This document shows positions 1 through 64,000 of a stretch of DNA of 64,000 bases, piece after piece. The stretch is taken from the NCBI GenBank assembly GCA_027919835.1, contig JANVFP010000010.1, positions 930,001-994,000 on the forward strand, given 5' to 3'. Origin of the DNA: Lentinula raphanica (taxonomy: Eukaryota > Basidiomycota > Agaricomycetes > Agaricales > Omphalotaceae). Under the pieces are notes generated by a model that saw only the letters and a list, made by a program, of their open reading frames with translations, was not told the origin of the DNA and made no database searches. Numbering within the stretch: the stretch's first letter is position 1; each line of letters begins with the position of its first letter. The translations under genes and the position numbers were made by a program.

Positions 1-3000
1 TGAGTTCTTCATAAGCTGGAAGTTCTTCTACCTTCGTTGAATTAGACATCAGGCGACAGTTCCACCATGCCAAACAAAGTTTGCACCGTATGTTTAAATG
101 CAGGAATAGAGTGCAAGCACACGAACACTCCAAAAGTACGGTGATCTTCGCGCAGGAAGGACCATCCAGATCGATACTTACGCTAATCCCTTTTTTGAAG
201 AAACGCGGGCCAAAACCAAAGTTCGTAACTCTATCATATGTTTATCACAACGCACTCGGAAGTCTAAAGTTGATCTACACACAGTCATACAGCCCAATCT
301 GCCTTGGTCAACGCCATTTTGGCTGAGCCATTGTCCTACACAATCCCCGATGACCATGCAGGAGTGCGCGAATTGCTGGTAGACATCTGTCACTATGTTC
401 GCTTCCTGGAGAAGGAATTGTCTCGTTTGCGACGTGCGACTGTCTCCGGACCTGCCTCGGCCAGTGGACATCCTTCACCATCTCCAGGACCAGATTCCGA
501 GAGCGTTCAGTCGAACGCAGATTCATTGATAACGAAGTCAGCTATCGGTGGTGTCTTCTCTGATGAAGATAGTGATGACATAGACACCAATACCATCTCG
601 GAAGATTTCAAACACCTTTCGCTTTACCATTCTCGTCCGCGTCACTACGGCATGTCAAGTAATTTCGTCTTGGCGCAGACTCTGCTTGAGGTCGATTTCC
701 AGCATGATCTCGATATCGGCCTTTTGCTCAAACGTTTTGAACGACCATTGTTTTGGACTATCAATCCTGTAAGCTTTCCAATCATCGTCATTCAATTTCA
801 GATATGGCTAATGAGTTATATTTTTGTTTTCCACATATTCACATATTGTCCTTCTGTAGTGGCAACGGGAGGTACCATTCATGACACCTGATACCCCACT
901 TGTCTTCCCGGACTCTGAACTGTTGCAAAACCTCATCAGCATATATTTCTCGGAATTTGATCCATACCTCCCGTTGCTTCATCGAGAGACATTCGAACAA
1001 AGTATCAAAGACGGATTACACCTGCGCGAACGGTGTTTTGGTAAAGTCGTACTGGCAGTATGCGCCTTAGCTTCAAGGTATTCAAATGACCCGAGGAACA
1101 TGATTTCTGGTGCTCCATGTCCTGAACATTCGTTGGGCTGGCCCTGGTTCCGACAGGTGGCGGTCGTGCAAACGACGTCGTTTATTGACCCTCCAAGAGT
1201 ATACAATCTGCAATTATTCGTGGTAAGCACTTATAAATTAGTTGCGCGTTCTCGCTTGGTGACTTTGAAAATCGTAGCTCAGTGTCGTCTTCCTCCAAGG
1301 AACTACTACGTCTGAATCAAGCTGGATAATCATTGGCACTGCAATACGTCTTGCCGAAGCAATTGGTGTCCATCGCAAAAGCCCCGGGCCTGGTAGACCG
1401 CGGACCATTGAGCGTGAGTTATGGAATCGCGCTTTCTGGGCGCTGGTGAACATCGATGTCACCGTAAGCATGTTCCTTGGCCGCCCTCGAGCGACCACTT
1501 TCGACGAGTAAGCTGCCTTTTCATCCAAATTCTCATATCTCTCGTCGCTCAAGAAGTTCCTAGTTTTGACCTTGAACTTCCAGCCGAGTGTGATCAAGAG
1601 TATTGGGGAAATCATGAAGATCCCGACAAGAACTTTGTGCAACCTGCCGGGAAACCGTCTGTAATGTCATTCTGGATACATTACACCAAACTACAACAAA
1701 TTGCTGCAGCGGTTCATCGTCTGATTGTAAGTCGTTTCTACGACAAATAATATTCAATGTCGATCTGACGTATTTCGCGCTCCCCCTGAACGTTACAGTA
1801 TCCTATCAAGAAGTTGGACGTCTGGCGGCGGATGGGGATTACTGGCAGAACATGGCATCAGAGGGCTGTGATGGAAATCGATTCGTTGCTCAACCAATGG
1901 ATCGATAATGTCCCCGAACATGGTAAGCAGTTATTGCTAAAGGCGAACAAATAACCGTTCAATTACAATGTTGACCGGTATCTACATAACTGCATAGTTA
2001 AATGGGATCCGAATCGCAAGGATCCTGTATTTCGACAACAGAGTGTCATCTTGTACACTACTTATTATTGGGTACAGGTGCGAAGTTGTCGATGTCGTTC
2101 TCTCAGTCTTTGACGTTTAGAACTCACAGGTCCAGGTATATCTGAAAATTTCCAGTTCATTCCGCGACCAATTTGAATATGCTCGATCTACTAGGTGCAT
2201 AAAGCGTTCATACCCCGTCCAGGACAAGAATCAATTCTCACCTTCCCGTCTTTGGCTATCTGTGCTAATGCTGCCCGCTACTGCATTCATGCCTCGGAAT
2301 TGCAGTCTCCCAAAATCCCAGTGCTCCCCATATATGTCCTTGTAAGAGCCCGCCCAATTTTACGTCCACATCATTGAACAAAGTTCCACAGAACACGCTA
2401 TTTAGTGCTGGAATCGTGCTGCTTCTGAAACTCTGGAGAGCAAAACATGCACCGGATGTCGGAGAAGAGACCGCGCAAGAACTAGCAGCTCTGTCGAAAT
2501 GCTTTGATCTTCTCTCTGATTTCAGTCAAAGGTGAGTCCCCAATTGAGAAACTTGTCAATCAAATCCTGAAGTTTTGCAGATTTCAAAGTGCTGGCCGAT
2601 TCATGTATGGTTTTAATTTTCCTCTCTTCCGTTCACGTTCACTCAACGTTCCCGCAGTGATATACTACATGCTATCATCTCTGTTGGTCAGCTATCCCCA
2701 GAGCTGCAGGACGCTCGATCAAAATTGGGCCCTACCGGCGGCACTGAGCAAGAGATCCATTCTTCCTCCGCTTCCCTTGACCCTTCAGCTGGCTACCCGC
2801 ACACAGTTCCCAATGTGCCTGAGCATCCTCAGAATCAGTCTACTCATCCAGTGGGGGATCCACTCGCTGATCTTATGCATTCCATTCCCGACTTTGTCCT
2901 TTCATTCCACACTCGAGATCTCGGTGCCAGTGAATCATCACCTTACTATCCCAGAACTGACGAATATTACACTAATACCTCTCCCGTTGTTTCAACCTCG

Positions 3001-3408
3001 GAGTCATCACTTGCGGAAGCCAATCCGTGGAATCCGTGTCCAGAAATTAGCAATTCCACCACCACCATTCAAAATGCTACCGCAGCATCTGGTACAACCC
3101 CTTTACAAGCGGAGCAATATAATCCAAGTATTGTAGAGCTCTACAACCAGTATGGTATGCAGGGGGTCATCGCTTCTGTTGAATCCTACTCTCGTCCCGC
3201 ATACACTCAAACCCCTGTGCAACTTCCTGATGCACCGTACCAGCAACTCAATACCAACCAGACGGAAGTTCGAAATACCGTTATCGCTCCCCTCCCGCAT
3301 TGGAACAACACAACTGGTCACTGCTGGGGATCTGGATCTGGTGGCGACCCAGCTAATACTCAAAGGTCAGCTGAACTTCCGCTCCTCTCTAACATGAATT
3401 TAGCCTGA
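1..3408 (+). CDS. Zn2Cys6 fungal transcription factor (5' partial)
   Basis: Nuclear DNA-binding regulator; targets unknown. The window opens in the gene: an exon near 61-130 reads MPNKVCTVCLNAGIECKHT, the second half of a Zn2Cys6 cluster, so the first three Cys lie upstream. Then come a basic KKRGPKPK linker, a coiled coil ending RFLEKELSRLRR (about 300-435), a Ser/Pro/acidic linker, and the fungal transcription factor middle homology region (PF04082 type) from about 881. Recognisable blocks are YFSEFDPYLPLLHRETFEQS, the exon with RELWNRAFWALVNID (1256-1508), LPAECDQEYWGNHEDPDKNF (1557-1726), and HKAFIPRPGQES (2193 on). About ten short introns must be removed; their phases agree. The C-terminus is Ser/Thr/Asn-rich, as in an activation region, and stops at 3406-3408. 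The family is very common in Agaricomycetes and often called XlnR-like, but nothing here fixes its targets. Confidence 0.88.
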
Positions 3409-3663
3409 TACGCCTGCAGAGGGCTCGGTCAAGACTGGAGTCACTTCTTGTCTAATGTCGATGGACTCCTTAACTCCGCATCAGGCGATTTTCATGCATA
3501 CCCTCGTTCATAGAACATAGAACATACTCACATATAGAATCACTGTTCACGCTTGTACAGCAACAAATGTAACCAATCTGGATATGAACACTGGTAGCCT
3601 AACTTAGTCTTCAGTTTCAAAGATTCGTCAACATAGTTCATTTTCCACAACATAGTAAGAGCT

Positions 3664-5007
3664 TCACATTGTTTTTTTAGATACGGAATCTTCTGCCCAA
3701 CTCCACTTCCATTTGTATTCGTCGGGATCTTCCTCGCAACTTCTGTAGGTGTCTACATCAGGCCTCCAAATCCGAACCGTCCTATCATCCGCACAGGTAG
3801 CTACCATCCCGTAAGCCCAGTCGACAGCATGCACCTCACCGAGCTGTGCTTTCAGCACTACGCCAGACGATGCTCGGGCGAATGGTCTGGCGGCTGAAGA
3901 GACATCGAACAGTAACGCGCTTTTCCCTCCTCCGCTCGCTAGCCAGCGCCCACAAGGAGAAACTGCAGAGGAGATATAGAAAGAACCATTGACTTGTAGG
4001 TTCGGATCAGTGAAGTTGATAGGAAGTGGCGTGAGGGACGATGCGTCGTAGGTGTGAATACGAGAATCTGCTGCCAGAGCGAACAGTAGCCCAGAGGTGG
4101 GGCCTGTACCGGCTGTTATGCTAAGGATTCCTCGAGGTCGTCTCGAACTATACTGAGTAGTGGGATCGATAGGACTACAAAAGGATGGTGTCACTCGCTT
4201 GGATTTGGGCCGCGACTGGCTCGATAAAAACCGTAAATCCCAGTTGTGTAGAACTCTTTGAGAACTTTCAATCAGCTCAGCTCATAACATACAGAAGTAG
4301 AAATACCTACCCATCCGATGATCCACTACTTATCAGAGACATATCTTCATTGAACACCAAGTTGGTTACGGTTTTAGGCACATGTTGCTTTGAGCGACGT
4401 CCCTTCAATGGAAGTTCGTGCGCATCAGAGATTTTCAAGACAGGATTTTGGGGAAGACGTAGGTCCCAGATACAGATAGCGCCGTCACGCCCGCCCGAGC
4501 AAAGCAATGAGTCGTTTATCGGATGCCATGCAGCGCGTTTAACACTTGACACATGGCCTTCCAGGGTATGGAGCAATTGGGAGGTAAGAGGGCATGATAT
4601 TCGGATGGATCTATCTGCAGAACATGTAGCCAAACGTGAGTCAGAGGGGCTCCACTTAACATCGTATACACCATTAACGTGAGGCCGTAAGGTTCTGCGA
4701 GGAGGTTCTGCAGCAATCATAGTGTGTGTGAGTATGGATCAGGATGAGAACAGATCACTGACCTGCGTCCCATTCATTTCGTTTCTGAGTGTCAAAGATG
4801 TGCACTGTACCCTCTTCTGTGGATACTGCTAAGGAGGGTGTTCTACCCGCTTTTGCAGCTGATGAAGGAGAGAAGGATGAGCTATTGAAAACAATCCCAC
4901 AAAGACATACAATGAGAGTAGGAGCATGCATATGGTGTTGTCAAAAACGCATCGTCAACGGAGTCGCATCGGAAGAGATCAGAGTTATATGAAGATACAA
5001 AAGATTT
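3664..5007 (-). CDS. CDT2: CDT2/denticleless (DTL) WD40 substrate receptor, main part; N-terminus cut off by an insertion
   Basis: Substrate receptor of the CRL4 (CUL4-DDB1) ubiquitin ligase that degrades Cdt1 and other PCNA-bound proteins in S phase. Exons on the minus strand are about 5007-4763, 4707-4311 and 4255-3664; the two introns (4708-4762, 4256-4310) are in phase. The first exon carries WD repeat 1 (STEEGTVHIFDTQ), the second NGVYDVKWSPSDSRLATCSA and GGRDGAICIWDLR, the third VLHNWDLRF and MVATCADDRTVRIWR. The two WDxR motifs (IWDLR, NWDLR) are the DDB1-contact signature of DCAF receptors. The insert between HELPLKG and KTVTNLVF also fits DTL. The protein is shorter than animal DTL, ending soon after the propeller. 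The ORF continues upstream as FVSSYNSDLFRC, then meets the TIR element at 5008; the remaining N-terminal codons lie beyond it at 6373-6440. Confidence 0.85.
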
Positions 5008-5686
5008 GGTTCATGGGCTATGTCCGTGGAGGCTTATGTCCCGATTTGGACATAAACCAATGCACATGACTTTTCCCATGACACAGCCTTCCCCAGAGTC
5101 ACTCGAGTCTTCATTCACTCGAGGCTCCTGTAGAACATGGGTCAAGATATATTTTGAGAAAAATTTGCTAAGGCATGTGTCCTCTAGTCCAGCTCAAAGC
5201 TCTTATCTACAATTTTTGTCATGCATGGAGGAGGAAACTCAGGAGAATGTACAGAAAGTATGCAAAGTGAATTGCAGGCCCGAGCCCGAGTCAGCCGATG
5301 AGTCCCGAAATTGATATCTTATCACTGGCATCTTATCAAAATTATCAGAAATCAGTAGATTGCCGAACCACGGCATGACAGCTCAGTGAGATGAGTAAGA
5401 CACTTTCATGTCATCTTGAAATCATTGGCTGGGGCTTATGTCAAATAGGGCAGTTGCTCGAAAAGAGATAAGCCTCGTGCGACTTTAAGATGCCAAAAAT
5501 GGTCTTGATTTCGGGTAAGCCAATACTCAGAATTTCAGTCTTTGAGCAGATTTTACACTCAAAAAACAGGTTCAGAAGGTGTGTCTTGATTTCAATAATC
5601 CTCTCCCTTCTCTTCTTTTTTCTTTCTTTTTCCCACTTGAAAAAACTTGAAAAAATCAAAATCTCCACAGACATAAACCATAAGCC
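5008..5686. mobile_element. TIR element (MITE-like), copy 1 of a tandem pair
   Basis: 679 bp, starting GGTTCATGGGCTATGTCC and ending ...ACATAAACCATAAGCC. The termini are imperfect inverted repeats: about 19 of the first 24 bases match the reverse complement of the end, through a shared GTGGAG. No transposase; the short ORFs inside are not credible. The outer flanks of the pair carry the 8-bp duplication AAAGATTT (5000-5007 and 6373-6380). An 8-bp duplication is usual for hAT and near that of MuDR, but the terminal GG is not a typical hAT end, so the superfamily is open. Confidence 0.8.
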
Positions 5687-5692
5687 AGATTT

Positions 5693-6372
5693 GGTTCATG
5701 GGCTATGTCCGTGGAGGCTTATGTCCCGATTTGGACATAAACCAATGCACATGACTTTTCCCATGACACAGCCTTCCCCAGAGTCACTCGAGTCTTCATT
5801 CACTCGAGGCTCCTGTAGAACATGGGTCAAGATATATTTTGAGAAAAATTTGCTAAGGCATGTGTCCTCTAGTCCAGCTCAAAGCTCTTATCTACAATTT
5901 TTGTCATGCATGGAGGAGGAAACTCAGGAGAATGTACAGAAAGTATGCAAAGTGAATTGCAGGCCCGAGCCCGAGTCAGCCGATGAGTCCCGAAATTGAT
6001 ATCTTATCACTGGCATCTTATCAAAATTATCAGAAATCAGTAGATTGCCGAACCACGGCATGACAGCTCAGTGAGATGAGTAAGACACTTTCATGTCATC
6101 TTGAAAATCATTGGCTGGGGCTTATGTCAAATAGGGCAGTTGCTCGAAAAGAGATAAGCCTCGTGCGACTTTAAGATGCCAAAAATGGTCTTGATTTCGG
6201 GTAAGCCAATACTCAGAATTTCAGTCTTTGAGCAGATTTTACACTCAAAAAACAGGTTCAGAAGGTGTGTCTTGATTTCAATAATCCTCTCCCTTCTCTT
6301 CTTTTTTCTTTCTTTTTCCCACTTGAAAAAACTTGAAAAAATCAAAATCTCCACAGACATAAACCATAAGCC
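5693..6372. mobile_element. TIR element (MITE-like), copy 2 of a tandem pair
   Basis: 680 bp, same orientation as copy 1. The only difference I found is one extra A in the run near 6105 (TTGAAAATC versus TTGAAATC near 5418). The joint between copies is AGATTT (5687-5692), two bases short of the outer 8-bp duplication. The pair therefore reads target-element-target-element-target with a trimmed middle. Near-identity implies very recent duplication or insertion. Confidence 0.8.
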
Positions 6373-6440
6373 AAAGATTTGAGGATGATCCGCGTAGATA
6401 CTAAAATGTATCGGAACTCGTCGCCGTTACTGGCAGCCGC
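6373..6440 (-). pseudogene. Detached N-terminal fragment of CDT2
   Basis: Minus-strand reading gives ...NGDEFRYILVSTRIILKS up to the insertion edge. Removing 5008-6380 (elements plus one target copy) joins it in frame to FVSSYNSDLFRC. The joined LKSFVSSY block aligns with the conserved LQSLLTGY block just before the DTL propeller, so this is coding sequence rather than 5' UTR. An in-frame TGA lies a few codons upstream, near 6450, so the true start must be in a further upstream exon that I could not place (ATG-containing stretches exist around 6480-6570). If the elements are not spliced out, the CDT2 message here is broken. Confidence 0.6.
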
Positions 6441-7152
6441 TGGTAGCCGTCACGTGGTGAGAACTTGGCTGGGAATTCGTCATCCTGACGCCGATCGGAT
6501 AGGCGCTGGTAACAGTCCGGGTTTCTTTTCGTACTCGACGTAGCCCATGTACCGCATTTTCCTCAATCGATTGTTTTCTCCATCATCGTTCGCGTGAAAT
6601 GCGGGAATTCAAGGTCTCAATACTCCCATTCAAGTCTGCACTGAATGCTTGGAACCAAGCTTATCCTTAATCACCTCGTTCCAGCTCAATCTAAATCTTC
6701 TTTGCCTTCGACTCCAATCTCTGGTGTTTTGGAAGCCATGGAGAACTCATCATAGGTGCCGCTGGTGATGGAGAATCGATCTCTACAGGGATTGGAGCCC
6801 ACTAGATGCATATTATCCTTTGGAATAGTGGTTCGGGGGGTTTGCAGCCAAAAGGCCTCATTCGACTGGTAAGAATTTCAGTCAGGAGAAGCATTGTTTG
6901 AGCATTCAGTATTGCTCAATTGATGATCTTAGCTCAAGAAAGTATGCATTCGAGGCTGGTTGAATATGAATACCCTTGTTTGAGGAGATTTGAGCTCCGA
7001 AAATCTTTGTTTGAGGGTTAAGCCCCTGCACGGACAACGATCGGGGTATTTGTTTCAAAAAACCTCCCAATCAAAGGTGAGACCATGCTCATAACCTCAA
7101 TCGATACTCAAATCATGTTCAGGACCATCAATTGAAGATATTACACAAATGT
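6441..7152. other. Intergenic stretch, no gene recognised
   Basis: Contains the upstream flank of CDT2 and, from about 6830, a degenerate field of short motifs such as GAGCTC, TCAATTGA and ATTCGAGGC that leads into the minisatellite at 7153. I see no convincing ORF, RNA gene or transposon terminus. Confidence 0.4.
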
Positions 7153-7345
7153 ACTCTCAATCGAGGCACATCTCACTAGGATAAGCCTCAATTGTGTGTT
7201 GTGCTTACTCGTGCTCTCAATCGAGGCTCGTCTCACTAGGATGAGCCTCAATCGTGTGTTGTACTTACTCATGCTCTTGATCGAGGCTTGTCTTACTAGG
7301 ATAAGCCTCAATTGTGTGTTGTTGCTTGCTCGTGCTCTCAATCGA
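7153..7345. repeat. 60-bp minisatellite, three units
   Basis: Three consecutive units of about 60 bp starting near 7153, 7213 and 7273, each beginning CTCTCAATCGAGGC (or CTCTTGATCGAGGC) and containing TCACTAGGATNAGCCTCAAT. A fourth partial unit starts near 7336 after a 3-bp expansion. The units differ at several positions, so it is not freshly amplified. Both strands stay open across it, giving repetitive spurious ORFs. Confidence 0.8.
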
Positions 7346-7559
7346 ACCAAATCTTCATCGATTGGGTGCGGAAATGTGTCTCCCCCTATTTTGACTGACT
7401 TAACCATCAACGTCAACAACTAACCCTTTGCGCACTAACTACTCTACGCTACAACTCTCACTATGGACCAGGGCAGACCGTACCAAATCTCTGAATTGAG
7501 GCAGGACCAATATGTTTCATTCTCTGCATGCGACTTTTTTTAATTGACTTCTCAGAGCA

Positions 7560-9316
7560 ATGGACCGGAAAACCCTATTCGAACTCGCAAAAGCACATCA
7601 GCACCTCTGGCCAGGCAATGCTGGTTCGCTCAATACAAAAACGAGTGTTTCCACGCTGGAACGAGTCATATCGGATAAGAACGGTGGTTATCGTACAAAC
7701 TTGCCAATGCCAACAAGCACAACAATTGTCAAGGTGCGCGCCATCACTTCTTCATGTCCATTCATTTGCCTACTCAATTCTCCAATTGAACAGCGACGAC
7801 GGGGTGGTAAAGGCACATCGAGACGAACAGATCTCTCCACTGGTTCTGCTTCAATGCTTCAACCCCCGGATTCATCTTCTGCTTCGATGCTCCAACCCCT
7901 GAGTTCACCTTCCACGTCAATGCTTCAGCCCCAGGGTTCATTGACAGCGAATCCCAATGCCTCATCTATGTCTACAAGTATATTGACACCCCATACTCTC
8001 ATGAACCTGGAACATGTGGGTGACATTAACATCCCAGGGGTACGAACCAAATGATTATCGCATATTTCTGTGTTGATGGTTGAACATCACAGGAGATACT
8101 AATTACAGTCCATGTCATCGATAAACGAGAAAACCCAGCTGCCGAAATCGCTGTCGATATCCTGGTTGACAAAAAATTCATCTCCTATGAAGGCTGTGTC
8201 ACACCGCAAATGTTCAAGGTCAAGGCATCTGAGATCGTTCGAATACTCGAGATCAGGAATATCATTCGTGGTATGTACACAGCGCCATCTTCGGACTCTG
8301 TGGAAGTTGAATTCATTCACTCGTATCTCTATACAGGTTTCATCAAGCTATCGACACCTCATCACCGCATACCGACTGCTCACCAACCATTTCTCATCTC
8401 TCAAAATCACGTTCCACTCCTCGAAACACTGCTTTTGGTTGAGTATTTGACTGCACGAGAGAGTATCGTGAGCATTACTATTGAATATGTGAGTTCCGTT
8501 GTCGCTTGAACAATCCACAAATGAATGCTCTCTAGGCACTTACACCGCACCAAATTGACAACATCATTGACCGATTGAAGCAAAAACGTGAGGATCGCGA
8601 GCAATATGAGAGCCAAATGAAGAATATTGAATGTGAGTCTTCGCAAACCAATCAAATTATATGAAACTCAGCTATCAACATGCAGCATTTGGTAGTGCTA
8701 TGGAGGCGTCTACATCAACAACCACAACAACATCTGATGAGCAAGTACCGCTCCATGTAGCACGAGTACGAAGCAACGTTCAAAAGGCGACAGGAGCATT
8801 GAGGACGACCACCAATGACAAGTCAAAAGCACTTAGATGGCTCACCGAACAAGTGGTTGCGAAGGAAGAATATACTCATTTCAATCGTTTTCGTGGATCC
8901 GACAAAGCACAGAACCCTGATATAGTCAGAATCTGGCTCTTCGTTTCAGATTTGGCGACTGAGTATTTGAACAAAACCATGCATATTCCCAACATTACAT
9001 CCGAGGTAAGTAGCTGATTGCAGAGCTCTTGATCTATACTCATTTCACTTGTCGAAAGATTAAGATCACAAAGAAAATGTTATATCAGTCTCTGGCGATT
9101 CACGAGACCACCTTGAATACCACTTTGCGAGCAGCATCGCTGGTGCGTAAATATGGACAAAATGGATCCCATGCTTCTATGGAGGTGGTTGCGAGATTGA
9201 CAAAGGTGGTTTCGATTGACCGCACAAATGGTGACATGCCAGAGGGTCGGAAAAAGCTCCTTGAATTTCTCGAAAATTACGACTTACAGGCTGCAGCACC
9301 GAACACATTAGGATAA
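7560..9316 (+). CDS. Unrecognised protein, convergent with the Crypton recombinase
   Basis: Function not recognised. Six or so exons can be chained: MDRKTLFELAKAHQHLWPG (7560-7733), a Ser/Thr/Pro-rich exon with three SMLQP repeats ending NIPG (about 7793-8039), EILITVHVIDKRENPAAE onward (8092-8488), ALTPHQIDNIIDRLKQKRED (8537-8631), an exon ending IPNITSE (about 8686-9006), and a last exon ending in the stop at 9314-9316. Donor and acceptor phases match at the joints checked (for example NIPG to EILI). The middle is mixed alpha/beta and the ALTPHQ segment looks coiled-coil. The stop is only 62 bp from the end of the opposing Crypton gene. Together with the lack of a host family, this suggests it may belong to the same mobile segment. 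The start is a guess; an upstream reading frame also exists. Confidence 0.55.
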
Positions 9317-9378
9317 CTATTACTGTATTATCCTGACTCAAATGTAAATATTCAGTATTCTATAAAGTGTATATCGTA

Positions 9379-12300
9379 TCATAGTGTTTGTAAGATCATC
9401 AATTTAAGCTCAAATTTGAGAACAGTTCTCAAGGATGTGAGTCCGAAAACTTCCTTTCTGAGGAATAGCTTCAAGGAATGAACGTACAGAGCGCGTCCGT
9501 TCATCCGACGATGTTCTGGAAATTGGAAGGATGCGGAGAGAAAATCTAAGGCCTGTTTGTTTGTCCAGTCTTGTTTCTGTGAGATATCCTTCACCAGTGA
9601 TACCAATTGCCGTCGTCGACTGAGATCAGTGCTCGCGCCGCGGTCACCATGTCTCCATTTTGCTTTCCAGCCATCTTCGAGTTCTGAGATAGACAAATGG
9701 TCATCTATCCCTACCTCTAACTCTTCCCAGAGCTCCCGAAGACTCTGAATAGATGCAATTTCTACACGTTGATATGATGGTAACCATGCGTTATCAACCC
9801 AGTTCCAGACATGATTCGCAACACGGTGCTGGCCGTATCGAGCTTCTAGTGCTTGCATAGCCTTCAATTGAATAGCAGCCAATGCAGCGTCTGATGAAAG
9901 CAAGTAGTTCGTTGTTGATGTTGTTGTTTGGAATGAAGGTAAAGGATTGGCCACACTTGAGCGAGAATCTTTGGTTTGCATTGTTGAAGGAGATGAAGGA
10001 GTCAAAGGAGTCGAAGGAGTATGAGGTGGTGACATAACTGGAGGCAGTGATGTACAAGATGGGTGCAGTATATGTGAACTGGAGCCTGAAAGAGATTTTA
10101 GTGAAGGTTCAGTTGGTGCTAGAAGTTTGGCTGTCGAGATAATGTGAGATAAGGATCAAGCCAATGAACAATACGACTAACCAATATCCTGTCGTCGAGC
10201 CTTTGGACCAACCAGGGTGGTGACCGTAGCGAGGAGAAAGTCCATCTGCTGCGACAGAGTACTAAACATCTCCCGACTTTCAATCCGTTGCGCTTCTTGT
10301 TGAATATGCACTGTCGTAGCCGTTCCGCGGAATGATTCAGCAACATGTCTGGGTATTGCTGCTAAATTTGCCCGTGAACACTCTTCTGCGTGGGCTATGA
10401 CCTCCGTTGAACTCAACGCAAACCTTCGGAAAAGTGCGACATTGAATGGGGAGAAGTTCCACATTGGCCAATCAGGATATTGAGCATACAAGACAGCAGC
10501 ATCCTGCAGGAGAATTCGGCGGAAGGTGACAAGTAGATTGAAAAATTGTTGGAGGGCAAAATCATCGGCTTTGCGCCCGAGTTGTTGATGACGGGCTTCG
10601 AGCGCAGTTTTTTCCTCCTCAACCCAGGGAAATAGCATTAGGAGTAGCTCTTCAGGTGGATCTATATGAAATTTCAGTAACAGCAAGTAACTTCAAGCAT
10701 TAGTACTCACCCAGGCAGTCCCGCGATATGAAATAAGTAGAAAAATCACGGGCATTGAACATTGCTGCACCCATTAGGGCATCCAGCGGAAGCGCTCGGT
10801 CATAACAAGCAGTGAACGAGTCTCCCACAGACCATCCTATCGCCTTCACAGATTCTTTTGCTGCGCCATGTTGACGAGCAGTATGCGCAGCGTAACCTCG
10901 TCCTGCATGTGTTGCCTTTGAAATTGATATCCCGTTTTCCTTATGCATTTTTGTCACCCGAGAATGATGATCTAAGTAACACAAATGAGATAAGTGATTT
11001 CTGTTGCTAAACCTCTGACACATACTTCTGTAAGTCATCTGAATATCATTGCCCTCCGTGCTTGGAAAGACATAGTATTTATACCAGTCCCGCCGTCCGA
11101 ACTCACCATATTCGAGGTCACTATGATCAGGGGTGAAATCAGGGCAGGGTCTACCCATGACATGGAATTGGACCCAAAAATATCGCGCGAGTGCACCCTG
11201 GCAGCAAAGAAGGACTTCCTTATGGCGAAGCGCCCCATGCTCATCCAAACGGCCCGTTGTGTTGGTTTTGCCTTGATCCACAAGAAAGACGAGGGCCTGG
11301 TCGCACATTGAGCATAATGAAGGAATGTAAGACTCTGAACTCACAGGAACTGTGCTGTTGAGCTCTGGAACAGGGAGCGCTTGGAGGAACATATCTGACC
11401 AAAGAAGTGTTCGAAGATTATCACCACGAAAGGCAGTGCATGTTGATGTCACAAGCATAGCTTGGTCCCTTGCATTCAGGAGCAACCGCGATTCTGTATT
11501 AGCAGCTGCGAAGTAACGTGCCGAGGCTTGACATAGTTGTTCAGCAGTATATGTATCTGTAACATACATTAGAACTTGGCCCTGGCCTTCGAGAGAACAC
11601 AATACCTGCAGAGGTTCCAGCGGCCTTCCGCGAATGGGATTCTGCGATTGCGTTGGGGCGATTAGCCTTGGCCATCTTCTCGAATGTTTGGATTCGGGTA
11701 TCGTCACGTAACGGGAGTAGTGATTTCGGTTCGGCGACATAACGCGGCTCATGTTTGTGGTGAAATCGGTGGTATTCAAGCGCGCTGATGCATTGTTTGA
11801 TGTGCTCTAAGCCGACTCGAGTTCCAATGATGTCTAACCCATTGTGTGTGCGCTACACAATACAGCATGAGTTCAGGTGCATAAAGCTATACTTGCATAG
11901 AACATACCTTGGGACGTTTAATCTCATACTCCAGGAATAAGGAAACCTTTGTTGCTGTGATAGGTATTGATGAAAGATGTGGATGGGCTTCGGCAAGATA
12001 GGTCATATAGTTCTGGAGGTGCCTGCGATATGCAGCTGCAGTAGCCTTTTCATCCATCATTTCATCCTTCATTTGAACACTCGTATCATATGTTTGAGCC
12101 TCAAGCTCATCCAGAGTGAGAACAGAATCATTACCCTCACTCTTCCCAACGTCGATATCCTGCGGAATAGTGAAGAGATTGGCTGAGTTCAGAGCATTAG
12201 CTCCCCCTACAAGCTCGAGTGTATCCGCCTTCATGTCTTGAGCATCAGATATGAATAGGGCTGGAGGAATCAGTGGTTCTTGAGTTCCGGTGGGCATCAG

Positions 12301-12423
12301 CTCCTCCCATGTCGAAGGGAACGTGAATTCGGTGCTGCTAGACAAGTGTATGCGTTTGGGAGTGGACATGTGGGAATGCGGATGCTTGATTTGGTCGAAC
12401 CGCCGTTTTGAGCTCGATGTCAT
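9379..12423 (-). CDS. Crypton-type tyrosine recombinase with Ndc10_II-like and GCR1_C-like domains
   Basis: Transposition enzyme of a Crypton element: a tyrosine recombinase that moves DNA without inverted repeats. Exon 1 starts at 12423 and has a helical DNA-binding region (AYRRHLQNYMTYLAEAHP). After an intron (about 11856-11909) comes RTHNGLDIIGTRVGLEHI, and a second intron near 11560-11609 precedes DTYTAEQLCQASARYF. Candidate catalytic residues in order: Arg in CTAFRGDNLRT, the THAGRGYAAHTARQHGA box (H-x-x-R), and Tyr in SFTACYDRALPLDAL. A PEELLLMLFPWVEEEKTALE module follows. The last exons (about 10057-9379) hold the GCR1_C-like module WNWVDNAWLPSYQR ... ELEDGWKAKWRHG, the usual DNA-binding tail of fungal Cryptons. 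Total length is near 950 residues and I saw no stop or frameshift. Element ends were not found; Cryptons have no TIRs. Confidence 0.8.
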
Positions 12424-13356
12424 AAGTGAGATACAGGCTATGATAGCAGCAGATCAAGCCTGCGATGAAAAGAAGTTAGGGTGCTTCATGATCATGAGGA
12501 TTTCTACACACCTCAACTTCCTGGTATCAAGCGGGTTCAAGCAGTGGGTTCAGACAATGGGTGAATGCTCTTGCGTGTCAATTGAAAGGCAAAGCAAAAG
12601 AGAGAGACTCAAGAGAACACCAAGCGATGCAACTCAAGGGACAAGGAGGAGAAAACCGTGCGAAGAAATTGAGCTGCATTTGAGAAAATAGTACCGCTGG
12701 CGGCGCCATGTCGCACAACGAGGAACAAAAAGTGATAGCAGATGTGATAAGTAATGAAGCGGCGGTCATAACTATTGAGATCTGAATATTCAAGATCTAC
12801 ATAGCATATTGAAGGAGTCTGCTAGTCCATACCCGCAGCCTGCATGGCAATGCTAAATGAGTTGAGAGGCTACAAGACAGACTGTAGTGAAACTCACCAG
12901 ATTCCATGCAAACCTCATTTCTTTTCAAAGTTGTACTTCAAAATCTCTATCCCAAGCCAGTCAAACAGATATTTCGGCGCTTTTGTTCAGCTTCCCTGAG
13001 CGTTGCATACATCGCCGTTGAGATTTTGGAATCTGAAGGCGATTATAATCCGAGAAGGCCGCGAAATGAGAGTATCGAAGAAGAATCAGACATGGAATCA
13101 TTGTAGTAATCTTTGAGGTGTACAATGGATAGATGGTTAAGAGAGAGAGATGGCGAATACGTGAATGTCGAACGTGGCAAGAAGGATGGACGTGTAATCA
13201 ACAAAGCCGCCTGACCTCGGCGTTGTCTTTCCGATTACTACTTATGGAAACACTTCCTGGTAATGGAGGTATTGTACTGGTAATGTTACCAGCCTCAATC
13301 AAGGTGTTACTGGCACTGTTACCAGTGCCAGAAACGGGTGTGATGTACACTCTATG
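12424..13356. other. Crypton upstream flank and unassigned DNA with two adjacent hairpins
   Basis: No gene supported. 12430-12700 is the probable 5' flank of the Crypton. Just left of the next MITE are two perfect hairpins: CTGGTAA-tg-TTACCAG (13277-13292) and CTGGCACTG-ttac-CAGTGCCAG (13310-13331). Several short ORFs (60-85 codons) show no family features. Confidence 0.4.
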
Positions 13357-14189
13357 TATGACGTTATTTCTGTACAAAAATGATTAGCGCCTTGGACACT
13401 ACTCAGCGCCTTGTGAATTCCTCAGCGCTTCAGAATACAATGCCGAATATATTCTTTTCGCCGGAACTCCGGCATTTTTTCGCCAGCGCACTCCACAACA
13501 AATCAGCGCACTCCACGAAAAATCAGTAGCCCTTAGAAATTCCCACTTGTCCCTTTAATTTTAAGGCATCTCATGGTCAGGAAATGGCAAATATACAATT
13601 CCTTCTTCATCTCCTTACCCTTATATTGGTTAATAACTTTCATCAGCTCTCATCAGAGCTACCTTATCAGATCTTATCAGGCTTTAGCGCCCAAATCAGA
13701 TGACTCTCACTCATAGTTCCAGACAAATCTGATGATCGGACTGAATCTGAGTGATCGGAATGGTGGGAATCGACACCTGACCAGGTCACATGATAGCCAC
13801 ATGCTCCTGAGAAGTAATGTTTTCGCGTCTCCTCAGGTCCATCTCCTTACATATGAGCTGTTTATTGGCTATGTTCTCTACATTAATGGTATTCAAGAGC
13901 ATTCTCCAGTACTACTAGCAGCTTTAAAGTATATAATGAGCCAGGAAATGCTAAATGATGAGCCAAAACTTAAAGTACTATTTCAGAGTTGTAAAGCGCT
14001 ACTGATTTTTCGTGGAGTGCGCTGATTTGTTGTGGAGTGCGCTGGTTTTACGGAGTGCGCTGGTGAAAAAATGCCGGAGTTCCGGCGAAAAGAATATATT
14101 CGGCATTGTATTCTGAAGCGCTGAGGAATTCACAAGGCGCTGAGTAGTGTCCAAGGCGCTAATCATTTTTGTACAGAAATAACGTCATA
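13357..14189. mobile_element. Foldback MITE with about 180-bp TIRs
   Basis: 833 bp. The left arm (13357-about 13540) starts TATGACGTTATTTCTGTAC; the right arm (about 14005-14189) is its near-exact reverse complement. Arms contain AGCGCCTTGG, CCGGAACTCCGGCA and repeated CAGCGCACTCCACAACAAA blocks. The first nine bases and the TTAGCGCC and GCGCACTCC motifs are shared with the ends of the large element that begins 28 bp further on, so this looks like its non-autonomous relative. I could not see a matching 6-bp target duplication (TCTATG left, AAAATG right). The centre has one 97-codon ORF of no recognised type. Confidence 0.85.
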
Positions 14190-14216
14190 AAAATGAGACT
14201 GGGTGAGACTCCAGAT

Positions 14217-14490
14217 TATGACGTTCCTTTTGTACTATTATTATTAGCGCCTTATATACTCCTCTGCGCCTCATCCTTATCAAATTCAACTCCTTTTTGG
14301 CTAGAACTCCTGGCTTATATATATATATTTTGCGCACTCATGTATTGCTGCGCGCTGAGGTTTTACTAGCGCACTCCACATCATACAACTAGCGCACTCC
14401 AGAGCAAGTAGCGCACTCCAGAGCAAATAGCGCACTCCAGAACAAGTAGCGCACTCCAGAACAAGTAGCGCACTTCAGTCCTTATAAGCA
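14217..14490 (+). repeat. Left TIR of the large element, with subterminal AGCGCACTCCA array
   Basis: Starts TATGACGTTCCTTTTGTAC. Near 14368-14475 there are six or so copies, about 21 bp apart, of AGCGCACTCCAGAACAAGT (variants AGAGCAAGT, AGAGCAAAT, ACATCATACAACT), with two further GCGCACT units to about 14500. Such subterminal arrays are commonly transposase-binding sites. The transposase stop codon lies only about 55 bp further in. Confidence 0.8.
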
Positions 14491-15630
14491 GCGCACTCCA
14501 TGTAAAGGTGGCACACTTGCCATATATGTATGTGTAGCTATGTACATTTTCTATCTAATTTGCTCTACTATCAAGAATATAATCCATAGTGTGTAAAGAC
14601 CGTGCCCACTGTAATGCACGAGGAAACCAAATATGGTGAGGAAGGGGAATCTGAAGCTCCCGATGACCCCGTTTACCATAGGGTATAACTTCGAAAGAAG
14701 GATAGCCATCGTCGCCCCATTCGTCTTCAGTCAGAAAATAGTCTACAGGTATCCAGTTGCTGCGTTCCAATCCCTCCATAATTCTACCGAATAAGTCAGC
14801 TTCTCGCGATTGATCCAAAAATGGCGACCGATGCTTTGGGACTGAAACAGGTGCATGGTAATAATTAGTACTCTGCTCCTTTCGAATGTGATCGGTAACA
14901 AGCTTTCGTGCTTCTTCTGTATCTTCAACGCCTTCCGCACCATAATATTGAAGAATTTCTGGATGAATCGTGTTATCGACATCACAGTACAGACCATTCC
15001 GTAGTTGTCCCATGAGTCGCATATCCTAATTCAAGCTCGATTAGTATTTTTTGCAGCCAATTGAGACTATCCAATACAAATACATACGTTTGGACTTTTA
15101 TCGTGACCTTTGCCTGAAATAGGATGGGAATTCCACATTTCCATGAACTCTTGACAGTCGTCGTTGATAGACGGAAGAAAGAGAAGGTGGAGGAGCCATA
15201 GATGATGAGGATTGTTTCGCTGGAGACCATGAAGCCGCTCAAGACGAAGGAAGAATGCCCGCCATCCTCGCGCAAACTGGGAACCTACTTCGGGCCATGT
15301 CCGTTCAATACGAGAACTGAAGTGTGAGTTGCCCCACATGGCACTTGCTCGATTCGGACCCCGACGCATGATCATTTCGACAGCAACCAAGATGTTTTCT
15401 CCCCCACGATCAAGGCGAACTCTGGAAGGCCATCCAAACTGGTTGGTAGCCCCTCGAAAAATGTCAAGAACTGTTGAAGCCCGATTATTGGAGCTAGCAC
15501 GTATACCGGTTGCCTGAGCAATGTATGATCAGCAGGTGGCTGATGAAGCTGAGATTCAGCACCTACCATACGCGAATCACCATCTACGCAGGCATGAATA
15601 ACTATTCCCCAGAAAATCAGCTTGTGGTAG

Positions 15631-17372
15631 TGTTATGAAGCATAACATAAACTCTACCACCCCCACAAATCTCTCAAATATTCCCTGAATACATCTGGCA
15701 TTTATCCCTATTTTTATGGTATTTTTCCTTATTTTCTAAGGCCTTAACAAGCCCTACAAGCCCCTGTTCTCGTTGGCCGAGCCTACGCCGAGGTGGCGCT
15801 TATTCGGCGTCTCGGCATCGAAACACAGAAGCGCCGTATTTTACTTTCTCCCACGCTTCTTCCTCTTCCTCGCTCCTCATCCCTTCGGCCACCACTTCGT
15901 TTCTCAACACGACAGGACACCCAGGACAACACCCAGGACGATAGGAGACGAGGGAGGGCACATAGAGACGACGAGGGAACGACCATAGAGGGCTGGAGAC
16001 CGCGAGGACACGGTCTGCCAGCCAGTCTCTTAATCAGTGCGTAATCCGTTCATCCGAACGGATTACCCTCACTAACATAGCTTCGGCAACAGGTTAGGGC
16101 AATCGTCGACTCGCGTCGACGATTCCTGACTCGCCTCAAGCACTTCCGGATCCTCACAACCCCAAACAGACCACGGCTCCGCCACTTCGTGCTAGATCCC
16201 CGGTACCGACACGTCAACATCGCCCTCAAGCTCCCTTTGTTCCGTTTGTCCCTTCACCGCCTCGTTTTCGTCATCATCGGCCTCGTTACAGCTCGTTTAG
16301 TCGTCTTTGATGACGATATCCGTTCCGACAGCCTTTTTCCTGTCGAACCCTCGGTCCCGCTATGTCAACATCGTCGTCGGTCTGTCCTTTTTCCGTTGCC
16401 CACCTCGTCAGCTCGTTCTCGTCATCCTCGGCTCGTCTCTATCTTGCCTGGTCATTCTTGATGACATTGAGCAACCGGCACCCAAGTTGTGCCATTTAAC
16501 TTCAGTACACCCCACTCACGCTATCTATGGTTCGTGTACGCATCGTTTGACCGCATTTGGCACTCCTTCCCCCTGCTCAGCTCGCTTATGTGTGTTTGGC
16601 ATCTTCGCGAGTCGCTCTCGTCGTTGCCGACTCCCATACGCATTTCGCCGGCTCCCCCTTGTCTTCTCATGTCAGCTCTGCTTGCTCGACCTATCCGAGG
16701 GATTGCCGCCCCTCGTCATTAACTTCTGGTCACCATTGCCGAGTCGACAACCATCCTCGGCCCTTTTCCTTGTTGGTACGTATTCTTCTCGACCCAGACG
16801 AGTCAAGACGAGTCATGGCGGCTCCTCGTCTGGTGTCTTATGATACTTTCTTATTACTTTTACATTTAATCTTTTACACTCGTAAGCGGCCGGATCGACG
16901 CGTACTCACGCCGATCCGTGTCGTTTCGAGTCAATATCATTCATAACGCGTCGTCGTTATACAATAACGACGCGTTTACACGTCCCGGCACTGGGACGTG
17001 TCATCACAATTATCATTGTGGTGACACGTCCTCAAGCCGACATTTACTTTATATTACCTTACCTTTTATATCCAATACCTACAGAAACCTATATAAGCTG
17101 TATGTATTTTGTAAACCAATCCCCAGATTGGTTATTTTTACAGGTTCTCAATATTATTCGGCTTTATTCTCTCATCTTGGTCTGGCTAATATCCAGTGTA
17201 ACAACAAATTGTATTATCAACATCCAGGTTTCAGTAACCACTAACCCCTTGGAGTCCAGATCCTCGGTGTAGACCTATTAGCCTAGCAGCTTGTCTACAA
17301 CGTTCTTTGGACTGAACGCTCGTAGCCTTCGTCTTTGGTGCCGTCGAGGGATAGAGCAACGAGCACCTAACA
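15631..17372 (+). repeat. 5' LTR (1,742 bp)
   Basis: Begins TGTTATGAAGCATAACA, itself a perfect 7-bp hairpin, and ends GAGCACCTAACA. C/T-rich, no coding potential of its own. Carries a series of short hairpins (see findings) and a TATA motif at 17090-17097. Confidence 0.92.
17090..17097 (+). promoter_or_regulatory. Candidate TATA box of the 5' LTR
   Basis: TATATAAG in an AT-rich stretch about 275 bp from the end of the LTR, a sensible place for a U3/R boundary. The same motif is at 21004-21011 in the 3' LTR, where it could drive transcripts outward into the transposase remnant. Confidence 0.4.
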
Positions 17373-17476
17373 TAATAACCAATCTCTTGCTGCCTCCTTT
17401 TGGGTCTACCACTTATCTGGATTCATCGGAGAGATTCGGTTCTTAACATAATAACCGAACTCTTGCTGCCTCCAGT

Positions 17477-19552
17477 ATGTCTACACAGACCAGCGGGACG
17501 GAGACTAGGTTATATTCATATCCCCAGATGGCTCCTACCTATCCTCCAGGATACTATGGACCTTCCGCAAACCCAGGATGGGGTTCTTATTCACATACCC
17601 CAGGACAAGTGATGCCAAACACTTATGTCCCATATCCTCACCAACCTGCAGTACCTGCTCCAGCATTAGCAGATGGTCTCGGTTGGCAATGGCAACCCCC
17701 ACCACCTCCACCACCCTTACCCAATCATCACTATTCTCAAACAACTTTGGTACCCACCCGTCATGGTCGTAATAGCTTTCCGCAAAGACTCATAGAGACA
17801 ACCCAGACTCCAGTTTCTCAACTTCGAGTGCAAAATAGCAGTATACGTCAAAGACCGGTGTACATCCCATTTGTGGAAACAATGACGACAATCGCTATAC
17901 CTCCTTCATGCCACACTTCCACAGTGCCTGTCTATCAACCACCTGCTAAACCTCGAACTATGAAGACAGGTGTTACGAGTCCCAAGGTGTCACCTCCATC
18001 CTCCCGTCCAAGGACCCACACCTCTATGCCAGCACAATCAGTGGAATCTAAGGCAGATCAGACTATTTTGACTACCCAAAGTCCATCCATAAGCCCTCCA
18101 AAGCCTTCTGCACCCTCCGTGAAGGTTGAGCACTCTTGTTCTGCTGTCCTTACCCATGTTCCACAGTCCTCACCAGTGTCTGCTTCAGTAACAGAAAATA
18201 TGTCAGATAACTTGGTCCAGCTACTGGGTGCTCGATGTCACCGCTTTGCATTGTCTATTGGTTCACGGGATCATTTAGATCGCTCCCCAGAGGAATGGAT
18301 CAGTCTAGTGTCCCAGTTGGACATTGTTCGGCCACTGTTTTTCCAAGATGCTCTCTGTCAGAATCATGTTCAATTGGAGTTTGCTCAGATTACTCAGCAG
18401 ATCTTGGCCTTGCATTCGAAACAGTCTACGTTACATCAGCAAGCTCCATTCAGTACAACAAGTTCATCCACTGGAACTCTCAACATTGGTGATCATTCTG
18501 TTCTGGCTGCTACAACGAAGTCAAATACCAGCCAAAGGTTCGAACTAGTTCCACAACATGTGTCGGAGCTGGAAAAACCTAGTATGACTTGTGCTAAACC
18601 TAGGGCAGATAATTTGGACTTGGCTCAGGCAGAGGTTTCCAAGACTTCCCAGCTTGAAACTTCTAAATTCTCTTGGTCGCGTGTTGGAAATTGGGCTGCA
18701 CCTACTGTTGCTTCACCAAAAGTCACCGACCATGATATAGAAGTAAATAGATCTGGAAGTCAGGACTATAGGCAACCACTGAATGGAAAGGATCATTGGA
18801 ATCTGGTTACAGCTAATGGTACCTCACTTGCTCCCCGTTCAAAAAGTGACTACCGATATGCTAACCATACAACAATACAGAGTCCGGTTGACATTAGGAG
18901 AATGGGCTTCAATCAATATTCCTGGGGTTACGGAGAAAGTTCAACTGTTCCAGTAGCCCCAATTCCCCGACAGGCACCGGTAGGGTTACAACCACCCCCT
19001 GAGCCACCTCCGCCACTAGCATCATCTGTATCATTGTCTGCGGAGACCCTTGATCAGCCCGCAAGCCCCTGTTCCCCTTATCCCCACTCCAGAAGTTATC
19101 AATGGAGCAGCTCTACAAGTCCAAACAGGTTCATTGATGACATGTTTTCTACAACAGTAGACTTGCAGGAAGACTCTGACACAGATGACGATGAAGTGGA
19201 ACCAACTTCTGCAAATATTGTGGAAGAAGAGGAAATGGGTCCTGGGCAAGATGAAGATGATGACACTGCTACTGACCAGGGTGAAGGCATGCCCAATGAG
19301 TTCTGTTCCGAGTGCGAAAATCAGTTCACAGAAGCAGACACATACTACTGTGATGACTGTGCATTAGAGGAAGAAATCTTTGGAAGGAATGAAAATATGG
19401 AAGACTTTGGCTTATACAACCAAGAATATGAGGAAGACAGGGAAGAACAGCCAGATCAGGAATATTCTGAGGATGCAGGCTATAATACTGACCCCGCCAG
19501 CATTCCCAATCAGGAAGGGGAGACTAGCCTGGAGGAGGGAGTAATGTTATGA
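17477..19552 (+). CDS. Orphan 691-residue protein of the LTR element (Gag-like by position)
   Basis: Single exon between the LTRs, starting at the first good ATG after the 5' LTR. Residues 1-90 are Pro/Tyr/Gly-rich (GYYGPSANPGWGSY, then a poly-Pro run). A Ser/Thr/Pro-rich region follows to about 230. Next is a helical block (about 235-310) starting DNLVQLLGARCHRFALS and containing EEWISLVSQLDIVRPLFF, which is the only part that looks folded. The C-terminus is strongly acidic and holds a four-Cys motif CSECENQFTEADTYYCDDC (about 614-632), like a small zinc ribbon rather than a CCHC retroviral knuckle. No enzyme motif seen. By position it may be a capsid-like protein; that is inference only. 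Confidence 0.75.
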   Translation: MSTQTSGTETRLYSYPQMAPTYPPGYYGPSANPGWGSYSHTPGQVMPNTYVPYPHQPAVPAPALADGLGWQWQPPPPPPPLPNHHYSQTTLVPTRHGRNSFPQRLIETTQTPVSQLRVQNSSIRQRPVYIPFVETMTTIAIPPSCHTSTVPVYQPPAKPRTMKTGVTSPKVSPPSSRPRTHTSMPAQSVESKADQTILTTQSPSISPPKPSAPSVKVEHSCSAVLTHVPQSSPVSASVTENMSDNLVQLLGARCHRFALSIGSRDHLDRSPEEWISLVSQLDIVRPLFFQDALCQNHVQLEFAQITQQILALHSKQSTLHQQAPFSTTSSSTGTLNIGDHSVLAATTKSNTSQRFELVPQHVSELEKPSMTCAKPRADNLDLAQAEVSKTSQLETSKFSWSRVGNWAAPTVASPKVTDHDIEVNRSGSQDYRQPLNGKDHWNLVTANGTSLAPRSKSDYRYANHTTIQSPVDIRRMGFNQYSWGYGESSTVPVAPIPRQAPVGLQPPPEPPPPLASSVSLSAETLDQPASPCSPYPHSRSYQWSSSTSPNRFIDDMFSTTVDLQEDSDTDDDEVEPTSANIVEEEEMGPGQDEDDDTATDQGEGMPNEFCSECENQFTEADTYYCDDCALEEEIFGRNENMEDFGLYNQEYEEDREEQPDQEYSEDAGYNTDPASIPNQEGETSLEEGVML

Positions 19553-21286
19553 AGCATAACATAAACTCTACCACCCCCACAAATCTCTCAAATATTCCCT
19601 GAATACATCTGGCATTTATCCCTATTTTTATGGTATTTTTCCTTATTTTCTAAGGCCTTAACAAGCCCTACAAGCCCCTGTTCTCGTTGGCCGAGCCTAC
19701 GCCGAGGTGGCGCTTATTCGGCGTCTCGGCATCGAAACACAGAAGCGCCGTATTTTACTTTCTCCCACGCTTCTTCCTCTTCCTCGCTCCTCATCCCTTC
19801 GGCCACCACTTCGTTTCTCAACACGACAGGACACCCAGGACAACACCCAGGACGATAGGAGACGAGGGAGGGCACATAGAGACGACGAGGGAACGACCAT
19901 AGAGGGCTGGAGACCGCGAGGACACGGTCTGCCAGCCAGTCTCTTAATCAGTGCGTAATCCGTTCATCCGAACGGATTACCCTCACTAACATAGCTTCGG
20001 CAACAGGTTAGGGCAATCGTCGACTCGCGTCGACGATTCCTGACTCGCCTCAAGCACTTCCGGATCCTCACAACCCCAAACAGACCACGGCTCCGCCACT
20101 TCGTGCTAGATCCCCGGTACCGACACGTCAACATCGCCCTCAAGCTCCCTTTGTTCCGTTTGTCCCTTCACCGCCTCGTTTTCGTCATCATCGGCCTCGT
20201 TACAGCTCGTTTAGTCGTCTTTGATGACGATATCCGTTCCGACAGCCTTTTTCCTGTCGAACCCTCGGTCCCGCTATGTCAACATCGTCGTCGGTCTGTC
20301 CTTTTTCCGTTGCCCACCTCGTCAGCTCGTTCTCGTCATCCTCGGCTCGTCTCTATCTTGCCTGGTCATTCTTGATGACATTGAGCAACCGGCACCCAAG
20401 TTGTGCCATTTAACTTCAGTACACCCCACTCACGCTATCTATGGTTCGTGTACGCATCGTTTGACCGCATTTGGCACTCCTTCCCCCTGCTCAGCTCGCT
20501 TATGTGTGTTTGGCATCTTCGCGAGTCGCTCTCGTCGTTGCCGACTCCCATACGCATTTCGCCGGCTCCCCCTTGTCTTCTCATGTCAGCTCTGCTTGCT
20601 CGACCTATCCGAGGGATTGCCGCCCCTCGTCATTAACTTCTGGTCACCATTGCCGAGTCGACAACCATCCTCGGCCCTTTTCCTTGTTGGTACGTATTCT
20701 TCTCGACCCAGACGAGTCAAGACGAGTCATGGCGGCTCCTCGTCTGGTGTCTTATGATACTTTCTTATTACTTTTACATTTAATCTTTTACACTCGTAAG
20801 CGGCCGGATCGACGCGTACTCACGCCGATCCGTGTCGTTTCGAGTCAATATCATTCATAACGCGTCGTCGTTATACAATAACGACGCGTTTACACGTCCC
20901 GGCACTGGGACGTGTCATCACAATTATCATTGTGGTGACACGTCCTCAAGCCGACATTTACTTTATATTACCTTACCTTTTATATCCAATACCTACAGAA
21001 ACCTATATAAGCTGTATGTATTTTGTAAACCAATCCCCAGATTGGTTATTTTTACAGGTTCTCAATATTATTCGGCTTTATTCTCTCATCTTGGTCTGGC
21101 TAATATCCAGTGTAACAACAAATTGTATTATCAACATCCAGGTTTCAGTAACCACTAACCCCTTGGAGTCCAGATCCTCGGTGTAGACCTATTAGCCTAG
21201 CAGCTTGTCTACAACGTTCTTTGGACTGAACGCTCGTAGCCTTCGTCTTTGGTGCCGTCGAGGGATAGAGCAACGAGCACCTAACA
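19545..21286 (+). repeat. 3' LTR (1,742 bp)
   Basis: Same as the 5' LTR at every stretch compared (offset 3,914 bp). Its start overlaps the stop codon of the internal ORF by 8 bp (ORF stop 19550-19552). Confidence 0.92.
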
Positions 21287-22197
21287 GGTAGCCATCAATA
21301 TGCCACAATGCATTCGGCCTAGAAACCTTGTACGGCTGTCGCTCGATCAAGCGCCTATGACGGATGACTCGTCCTAAGCGATCCACGCGTTGTAAGGATT
21401 CTATGACCCTTCTCCGTTGCACTCGAACACCGTGCATGTTCAAGAACCCACGAAGATAGCGTAAACCAGAATTGACCTTGGATGCTTTGAAAAGGCGGGT
21501 AATAGTGTCGAGTTGTTCATCGGTGAGTGTTGAAAATTTGTAATCGACTCCATGCCTTTTCAGATAGCGGCGCATAGTGTGTCGATGTACTCCAGTCAGC
21601 TTTGCAAGACGAGTTATAGAAATACGTCGTCCTTTTCCAATGGCCTGCTGCAAGAAAATTGGGTTGATAACCTTCCGAGGTCGACCTGGTCTGCCAGTCC
21701 ATATAACAGACACAGGTTGTAGGTAGTCTACCCCAATCGATTCACTACAGGATAATATATGGTAGTGTTTGATGTATATTTGATAAGGAAACGACTGACC
21801 TTCCCTTGACGGTTTTTTCTGCATGAAGCAGCTCAGCAATCAAGGTGCCATACGCATCACTTATAGTATGGATCCACTCTGCTGGAAGATGCTCGTCATA
21901 CATTGCAGCTTCCAGTGCGGGAATTGTGTGTACTGCTTGGTCCATAACAACTCGCTTGTGAAATTTGACACGGTGTAGCTCATAGCTCCCACTATTGAGA
22001 AGGTGACAAGCAGCCTCATACCGATTGTTCAACAGGTTGAACGCGCCCAGAACATTTGGCGACCTGATAATATCAGCAGGAGGTGGTGGTGGAAGAGGCA
22101 TGGCAGCTTGCACAGCCAATCACGTGTCGTCTAGAATCCAATGCTTTAAGTGCGAAATGAGTACATAATCCCCATCGTTTGTTTTTTCTCTTCTACC

Positions 22198-23351
22198 ATG
22201 GCCAACGGCGACCAACCACAAGACAATAATGTATGTATCGTCTGATTTCTTATTTCAGCCTGTCTCAAAAATTTTATCAGCCACCAATGGCTACTCAGAC
22301 GGTCAGGTCTGAGTACTGGAACTCTGGCAGAATCATTGTCTTGAGTGCAGTCAGCGTAAGTCAAAATAACAACCAACGACATGTACATGTTAATCCACAG
22401 TACTACTTTATTAGAACAACATTCCTTCCCAAATCCATCTTTTCAGAGAAAATGTTGATGTTCTCGGACGCTATTCCTCTGTTCTGAACGATTTATTGAA
22501 TATACCTACGAGCCCCGACTCTACTGAGGGGACAGAGGCCAACCCTATCGTGTTACCTAACACTATCTCTGCCGAGGCGTTTCGTACCTGTCTCAGGTTC
22601 TTTCATGGTCGGTATGTAGCATTTTTCTGATATATAACCTTTCACGTAGCACGCTACTGAACCATATTTTAGGGCCTTGACAGAATACAGAGCTACTCCC
22701 TCAAATATTCTGACTCTGCTGGAGTTGGGTTCTCTGTTTGAAATGGAGTCGGTTCTAGCTTTTGCAATCCCCAAACTCCCCTTGCTCAATCTCGACCCAG
22801 TCGAGGTACTACGCCTGGCTCAAATGTACCACGTTCGCCCTGGCGTGAAGTACTGGATCAAGGGCGCTATTGAACGGCTTCTTCCTAAGCGTCTGTCTCA
22901 CTACACGAAAGAGGAAGAACGAACAATAGGCAAAGCGTACCCTCTGATTGCTTGTACTCGCGAAGAACTGGATATCAGACGGAGGTATCTAGCAGTGAGG
23001 CCTTACACCCTGGTTAGCAGCACTGGCTCGACAAACCACGAGGAGACATGCCAGAAGGGGTGGAACTTTGGATGGTATCAGCATATTACACCGAATATAC
23101 TTCACCCAGAGAGACCACCACTTACATGGGATGGTCTTATCCAGCTTGTCGAACGCACAGATTTTAACCTCCTCAGGGACAGCTGCAAGAGAGCTACAGT
23201 CCAACAGATGCGCCTGTTCCATGACTTCCCCCATGTATCTCAAATCGTCAATCATCTGGTGGAGGACATTATCACTGTCTACAAAATCCAACGAGAAGAG
23301 CCCAAGGAAATTCCCAACTTGAATGAAGACACAGAGATCGAAGATGCTTAA
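22198..23351 (+). CDS. BTB/POZ-domain protein
   Basis: Begins MANGDQPQDNN, 78 bp from the divergent transposase start. Chaining exons (introns about 22231-22280, 22355-22418 and 22613-22673) gives PPMATQTVRSEYWNSGRIIV, then NNIPSQIHLFRENVDVLGRY, SSVLNDLLNIPTSPDSTEG and ISAEAFRTCLRFFHGRAL. This is the Agaricomycete BTB pattern in which an RVHR-like motif precedes the dimer helices. After it come an alpha-helical tail (ILTLLELGSLFEMESVLAFA) and a C-terminal part ending NEDTEIEDA. BTB domains dimerise and often act as CUL3 adaptors; partner and role here are unknown. It shares a short divergent promoter with the transposase. The exon-3 acceptor was chosen to keep the frame open and is the weakest joint. 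Confidence 0.72.
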
Positions 23352-23729
23352 TAATAATATCTGTGCGTTTGACCTCCTGCCTACCTAGCTCTGTGAATGG
23401 ATCTGACTATGGCTATAGACCCACTCGCTTACTCAACCTGCTCACTACGCTACCCTTTCATATCTGGAGTAAATTCGTAGCCTCCATACACTATCGAGCA
23501 CAGTATATAGAACTACTTAGCATATCAGGAGTCCTTTTAATAATAGTTACAATGTTGAATATCTATGAACTGGCATCTCCTCGTATCCTCTGATATCTGA
23601 TCCAACACATACGGTAAGCTGAGCTAGATGATAGGGTTGAGGGTTTCAGCTAGACGAGAAATACGACCCGAACGAGTGGTCATTTGAACGGGGTGTGTGT
23701 ATTGAACTCAAACGTTTTGACCAGCCGGG

Positions 23730-24481
23730 CTTGGTGAACGAGGCCTGAGACAATGCACTGGAGCGAGTTCGGAGAAGGTTGCCCTGATAGGGAAGATCTT
23801 ACAGGAGGCATCGTGGAGGGAAAGGCTGAACGATGTACGACAGGCTGCGGTCGCCGGGATCACCGCCACTCTCAAGACGTACAACATGGACATCAAAGAA
23901 ACGATGAAGGCGATGCAGGACGAGACGAAGGAGATGACGAAGAAGATGGAGGAGGTATCGGCAGGTATTAGATCAAGAGCGGTCCACGAACAGATGTGGC
24001 AGCAGGAGTAAGTAGCAGCAGAGAAAGTATTGCTGGCCCATGTGAGTGAGACTTTAGCGGAAGAGGCAAAGGTAGGAGTAGTGAAAACTGCGGTGTCGGC
24101 GACTTGGGGGTGGATAGGCATCATGTGGAGACTGAGCGTGGCCATGGCCATGGCAAAATTTTCAGTGGCAAGCTCTTGTAATGCAGAATTCACAGAGATA
24201 GACGAGGCAAAATCTTGTTGTCCAAAGGCAGAGGAGGTTGAGTCTCGGACAATGTTGATGGTGAAGCCTTGATATTGATCTCGGAAGGTCGTCCAGTAGG
24301 TTTTGGTTGAGACTAGGTAGAGGTTTTTGCAGTCTCCGAGTTCAGTATATCGCTTGAAGGCGTCTTGTCTCGAAATTTGATATTTGTTGATGAAAGGTAG
24401 TCGATCACTGAGCGGAATGCAGAATACAGCATGGTCATGAGAAGCCGGGATGTTGTGAGCATTTGCGTTGTCGTTGAGCAT
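23730..24481. pseudogene. Degenerate coding segment, identity unclear
   Basis: Both strands are open here. The plus strand reads SSEKVALIGKILQEASWRERLNDVRQ (shown in part) and DIKETMKAMQDETKEMTKKM (about 23770-24010), charged and coiled-coil-like, and looks like genuine old coding sequence before a stop at 24009. The minus strand has a 257-codon ORF (24481-23708) whose first half (DRLPFINKYQISRQDAFKRY) also looks protein-like. My reading is a junction of two decayed gene fragments. I cannot name a family. Confidence 0.35.
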
Positions 24482-24685
24482 TTGCGTTGTCGTTGAGCGT
24501 TTGCGTTGTCGTTGAGCGTTGAACGTTGTTGAACGTTGAATGTTGTTGAACGTTGAACTTGAACTTGAACGTTAACGTTGAACTTGAACGTTAACGTTGA
24601 ACTTGAACGTTGCGTTGAACGTTAACGTTCAACGTTCAACGTTCAACGTTGAGTGTTGAGTGTTGAAACGACTCAACGTTGAACT
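24458..24685. repeat. GTTGAACGTT-type simple array
   Basis: About 220 bp built from GTTGTCGTTGAGC, GTTGAACGTT, GAACTTGAACGTTAAC and CAACGTTCAACGTT units. Because AACGTT is self-complementary and unit order reverses near 24620, the array has strong hairpin potential. It ends the degenerate segment above. Confidence 0.8.
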
Positions 24686-24774
24686 ATTAGGAGACGAGGT
24701 CCGATTAGGCGCCGAAATAGCGCTATGTGAATTATTTTAAAACGCCGAATGGCAACAATAAACTCCCGCGGCCT

Positions 24775-24968
24775 CCTTTCTCAACAACCACCACCACCCT
24801 TCTCAACCACCACCACCCTTCTCAACCACCACCACCCTTCTTAACAACTACCACCACCCTTCTCAACCACCACCACCATCCTTCTCAACAACCACCACCA
24901 CCTCTGTCAACAACCACCACCACCTTTCTCAATAACTACCACCACCACCTTTCTCAACCACCACCACC
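24775..24968. repeat. CAACCACCACCACC microsatellite
   Basis: About 190 bp of CCACCACCACCCTTCTCAAC-like units directly before the ATG of the dioxygenase gene. It gives an artificial 98-codon ORF rich in Thr, His and Pro. It is probably the 5' UTR or promoter of that gene. Confidence 0.85.
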
Positions 24969-27221
24969 ATGGGGAAACACCGTTGGTACTGGGCCGTCTT
25001 GGCCATCCTCGCGCTGGAATTAGGTGAGTTTTACAGCTACACATACCTCCTAGGGCTACAGAGGTGCATTGGGTGGCAAAGCCGTCGATTCGGGGCCGTC
25101 TTGTTGGGGCGTAGAGCGTTCTCGCCAGGACGTCAACCCCAACAAAACACCCCACCTCGAACCGCGGTTTGACCCAACGCCTACCGGCATCCGCGCGCGC
25201 TATCAAACTCTTGATGTACAGCAGCTGAAAAAAATTTAGGTTTTGTTGCCGCAGTCGACGTACAGGTCATCACTCGGACGGTAAGTGCCTTCAAGAGCAA
25301 GTGATAAACCAGCCTAACGTTGGGGTCAGACTCGCTCTGGCCATGTCTTTGGCTTTATCTATGCCAGTGTTTCCTTACACTCCCGGATTATCCAAGCTCA
25401 AGAAGAAAATCAGCAAATTCCACTGGATTACGTAGATGCCTCCCAGGTCAATGTCCTGCTGCAAGAGACCCATGCATCCCAACCCATGACCGCTCACTCC
25501 TCCATGCTAGCCCCCCACCCTTCGACGTCAACCCCTCGCGGTTCGACGTCGACCCCTCGCGGTTTGACATCGACCCCTCGCGGTTTGACGTTGACCCCTC
25601 GCGGTTCGACGTCCGGTTCAACGTTGACCCCTCGCGCTTCGACGTCCGGTTCAACGTTGACCCCTCGCGCTTCGACGTCCGGTTCGACGTCGACCCCTCG
25701 CGCTTCGACGTCGACCCCTCACGATTCAAGGTCGACCCCTCACGATTCTTCCACGTCGACCCTTCCCAGTATGTTGGATTTAGATGGGGATGAAGACGAA
25801 GGCTACTCAGATGAGGAAGAGTCAGAAGATGAGGAGCCTGAGCGCGTATCGCGGAAGCGTAAACGCACAGTAGAAGACGACGAAAACTACGAGAACGAGC
25901 ACAAAGGCAAAGGCAAAGGCAAAGGGCGGCCTCAAAAACGTCCTCGTCTGGTGGCTCCTCCAACTCCAAAACGTTCACCAAGCCCCCATCGTGACCGCCG
26001 TAAGGTTCAGCGTTCAAACAAGAGGCGGGCTCGAAAGGGGGCCATTTATGGATCAACGTCGTCGGATCATCGAGCCCGCTTGGCAAAGTCAGCATCCGTT
26101 CTGGAGGCTGAATTTGACAGTGGCGATATCCTCAGGTTCACGTCGGGCTATCTAGGCCGCGAACGGGTCAAGAAGGAGGTCAAAGCGGAGCGGCGAATCT
26201 ATGAGCTGGAGGAGCTGGTTGGAGAGGATTCACTTTGGAAATTTCAAGTTCTTCGGGCAAACTTGGAGGATACGTAAGTGCCTACTAAACCTATGCTGGG
26301 CCTACATATTGACGAACAGGACCAGTGGACCAACGCTTATTGCAGATACCAATGGTCGGGTTTTCGCCTCACGTATCCCACCTCCGGCCGGGGACCCAAC
26401 GTATCATCAGTCGGCAGAGGAGGCAGCACAAGTCTTGGACGAATATCGTCCTCTTTTCTTCAAAGAGAACAAGCCACTTCCCCAGCATAGACGGGGGGAT
26501 TTTCCTGTGAAGGCCATGGGGATATCTTACGGTGGAGGACAAGAGGTATGTGTCCAATCCTACTTCAATTTACACTGTAAAGACCTTTGATTTTCAGGAG
26601 GCCAAGGAGCTGTACCAGTCAAACAAGGATCAAGAGCTTTTAAATCGCATTCGCGACATGGCTTGCTTCCAGCGTTTGGCAGGCCATGCATCTTCAGCCT
26701 TTTTAACATGGGCTCCTCGCCTCTATTTGTTCTATCAAACCTACATGAAAAAGCTCCAGGAAATGATCCCCTCTCTGTTGTTCAACTTCTGGAACAGCGT
26801 CTTTGCCTGCTGTACCCTGAATCTTGGGCCCACCACTACCACGGTTGAACATGTTGATCATATGAACTATGTCTATGGGTGGTGTGCCATCACGGCATTA
26901 GGCAACTTTGACTTTCGACTGGGAGGCCACCTCGTTTTATGGGATCTCAAACTGGTTGTGGAGGTTCCTCCTGGTTGGACAATGATGATACCATCTGCTT
27001 TCCTCCGGCACTCCAATACCAGTCTACAGCCTGGTGAAACTCGTTTTTCTCTAACACAGTACACTGCAGCAGGCCTCTTCAGAATCCTCGATGATGGAGG
27101 GGTGCCGCGAACCAAAATGACGCCGGAGCAACTGGCACATGCAGAACGAGAGCAGATTCAGCAAATTACAAACGCGTTGAATAAGTATTGCACACTGGAT
27201 GAGCTTTTAGCACAGGCATAG
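24969..27221 (+). CDS. TET/JBP-like 2OG-Fe(II) dioxygenase
   Basis: Homologue of enzymes that oxidise the methyl group of 5-methylcytosine or thymine in DNA. Exons: 24969-25023, 25255-25280, 25330-26273, 26320-26545, 26598-27221; all phases agree. It starts MGKHRWYWAVLAILALELVD. A low-complexity segment of STPRG repeats follows, then acidic (DLDGDEDEGYSDEEE) and basic (SRKRKR; GKGKGKGRPQKRPR) nuclear-type stretches. The C-terminal half is the catalytic core. GHASSAFLTWAPRLYLFYQ leads to the iron motif in TVEHVDHMNYVYGWCAITA (HxD), GGHLVLWDLKLVVEVPPGW, the distal His in PSAFLRHSN and the 2OG-binding Arg in GETRFSLTQY. All expected catalytic residues are present, so it is probably active. In mushrooms this family is expanded and linked to transposons; here it lies inside a TIR element. 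Confidence 0.8.
25512..25760. repeat. 21-bp coding minisatellite in the dioxygenase gene
   Basis: About a dozen units of TCGACGTCGACCCCTCGCGG and variants, some with a 9-bp insertion (GTCCGGTTC), encoding STSTPRG / STSGSTLTPRA. The frame is kept because units are multiples of three. All forward frames and the minus strand are open, giving several mirror ORFs that should be ignored. Confidence 0.85.
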
Positions 27222-27406
27222 CGTACATGGTGTATCGTGAAGTATATCGTTACCAAGCCAGACCCAGTGTACATATAATACAGTATTGCACAAAATCTGA
27301 TGTAAGACTATATCACATAAGCCAAAAAGCAACTGGTTTTAAATCGAGCGTGCTACCTTCAAAACATCCACCACGTTCACTATCATTAAACTACTAAATA
27401 CCTAGA

Positions 27407-29063
27407 ATGCTACGACCTGCAAGCAATAATCGTCGTCGAACCAGCCTACCACTCAAGTCAAAAAAGTCCAAAATTTCTAGGCAAAAGCCATTGGTGGTAA
27501 AACCCAAGTCGTCTTCCTCAGAGGATGAGCCCGTCGTAGAGGAAGAACCCGTAGTAGAGGACAAGCTTGACATGGAAGATGACTCTGACATGTCCGATAC
27601 TGTGAAAGCAGCGATCAGAGAGTTGACAGCAAAGGCTGGGACCTCCACAATCTCTGGTTCTGCTCTTGCAAGGGCTGTCAAACAATCATCCTCGTCAAAG
27701 CTGGAACAGGCCCACCAGGAGGCTAACAAGGGTTTTCGCCCAGTCACTCAAACTCGCCCGGGCACTCAAACTAGAACAAAGGGCAAAGCAAAGGCAAAAG
27801 CACCAGAGGTAAAGTCAATATTTGTGCTACGTTGATATTTCTTCTAACCATCTGAATAAGCCCACTGAGCGTCACGAAATCAGCTGTGTCGCTATTTATC
27901 CATATGGCGTTGAAGATGCCGTGAGTACATATGCCTGCGTATTTCTATCATACTGAGTTGTATGTTGTTAGGATTCAGACAATGATGACAGTGTGAAGGC
28001 ATTGTCCCGGCTCGAGGCCAGCATTGGCACCATTCGCAATCTGTGTGACATGGGACTTTGCATCGAGTCCACACCAGCTTCTCCTTTACATCTGGATCCT
28101 ACTTGGACCGTAAAGGAAGTAGACCGCCAGCTGGTGAAATGGCTTCCACTGCCAATGTCGTATCTCAACGAGGAGTCCATTTTTCGACCAGAGAAAAATC
28201 CAAGGTATCCAAAATACGACGGCAAAAATCGATTTCTTCCGGAGCTCTATCTATGCGAACGCGTACGGGGCAGTATCAAGCCATTATCTGGACCGAGTGT
28301 TATCTTCCCGAATGGCGAATTGCTCTGGCAAACTGCGGGTGACAACGGAAAGTCCGGGGTGTCAAGACGAAAGCTTATTTTTGGTAAGTTAACATTCGTC
28401 AATCCATAGGTTAAAGTAACACCGTTCTGTCCTCAGTTACACGAAAGCCAATGCCCAAGAAGACTCTCGATTTTTTTAGAGCAGTGGTACAAGAGGCAAA
28501 GAAGCACGATGTGTCCCTTCTTGCTGCGAAATACTTAGTCCGAGCCAGTCAGGAGGAGACTGACGATGATATGGACAATGACCACAGTCAAGGTAACGTC
28601 AAAGACCAAGTCAACAGCGATGAGGACGACAATGTGCCTACTGAAGTTGATTCAGACGCAGACAGTAAGCTTTCGAACGCCTTTAACGAGGAGAATTGAT
28701 CAGCTAAAGGTTTCTTACGCAGAGGTTGGTCCATCAAAGCCTGCAAAGCGCGTTCGACTGTTGGTCGGGGAAGAACCTGACCGGGAACCACCCAAGAAAA
28801 TCAGAAAATCTACCAGCAATTGCCGCAACCCAATCGTAGTATCGAGTGGAGACGATTCAGATACCAATAGTGTTACCGCAGGCTCCAGTTCTAGCCGGCT
28901 TCGTCTCCGTCCTCGTCCAATCCGTCCAGCTACTGCAGTGCCTCCAGCTCCTGCCGCTTTGGACGAACCAGCTCCTTCTCCTCCCAAACCGGATTTTCTA
29001 CGTTATTACATAGGGCCAGAGCCATCGCTCGAAAATCTTGACCCCTGGAATGGTATACCTTGA
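27407..29063 (+). CDS. Unrecognised nuclear-type protein next to the dioxygenase
   Basis: Starts MLRPASNNRRRTSLPLKSKK, 185 bp after the dioxygenase stop, same strand. Exons run to about 27809, 27861-27919, 27972-28384, 28439-28651 and 28717-29063, with introns of roughly 50-65 bp. A basic N-terminus is followed by an acidic run (EDEPVVEEEPVVEDK). The central part, VKALSRLEASIGTIRNLCDM to RPEKNPRYPKYDGKNRFLPE, looks folded. The C-terminus is acidic (TDDDMDNDHSQ), then basic (KPAKRVRLLV; PPKKIRKS), and ends DPWNGIP. No enzyme motif seen. The composition fits a chromatin- or DNA-associated protein, but that is inference. Its place in the TIR element suggests it is cargo or a transposition accessory. 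Confidence 0.65.
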
Positions 29064-29439
29064 TGTCTTGTCCCTTCATTTCTCCCGCATGTCTCTCTTA
29101 CAGCTGCTTCACTTATCCTACATTCCTGTCACTCATCTTGCCACTCATCTATTTGTTGAGCCTACATTACGTTCATAGATACGCTCCTTTTATCTCAACC
29201 CAGCTTCAATACTTATTAAATTTGGAATAATGCATCAATAGCACAACCCCTTAATTCTATACCTTCATCCCACATCTCTACCTCACCGTCTTTACCACCT
29301 ACCATTGATCTCTACCTCACCGTCTTTACTACCCACATTACTATTATATACACAGTCCCTACATGTTATACAACGTTGGTTTACTATGCTGATCTCACTG
29401 CCCTGAGGGTTTAAGTTGTGAAATAATCTTCAATAGATT

Positions 29440-29715
29440 GCTCTAAGTACTTGCTCTGGAGTGCGCTACTTGTTCTGGAACGCGCTACTTGTTCTGGAAC
29501 GCGCTACTTGTTCTGGAACGCGCTACTTGCTTTGGAGTGCGCTAGTTGTATGATGTGGAGTGCGCTTAGTGAATACTCAACGCGCAGCAATGCATGACTG
29601 CGCAAAAAAAATATACAAGCCAGAGTTCTGGCCAAAAAGGCGTTGAATTTGATAAGGATGAGGCGCTAAGTAGTATATGAGGTGCAAATAATAATAGTAT
29701 GAAAGGAACGTCATA
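29440..29715 (-). repeat. Right TIR of the large element, with subterminal array
   Basis: Reverse complement starts TATGACGTTCCTTTCATAC. It repeats the left-end landmarks, including about five units of the AGCGCACTCCAGAGCAAGT type; here several units read GCGCGTTCC instead of GCGCACTCC. Units on this side have diverged together from those on the left. Confidence 0.8.
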
Positions 29716-29721
29716 CCAGAT

Positions 29722-30242
29722 CATCGGAAAGCGCATCATGGACTTCGTACTGAGTACGGGCAATGCCACCCAAATGAGTGTCTGTTTGGCTGTGTTTGGC
29801 TTCCCTGCCAAATCCAAAATTTCATTGGCACACTCATATCAACGTTCATCAACTCATGCTGCAGCTTCAAGAAACCTCTGTGATACTTGTTTAGTGCTAA
29901 TACATGTATAATAATTACTGTTCTGGCTTCTCCTGAATGAACAAACACATTGTAAATGGATTTAGCTGTGAAAATGAAGGCCTCGCAGGTGGGCGCTTAA
30001 GCTTCGACTGCAAAATTTGCAAGTTTCAGTAATTGACATTTTACCTTTCATCAAAGCAAAGGATGGTCTTCAAACAAATTGTAGGACCTCAAGAAGCAGA
30101 AACTACAGGGATTCTTGGAAGTAGATTTTTTAATTATGAGGCTTAACATGTTGCTTTGCTGTGATTTATCACCACAATGAAAGTGTTCAATTTCATATGG
30201 ACCAAAAACAAAAATTCTAAAACCAAGAATCCCTTTAATTCC
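29722..30242. other. Right flank of the large element, no gene recognised
   Basis: Moderately AT-rich DNA after the right target duplication. I see no gene, RNA or repeat that I can support. Confidence 0.4.
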
Positions 30243-30704
30243 TCAAAAGAAACAACTTCTTCTGCAAGATTGAAAGATTTTATTAACATTTGAGGCCATA
30301 AAACTAAGATTAGTGTATGTCCCATGAACTGAGATATTATCAGTGGGAGACCAAACAATGGCAAACATCCGGCCTCTTTGTAGGCATTGCCCGTACTCAT
30401 TCGTACCGCGACTCGAAATCGAACTCTGGAAAGGCAAATCATAGCGCGCCATCATACTGGCCGCACTGCATTGTTTCCGGCGAAAACGCGTACATTGACG
30501 TTTCATCAACACCTCATCAGCATCCGTGGTCTCGTCAGCTATTAATCTTGGCCGTTTGGAAGGTGATCTGTCGTCCTCCAAAGGACGCTTCGCGTGTGTC
30601 GGTGGAGTTGGAAGTTGAAGCCATGGATAAGAAGGTCGGTATCTATCACCGTGTGAGGTACGCGCAGCACTGTTGTCCATCCTATAGGTGATTTTGCACC
30701 TCAT
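30243..30704 (-). CDS. Hypothetical small basic protein (doubtful)
   Basis: 153-codon ORF, with a likely better start at the internal Met of MDNSAARTSHGDRYRPSYPW. It has a nuclear-localisation-like stretch AKRPLEDDRSPSKRPR and a basic patch KRQCTRFRRKQ. No family recognised; the last 40 codons look random. It could be the 5' exon of a gene truncated by transposon activity on its right-hand (lower-coordinate) side. Confidence 0.3.
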   Translation of the reverse strand: MRCKITYRMDNSAARTSHGDRYRPSYPWLQLPTPPTHAKRPLEDDRSPSKRPRLIADETTDADEVLMKRQCTRFRRKQCSAASMMARYDLPFQSSISSRGTNEYGQCLQRGRMFAIVWSPTDNISVHGTYTNLSFMASNVNKIFQSCRRSCFF

Positions 30705-31370
30705 GCAACGTCTTGTACGCAGACATGGGCATTAAGCGATACTGTCAGAAATCTACAATCACTCATCAAGAATTGTGGGGAATCCATGGGACAGAAGCAG
30801 TATCACAGGAAAAGCATGGTGATGTGGTGGTACGTGTGCTTGAGATACATCTTCATGAAATATTCTCATAGAATTGCAGGGGTATTGTGGTAACGCCGCT
30901 AGAATTGTCACTGGGACATGTATTTGCAATCGACCAACAATGGCCTATAATCCTACATGATCATGCAACCCTCTTGCGAGACATTGCTGTAACCACAACC
31001 CATTGCGAGTCATTGCGATAATTCGGCCGGTTTAGCGATGCATTGGTTGTATCTTGCAAGATCGCAGATTGAGTTGGGGAGGAGCTTGGGCTGGGAAACA
31101 TGAGAGTTAACGTTAAAACGTTGACGTTGACTCAGTAGAGAGAAAACGCGTCCATCAACGGCGAAACGCCATTATCATTCTACCACGTGACCACGTATAA
31201 CGCCACTCATGGTCAAAACTAGGTAACTGATTTATTTCTTGACTTCTACACGGATCGTTTTACTACACGCTTCAAGATTGGTGTCTGAGTTCGACACTAC
31301 GCTGGCACATATATATCTATTGTCTGCGACCAGCTTCATCAGGAGGGGACGCTTCTAAAACCACAATTCT
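30705..31370. other. Intergenic, no gene recognised
   Basis: Contains a short GTTAACGTTAAAACGTTGACG run near 31105, similar in motif to the array at 24458, and nothing else I can support. Confidence 0.4.
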
Positions 31371-34093
31371 TCAAGTCTTCGCGGATAATCTTGACGATCG
31401 TCTCAATGGAGTGCTCGACGCTGTAGAAGACGAACCGATGACGCTTCCGCCAGTCGTAGTTCTCTTCCTTGAGCGCCTTGTGCGTGCGGATCCACGTTTT
31501 GGAGTTGAATTGACCTCAGTAACAGGTTCGTGTTCTGAGCGATCGGTCGCCGTCGTTTGGCCAGTGATTGTCGTTCCAGCAGCCGCATTCGTAGCATTCT
31601 GCATATGTTCGTTAGTATTATATCGTTGAGACTCGACAGCATAATGCTCCTGACATCAGTATTGTCCTCCCATCCCATAACCTGACCTCTCGCCTCTCCT
31701 CCCTTTCGAGCAGGGACTTCTCCTTCAGTACCACCAACGTGTCCATCAGGTTCCCATCCTCCAATTTGGCCTACCACGTTTCGTTCTGGAGCTTGGTTTG
31801 CACTACTTTGATCTTGTTCGCCCTCTCCCCATCCCCTGATTAGGCCACTACTAGCAGGCACATTTTTCGTACTCATACCGTGTTCCAAAGACGCTAGGTC
31901 TTCCTCAATTGCGGCGGAAATTATCGCAGTTCGTCGGCGAGCTGACCGTTTTTGCTTTGCCTTAGTAGGTGCCTAGAGAAAGAAAGAGTCAACTAGAATG
32001 TCTGATACGAAGATAAATTTGTTTACAGCGGACCCGGACGATACACCGATGGATGCAGAGTTGGATGAGAACATTTGCGCTTCATCAGAGTCGTGCGTTT
32101 GAGCATCAGTGTTAGACGCTTTAGATGCTCGAGTTGTTCTGAGTTTGGGTTTTGGTCTTGATTTGACTGTCACTTGTGCTGGTTGTGAAGGACCTGACGC
32201 AGGGGCGCCTTCTGTTGCAGAAGCATTTGTAGGTCCAGGATTTGTGATCGAAGATGGCATGAGTTGCAAGATTGGAAGATCAGAATCACCCGGGAGAAAA
32301 GTGAGTGTCTGGCTAGTCTTGTGGGGAGCAGTGCTTGAATGAGCGTTGGCGGTAGAACTGATGTAAGATGACGGAGCTTTCTCCACTGAGTGGTCTCCTG
32401 AAGTTGCCCCGGTTGCGGATGTAGACTGTGCACCTGGAGCACTACCTGTGAGCCTTTTGTATCGGGTACGGCACTGTTGCAGAGAGAATTGAGCTTACAT
32501 TTCACAAAAAGGAACAACAAACCTTACCTGATTATGGGTGTGTACCCCACCTAGGATCGTACTGATCTTCTGCCACTTGTTCCCTAAGTCTCCCACTAGA
32601 CGAACCAATTCTTCGTCTTTGTCTTTTGTCCACTCTGACTTGGTGGCATCCGCCGTTTCCTCTTCACCCACATCTTCTGCATAGTCATCGTTACCGTCAT
32701 CCACTTTCGCTTTGGCCTTCCCTTTAGCCTTCAATTTGCCTTTGTTTCTCATTCCTTCGACATACCTCTCTCTACACATCTCATTCGTTCGCCCAGGCAT
32801 GTGCCTCGCTACGTCGGGCCAGTTGGTTGTTCCAAGCACACTGACGATGACATTCAATCGTTCATCTTCGTCGTCACTCCAAGGAGACTTATTCAATGAT
32901 GGGTCAAGAGAGCGGTGGTATCGCATCAGGCACTGGTTAGAAGTCACATTGGGAGAGACGTGGAGAGCCACTGAGGAGAACTCAGTAAAACCACTCTTGA
33001 AAATGGATACGAACTTACCAAGAGGCCAGTTCTCAGTCCCGTATACTTCTACAGCTTCCGACAGCCTTTTATCAGCATCTGAATCCCATGCATGTTGAGG
33101 TAACTTGAACCCGTGGCGCATACAATCCATTGGTGTACGGTTCGTCTTTATGATATTCAGCATACACCCACAAATTGATTCAACAAAGACATACACCCAA
33201 TTCCTGAGCAACATCGACCCAGTCTAGTGCATGTTCCTCATTCTTCTCCGAGACGATCTCGTTCAACCTCCTTAATTCGTCTGGACTCCATTCATCATGG
33301 CATATTCCAGGGCGGTAATAGCCAAGCCATTTGGTTCTACATTCGTGGTCGCTGCGAGCAAAGGTAGATACATCTGAAACCTCAGCAAGGTATAAGTCTT
33401 ATCAAGAAGACGATAGTATGTCGATAGACACCTTTTCAGCGATAGTCCTCCAATTCAAGTTGCTAGCATCGGCTGCGAGATCTATAGCATCAATATTACT
33501 GCAGCATAGCCAGATTAGCATTGTCCAAAATGCAGATATACTCAAACGCACCGTCCTTGACCTTCAAAAGCTTTGAGTCGTCGAAATTCCGCTGTGACGG
33601 CCTCTGTAAGAGTTTCTAACTCTTTTGGTTTCACTGTACGCCAATTGATCAGACAATCTGTCTTTGAGTAGTTGAGAATCACGCACTGGCATGAGTGATG
33701 GTAGCATTGAAGTACCTAGAGCGTTTGATGGCCTCGTTGTAGAAGGGTGAAACCTAAGAAAGAATCAGAAGGGTAATGGAAAGAGGAGAACAGAAATACT
33801 TGCAGGATTCAAGAGTTCCTGTTCTGGGATGGGACCAACGGGACGCGATGCTCCTTGGATTTCAATATCGCGTGGCTGGTCGTCTTCGAGGTCACCGACA
33901 TCTGCTGCTGCCTGCAAATAGATAATCTGTTGATACTGTATATGAGTGTGACAAAACTCACCAAGAGTTTATCAATTTCCTGGAGCTCTGCAGTCAAACG
34001 CTGACTATATTTTTCGAGAGCATATTGATGCTTTGTGTTGGATTGAACAGCTGTGAAAATCTGTTGACGAGTGGTCAAGACCGGGGCGAACAT
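31371..34093 (-). CDS. Multi-Myb-repeat DNA-binding protein, SNAPC4 (SNAP190)-like
   Basis: Candidate subunit of the snRNA-activating complex, or a related Myb regulator. Starts MFAPVLTTRQQIFTAVQSN. An N-terminal helical region is followed by at least four Myb/SANT units: NLNWRTIAEKV...CRTKWLGYYRPG, DEWSPDELRRLNEIV...PMDCMRHGF, HAWDSDADKRLSEAVEVYG...CLMRYHRSLDP, and SPWSDDEDERLNVIVSVLG...CRERYVEGM. A fifth is SEWTKDKDEELVRLVGDLG. The Trp spacing is canonical. Between units lie Lys/Ala (KLKAKGKAKAK) and acidic linkers. The C-terminal third is Ser/Thr/Pro-rich and ends with RGSARTRRSRKRTT and RSSRLSAKT. Several introns of about 50-90 bp. The start is 107 bp from the divergent SND2 start, so the two share a promoter. 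A run of four or more repeats is why I prefer SNAPC4 over ordinary two-repeat Myb factors. Confidence 0.72.
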
Positions 34094-34200
34094 CCAGTTG
34101 CCGCGAAGTCCGAGAGAGTTCTAAGTAGTTCGAGAGGAAAAAGGCCGACGTTGGGCGCTAAACTTCTTTTTCCTTTACCACGTAACCCCGCAGAGTTGAA
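34094..34200. promoter_or_regulatory. Shared divergent promoter, Myb gene / SND2
   Basis: Only 107 bp separate the two ATGs. No TATA box is evident. Confidence 0.5.
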
Positions 34201-34936
34201 ATGGCCAACGCCTCTGCAAAGCGCATAGGTACGTCTCCATCTGCTTCCTACACTCAAAGCATCATCTCAAATGCTATCAGCAAGTCAAAACGAGGCTACG
34301 GTGAAAAACCTTCGCCTCGGTCTTTTCATTCCAACATTACTCTCTTTCATTTTGCGCTTTCTCTTCCGGCGTGATTCCCTTCCACCGTCCAAAGGATCTT
34401 TGGCTTTATACTTGGGCACCTTCTTTCCAGCTTTCTTTCTGTCGAGGTACCTCACTCAGATTGGCACCACTAGACGTGACCCAACAACAGGCACACTCAT
34501 CTCGTATGGAGAGGATTTAAATCAATCGGGATTGATTGAATGGGCTTTCGATGTGTTGTACATCACTTGTGTGTTGTTCTCTGATTATCCAGCTATCGAA
34601 GATGCTGAACTTCCTTTCTACCAGGGGCATGTCAAATCGGCAGTGGCGCTTTCGGTGAATGGTTTTGGTGGTTGTACACCGTGGTTCGTGTTGTACAGGC
34701 TATGTACTTTCTTCCTTCAATTAACTCAGATGTCGATTTCGTAGATTCCCCTCTATGCTATATACAAACTCTGGGTTTCCGTCATATCACCATTTGTTCT
34801 GGGTCGAAGCTCCTCTCAGACTGACAGCAGTCCTCAATCTAACACAGAAGAGAATGGTACCAGCAAACGACAAGAGAAGCTTCGAAAAAGGAGCGAACGT
34901 GGGGACCCAAGGGTCCGTGTGCAGCCTAGAAAGTAA
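34201..34936 (+). CDS. SND2: SND2/TMEM208 ER membrane protein
   Basis: Component of the SRP-independent (SND) route that targets membrane proteins to the ER (DUF788 family). Starts MANASAKRIA; after one intron comes SQNEATVKNLRLGLFIPTLL, the diagnostic N-terminus. Three hydrophobic segments are visible: LGLFIPTLLSFILRFLF, LALYLGTFFPAFFLS and GEWFWWLYTVVRVVQ, then IPLYAIYKLWVSVISPFVLG. The C-terminus is polar and basic (KRQEKLRKRSERGDPR) and stops at 34934-34936, as usual in fungal members. The last intron needs a GC-AG reading (CAG|GCTATG near 34699) to keep IPLYAIYKLW in frame. Confidence 0.88.
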
Positions 34937-35046
34937 CAGATTTACAACTAGCGTTGTACACCACAATCCATTCCTATCGTCATACTGTACATAAACATTC
35001 AGGGTGTCAGTTAAGTGTGAGTTATCGAAGTTCATCCTTGCAGTGC

Positions 35047-36818
35047 TCATGCCAAGTTGGCGAAGCCTACTTGTGTGTTCCCAACGTCGAAGCCTGGCAA
35101 AATACGTTCAATGAGATGAAACAAGGTTCAAAGGGCAATACGCACTCGTATACACGTTTTGCAGGAAAACGTCTCCCGTCACCCAGAAATCTGGTATTCG
35201 TACACGGGTTAGAATTTGCTCCAAGGTTCGGAAAATAATGTACACTTACTGCCCAAGTCAGAAGCACTTATTCCTCCGACACAGTCATTTGATCCAGCAG
35301 ATACTAGACCAAGATTGAAAGTGTCTGGTGACAGTGTGAATGCAGTTCCTCCAAAGGTCATACTGACTGCAGGAATTGCGTCGCATGGAACTGGAAATCG
35401 TGCTGAGTGTACAAAGAACCGCTTGACTAGGTCTTGATCCTCACCAGTGAAAAACCCTGCTCCTACCGTATTGGATGCATCTGCAGACCCCGGGATTGCA
35501 GCATAGAATGCGGCTACATTGTCCGGGTCACCGACAATCAGCGTCGTCCCAGTATCAATAATCGCGCTCAAGTCTGACACTGCCGCTTCTCCATTGACAT
35601 TAACTGACTGAAGATCGATTTGCCAGAAGCCCTAGTATACAAGAAGCAAGAAAGTTGAGTAGGTCATGGGCCAAACCGTACTATGTTTCAAGGAAAATTT
35701 CTCACCACTTCCGTTACGGGGTTATTGGTGAAATCACCTTCAAACAAAGCAGTGTCCACACCCCCCAAGAATAACTCAGACCCGCTCGTGGCTAATTTTA
35801 CACCGAATTGCGAAGCTGTAACGGCTCCTTGTGCAATGAGCGTTTGAAAGACGGGGTTGGCTTGGAATACCGATATTTCGGGGAAGGCCATCCCCATGAG
35901 ACCGTCCGGCGGAAATTCATCGATTTCAAATCCTGGAGAGTATTGTGTTGCTGCTCCAACGGTTTGGGAAGTCGCCTGTGAGTGATATTTTACATTATTC
36001 ATGGACGGATGGATACAATTTAGTCGTATGGGAGAAAAAGACTGACTGTAAGTCCGGCCACGGTAACAGTGTCTTCGAAAATGTCAGCGTTCACGGTCGA
36101 ACCATCTCCGAATGCAAGAGATGCTTGTTGATTCTGGTTCACGGCGGTCGAGCTGGCCGCTGTGTTGAAGATGGTATGTCCCTCGCAGGTTGTTCCACAG
36201 TTCTGTCCAGGCAGAAACAGGTCGCTGCTGCCTAAAATCCTCCATTGATTACTGAGAATCAACATTTGGTGAACAGGAAGAGCATACCGGTATCGAAGTC
36301 CACTGCATGTCAATATTCATATAAAGAACAATGAAGATCAGTAGAAATTTTGTATATGTGCTGATCTCAAACTTGATTGACCACTTACCAGTGAAATCAA
36401 CAGCGGGGGTTCCGACTGAGATACCTCCTTGCCATAGGGCGCCGTCCTCGTCATCGGTCAACGGATCAGCGCCTGTCGCACGTTTTCGACTGCTCGCTAA
36501 TTTTGCTAGATCTTGAGTATCACTGGGATGAGCACGACCAGTGTTTTTCTGAAAGGCCGAGAAGCCCCGGGCCAATTTACTTCAAAAACGATATGGATAT
36601 CAGGTATCGCGAACGAACTAACCTATGACTTACCTCTTGGCTCGCGCTAGCTCATTCTGAAGAGCAGAAGCAGAGACAACGCCCTGATCGTTCGTTAATT
36701 TAGAGGAAGCACGCTTGGTGAGTGGTATCTTTGCGACTGGAGGAACGGATGCCGGTGTCCCAACAACGTAACCACAAAACGGTAGAATAGCTACCAACGC
36801 AAAGGCCAATGATCGCAT
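35047..36818 (-). CDS. Secreted pepsin-like aspartic protease (family A1)
   Basis: Extracellular acid endopeptidase. The signal peptide is MRSLAFALVAILPFCGYVVG, followed by a propeptide with KRASSKLTNDQGV and a basic cleavage zone (SSRKRATGADPL). The mature enzyme has both catalytic motifs: DTGSSDLFLPG, whose DTG codons are split by an intron (about 36238-36288 on the plus strand), and IIDTGTTLIVG. Flap region is near ASLAFGDGSTVNADIF. The second lobe includes DGLMGMAFPEISVF and SELFLGGVD. The end is assembled over two introns as FWVTGDVFLQNVYTS then FDVGNTQVGFANLA, stopping at 35047; without the last intron the reading frame would end early at VSSH. Cysteines CGTTCEG and the CDAIP / DCVGG pair suggest the two usual disulfides. 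Typical of white-rot or litter-decay secretomes. Confidence 0.88.
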
Positions 36819-36837
36819 AACGAAGTCCTATTTAAGT

Positions 36838-37675
36838 ACTGGTTGGAAGATGAGATGGAGTTTGAGGTTAGGGAAGAGGAACTTGAAGCGAACGAGCTAA
36901 AGAAAGGACCTTTTTATAAACATTCACGAATCAGTCACTCTGTCTAGCAACTTGTTGCATATCATTCGTTGAGCCCAATCAAGAGCCGCTGTTGGTGGCA
37001 ATCATGAAGCTCGAAGGCTGACTAGAAGTCCTCGATTAGGAGGCCCGATTGAAATGATAGGACACACATTCCCAGATGGAGTCGTTATGGTGGGGAACAT
37101 TCAAAGAAGCGTTACTATACCATTGTTTATGGAGATCATGATTCTCAAGGTACGACTGCGCAGGAAGATTAGCGGGGACCCAGCATCTGGTTTTCAGTGA
37201 TGCAACTCGAGTTCGAAGGCAAGGTCGAAGAGGTAGATGTGAACACTGGAACGGTGATATTTGTTGAGCAACTACAATCATCTGTTAATGTTCGGAATGA
37301 ATCAGTATCGACCGAGTAAATGATCTACTTACTAGCTCGGACAGGCGACTCGGAAACAAAGCGAGACCGGTAGAGACCGTGCTGCTGTGTCCAACACGTA
37401 CATATGATCCATCGATCCCGGAAGGACGGTGGTGTATAAGTAGCGATGCATAGATGTGTTGCATGATCATGACGAGATGGTCGTTCTGGTGTCCAATCAA
37501 GCTGTCAGTATGATAGGAAACGGATGAATAAAGGCGAAGTCAAAGTGGTGGATAGCATACAATAACAATAGCTGTTACAGATTAGAAGCAAAACAACAGT
37601 CCCTAATAAGCATAGCAAAGCAAGAAAGATAGCAATAGAAATGGATACATCGTACAAAAAAGAGTTGTAAATTTC
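36838..37675. other. Intergenic, protease promoter side and unassigned DNA
   Basis: 36838-36920 is the protease upstream region. Short ORFs at 37036-37281 and 37285-37500 (minus) have no family features. I see no RNA gene. Confidence 0.4.
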
Positions 37676-40160
37676 CTACCAATCCCCTCGGAAGAAATGC
37701 CACCATTTGCGTTTCTTTTTTGGTTTCCCTGTTTCTTCAATTATCATCGGGTATGCACCCGGATACTCGGTGCGTGAGGGTAAAGAAGATCTTCGAAGAC
37801 GGCGAGAACCGGATCGTTTCTGCACTGGCAACGGCTCTGGCTGAGGATACCTAACGAGGGGTTATTAGCTACAGCGTCGGGAAAGCAATTACCACAAAAC
37901 CAAGCAGCAACATACTCATCCACATGCACGACATAATCTTCTTCCCTTCTTAGCGCCGCCATCGCGAGTGCTATCTCACCCTGGAGCATCAATCGCATAT
38001 TATTGGGTACATTGATCTTTCGTCTCCACATAGCCACACTGTTGCCGCTTTTCGATGGTAAGAACACGAACACGATAGTTTGTGCGGCAGGATCGTAGAA
38101 TGCCGCGGATTCCTGCATGATCTTATCTCTCGTCTCCTGCAGTTGGTCGAATGTAAGCCAGTCAAACGCGGGCTCGTTCTTACCGCCGGGTATCTGATAG
38201 TCGGCATTTGCGATCAATGCTCCGCGTTCTCGACTTTGTAGAAATCTATGAAGCTAAGTGATCACAATATCAGGAATCAGGATGGTAGACTAGCAAAGAA
38301 ACTGATATAGATGAAGCTTACACCATAGGTACCTAAGCTGTACGATACAGTTGTGATCCATGTCATCAGTGACTCGACACGTTCGTCCTTGTTTGAAGGA
38401 AACGACCAATGAATCCGGTCTTTAGCTTTCCGTGCTCGACCAAAGAGTGCATGGTGTGCAAATTGCAAAGCCACTCCTTGTGAATCGTGAAACTGCACAT
38501 TGGTGTATTCGTTGATTTTATTACGAGGTAGGCCAGTGTTCAGAGAGGTTGTAGTACCACTGGAAGCATATGCCAGAGTCTTGGAGGGCATAGTATACGT
38601 CGTGTCCTTCGGCTTTTCCGATGCCCATAGGTTAGCGATAGATCTGGGTGGTTCTGAACCTTTGAAACTCGAAGCGAAACTCAATGACTCGGTACCCCAG
38701 GCGCCTCCGCCTGCCTTTGGATTAAAGTGTACTCTCCGGTCATCTTCTTCGTACGACTCTTCGTCTTCTTCAGGTATTGGACCCCAGCCGCTGACTGTAG
38801 TCCATTTACCAGTGTCATTCTCCAAGCCGCCCGAACTCCTGCCCCAGTTACCGCCTGGACTCTTTCCCCAATCGCCGCCGTCTTTGTCCCAACCAACCGA
38901 ACCTTTCCCCCAGTTACCGGCATCTTTATCTAAGCCAACGGAAGCTTTTCCCCAGCCTCCTGTATCTGCGCTCCAGGGATCTGCATTTTGTCCCCAACCA
39001 GCTGTGTTTTGACCTGGCGGAGCCGCATCTTTCCCTCGATTGCTGGTCTCATTCCCCCAAGCTGCCGACTGCCGATTGTCCCACCCACCCGTACTCGCGG
39101 CACCCCAACCAGCAAATCCGGAAGCCCAGGGATCGCGAGTTTCCGACTGAGAACGTTGGTGCTTAGGTGGTTCCTTCTGCGATTTATGGTCGTTCTTGCT
39201 CAAGGAAGCCCAGGGGGAAGCAGCGGCGGCAGCAGCGAAAGCGCCAACGGTCTGTTTGGGCTGAGGTACAGATTTCTGGTAGTAAGGATTGAGAGCAGGC
39301 TGCTGCTGCTTTAGTTTCTGTTGTTGTTGTGCGGCGGCCAAATACCCATTCTGAGAGGACGGTTGATTGAGCAGCGAGCTCAGGATCTGGGATTGTTGTT
39401 GGTTAGACAGGGCAGGTCTATTGGTGCTGGCAGCAGGAGCGTTTGCAACTATAGAAGGTGTCTTCGACATTCGTTGAGCTTCCTGGCCCCAAGACTTCCA
39501 GCTAGGTTGTGTTGGACGAGAAGTAGAAGTCGGTTGTGCACCCCAAGCACTGGCATGAGTGGTAGCTCCCCATCCGTCTTCACTTCCTTCTTCCCATTCT
39601 TCGCTGTCGCCGTCCTCATACTCTTCTTGATCGCCTGGACTGCGAGCTCCCCAGTTATGTGCAGCGCCTCCGCCCCATCCAGTGTCATTATCACCGTCCC
39701 ATTCTTTAGCCCAGCCTACCGATTTAGATGCAGTAGATAACTTCTGTTCTTTGGCAATCGCTGTTTTGGGTGGTGGTTGAGGAGAAGGACCTGGATGAAC
39801 ATTTGTCCCTCGGCCTATCGCCGGGGACGCCATTGGCCAGACTGTGGGGCTCGCTCCAGCTCTCGCAGATGGAGGATCTGCTGAGAAACCATGGTGACCT
39901 AATGGTTTTTGACGGTGAGGACGATGCATTGATCAATGAGAGTCGAAGTTGAAGCAGATAGAATAATACACTATGATAGCTGTGTATGTTTAAATTCAAT
40001 GAATAACATTGGAAAACTGACCCATTTCCATCATTCCAGCGCCCTCATCGTGAAATACTTGGGGTTCCTCGTAAGAAGCTTGAGGAGCTATTGGAGGTGC
40101 TTGCGCTGGGACGCTAGCAGTCGTCTCTTGTTTTTGTTTTCCCTTCTTGACTTTAGCCAT
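37676..40160 (-). CDS. GW/WG-repeat protein of unknown function
   Basis: Function not known. Begins MAKVKKGKQKQETTASVPAQ; exon 1 joins across an intron (to about 39905) at MMEMGHHGFSADPPSARAGA. Residues of roughly 100-480 are disordered and rich in Trp-Gly pairs: GWGGGAAHNWGA, DGWGATTHASAWGA, KSWGQE, GFAGWGAASTGGW, TAGWGQNADPWSA, GGWGKASVG, NWGKGSVGW, GDWGKSPGGNWGRS, SGWGPIP, GAWGTES. I count about 20 GW/WG pairs. Poly-Gln and poly-Ala runs are also present. After an acidic patch (EEDEESYEEDD) comes a conserved-looking C-terminal region: RKINEYTNVQFHD-like text (read as KINEYTNVQFHDSQG), IHWSFPSNKDERVESLMTWI, ADYQIPGGKNEPAFDWLTFD and WRRKINVPNNMRLMLQGEIA. The last exon ends KKKRKWWHFFRGDW. 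GW/WG arrays bind Argonaute in other proteins; see findings. Confidence 0.72.
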
Positions 40161-40657
40161 CCAATAGTCTGTAAGCTTGGAAAGCAAGCGTGACTTCCGC
40201 GTTACACCGCGTCGGTCACAGTCTGTCACAAAGTCACATAGAATCACATCAAAATAATATTCACACGAGCACCGCCCTGCAAAGCCCTGCACCGCCAGAC
40301 TCGTCACTCCAGGCTATTCCAGCACTCCAAGGATTCTATCAGTGTACTGAGTCTTTTTCCTTATCTCTCTTCATCATGAGGTATCTCGCGTACTATAGCA
40401 CAGGTTGATACAAGCTGACACACCAAGAGCGCACCGGTCGCTCATCGGCGATCGCGACGAATTCAAGTGTTTGTTTGAGGATCTTTGATTTGCAACCCTT
40501 GTCGCGCATCATTGATTATTTATTCCGTTATAAATAAATAATTATTTCAAACCTGCCTTCGGCCTTTTCAGCTTGCTTTCCTTCCAGCAACGCACTTCCA
40601 CTCGCCAGCAGTATCGTCTGAGACGAAAAGCTCGACTGTGTCTTGCTACCTGCTAGA

Positions 40658-41815
40658 ATGATCTCACTTCGGAGCTGGTACTTCGTCGTCTCTTTTATGC
40701 TCGTTCGTTGCAGATGCCATTCTGCAACGCTGGAGAGCAAAGACGTCAATCCTTACGAGGGGGACTCCCTCTCAACGCTGATGAAGCGTAACGACTTGTA
40801 AGTCCCCAGTGATCACATATGAATATACCAATCCTCTCACCATATCTTATCCAGTACTGGCGTTACTCCGCTGTTCCGTAGATCCTCCATCTCCAATACC
40901 GAGTCAACGATTTTCGCCATCCTCACTGGTGTCATCGCTGGTATTCTGGCACTCCTTGTCTTCTTCGTCTGTGTCTACTCCAGACTCAGACGACATCAAG
41001 ATGTAGACATTGAGAAAGATGCTATCAGCTTAGACACTGACTCCTCGGCAACGCTCAGACCCTCCAGTAGAGCGTCGTACAAAGACTCCACTCGGTCCCC
41101 ATCACACAGGAACAGTCGGGCGTTCCTACAGCTGCGTTTCGCTCGAAGAAAGCTGTGGGCCTCTCTCGCGAAGGAATCACCACATTCACCACAGCATCCT
41201 TACCCTTTCCCTGAACCCGACGATGCCGATGCGACGGGCCCTCAGCGTTACGCGTCGTTGCCGTTTCAAGATGTTCCCCCGCTCTCGAAACCCAAGGCTG
41301 CCGTGGTCCCTAGCGAATCTTTCCTGGCCCATACTCGTCTGAGCCCGACTCACAGAGAGAAGAATATGCCTCTTGCGGCACTTCTTCCCGTCGATGGCGG
41401 TGTCCTTTCTGTCCCTGCATCAGTCGCGGCTGAGAGGGACGATGATGAAGCGTTCAGCCGACGGCAGGCGCAATTCGCTCCTCCGCACGTTGTCGCATCC
41501 CCTGGTGGCACTGGAAACGCGGTCGTTGCCCAGACTATCATCGCCAACAAGCAGAAGCCAAGACAGCCGCATACCCCGTTAGAGTCGACTCCTCGTTCAC
41601 CTTCACGGTCCAGAAAGGGATCATTACTTTCAGGACCGCCTCTGACTGTGGAGAATAACGGTGCACTGCCTTCTCCGACAGAGGAGGAATCGGTGGACAT
41701 CGGCTCTCATTTTGCATCTTTGTACATGTCGTCCGAGGACTTGGAAGAACAGATACTGAAGATGCTGGCAGAACGAGGTATGACAGATACGAAAGTGGTA
41801 ATTCAAAGGGATTAG
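40658..41815 (+). CDS. Single-pass membrane protein of unknown function
   Basis: Two exons. The first (40658 to about 40797) starts MISLRSWYFVVSFMLVRCRC, a likely signal peptide. A short ectodomain follows (ATLESKDVNPYEGDSLSTLM). After the intron comes one transmembrane helix, IFAILTGVIAGILALLVFFV, and a basic stop-transfer YSRLRRHQD. The cytosolic tail of about 270 residues is Ser/Pro-rich with many SPSR, STR and TPRS sites. It ends with a small helical motif SSEDLEEQILKMLAERGMTD. The architecture resembles fungal plasma-membrane sensors or mid2-like proteins, but there is no sequence match I recognise. The stop is at 41813-41815. Confidence 0.7.
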
Positions 41816-42231
41816 TAGTTGTGTAGGAAGTAGCGTCTTCAATGCAAAGTCGATAAAAGTCCTTCGACATCGATGAACGTACAAATTTGCAAGCTACAAT
41901 GTTTGGGCAGTGTCTGGTTTCAGAATTCGATGCTAGCCGTATCAAAGCAGAATATACACCTATTTACACTATCTTCAACTTGGCAAGAGCAGAAAAGTAT
42001 CGCGTATTGATTAATTTCACGCTAGCAGAGGCCATTTTGCCTATCATGAGACTTCATTCCAGTAGAACGTCCAAAATGGTACCCGGAAGGTTACAATCCT
42101 TCTCGACATCGGCATGTAGATGAAATCACTTCGAGCCATTGAGGAAAGATGCATATGTCTTATAGATCGTAGTCTCTGCGATAGATATGATAGACGTTCA
42201 CAAAGAACGCACCATAGGTAGCTGGTACAGC

Positions 42232-43777
<1,546 letters not shown>

Positions 43778-44570
43778 TGTATGTGTATGGTTTAGTGAGA
43801 GTGGGATGTAAGATTTAAAAAATTGTGTTCTGTTCTTCCGCGGCATTTCGGCGTTTCGGGAAGTTTCGGCGTTGTTTTCAGTTCGTCGGTCTTCCAAACC
43901 GATTTCGCTTTCACTAGTGACTATACGGTATGGTCTCTGATTGCCAAACGAGAAACTCAAAGCCTCTAGATCTGGCCTCACTGTTAACATTCACTATCAG
44001 AGCCAACATAAGCTACGTAACAGAATTTCCATTCCGTCGAAAATAGGCCACCATTCTTTGAGACTATGTACACGCGAGCTGCTTTCACAGTCATCTTTTT
44101 TCAAAGGTATTTTGGCCTTGGTCAAAGGAATTGCGCTGTATACTCACAACATATGTTCTTGTTCCCCGTCACAAGCGCTCAGGCATAGGACTGACAACCG
44201 TTTGCTCGAATCGTTTCGCGTATTGATTGAGGGAGTGCAGCAAGTGCCAACTTTGAGGAGGTCTTCCACGAGTTCGTGAAGCTGATACGGTGTAGTATTG
44301 AATGTCTGCGGGATTCTTCATGCGATATCTGGAAGATTAGGGGTGCAGACTGGTTCAGAATTACCCCGGATAGACGCGAAGGTAATTACAGCACAATAGA
44401 CTTACCAAAAAGAGTAGAGAGGGCTCTAAGCCGCACGGGCTATGAAGAACAATGGGAGACGCACTCTGGCACCATGCGAAAAGCATGTGATCGTTGCACA
44501 CTTAAGCAGAGCTCTTCAACGTCCAAGCAGAAATCATTGTTGAAACCACTCCCCCAACCTCCCTCATACC
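43778..44570. other. Intergenic between LYS12 and the FunK1 kinase
   Basis: Divergent promoter region. An ORF at 44276-44653 has one CDRC motif but no other family feature and overlaps the kinase start, so I do not call it. Confidence 0.4.
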
Positions 44571-47500
44571 ATGGAACCAATCCCAGAGGATCATCCTTCT
44601 CAGATCACCCAAACACCCCCGAAGAAATCGACCCATGGTCCGAAAGTTGTTGATAGCACTCCGCAGAGCAAGAGAGCAGCAACTCACGCGCGCGACGAGG
44701 TTCCGCAGGTCATCGAGGAGGTGAACAAATTCCTCGAAGACGACGTTTCGGACAAAGTCGTGTTAACTCTCGATGAATTCGCAACTATCATCCTCGGTCT
44801 TGATCCAAAATGTGGCATCGAAGAAAACTTCACGCTGAATCCAGAAAGCGAAGCAGTAAAGGATGCTTTTCAAGATTATCTGAGGCTTGCGATTGGAGAG
44901 GCGGACGGTGTCGGGAAGAGGAGGAAAGGGAGAGCGAAGGACGAGAAAGAGCTATACCAGCCCCTAGTCAATCTGCTAAACATTTTCAGTTGTGCAGAAG
45001 AGGATATCGACGAGAGGATCTTCTACGTGCAAGATCCTCGTCCAGTGTTGGGTTCTTTATTGGAACGGAAGCCAGATCTGGGTGTGATTTACGCCCAGCT
45101 GCTGGACTTGGCGGAAAACGAGAGTTTGTCGGAGCGCCTTGCGGAGACGGATATCAAGGGGGTATTCTGGGGAATTCTCCTGTTCTTTGTTGAGGTCAAG
45201 CACAAGAAAGGCAATTTTATTGGACGTTCGAAGGCCTGTCAAAATAGTGAGCAATTAACGCTATCCTCACCTGTAGTCGAGTCAATATAGCTTACCTTGA
45301 AATGCAGACACCGGATTTGAGCAGGACAGTTCGGGATCCACGGACACCACATTCTCGGAACTGACGCAATCACGAACCGTCTCTTCAAAAACGCGATCGA
45401 CGAAACGGAAGCGAGGGAATGACGCTTCTCCACTCACTGATGCCAGTGCGTCCTATATTTTCTGCCTCATTGGACGTACCTGACTCGAAAATCGCTGCAG
45501 ATATACCTTCAAGGGCGAGTAAGAAGGCCAAGTCACAGTCAACAACTCAATCCAAGGGAGGATCTAGAAGAGGTCCAGGCGGTAAGCATGTAGTGAATAC
45601 AGATAGCCATTGATACTGACCTCACCCTAGCTGTCCATGCAACTTCAGCAAATCAAGTTCCGTCAGGAGGCTCACGCATGTTGACACGATCTGCTGCAAA
45701 AGCGAAGGAAGCTACCAATTCTCAAACATCAAACTCAAGATCCAATAAGTCCCCTTCCGTTCCTGCTGCCGGTGAAGGAAGCAAACGGAAGGTAGAGTTG
45801 ACCGAGGAGCAGCGATATAAACAGGTTAAAGCAGAAGAGGTTAAAGCAGAGGCGAAGTTAACTGCGACACAGGGCCAACGCCGCACACGAATCCAATGTG
45901 CGAGTTATGCAAAGGAGATGCTCTCGCATGGTTTTATCCGAAACCATGCCATTGGGATTGTAGCAGACGACAACGTAGTTCGGTTTCAGTACTACGACCA
46001 TTCGAAAGTCGTTGAAAGCACGGTGAGCATTTCTTTCTTAATCGTTGCGCGCAGTGTGGTCGTCGTCGTCGTCGCGTCGTTGAAGTTAAACGTTGAAGCT
46101 TGAAGCTTGAAGCTTGAAGAGTCGGTTGCAGTTGGTTGCCGGCCGTCGCGTCTCAACCTTCGGCAATGTTGATTTTTCTCACGTCTGCTTGTTGAACCTC
46201 TACATTCATTTGCCAACTCATTCGCTCTCTTGTTTTCCCTCCTTCAGGCCCTCAATATCTCAGACGACGAGTGGAAGAAACTCTTTATGGCGATGGTCTG
46301 TCAACTGTCTAAGCTCGACCACGAAAAGCTTGGATTTGTCCCTCGACTCCACCTCGATACCTTCGATCATTTCCGGAACTCCGAACAGCTCGCTCGCGAT
46401 TTGAAGAACGATCCAGAAGGCCTGGTCGGTGCTACGTATACCTTCACCGACCCTACCGACCCTACACGCAGCATAACAGTCACTATAGTGAAGGTTCTAT
46501 ATCGCGCCGAAGGGATCATAGGCCGTTCTTCAATCGTTGCCGAAGTGAGATGTGTTTGTTCCGCAAATCGCTGTCCGAAATCTGGTTGCCAATGGCACGG
46601 GGAAAACAAGATCATGAAAATCAGCTTCCCTAGCAGTGATCGAGTTCCAGAGCCCGACCTCATCTTCGAAGCTACGGAAAATGCTCGGTCCACAGGCAAC
46701 GATTGGGCACTCAATCATCTTCCAAACATCATCCGATCCATAACGATCGAATATCACCCAGTAGACTCTGCACAGGGTCGATTGAAGGCTCATCTGAAGG
46801 AGGATTATGAAGAAAGAGTTATGCGCGTCACCTTTTACGAGAAATTGCAGCCGTTATCAGAGTTGGAGGACCTGAGAGAACTTGCCCAAGTACTTTATGA
46901 TATCCTACAAAGTGCGTTCTCTTGCTCTTACAATTTACCGTCTCAGTCCTCATGCGTCTACATTATTAGTCCACCAATGGCTTTATGAATGCGTCAACAT
47001 CCTGCATCGTGATCTCAGCATTGGCAATCTCATGTTTCGCCGTAAAGAAGGCAAAGTATATGGCGTACTGAACGACTTTGACCTCTCTTCCACCGTCGCT
47101 CGCATGGCTCAAGGACCGAGTTCCAAAGAACGCACTGGAACGAGACCGTTCATGTCTCCCGATCTATTAAACTCCCTTTGGAAAGGCGGTCATTTCCCTC
47201 GCCACGATCTTGAATCCCTCTTCTTCATAATCCTCTGTCTCGTCTGCCGGTACGATGGACTATACGGATTGAGACCTTGTGCTGAACCTCGACCTTTTAC
47301 GAAATGGTTCGTTGGATCCGATGCCGACGTTTATGCTTACAAGGTTTCCTTCATATTTGACAGCCCAGACCCCCCTATTCAACCATATTTCACCACTTTC
47401 GAACCGTGGGTTACTGCCCTTCGTGATTGTTTGGCCGATGGCTATGAGCATAGACCAAAAATCCGAGCCTCCAATGTTGCGCAACCTCGCGCTGTGGATT

Positions 47501-47628
47501 ATGATTGGGAAACACTGGGTGGAACAGTTACCTATCATAAGTTCAGGCTAGTTATGTCTGCCTTCCGAGGGGTACCTCTCGAGACGCGGTGGCCAGGTTC
47601 GAAACCACAAACTGGTAGCTCACCTTAG
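44571..47628 (+). CDS. FunK1 fungal-specific protein kinase (intact copy)
   Basis: Member of the basidiomycete-expanded FunK1 kinase family (PF17667 type); substrates unknown. Starts MEPIPEDHPSQITQTPPKKS. An N-terminal helical region contains EEVNKFLEDDVSDKVVLTLD and WGILLFFVEVKHKKGNFIGR. The joint at KACQN to NTGFEQDSSG is in phase. A Ser/Lys-rich linker follows, then RIQCASYAKEMLSHGFIRNH, an intron (about 46024-46248), ALNISDDEWKKLFMAMVCQL, and the C-lobe after another intron near 46912-46969. The catalytic loop is HRDLSIGNLMFR and the metal motif is LNDFDLSS (DFD instead of DFG, usual in FunK1). GTRPFMSPDLLNSLWKGG is the activation/P+1 region. The stop is at 47628. It heads a tandem array whose other two copies are broken. 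Confidence 0.85.
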
Positions 47629-48087
47629 TATTGTTTCTGCTTCTTGACGAGATCATGCCTGAATACCATCCCCATTTGCTATCTAGGATATGTTCATAAT
47701 TCACTGCTTGTTTGTATCTATAGTACTATAATTATTTTACGATCATTTGTCTTGAAGGATGGTCCTCATACAAGTCATTGCGCGAAGAGTGATCTGGGCG
47801 ATCTCAGAGATCCCTAAAAGCGTTTGTGTGACTCTTCCCAGTAGAAAATTCTATCCTCAAGCATCTTATACTACTGGTTCTACTTTGGGTCGCAAATTTC
47901 AGAGCAACTTTCCTTTGCTCAATTCTAACTCACTTGCGCTCATTCCTTCGAAGTTGAACTTGGAAGACTTCAGAGTTAGTTGCCGGCTGCCGTCGACCTT
48001 CGGCAGGGTTATTTTTCTCACGTCTGCTTGTTGAACCTCTACATCCATTTGCTCACTCTTTCGCGCTCTTTTTACACTCTCTTTCAG

Positions 48088-49486
48088 GGTTCTCCAGGCC
48101 TTCACTATCTTGGACGAGGAGTAGAAGAAACATTGTGTGGGGATGATCTCTCAGCTGACCATGCTTGACTACGAAAAGCTTGGATTCATCCCTCATCTGC
48201 ACCGAGATTCCTTTGATCATTCCCGAGATTCCGAACAGCTCGCTCGCGATTTGAAGAACGATCCAGAAGGCCTGGTCGGTGCTACGTATACCTTCGCAAT
48301 ATCTGACAAACGCAGAAAGACGATCGCAATAGAGAGGGTTCTTTCTTGCGCCGAAGGGACTTCCGGCCGATCTTCAGTTGTGGCTCAAGTGGCATGTGTA
48401 TGTTCCGCCAACGGTTGTCTGACATCTGGTTGTAAATGGCACGGAGAAAGCAAGATCATGAAAATCAGCTCCAAAAGCAGCACTTGAGAGCCGGAGCCCG
48501 ACCTCATCTTCAAAGCTAGGGAAATGGCTACATCAACAGGCAATAACTGGGCACTCAAGCATCTTCCGAACATCCTCGAATCTACTACGATCAGATATCC
48601 AGAGAATTCTGTACAGGGTGGATTGAAGTCTCACTCAAAAAACAGTAACGGAGAAAGAGTCATGCACACTACCTTTTACGAAAAACTGCAGCCGCTGTCG
48701 GAGTTGGAGGACTTGACAGAACTTGCCCAAGTGCTTTATGATATCCTACAAAGTGCTTTTTCCAGTTCTTCATTTTTTATGTCGAGTTCTGACGAGTCCA
48801 CTTTTCCAGTTCACCAATGGCTTTATGAATGCGCTGGAATAATCCATCGTGATCTCAGCATTGGTAATGTCATGTTTCGCTGTATCGGAGGCAAGGTCTA
48901 CGGCGTACTGAATGACTTCGACCTGTCTTCTACCATCGATGGCATGACTCGAGGACCGTTCCCAAATGAAAGCACAGGAACCAGACCGTTCATGTCTCCC
49001 GATCTCTTAAACTCCCGTTGGAAAGGCGGACATCTTCCTCGCCATGATCTTGAATCCCTCTTCTTCATAATCCTCTGTCTCGTCTGCCGCTACGATGAAC
49101 TATACAGATTGAAACCTTGTGCTGAACCTCGACCTTTCACTAAATGGTTCGCTGGATCCGATGACGACGTCTGGGCTTACAAGCTTTCCTTTATAATTGA
49201 CAGCGCAGACCTCCCTATTCAACCATATTTCACCGCTTTCGAACCGTGGGTTACTGACCTTCATGATTGTTTGGTTGATGGCTATCATGACAGACCACGT
49301 CTTAAATCGAATCCAGAAATTCCACCCTCCAAAATTGCGCGATCTCGTCCTGTGGATTATGATTGGAATACACTGGGTGGGATAGTTACCTATCAGAACT
49401 TTAGGCTAGTTATGTCTACCTTCCGAGATGTACCTCTGGAGACGCGGTGGCCAGGTTCGAAACCACGAACTGATAGCTCACCTTAG
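48088..49486 (+). pseudogene. FunK1 kinase duplicate, 5'-truncated with nonsense codons
   Basis: Homology to the upstream kinase starts inside its intron (about 47985, CTTCGGCA...TTTTTCTCACGTCTGCTTG), so the whole 5' half is missing. Exonic homology starts near 48110 as ILDEE then TAG (48122-48124) where the intact copy has Trp. It continues LDYEKLGFIPHLHRDSFDHS, and hits TGA at 48485-48487 where the intact copy has an Arg codon. From there 320 codons are open to 49486 and include HRDLSIGNVMFR, LNDFDLSS and SPDLLNSRWKGG. An internal start at 48524 could only give a C-lobe. The 3' flank is also duplicated, so the unit is about 1.9 kb. Confidence 0.82.
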
Positions 49487-49834
49487 AGTTGTTTTCTGCT
49501 TGTTCATACCTGGATACTATCTCCATTTGCTATCTAGTACATTGCTTGTAAATGACTGCTTGTTTGTATCTATAGTACTATGATCATTTTACGATTGTTT
49601 ATCTTCCTCATACGCTTTGATTACGCCGAGAGTGAGATTGCTATCCTCAAGCACATCATACTACTGCTTCTACTTGGGTCGTGAATTTCGGAAGAGCTTT
49701 CCTTTGCGCAATCAAACTCACTTTCTTCGCGTCTAAAAGTTATACGGCCGAAGCATTCTGAATCGGCAGGGCTTTTTTCTCACGTCTGCTTGCAGTGGCA
49801 ACCTGTTGCACCTCCACAATCACTCTCGCGCTCT

Positions 49835-50271
49835 TTTTTCTCTCTTCCAGGTCTCTCCAGGCGACGAGTGGAAGAAACATTGTATCAGTATGATCTCCTA
49901 GCTGACCAAGCTTGACCACGAAAACCTTGGATTCATCCCTCACCTGGATCTCAAAACCTCTGACCATCTTCGAAGTCTCAAACAGCATGTTTGCAATTCG
50001 AAAAACGAGCCATAAGGCCTGGCCGGTGCTATGTATGTATACTTTCGCAATTTCTGACAAACGCAGAACAACAGCTGTTCTAGAGAGAGTCCTCTCTCGC
50101 GCCGAAGGGACTATCGGATCTTCAACCGTGGCTGAAGTGTGTTTCGCAAACGGTTGCCTGACATTCAGTGGTTGTGAATGGCACGGAAAACACTGGCAGA
50201 CCATGAGAGCCTTCAACGTTATTCGTTATTTCCTGAGCTGTGCCGCGACTTGTCTAAAGCCCGATATGTGA
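49835..50271 (+). pseudogene. FunK1 kinase third copy, short fragment
   Basis: Begins with the same intron tail (TTTTTTCTCACGTCTGCTTG near 49775), then DEWKKH, an in-frame TAG, KLDHENLGFIPHLDLKTSDH and YTFAISDKRRTTAVLERVLS, and ends at CEWHGKHWQTM. Only the N-lobe part is kept; the catalytic lobe is absent. Stops and small insertions (for example a repeated TATGTATG near 50030) show decay. Confidence 0.75.
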
Positions 50272-50468
50272 AGTATTTGCTCAAAATGGATGGTGGACAG
50301 GTGATCACGATCATGATTATCGATTAAAATCGAGCCCTATCGAGCCTCGTCCTTTCCCTTTCATCTTTACCACCAACCGCGACTACCTTATCCCTAGCAG
50401 AAACACAGCAGATGCTACTCGAGGTAAGGTAGATATATTGAACAGAAATACTTGAATCAGACTTAGAT

Positions 50469-51232
50469 CTATCTAATCGTCTCTTCTATGTCGACTCCTG
50501 GCGACTCTATCTCCATCAACCACTTCCTCACTTTCTTCCTCCATTTTGGTTCACGATCATAGGACCGACTCCAAGGAGAGTACTCAGTTTGGATCTGAGG
50601 CTGCCTGTCTGTTACAGAACGAGGTGCAGCCCAGGATGCAGGTACGATATTTCTTCTGTCATTGTTTCCTTCGGTGACCGTGAAGGGATCAATAAGATCA
50701 GGCATTGATTCATCTTCGTGCTCAAGCACATCATCATGCTGTGGCACGAACGTCCAACTGGGGCTCTTTGTGGTCGGTTTACTACTCCTACAATCTCCGT
50801 TTTTGCTGTTTTTGTCCTGAAAACAGCAAAATCAGAGATTGAAGGAAGATGTATGGTGAGGCTTTGATTCTGCTTACCCTATAGACAAAAACAGCATGGA
50901 AAGCATCTTGCGTCTGGTTGCGACAATCCGGCTCTCGCTCTTCAATGGCAAAAGGCTGAAAAGGTGGCGTAGACATCGAGTCCAAGCTATCCAGAGTCGA
51001 CTGGGAATTATCGCAACTCGATTCGCCATGCTCAGAGGCAACGAAGGAAGACCCTTCGAAGGAGGTATGTACGGGACAGGCACGCCATTTAGATATCCTG
51101 CTACCTGCATTCTGTGAGATCAACGATATGGTCAGTCACCATTTACGCCTCAACCAATCAACGAACTAACGAGCTTACTTTGGCAAAACAGAGACAACCG
51201 GCGTGGATTGCGAGACGAGTGAATTTGTCCAT
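50469..51232 (-). CDS. Small hypothetical protein, three exons
   Basis: Not recognised. Exon 1 starts at 51232 as MDKFTRLAIHAGCLCFAK; a GTAAGC donor leads to NAGSRISKWRACPVHTSFEG (ending near 50880 at HAVFVYR). The last exon begins DKNSKNGDCRSSKPTTKSPS and ends MEIESPGVDIEETIR at 50469. Both joints are phase 0 and the splice sites are canonical. The protein is acidic in the middle and basic near the end (REPKWRKKVRKWLMEI). No transmembrane segment. Confidence 0.5.
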
Positions 51233-51239
51233 GCTGAGA

Positions 51240-52189
51240 GATAGCACAAAAATCGTGTTTATAGCAGCTGAGAGAAGCGATGATCTTTGAGAGGAGAAGG
51301 TAGATCGATAGGATTTGTAGGACCTGTGCCACAAGTAGGTTCTTTTATACTCTTCCAAGATGTAAAAATGTGGCGGCTGATGATGTCGTTGCATCATGGC
51401 GATTGTTGTATTTGTATAATAACAGGATTACAAGCCGTTGAGCTTCTCCATCTTCCCATTGCAGTGATCGGCGCATCGCACCAGACAAGGTGTCTCGCTC
51501 ATAGTGGCTCGTATTCTCAGATGTGTTCGAGGGGATTGTTACTAACTGGATAAAGACAAGGATACAAGATTGCAACGTTCTGCTAGCTCTACGCAATGGT
51601 TACGGTATCCCTCTGCTTGTACTAAGCGAGATAATAACCCGGTATTCAAGCAGGTCGCTCGTGTTCGTGTGAGTACGAATGGCATCGATATTGGCTCGAT
51701 ACGGAACAGATAGAAATACAAACTGCAAGGTTTGAACAGCTTTTGCAATGGTTACGGTACACGTCCCTCGTGCAGGATACAAATTCCGTGAAGTCGCTCG
51801 TCTTCGTGTGAGTTGATAGGTCGTCTGACTTTGGACCCACAGAATCTGAATAGATTTGTTCTGTTCATTTGAAGCCTAGGTCCATCTACAAAACCCCTTC
51901 AGGTCCAACATTCCTTCAGCGCTCTGTGGCAACTTGGCCACACTGCTATCGGTAGTCTCTGGCAGTAAGACCGGTCTTCCAATTGGAGCATAGACCACGG
52001 ATAGTATTCTTCTGCCGACTAACTGGCGTCGTTCATCGCCAAGTTAGAAACAATGAGGTCACTGAGGCGGCTCATCGAGAAATCGAGACAACCCGAAGAA
52101 TGATGCCTCTTCTGACTGACAAGGGGCCGATCGACTTGTGCTATATAGACCCTGGAGCTCAGAGTCCTTAGACTTTCACTTCATGAACC
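51240..52189. other. Intergenic with a diverged direct repeat
   Basis: Two related segments near 51592-51680 and 51745-51815 share GCAATGGTTACGGTA, then CTCGTGC/CTTGTAC-like text, and GTCGCTCGT-TTCGTGTGAGT. They look like an old tandem duplication of roughly 150 bp period. No gene supported. Confidence 0.45.
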
Positions 52190-53014
52190 ATGGCGAGCCA
52201 GAAATTCTTCCTCGTAACACCCTCGACCCGCGGTCTCTCTCTCGCCCTTACCCGAAATCTCCTTCGTACCACTGAACTCCCAGTATTCGCTACCTACCGC
52301 CAAGGGAAGAAAGAGGAGGTGAAGGAACACATCTTGAAACCTCTCAAAGAATCCGGGAGCGTAGATTCAGCAAGGTTGAACTTGCTCTATCTGGACTTGT
52401 TGAACGAGAACAGCATCAAGCAGGCTGCAGAGGAGTTGGACGAGAAACTACGCTCGTTGTCGAAGAATACCGAGAATTCAAAAATTTCTACGCCCACCAT
52501 CGAGAAGGCTTTCTTGACGGGAGGCATCCTTCATCCGGAAAAGAATTCAGCAGAATTGAACCTCAGCGAGATAACGGAAACGTTCCAAATCAATGTCATC
52601 TCCCACCTTCTTCTAATCAAATATTTCTCGAGATTCCTCCCTAAAACCCATCCTCAGAACGTTTCGAACGACGAGATAGCAAAATGGGTTCATATTTCTG
52701 CACGAGTGGGATCCATTTCTGACAACTCGCGAGGTGGATGGTACTCTTATCGCGCTTCGAAGGCAGCCTTGAATCAGGTTATCAAGACTTTTGATCTTCA
52801 ACTGCAGATGAAGAAAACCGCCGCCATGTGCGTAGGAATTCATCCTGGGACTATGCGGACGGATTTGAGCAAAAGTTTTTGGGAGAGTTCCAGTGTTAAC
52901 CGGTTGTTCAATCCTGAGGATGCAGCGAAGAATATCGTGGGTGTAGTACAAAAGCTAGGTCAGGACCAGAGAGGAAAGGTTTGGGATTGGAAAGGAGAAG
53001 AGGTTTTGCCATAA
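52190..53014 (+). CDS. Short-chain dehydrogenase/reductase (CsgA-like)
   Basis: Single-exon NAD(P)-dependent oxidoreductase; substrate unknown. Starts MASQKFFLVTPSTRGLSLAL: the Rossmann nucleotide loop is PSTRGLSLAL rather than the usual TGxxxGIG, which is common in the C-factor/sniffer subfamily. ATYRQGKK follows strand 2 and suggests NADP preference. Later elements are LLYLDLLNENSIKQAAEEL, ETFQINVISHLLLIKYFSRF, the catalytic Ser in WVHISARVGSISD and the YxxxK pair in GGWYSYRASKAALNQVI, then GIHPGTMRTDLSK. Length is 274 residues, normal for the family. Stop at 53012-53014. Confidence 0.85.
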   Translation: MASQKFFLVTPSTRGLSLALTRNLLRTTELPVFATYRQGKKEEVKEHILKPLKESGSVDSARLNLLYLDLLNENSIKQAAEELDEKLRSLSKNTENSKISTPTIEKAFLTGGILHPEKNSAELNLSEITETFQINVISHLLLIKYFSRFLPKTHPQNVSNDEIAKWVHISARVGSISDNSRGGWYSYRASKAALNQVIKTFDLQLQMKKTAAMCVGIHPGTMRTDLSKSFWESSSVNRLFNPEDAAKNIVGVVQKLGQDQRGKVWDWKGEEVLP

Positions 53015-53887
53015 ACAGGCATGAGTGACGGTAGTGCACGCGAGTTCTGGAAGTAGGTTAGAAGTAGGTCGTAGTATGCACAAACCCTTGGTGCAATATT
53101 ACGTAACATGATAGTTTGTATGCCTTGAACTTCCGAAGCTTCGCGACGCGCGTGTCTTCATCCAATGTTTTTCGCATACCACCATCTCACAGCATCTCAC
53201 TATCTGGAGTCTGGACCATTGCAGCTCGCTTGACTTTGCCAATGGCGCACACTCTACTCCGCTTGTCAACGCCCAAAACTACCGTGAATACAGAGTTCGT
53301 CAAGACTGTCACTCAAGTACGCCTAGACCGGGCTTGATGTTGTCGATTTCCGAGAAAAGGTCAACGCGGCTATGGCTACAGGATAGAAGGGCAGGATGGT
53401 AACTAAGAAAGAAGATATAATCCAAGCAATGTGAGTGAACATTGAACACATCCTTGGAGGCGGAGGATACGAAACTTGATTTCCCAGCCTAGACTCGAGC
53501 CAGTAACTTTGCACGACAGTCTGAGTTGAGCGCTCAGACGTGTCAGGATTCCGCTCATCACTTCTCTGCCAGAGTGACTGGTTCGAGTCTATTCCCAGCC
53601 ATCAATCCGACCAGAATTTCTGCGGTTGTCACGATTGCTTCCCATTGGGACCTTCAAAACGGACTTCGGACAATAGTCAGAGTTCATCGTATTGATTGAC
53701 GATGAAAGGTATGTTGGCGCTCATGATATGAATGCTCCTGAATCAATGCATTGGTTATAGAATCATATACGATACAACTTTTTCTTTTCTGTTGACACCA
53801 TGGGTTCCGACAACAATCCAGCTCCTCGGTCTCGGAAACACTGATAATGACTCCTGAGTCCTGACACATTGATGGACATCCTACGAC
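53015..53887. other. Intergenic, contains inverted repeats
   Basis: TAGACTCGAGCCAGT (near 53492) is the near reverse complement of ACTGGTTCGAGTCTA (near 53577). Between them GTCTGAG...CTCAGAC forms a second hairpin. No gene supported. Confidence 0.4.
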
Positions 53888-54975
53888 TTGGGAGCTGCGC
53901 GCTGCGAGCTAGAAATGGAGCTGAGGGAACTCATGGAGGCACCAGTTACGGAAATCCCAGCCCTTTCTAATGCCCACAAAGAGGCCAGAGATATTAATAT
54001 GGAACGAGTTCATCAACGAAACATAGTCTGTCCAAGGCAGTTCCGACGCTCATATTCAGCAACTCCTGACACTGCGGGGATGAGCCCATATTCTCGTCCC
54101 AAAAAGCGTGTGATTATGCTGAGAAAATGTACAAAATTCCACTGATTGTGACAAGTAGAATATTTTTAAAAATGCCAGAATAGCCAGTAGAGCAATTAGC
54201 TAAGAAAAATCTGGGAATATTTCAAATATTCCACAATTTATCCCACCTTGATAATTAAGAATTTTGCTCAAATATTCACTATGGGAATGTGTCACAATAT
54301 TCTCCCAATAATCTCTCCTGGGATATGGGGTATTCAGGATATTCTCACATAGGATATCCTGGATTGACCATATTTGATGGGAGAATATTGGGAGAATATT
54401 GTGACACATTCCCATAATGAATATTTGAGGAAAATTTTCAATTATGAACGTGGGATTAAATGTAGACTATTTGGAATATTCCCCAACTTTTCTCAGATAA
54501 TTGTCCTGCCAGCTATTCTGACATTTTTTAAAATATTCTACTTGTCACAATCAGTAGAAATTTGTACATTTTCCCGGCATAATCACACACTTTTCGGGAC
54601 GAGAATACGGGCTCATCCCCGCAGTGTGAGGGATGCAGAAGAGGAGGACGACCTACGGTTGTCAAGTGGCGCGGAACTAGCGTTCAGGTCGCTCTCCATT
54701 CGAAGGCGCAGGGTATCCCAGTAGCAGCAGACAGATTGCTGAAGTATGGAAGAGTCATTCAGAGATTGATGCCTTTCGTTGTTGATTTACTGTCTTGGGC
54801 TTGGCGGACGACTTTTCGCAATTACTGCCCTCGAGGTATTTATTCATCTTTGTTGAATCTTTGCCACTCCCTTGTCAAGAAAGTATTTTATGCGTCGAGG
54901 TCCGAAAGCTGGAAAGTTGCAGAAGGGTTGCAGAAGGGTTGGAATACTCGTCGTCAGCGCAGTGAGTGCTAAAAT
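53888..54975 (+). pseudogene. F-box-like gene remnant, interrupted by a MITE
   Basis: Left part reads LEMELRELMEAPVTEIPALS and NAHKEARDINMERVHQRN. Across the MITE the frame would continue AHIQQLLRDAEEEDDLRLSS and LAFRSLSIRRRRVSQ, then stop. That order (charged coiled coil after a short N-terminus) is the usual lead-in of Agaricomycete F-box proteins. In another frame near 54820-54860 ESLPLPCQES resembles the F-box segment IFVESLP. Frameshifts and stops indicate a dead gene. The family call is tentative. Confidence 0.4.
54070..54626. mobile_element. CACTA-type foldback MITE
   Basis: 557 bp; the arms of about 270 bp are inverted copies. Both ends read CACTGCGGGGATGAGCCC, followed by TATTCTCGTCCC, GTGTGATTATGC and CTGATTGTGACAAGTAGAAT. 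It is flanked by the 3-bp duplication TGA (54067-54069; 54627-54629). CACTG ends with a 3-bp duplication are the hallmark of CACTA (EnSpm) elements. No coding capacity. Confidence 0.85.
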
Positions 54976-55512
54976 CTGAGAATGTGATTGGAATGCTATT
55001 TTGGTATGATGTTTCTATTCTCTTTGACATAGGAGGGTTCTCGATGTTTTTCACAGTTGCAGGAGTGGGACTAGTCCCGCATAATGGAGAGATTGTCATC
55101 CCATCCCAGCTGTTCGATACTATCAGGTACTCGGCGCTTCCGGAGCTGTGCGCTCATTAATGCAGGTGCGTTTGCAAGATCAATGTGGCCTTTGTGAGCT
55201 CTTGCTAGTATCGGGCTATCAAGATACACTTCTGATGTGGAATCGCTCCTCTAGGAAGTTCAAAGCATTGCATGTATCTTGGGCTATGATCAAGTCACAA
55301 GCCACACTATATCTGACATCTACTCACCGAGTTCAGACTTAGACTATCGCAGTCAGTACCTCCCGCAGCTTAGAAGCTTCCAAAAAGCTACAAGGTCAAC
55401 ACGAGGTATATGGTTAAGGTTCATTACATGATTGATTTGAAGAGGATATAAGCACTGCCAGGTCATGTAAGATTCCTCCTCCCCCTTCTCCCCCCACATT
55501 CCACTCTCAACA
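54976..55512. other. Promoter side of the MYND gene, no other gene seen
   Basis: Short ORFs only. A CCTCCTCCCCCTTCTCCCCC pyrimidine tract just before the start (about 55467-55495) is typical of fungal core promoters. Confidence 0.4.
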
Positions 55513-58500
55513 ATGTCTCAACCATTGTACTGGCTCAGGAAATACTATTTCTATGGTATAGGAAATACACCCACCATTTCATTGACACGAGATCTCCCGC
55601 CTGAGACTTCAGCAAATCTTCTTCTGTTAGGCTGTGGTGACATTCGGAACGTACTCTTCACTGTTTACAATGAAAACTCTCAAATCAGTATGTTCTCCTT
55701 CCGAGTCCCATCAAATGAATCTGAACTAAGCTCGAAGGTTTCACAGAACGTCATCTTGATATTACATGTAACGATATGGATCCAGGCATCATTGGTGAGT
55801 GTCAAGTCCATTTTTGTTGTTGATACTGATGATAGTGCTACAGCCAGGGACATTTTGCTTCTGACAATGATCATTGATAACATTCCTTCCTCTGCAATAT
55901 GGAATATTTATCTGGACCTGAAGATTGACCGTGATACCCATACTACACTCTTGTCCCATTGTCGGAAGCTATGCGAGATTTCACGCAGCCAAAAAGACTG
56001 GGAGAATTCCGAATATGGTCCTGTAATCAAATTTTCAACTGCTTATACTCTTGAAGAAGCATGCCGCCATTGGCGGCTCTATATGGAGATGGAAAATCTC
56101 CCTTTGGACAGGAAGACTACTATTGGTGAAGCTTTTGAAAAGCAAAGGCAAAAAGCCATAGATGCCAGTGGTGTTCCAGGCATCACATTTTTGTCGGCAA
56201 GAGCAGCCGGCCCTCTTATGTTGCAGGCTGTTCCTCTGTATTCTGAGCATCTGGTGCACTACGCCACTACTGGCATTTCTTCTGTTGACCCAAAGGTCCA
56301 GGTTGCCGCAACTCTGCTCAATCCAACATTTGCCTATTCTTTTGTGGGTGAAGGATGGGATTTGCATTATGCAACTTCACCACTAATACCATTTCATTCT
56401 GCTGAATTGTTTGGCAATGCCAAATCCACTTTGAGCATGCAAGATCTAGTACTTGCAGCTCAGAAGCAGTTCAAAAAATGGTGTAATGCCTTTTATATCC
56501 ACCTCAAGTTCCAGCCTCTGAGGCTTACATTGCGTTTTGTGATTGCAGAAGCTACTGCTCTCTGTAAAGCCTTCTATGAAATGAAGATTCAACATCATTT
56601 GCAGACTGGGATACCTGTTTCACAATGGAAGTCCACGAAAATTATTTTTGACTCTGCGCAATATGGTTCATCACCAAACCCAGCACCTTCATCATTTGAT
56701 GTGATTGACACATCCAACTTAGTTGACCATATAGGACTTCTGAATGTTCTTGTTTCCACTATTCCATTGCATACAGGAATTGGTGTGATATACACTGAAT
56801 CCTTGCTGTACAAAGGAGACAATGCAACAAAGGAGTTTACTGAGCAATTATTTGCTGACTTGGGAACAGTGTCACTGCTTCTAGGAGTGGTGCCTATAGA
56901 CTATTTGTCTGGATTCTCCACTCGGTCTAACACACATGAGCTTCTATTGCAGCCTGTGTTGCAAAAATACAATGGGACTAGACAATTTCACCAAGTTGTT
57001 ACTTGGAAGTCAATGACATCTGCATGTGTTATTGCTGCTGCTCAACATGCTGTATGTTTTGATAATATGCAGCTAGGGACTTTTTTATGGGACATGTATA
57101 ATTCCATGTTTGAGGAGGAAAGTAAACTAATGGCAAAACCACAAGCAATTGCAATGTCAAACCTTATCAACTATAACCGAGAGAGCTTTGTCTTGTTTCT
57201 GAGGCTGGTTCAGTTGAATCTCAATTTGTCAACTGAAGATTGGGAATCTGTCATGGAGCGGTTCATTAATCTCCAAGAAAGCAGTGATACTATGATTATG
57301 GATACACTCAACAGACCAGACTTTTATGCATACCTTCACAAGTATGGTGTATATACTATATCCACCTATCATACATCTTTACATCAAGTTGGATGGTTTG
57401 CCAGATGGTCTAGAGTTCCCCAGTTGGTGCGCATTGTGCTCACTGTTCCTCAATCAGTGCTAGACACTATTTTCAAAGGTTCCAATGTTGGAACTCCAAC
57501 TCTTCAATGCACTGTGGTTGGATCTTCATTTACAAAGGTTTTTTCTGCAGTACATGCTGCATTTGGCAAAGTTTTCACAATGGGCACTGAATCATCTCCT
57601 CAACTGAGATTTGAGGAGGATGGTAATGGTTGGAAGGGGAGTTCACCCCTAGTGGTTTCTTTTACAGTGCCCACACAGTTGCTAGCAGCCAATAATGAAT
57701 CTCAAGCCAATCTCAAGGTCAATCTACAAATCCGGAACACTGCAGCTGCTGTGATTGTTTTTCGAGAGAAGTTTGGGCAGCTTGGGCTAGATCTCAATGT
57801 TTTCAGTGCCAATTTGTGGGATGAAACATATGTTCACATCCTCCCAGAATCTTCATTCAAGGTTTCCCCACTTTCTCTGTTGCCTGTTATCAGGATGCCT
57901 CAAGACATTGGACCTTGTCAACCAATCATGATCACTTTCAATGAAGATTGCGAAATAATCAGTCAATTAACTGCTCATATTGAAGTGCAAAATCCCTCTG
58001 TTGTCCAATCTTTTGGCTCACTTGGTGCCATACCCAAAGTGGAACAACTATCATTGTGCATTGTCCGTATAACTGTATCTGAGGTCTCTCAGGACATTGC
58101 TTTTCCTTATCCTGTGCAAGGGAAGGATCATCGCTTACGAGTAGCTCGCAAGTCATTGTATATTGAGGTATAGTATATTCAATTGCATTTTACGAAACAT
58201 TATATCCTGAATTTCACATACTAGCTTCTTGTTCCACCCTCGGGTCCCTCTCGATCTGGAGGCTTATCACCTCAACCATTTTTGACTCTCCTGCCTTCAT
58301 CCCAATGTCCAGCGGTCCGAACTTGGAATATTCATTATGTCGGCAATCTTGCATATCTACCATCGATCGATTGTTCACAGCCAGATGAGCTATACAAGTG
58401 GCTCAATCCTCATGTGAGCATGATGATGTCTGCAAAGGAACGCATACCACGGAAGAAGCTCGAACAGAAGAAAGATTTGATGCTCAATGTCAAAGACACA

Positions 58501-59166
58501 CTCCATTCTATCATTGTACGGGCTAGTGGTATTCAAGGGGGAAGAGCTCGGCATGTCTTTGCACTGTTAGACAAAGCAACTCGCAACACCGATACTATGT
58601 TGTTTGTGAATGGTCTGCGTTATGACCAAAGTGCCCACACAGTTGTTTGTGATGCCTTCATCCTCCCAAGCTTAGCAAAGGTTCATACAGACAGAAATAA
58701 CGTACCTCCCTTTGCAAAACTGATTGACGCTGGTGATGTGTGCCATGACCCACTTGTCGAAGGAGAATTGACATTGTGGAAGCATCTAATTCCGGCATTT
58801 GTTGAACGTTGTCGGTCTTGGTCCCATGGAGCAAATTGCGAGTACAAGGCAATGGGTAGAATCCCACTCACTGAGGAGATGGATGAAAATCCTATCTGCA
58901 GCTGCGGTGAAGGCAAGAATGTGGACGAGATGTCCAAGGTTGCGTTATGGAAACCTTTTGCACGCTACGCCACGCGAATTGCAATTTCGCCGCTCTTTGC
59001 TGTGTCCTACCTTGAACCGATTCTGAGAGATATCAACTCTCGTAGATGCTTGTGTTGTAGGAAAAAAGGGAAGTTCGAATGTGGCGGTTGTCGTAAGGTA
59101 AAATATTGCAGTCAAGAATGTCAGAGGAAAGACTGGGCAGCACACAAGAAGAAATGCCATGTATAG
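55513..59166 (+). CDS. DUF4470 protein with C-terminal MYND zinc finger
   Basis: Agaricomycete-type MYND protein; role unknown, probably scaffolding through the zinc finger. Starts MSQPLYWLRKYYFYGIGNTP. The DUF4470 signature is LLLLGCGDIRNVLFTVYNEN, then HLDITCNDMDPGI and ARDILLLTMIIDN, which appear only after removing two small introns (about 55685-55737 and 55797-55850). Read straight through, the ORF is open but loses this match. A long helical region follows. A further intron (58168-58232 approx.) joins the 886-codon stretch to LLVPPSGPSRSGGLSPQPFL. The finger at the end is CLCCRKKGKFECGGCRKVKY then CSQECQRKDWAAHKKKCHV, with all C4-C2HC ligands. Stop at 59164-59166. Codon use is A/T-richer than neighbouring housekeeping genes. 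Confidence 0.82.
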
Positions 59167-59436
59167 AAGGAGATCTTGAATCGCAGGTAAGTAAAGTTGC
59201 CGTGCAAGATGGTCATAGCGTGAATCAGAAGTCCACAGATACATGAACACTGTGGCCTTTAGTTGCTCGATCCTTTGCTAGTGATCCGTAGTCAGAATCG
59301 TGAAAGAATCTGTACAAGTTTGTCAATTGTCCTCTTATCTAAAATAATCACAAAATAGATATATAACGAATGAAGCACCGAATACTGTGACAAGAGCAAG
59401 AGTGTAAAAAGAATGAAGTGTCTAGCCGTAACGTAC

Positions 59437-60997
59437 TCAGATCTTGGGTTCCAACTCTTTGACGAGCAAATTATTCACGACTCTAGGGTTATCCAGGTAT
59501 ACTGTATACAAATCTATGAGCGAAAGCATTATAGCACGCACAATCAGAACACTCACCATGATGTCCAGCATTATTCACAATGTACATTTTGCCCTTTCCA
59601 TGACCTGCCTGTCGTAACCGTTCCACAGATTCCGCACCACCTTCCGGATCCATCCAATCCTGGTCACCGTAGACGAACGTCACAGGAATGTCCTTATGCA
59701 GCGCCGATATCCGATCGACCAACGGCTTTCGGGCATGTGCACCGGGAGCCAAAATGTGAGAGATGCAATACTCTCCTGAACCTTTCGCCATGGTTATGTT
59801 GAGAATGTAATCATGCATATCCCGAGTTTCTTCTGAAGTGAGACCCGAAAAACGGCGAGAAGAATACTAGTCGAGGAAATATGAGCGACCGCGCGAAGAA
59901 ACACTAGAAGAGTATGCCAACCTTTCCAACTAACCAGGGACCCCAGACGCCCATAGTCCTGACCACTTGGAAAGGACTGAATCCTTCTTCCCATAGGTAG
60001 GTGAGAATTTTCCTCGATCTACTCTCTCTAGCTTTGGCTACTCTTTGTTTTGCCTCTAGTTGCTCTACTTTGGCATTCGACGCAGGCTCAGCCCTATCCT
60101 CACTTGAAGTAGTTGAAGGGGGGTCCATTTCGCTCGCGGGCACGGTATTATCTGGACCTCTAGGTACGCCTGCAGGCGACAGTAATATCAAACGCTCGAC
60201 TCTCTGCGGGAACTTCAACGCGTACACCACGCTGAAATAAGCTCCTAAAGAGTGCCCTATCAAAGTCATCTTCTCGAGGTGCATTTTCTGTCGCCAATCT
60301 TCTAATGAATCGATAAAGAATGACTCCGCCTCTGTGACACGGGCATCAACGTCTTTCTTGTGCGCTTTGACGTGGAACGGAGGCCGAGAGGAGCGGCCCA
60401 TTCCTAACCAGTCTAGGGCATAGACGGCAGTATTATGTCGGGAAGCCCATTGGGCCATTGGAAGCAGATTGCGAAAATAGAAGCCAAGACCGGCACCGTA
60501 ACCATGAAGCATAACTGCTGGAGTTGGCGATGATGATGTTGAAGGGGATTCGGAAGAGCTGAACTGAGACTGGAATAAGGAGGTGGAGATCATTGAAAGG
60601 GTGTTGATATAATGCTTTGGTTTCGACAGTTCTATACGAGAGCTATAGGCAATGACTGGACCGACATCCGATAGTTCAGATTCAGATAGAGGACTAGTTG
60701 GCTTTTGAGATCGAAAGAAAGGTAACCGCCTGATGAGCTGTGAGTGAGGATATGAAACGTAGTGGGGCGTGGCCTTAGACCTACAGACCTTAGCAATCGT
60801 TCTTCACTTATAGCACTTTGTTTGTCTCCTGCAGCCCACCTGTATGCAGCCAATTCGTATCAGAAATTTCGATGATGGGTAATGATAACTGACCATTGCT
60901 TCGCACTTTCTAGGAATTTCGATGGGATTTCAGCAGCAGGAGGAAGAGGTGGAAGAAGTTCGACAGGGAGTGTATCTGCGGGTGCAGTACGAGCCAT
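59437..60997 (-). CDS. Alpha/beta hydrolase, CLD1/ABHD5-like
   Basis: Member of the ABHD4/5-CLD1 group: lipases or acyltransferases acting on cardiolipin or lysophospholipids, mitochondrial or lipid-droplet associated. Starts MARTAPADTLPVELLPPLPP (60997); EIPSKFLESAKQW joins WAAGDKQSAISEERLL in phase, then SQKPTSPLSESELSDVGPVI. The core has the oxyanion motif VMLHGYGAGLGFYFRNL, ALDWLGMGRSS, and the nucleophile elbow LIGHSLGAYFS (Ser). FPQRVERLILLSPAGVP follows, then a Lys/Glu-rich lid (EQLEAKQRVAKARESRSR), VTFVYGDQDWMDPEGG (acid) and NNAGHHVYLDNPRVVN (His). The H-x-x-L-D-N-P context is characteristic of this group. It ends ELEPKI at 59437. Because GxSxG is present it is CLD1/ABHD4-like rather than the Asn-substituted ABHD5 itself. 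Confidence 0.83.
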
Positions 60998-61242
60998 GAA
61001 GATCGTCTTGCGTAGAGGTAAAGACAAACGAAGGCGGGACGTTATGGTGGTTAATGAACAGGTTGAAGCTGTTCTTGTTATAAGTCCGGCACGGGACTTG
61101 TGGATCGCCGTGATGACGCAGCAAGAGAATGGCGTCGGCACTATTGCCGAGATAGATCCGCATCTTCGGCATCTTCTAAGCGTTCTTGCGTAATCAGAAA
61201 AGGTTGCTTCTTGATTTCGAACGTTGACTGTCATTCTTCAAA
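60998..61242. promoter_or_regulatory. Shared divergent promoter, hydrolase / CWC21
   Basis: 245 bp between the two ATGs; both strands are open here but show no family features, so I read it as promoter and 5' UTRs. Confidence 0.45.
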
Positions 61243-62523
61243 ATGTACAACGGTATCGGTCTTACGACTCCTCGTGGAAGGTATTTATTCACCTTCCTTC
61301 TGGATTACTCTCAAATAACTCACAAACCTTAGTGGAACAAATGGCTACGTCGTCCGCAACCTTTCAACGTTGCGTTCATACGAACCAGCCAAGGATCGTG
61401 CGGCTGCCTGGGACGCTGCGCCTCCAAAACATCGCGAGCCTGATCAAGGCATTCTCGAACACGAGCGAAAGCGTCAGGTGGAAGTAAAATGTCTCGAGTT
61501 GCAACTCGAGCTTGAGGATAAAGGGTGCGTATGAATGATTCAAGCTACTTTTCCACCTTGTCTCAACTGCTTTGCAGCATGGACGAAGATGAGGTTGAAA
61601 AACAAGTCGACGCCTTGCGCACCAAACTCAATGCCAATCTGAATGCGTATGCAGCACCGTCTGGGAGGAGACTCAAACCCTCAGACACGCATGCTATTGC
61701 TGAAGCAAAGAAGTCCGAGCTTGATAAAATGGCTCGTGCACTAGGAACTAGACGCGATTATGCGGAAGGTCAAGCTTTCGACCGCGAAAAACAGGAACAG
61801 GACAAAATCAAACGACAAATCGAAAGAGAAGAACGAGATAGAAGGAAGGAGGAAGAGAGGGCGAAAATGGCTGAACAGAAAGCGAAATGGGATGCTGAGA
61901 GAAGGGAAAAAGACAGGCTCAGACGTCGAGAAGAAGATAGGTTGAGAAGGGAAAGAGAGGAAGGTGGAGGAGATTTGAAAAGAAAGCAGGACTACCGTAG
62001 TATGCCTCCGCCCCCTCCTCCTCCTGGAAGAGACAGGTCTCGAGAACGATACCGTGGACGGGACAGGAGTCCTCCTCCTCCTCCTCGCCGCCGTGACTCT
62101 CGTTCACCTTCTCCAAGACGTCGCTCTCCGTCCCCCCCACCCCGCTCATCTCGTCGTCGATCACCTTCAGCCTCTCGCTCTCCATCTCGATCTAGGTCAG
62201 GTTCTCCACCGCGTATGCGTAGACGCTCTATTTCTCCGCCACGACGTCGTTCGCGTTCACCTCCAAGTCCTCCTCGGGGTAATCGTCGTGATCAGCGTAG
62301 CGTTACTGCTCCGTCCCGCAGACGTCGATCGCCATCAGATTCGGTCTCTCCTCCTCGTAGAGAGATTCGAGCTGAGTTGAAAGGTCGTGGTAGATCGCCC
62401 TCTCCACATGGCGAGCGTCGTGGCCGTAGTCGCAACGATAGCCGCTCTCGCTCTCGTTCTGTGTCCAGTGATTCAGCCATGTCCGTAAGCTCAAGGTCGA
62501 GTTCACATAGCCGTGGGCCTTGA
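61243..62523 (+). CDS. CWC21: Pre-mRNA splicing factor CWC21 (SRRM2-like)
   Basis: Spliceosome component at the catalytic centre near Prp8 and Snu114. Exon 1 gives [12 protein letters not shown] and joins [20 protein letters not shown] in phase, the diagnostic N-terminus of Cwc21/SRm300. The cwf21 domain follows: [20 protein letters not shown], intron (about 61525-61578), [18 protein letters not shown] charged coiled coil ([20 protein letters not shown]) leads to a long RS domain with [24 protein letters not shown] text to the stop at 62523. The RS tail is long like animal SRRM2, whereas yeast Cwc21 lacks it. Confidence 0.88.
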
Positions 62524-62916
62524 AGCTTGATTGTCAACGGTACAGGCAGAAAAGCGCTGTTTATGCATAGCATATCTTACAGCATAGGTATACCTGGTAC
62601 TAGGTACATCATTCGAACAACATTTCCGTACAACTTTCCTTAGTACAACCCATGTACTTGTAACTTTATCGCCATTGGCTGTAAAACATACAAACTTTGA
62701 GCGCCTTTTTTGCGAACTGACTCCGATTCATTCTTGTGCGGTGCGCAGGACGTGAAAAATGAAATCTCTCCGTCTTTTATACTTCCATCTGTCTTCCACT
62801 TCTCTGTTCCATTGCTTGCTTTTCACAGCTTCAGAAAAAGCTGTGAATTATTTCTGGGAAGTATAAAAGGGTGTTTACATTGTTGCAAGGCTGCAAGGAT
62901 CCATTTCGAATCAAGG

Positions 62917-64000
62917 ATGAAAAGATTCCAATCTGTATCTCGTCGAGCCCCCACAATCACCTCGTCGTCTTCTGGCTGTTTGAAACGTGGCATAGCCTCA
63001 GAGGTCCAGTTTCATCTTCTCTTCCTTTCTTTACCACCATAGCTCAAAGCACTTTCACAGGCTCTGCCTCGTCCAGTTCCTCCAATACCCTCGGCTCCGT
63101 CAACCAAATACAAAACCGCTACCCACAAAGTAGACACCACCCAGATCTCTGAAAAAACACGAACGATCCTTTCTCAGGCCAAAGAATACGTCTTACCTGT
63201 GTATGCCAGGCCTGATTTTGTTCTCTCTCATGGGAAGGGTTCGTATGTTTGGGATACCGAGGGAAAGAAGTACCTCGATTTTAGTGCCGGTATTGCGGTT
63301 AATGCGTTAGGACATGCTGATGAGGGTGTGTCTAAAGTTAGTCTTTCTCCTAGTAATGTGTTCGACGCGATTGGTCTATCTGCGTTGTCTATCTATCTAT
63401 TCTGGACATTGCTAATGAATTTTCGCAGGTCCTGGCCGAGCAATCCCAAAAATTGTTGCATACGAGTAACGTTTATCACAACGAATGGGCGGCGAAGCTC
63501 GCTGAATTGTTGGTGAAATTGACTCGAAAAGAGGGAGGATTGGGATATCCTGCAGAGGTATCCTCAACTGACGGCAACACACCTGGTGCCAAGGTCTTTT
63601 TCTCCAATTCTGGCACTGAGGCAAACGAAGGTGCACTCAAAATTGCAAGGAAAGTGGGCAAAGATAGATGGGCAGCCAAGGTACCTGGACGTACATGGGA
63701 CTCAAAAGACTGTACCAAGAACCGTATTGCGTGCTTCGAATCTTCGTTCCACGGTCGAAGCATGGGTGCATTGAGTGTGACCAGTACGGCAAAATATCAG
63801 CTCCCTTTTGCTCCCTTGCTTCCTGAAATTGATGTTGGGAAGGTGAACGAATTGGATGGTTTATCGTCTCTTGTGGGCGACGATACCTGTGCCGTGATCG
63901 TAGAGCCAATTCAAGGTGAAGGCGGTATCAATGCGGCGAATACGGATTGGTTAATAGCTTTGAGGAAACGCTGCGATGAAGTAGGAGCTGTGTTGATCTT
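62917..64000 (+). CDS. ARG8: Acetylornithine aminotransferase (3' partial)
   Basis: PLP-dependent conversion of N-acetylglutamate semialdehyde to N-acetylornithine in mitochondrial arginine synthesis. Starts [20 protein letters not shown], a basic Ser-rich presequence; an intron (about 63004-63060) joins RGIASE to [18 protein letters not shown]. Then [40 protein letters not shown] and, after a second intron (about 63337-63428), [22 protein letters not shown]-binding [34 protein letters not shown], and [14 protein letters not shown] follow. The window ends before the catalytic Lys. Confidence 0.9.

Follow-up and report, generated by a model that had tools for sequence, protein, structure and literature searches.

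Positions 14217..29715 of the window (the whole 64,000-nucleotide stretch of Lentinula raphanica DNA analysed here, C10:930001-994000, where C denotes a contig) are occupied by a single TIR transposon of 15,499 bp, nested LTR element included, whose one pair of inverted termini encloses a transposase gene, a BTB-like gene, a TET/JBP dioxygenase gene and a fourth gene. The four genes move as one unit, since copies elsewhere in the genome repeat the gene set between terminal pairs of their own, with duplications of their own. We read the element as a cut-and-paste transposon of the IS3EU/GingerRoot type with a three-gene payload, whose TET enzyme most likely counters host silencing, and put the probability of this reading at about three in four. 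An IS3EU-like TET transposon in a mushroom is new, as are its two constant companions, a BTB-like gene and one restricted to the species; judged by sequence, so are a TET with an apparently TET2-like pocket residue and a probable mosaic history of the element. The significance lies in showing that an IS3EU-like element of a mushroom has captured TET, in the company of genes other than those of the rust and truffle elements, and in the presence within one genome of paired copies, some with a broken TET and one without a TET match, which allow a direct test of self-protection from cytosine methylation.

Termini, duplications and copies of the element

The extent of the element is given by its paired termini, its target site duplication and a copy of the whole unit on C28. 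The inverted ends of about 260 bp (TATGACG..CGTCATA), together with subterminal 19-nt repeats, cover positions 14217..14480 on the forward strand at the left and 29452..29715 on the reverse strand at the right, with approximate inner borders. The outer arms (14217-14309 and 29623-29715) are 89% complementary and the inner arms (14368-14501 and 29433-29566) 84% complementary; 19-nt repeat units are found in both termini, and the right terminus was recovered with the left terminus as query (E 1e-85, 87% identity). The duplication CCAGAT directly abuts the left end (14211..14216) and the right end (29716..29721). Matching inverted termini of about 270 bp with subterminal repeats, and exact CCAGAT at the outer sides of both ends, had been described in the first-pass annotation, and both descriptions are borne out.

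A nested LTR retroelement lies at 15631..21286 and is flanked by a 5 bp duplication of its own, GGTAG, at 15626-15630 and 21287-21291. This duplication and the identity of its LTRs over 1742 nt mark it as a recent arrival; it has no counterpart in the C28 copy and is foreign to the original unit. It interrupts the transposase gene just past the first catalytic D (HIDG). Removal of the LTR element and one GGTAG copy leaves a computed 9,838 bp, in line with the 9.8 kb estimated earlier.

The genome searched comprises 49 Mb in 75 contigs. A terminus search revealed a second terminal pair, on C28, with the 7 bp duplication CGGGCCA. Apart from some 0.9 kb that separates the BTB-like gene from TET and aligns poorly, blocks of 92-98% identity to the window element extend across the entire unit; this copy lacks an LTR element at the equivalent of 15631-21286. 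Two further copies, on C11 and C13, were located through matches to the transposase, the fourth gene and the BTB-like gene. Their exact ends are 15.1 kb and 25.0 kb apart, respectively, and are bordered by the 6 bp duplications CACATC and TCAACC; a comparison of their first 2.76 kb, counted inward from the left terminus, gave 98.99% identity, and their flanks are unlike. A fifth, degraded copy is present on C7, with no end recognised in the stretches examined. The five copies share a gene order, with the transposase on one strand and the BTB-like, TET and fourth genes on the other (TET in four of the five). No TET match was found in the C13 copy, either in the genome search, whose counts are lower bounds, or in a 2.85 kb stretch of C13. 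The proposal that one TIR transposon encloses the gene set is thus supported by the C28, C11 and C13 copies, each with its own terminal pair and duplication. The first-pass annotation had also raised the case of termini that never enclose the dioxygenase in other copies; three of the four terminal pairs around a transposase enclose one, the exception being C13. A search of this genome for an empty site, with the flanks joined by one CCAGAT and up to 3 mismatches allowed, returned no match, as is expected when only one assembly is searched.

The termini are shared with shorter elements. With up to two mismatches, the TIR pattern matched 53 and 62 sites, against 84 and 89 for a reversed control, so that 2-mismatch matches are at background; we therefore used the 37 sites with 0-1 mismatch and two 2-mismatch ends, namely the right end of the window element, known from alignment, and a left end on C5, accepted solely for its partner 0.9 kb away. 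These were paired by hand into 17 terminal pairs: four with a transposase, two short ones with a nested retroelement (C29 and C46) and 11 short elements of 0.8-1.4 kb. Single sites numbered 4 of the 37, one of which, C7:1017459, is 13 kb past the degraded copy on that contig. Among the 12 terminal pairs with both flanks, the duplication is 6 bp in seven, 7 bp in three, a near match (5 of 6) in one and absent in one; C1, where two right ends compete and the nearer yields no duplication, is excluded from this count. The full copies have a 6 bp duplication in three of four cases and a 7 bp duplication in the fourth. The short same-ended elements, taken to be non-autonomous derivatives, are probably moved by the D,D(34)E transposase. 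One related short element occupies 13357-14189, in the left flank of the window element.

The transposase, its payload genes and published relatives

The transposase gene (14555..22101, reverse strand) encodes an HTH-like region and a D,D34E core of the rva_4 family (PF24764), and is split by the nested LTR element. The window piece matches rva_4 in Pfam with E 2.9e-34, and the C11 protein, whose frame is apparently uninterrupted, with E 1.9e-57, alongside weak rve and weak HTH matches. The translated frames place 34 residues between the second D and the E, and the earlier identification of an integrase-type D,D(34)E enzyme holds. No zinc integrase domain (HHCC) is listed among its Pfam matches, and there is no Pfam match to the KDZ transposase domain. 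Among the best 120 of 158 relatives, those named as Agaricomycetes are 32-51% identical, and animal rva_4 proteins are also present. Four PDB sequence matches at E >= 0.21 (methionine synthase and ribosomal S13) were taken as chance. IS3EU elements are defined by TA..TA ends and usually 6 bp duplications (PMC10045372). All four full copies have the TA..TA ends (TATGACG..CGTCATA) of IS3EU/GingerRoot elements, and these ends and the 6-7 bp duplications, together with a DDE core without HHCC, make membership in this group well supported on features.

The dioxygenase gene (25486..27221, forward strand) has exons to 26273, at 26320-26545 and at 26598-27221, with an uncertain 5' start. Its product has no Pfam match, and a PDB sequence search with the TET profile gave none; RanGAP1, a PDB match of the protein at E 0.53 over a low-complexity acidic stretch, was taken as chance. 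The TET/JBP label rests instead on fold: the model of a homologue 78% identical to the window protein (P0010, pLDDT 92.2) is closest in structure comparison to CcTet, TET2, NgTet1 and CMD1, with FTO and AlkB ranking lower, and among 82 homologues 7 have a Tet_JBP match at E <= 0.01. The model thus supports a TET fold, nearer to TET than to AlkB/FTO. The HxD motif, distal His and 2OG-binding Arg correspond to H85, D87, H138 and R149 of the last exon and are all present in the window copy, in keeping with the TET/JBP-like dioxygenase first proposed.

An Asn five residues past the first iron His is listed as invariant in the 82-sequence alignment, at a position that we take to be that of TET2 Asn1387. 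This TET2 residue hydrogen-bonds 5mC, clashes with 6mA and corresponds to CcTet Gly331 (PMC11040006). With Asn at this position, as in TET2, we infer that the window enzyme prefers 5mC. Identity to CcTet of Coprinopsis cinerea is 12-16%, and counting from the iron-binding His places Asn and Cys at CcTet Gly331 and Asp337; the Cys, so positioned, is likewise listed as invariant in the 82 sequences. Kojima's AG type has Asp at the Asp337 position and Gly/Ser at 331 (PMC12730594), and the window TET does not clearly fit it, owing to this Cys, positioned by counting. Its HVD motif, an HxD, also differs from Kojima's PE type, the HxE of which is absent. As far as the alignment reaches (25 of 30 loci retrieved), the KDZ-adjacent TETs of the genome share the Asn and Cys, which sits uneasily with the published AG-type description.

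The BTB-like gene (22198..23351, forward strand) has probable exons at 22198-22230, 22281-22355, 22415-22611 and 22673-23351, with intron borders set by eye. Pfam BTB is the sole family match of its protein and falls under the cut-off (E 0.011, 16.3 bits against 20.5). The C7 homologue reaches 19.4 bits against the same 20.5, the C11 fragment has no Pfam BTB match, and a PDB sequence search with the BTB-like protein gave no match. Of the two parts of the earlier proposal of a BTB protein in the element, the gene itself is a constant companion, while the label is borderline and is the weakest among the element genes. Five of its six matches in the genome are at the five element loci; the sixth, a weak one on C41, has an rva_4 match on the opposite strand about 1.6 kb away. 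The fourth gene (27407..29063, forward strand) comprises five exons encoding 480 aa with charged low-complexity stretches, spliced identically to the L. raphanica NCBI protein P0001. Its six genomic matches fall at exactly five loci, all of them element copies, and its eight protein matches, itself included, are all from L. raphanica (among the 7993 candidates sharing most words). A fold model built from these 8 sequences was unusable (pLDDT 34.2).

Iyer et al. reportedly treated TET/JBP and KDZ together, and the first-pass annotation had set KDZ as the known partner against the integrase-like enzyme found here. The transposase side of that contrast stands, with an rva_4 match and no KDZ match; its novelty is partly overtaken by published TET-carrying IS3EU elements, which PMC12730594 (Kojima 2025) lists from seven species of rust and from Tuber indicum, each time accompanied by an alpha-kinase gene. 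These resemble the Lentinula element in TA..TA ends, 6 bp duplications, an IS3-like transposase superfamily and an enclosed TET/JBP gene. They differ in that the rust ends read TAYGG..CCRTA, whereas those of Lentinula begin TATGA, and in that they have an alpha-kinase opposite the transposase with TET between, whereas the Lentinula element has the BTB-like and fourth genes instead. All 12 alpha-kinase (PF02816) matches of the genome lie on contigs other than those that hold the five copies. For Agaricomycotina the same paper names Kyakuja, Zisupton, EnSpm, Plavaka and Helitron2 as TET-carrying transposons, and it gives duplications of 7 bp for Kyakuja, 8 bp for Zisupton and 2-3 bp for Plavaka (PMC12730594). 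The KDZ (Kyakuja/Zisupton) and Plavaka elements of Agaricomycetes are similar in that TET/JBP travels with a mushroom DNA transposon, and KDZ-linked TETs from the sequence clade of the window TET occur in this genome; the Lentinula element differs from them in its transposase (rva_4). Neither Lentinula nor BTB is mentioned in the main text of PMC12730594, and no published TET-carrying IS3EU element from Agaricomycetes is known to us from the literature searched.

Selection, damage and a probable mosaic history

Between the window and C28 copies, dN/dS is 0.20 for the transposase (15 changes), 0.49 for the BTB-like gene (13 changes, and thus weak), 0.105 for TET and 0.168 for the fourth gene. 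Against C7 the values are 0.159 for TET and 0.149 for the fourth gene, and against C11 they are 0.064 for the transposase (dS about 1.9, near saturation) and 0.167 for the fourth gene (dS 2.6, saturated); dS saturation makes the TET value against C11 not computable. These values, mostly 0.1-0.5 and weakest for the BTB-like gene, suggest that the payload genes and the transposase were kept by selection for much of their history. Every copy examined is nevertheless damaged, so current activity is unproven. The transposase of the window copy is split by the nested LTR element; the C28 copy has a stop codon in the transposase and an LTR element in the TET gene; the TET of the C11 copy has HNN in place of HxD and has lost an iron ligand; the C7 copy has no recognised left end and lacks a few TET residues. 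None of the copies examined has all genes whole, C13 being the one without a TET match.

The two halves of the unit differ in age. The window and C28 copies differ at 39 of the 3393 sites aligned before about position 23290 and at 249 of the 5365 after it (summed by hand; Fisher p 2.6e-21 with the second total taken as 5400), and dS rises from 0.024-0.026 in the transposase and BTB-like genes to 0.12 in TET and the fourth gene. The step is located at the 3' end of the BTB-like gene. A probable source of this pattern is recombination in which one copy took over the payload half of another lineage, and copies probably exchange modules; the age gap is a possible route for TET genes from transposon to transposon. 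For the TET genes on C14 and C21, similarity to the window is confined to the TET gene, save one additional 52 bp match for C21 (1.5 kb flanks compared), as if TET moved as a module.

Proposed role of the dioxygenase and alternative readings

In the mechanism that we propose, the D,D(34)E transposase would bind the long TIRs, probably at the 19-nt subterminal repeats, excise the element and join it to a target with a 6 bp, at times 7 bp, stagger. The TET/JBP enzyme would most likely counteract host silencing by oxidising 5-methylcytosine in the DNA of its own element, with the BTB-like protein probably a protein-protein adaptor and the fourth protein probably a nuclear partner restricted to the element; co-operation of these genes is likewise presumed. 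Anti-silencing through 5mC oxidation is the likeliest role, because transposons carry nearly all CG methylation in Agaricus bisporus, and in Coprinopsis oxidised 5mC is found around Kyakuja elements, other transposons and centromeres (PMC12730594). A fuller version is conceivable, and we hold it only tentatively: a self-contained epigenetic-escape transposon of an undescribed lineage, in which a 5mC-selective TET of non-CcTet type, a BTB adaptor recruiting or removing a silencing factor and an element-restricted nuclear protein would jointly keep the element expressed, its halves being exchanged by recombination.

The main rival to anti-silencing is unaimed oxidation, in which the dioxygenase would work for the host, or on every transposon alike, and not specifically on the element that carries it. 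We consider this unlikely, though it is the strongest of the alternatives. TET genes are abundant in the genome, with 88 merged TET-like loci (90 of the 95 TET matches, a lower bound from which five second pieces were dropped, and two PF20515 loci), and 21 of the 88 lie within 5 kb of a KDZ match, among the KDZ matches listed, against 2.0 expected, if positions are taken as uniform, an assumption that clustered transposons violate. Unaimed action in Agaricomycotina is also suggested in PMC12730594. Set against this are the distributions of the companion genes, by which the payload set is element-bound: the fourth gene occurs solely with the element, and the BTB-like gene solely with the element or beside another rva_4 match. 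The two PF20515 loci have a motif that differs by eye, and they looked like another family.

It is less probable still that the TET, BTB-like and fourth genes are passengers without benefit to the transposon. The TET modules outside the unit on C14 and C21, the missing TET match of C13 and the lost iron ligand of C11 would fit such a reading, but the same genes in the same order are retained (C13 without its TET match) although the payload proteins are only about 45-60% identical between copies, and dN/dS is well below 1 for all genes, if least so for the BTB-like gene. Separate insertion of the two termini on either side of resident host genes, or segmental duplication as the origin of the copies, is highly improbable: the short element in the left flank indicates that same-family termini cluster here, but C28, C11 and C13 contradict both, with matching contents in one terminal pair, their own duplications and different flanks.

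Beyond the window element and its family, TET loci also occur near other rva_4 matches. For neighbourhoods, 51 of 87 rva_4 matches were used, further exon pieces being dropped by hand, and KDZ matches were collapsed likewise. Among the KDZ matches listed, none lies within 20 kb of the window TET. Under the same assumption of uniform positions, 13 of the 88 TET loci are within 15 kb of an rva_4 match (2.7 expected), four of them belonging to the family of the window element, and none is within 5 kb (0.9 expected). The TET-rva_4 pairs on C1, C18 and C40 have one arrangement, at 14.46-14.51 kb, and those on C2 and C34 another, at 8.3-8.8 kb, which may point to additional rva_4 families that carry TET. 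The other-family pairs at 7.7-8.8 kb disagree in strand, save C2 with C34, and the remaining pairs, differing in strand, may be chance. A second rva_4 family is present at C14, C18, C40 and part of C1.

Divergence between the two halves of the element

Comparison of the large TIR transposon (window 14217-29715) with its copy on contig C28 of the same genome (G000) reveals a sharp step in divergence at window 23290, which separates the half carrying the rva_4 transposase (PF24764) and BTB-like genes from the half carrying the TET/JBP dioxygenase and the fourth gene; the step between the halves is also visible at synonymous sites. A minus-strand open frame of 287 codons lies between the BTB-like and TET genes (window 23708-24571), within a stretch that is mostly unaligned to the C28 copy.

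Damaged TET genes and short elements of the family

In the C28 copy (L009/L010), TET is interrupted by an LTR element that contains a zinc-knuckle-like reading frame. In two other TET copies the aspartate iron ligand of the HxD motif is replaced by asparagine, giving HNN on C11 (L030) and HLN on C6 (L031).

Another member of this TIR family, short and non-autonomous, lies 27 bp to the left of the large transposon (window 13357-14189); it lacks a target site duplication, whereas 10 of the 12 terminal pairs examined have one. Short elements of this family on C29 (L011) and C46 (L012) have retroelements nested within them, whose frames resemble reverse transcriptase and tyrosine recombinase and which are assigned by eye to the DIRS/Ngaro type.

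Possible relatives elsewhere in the genome

Outside this family, matches to the rva_4 transposase and to TET are paired repeatedly in G000 in one divergent arrangement, with a spacing of 14.46-14.51 kb at three loci (C1:751439/765902, C18:217652/232157 and C40:79302/93768) and 8.3-8.8 kb at two (C2:1137569/1145850 and C34:285402/294217). The recurrence at these five loci suggests additional candidate TET-carrying rva_4 transposons. At C41:144650-146952, about 1.6 kb separates an rva_4 match from a weak BTB-like match on the other strand; the large transposon has the same layout, and this locus is perhaps an older relative.
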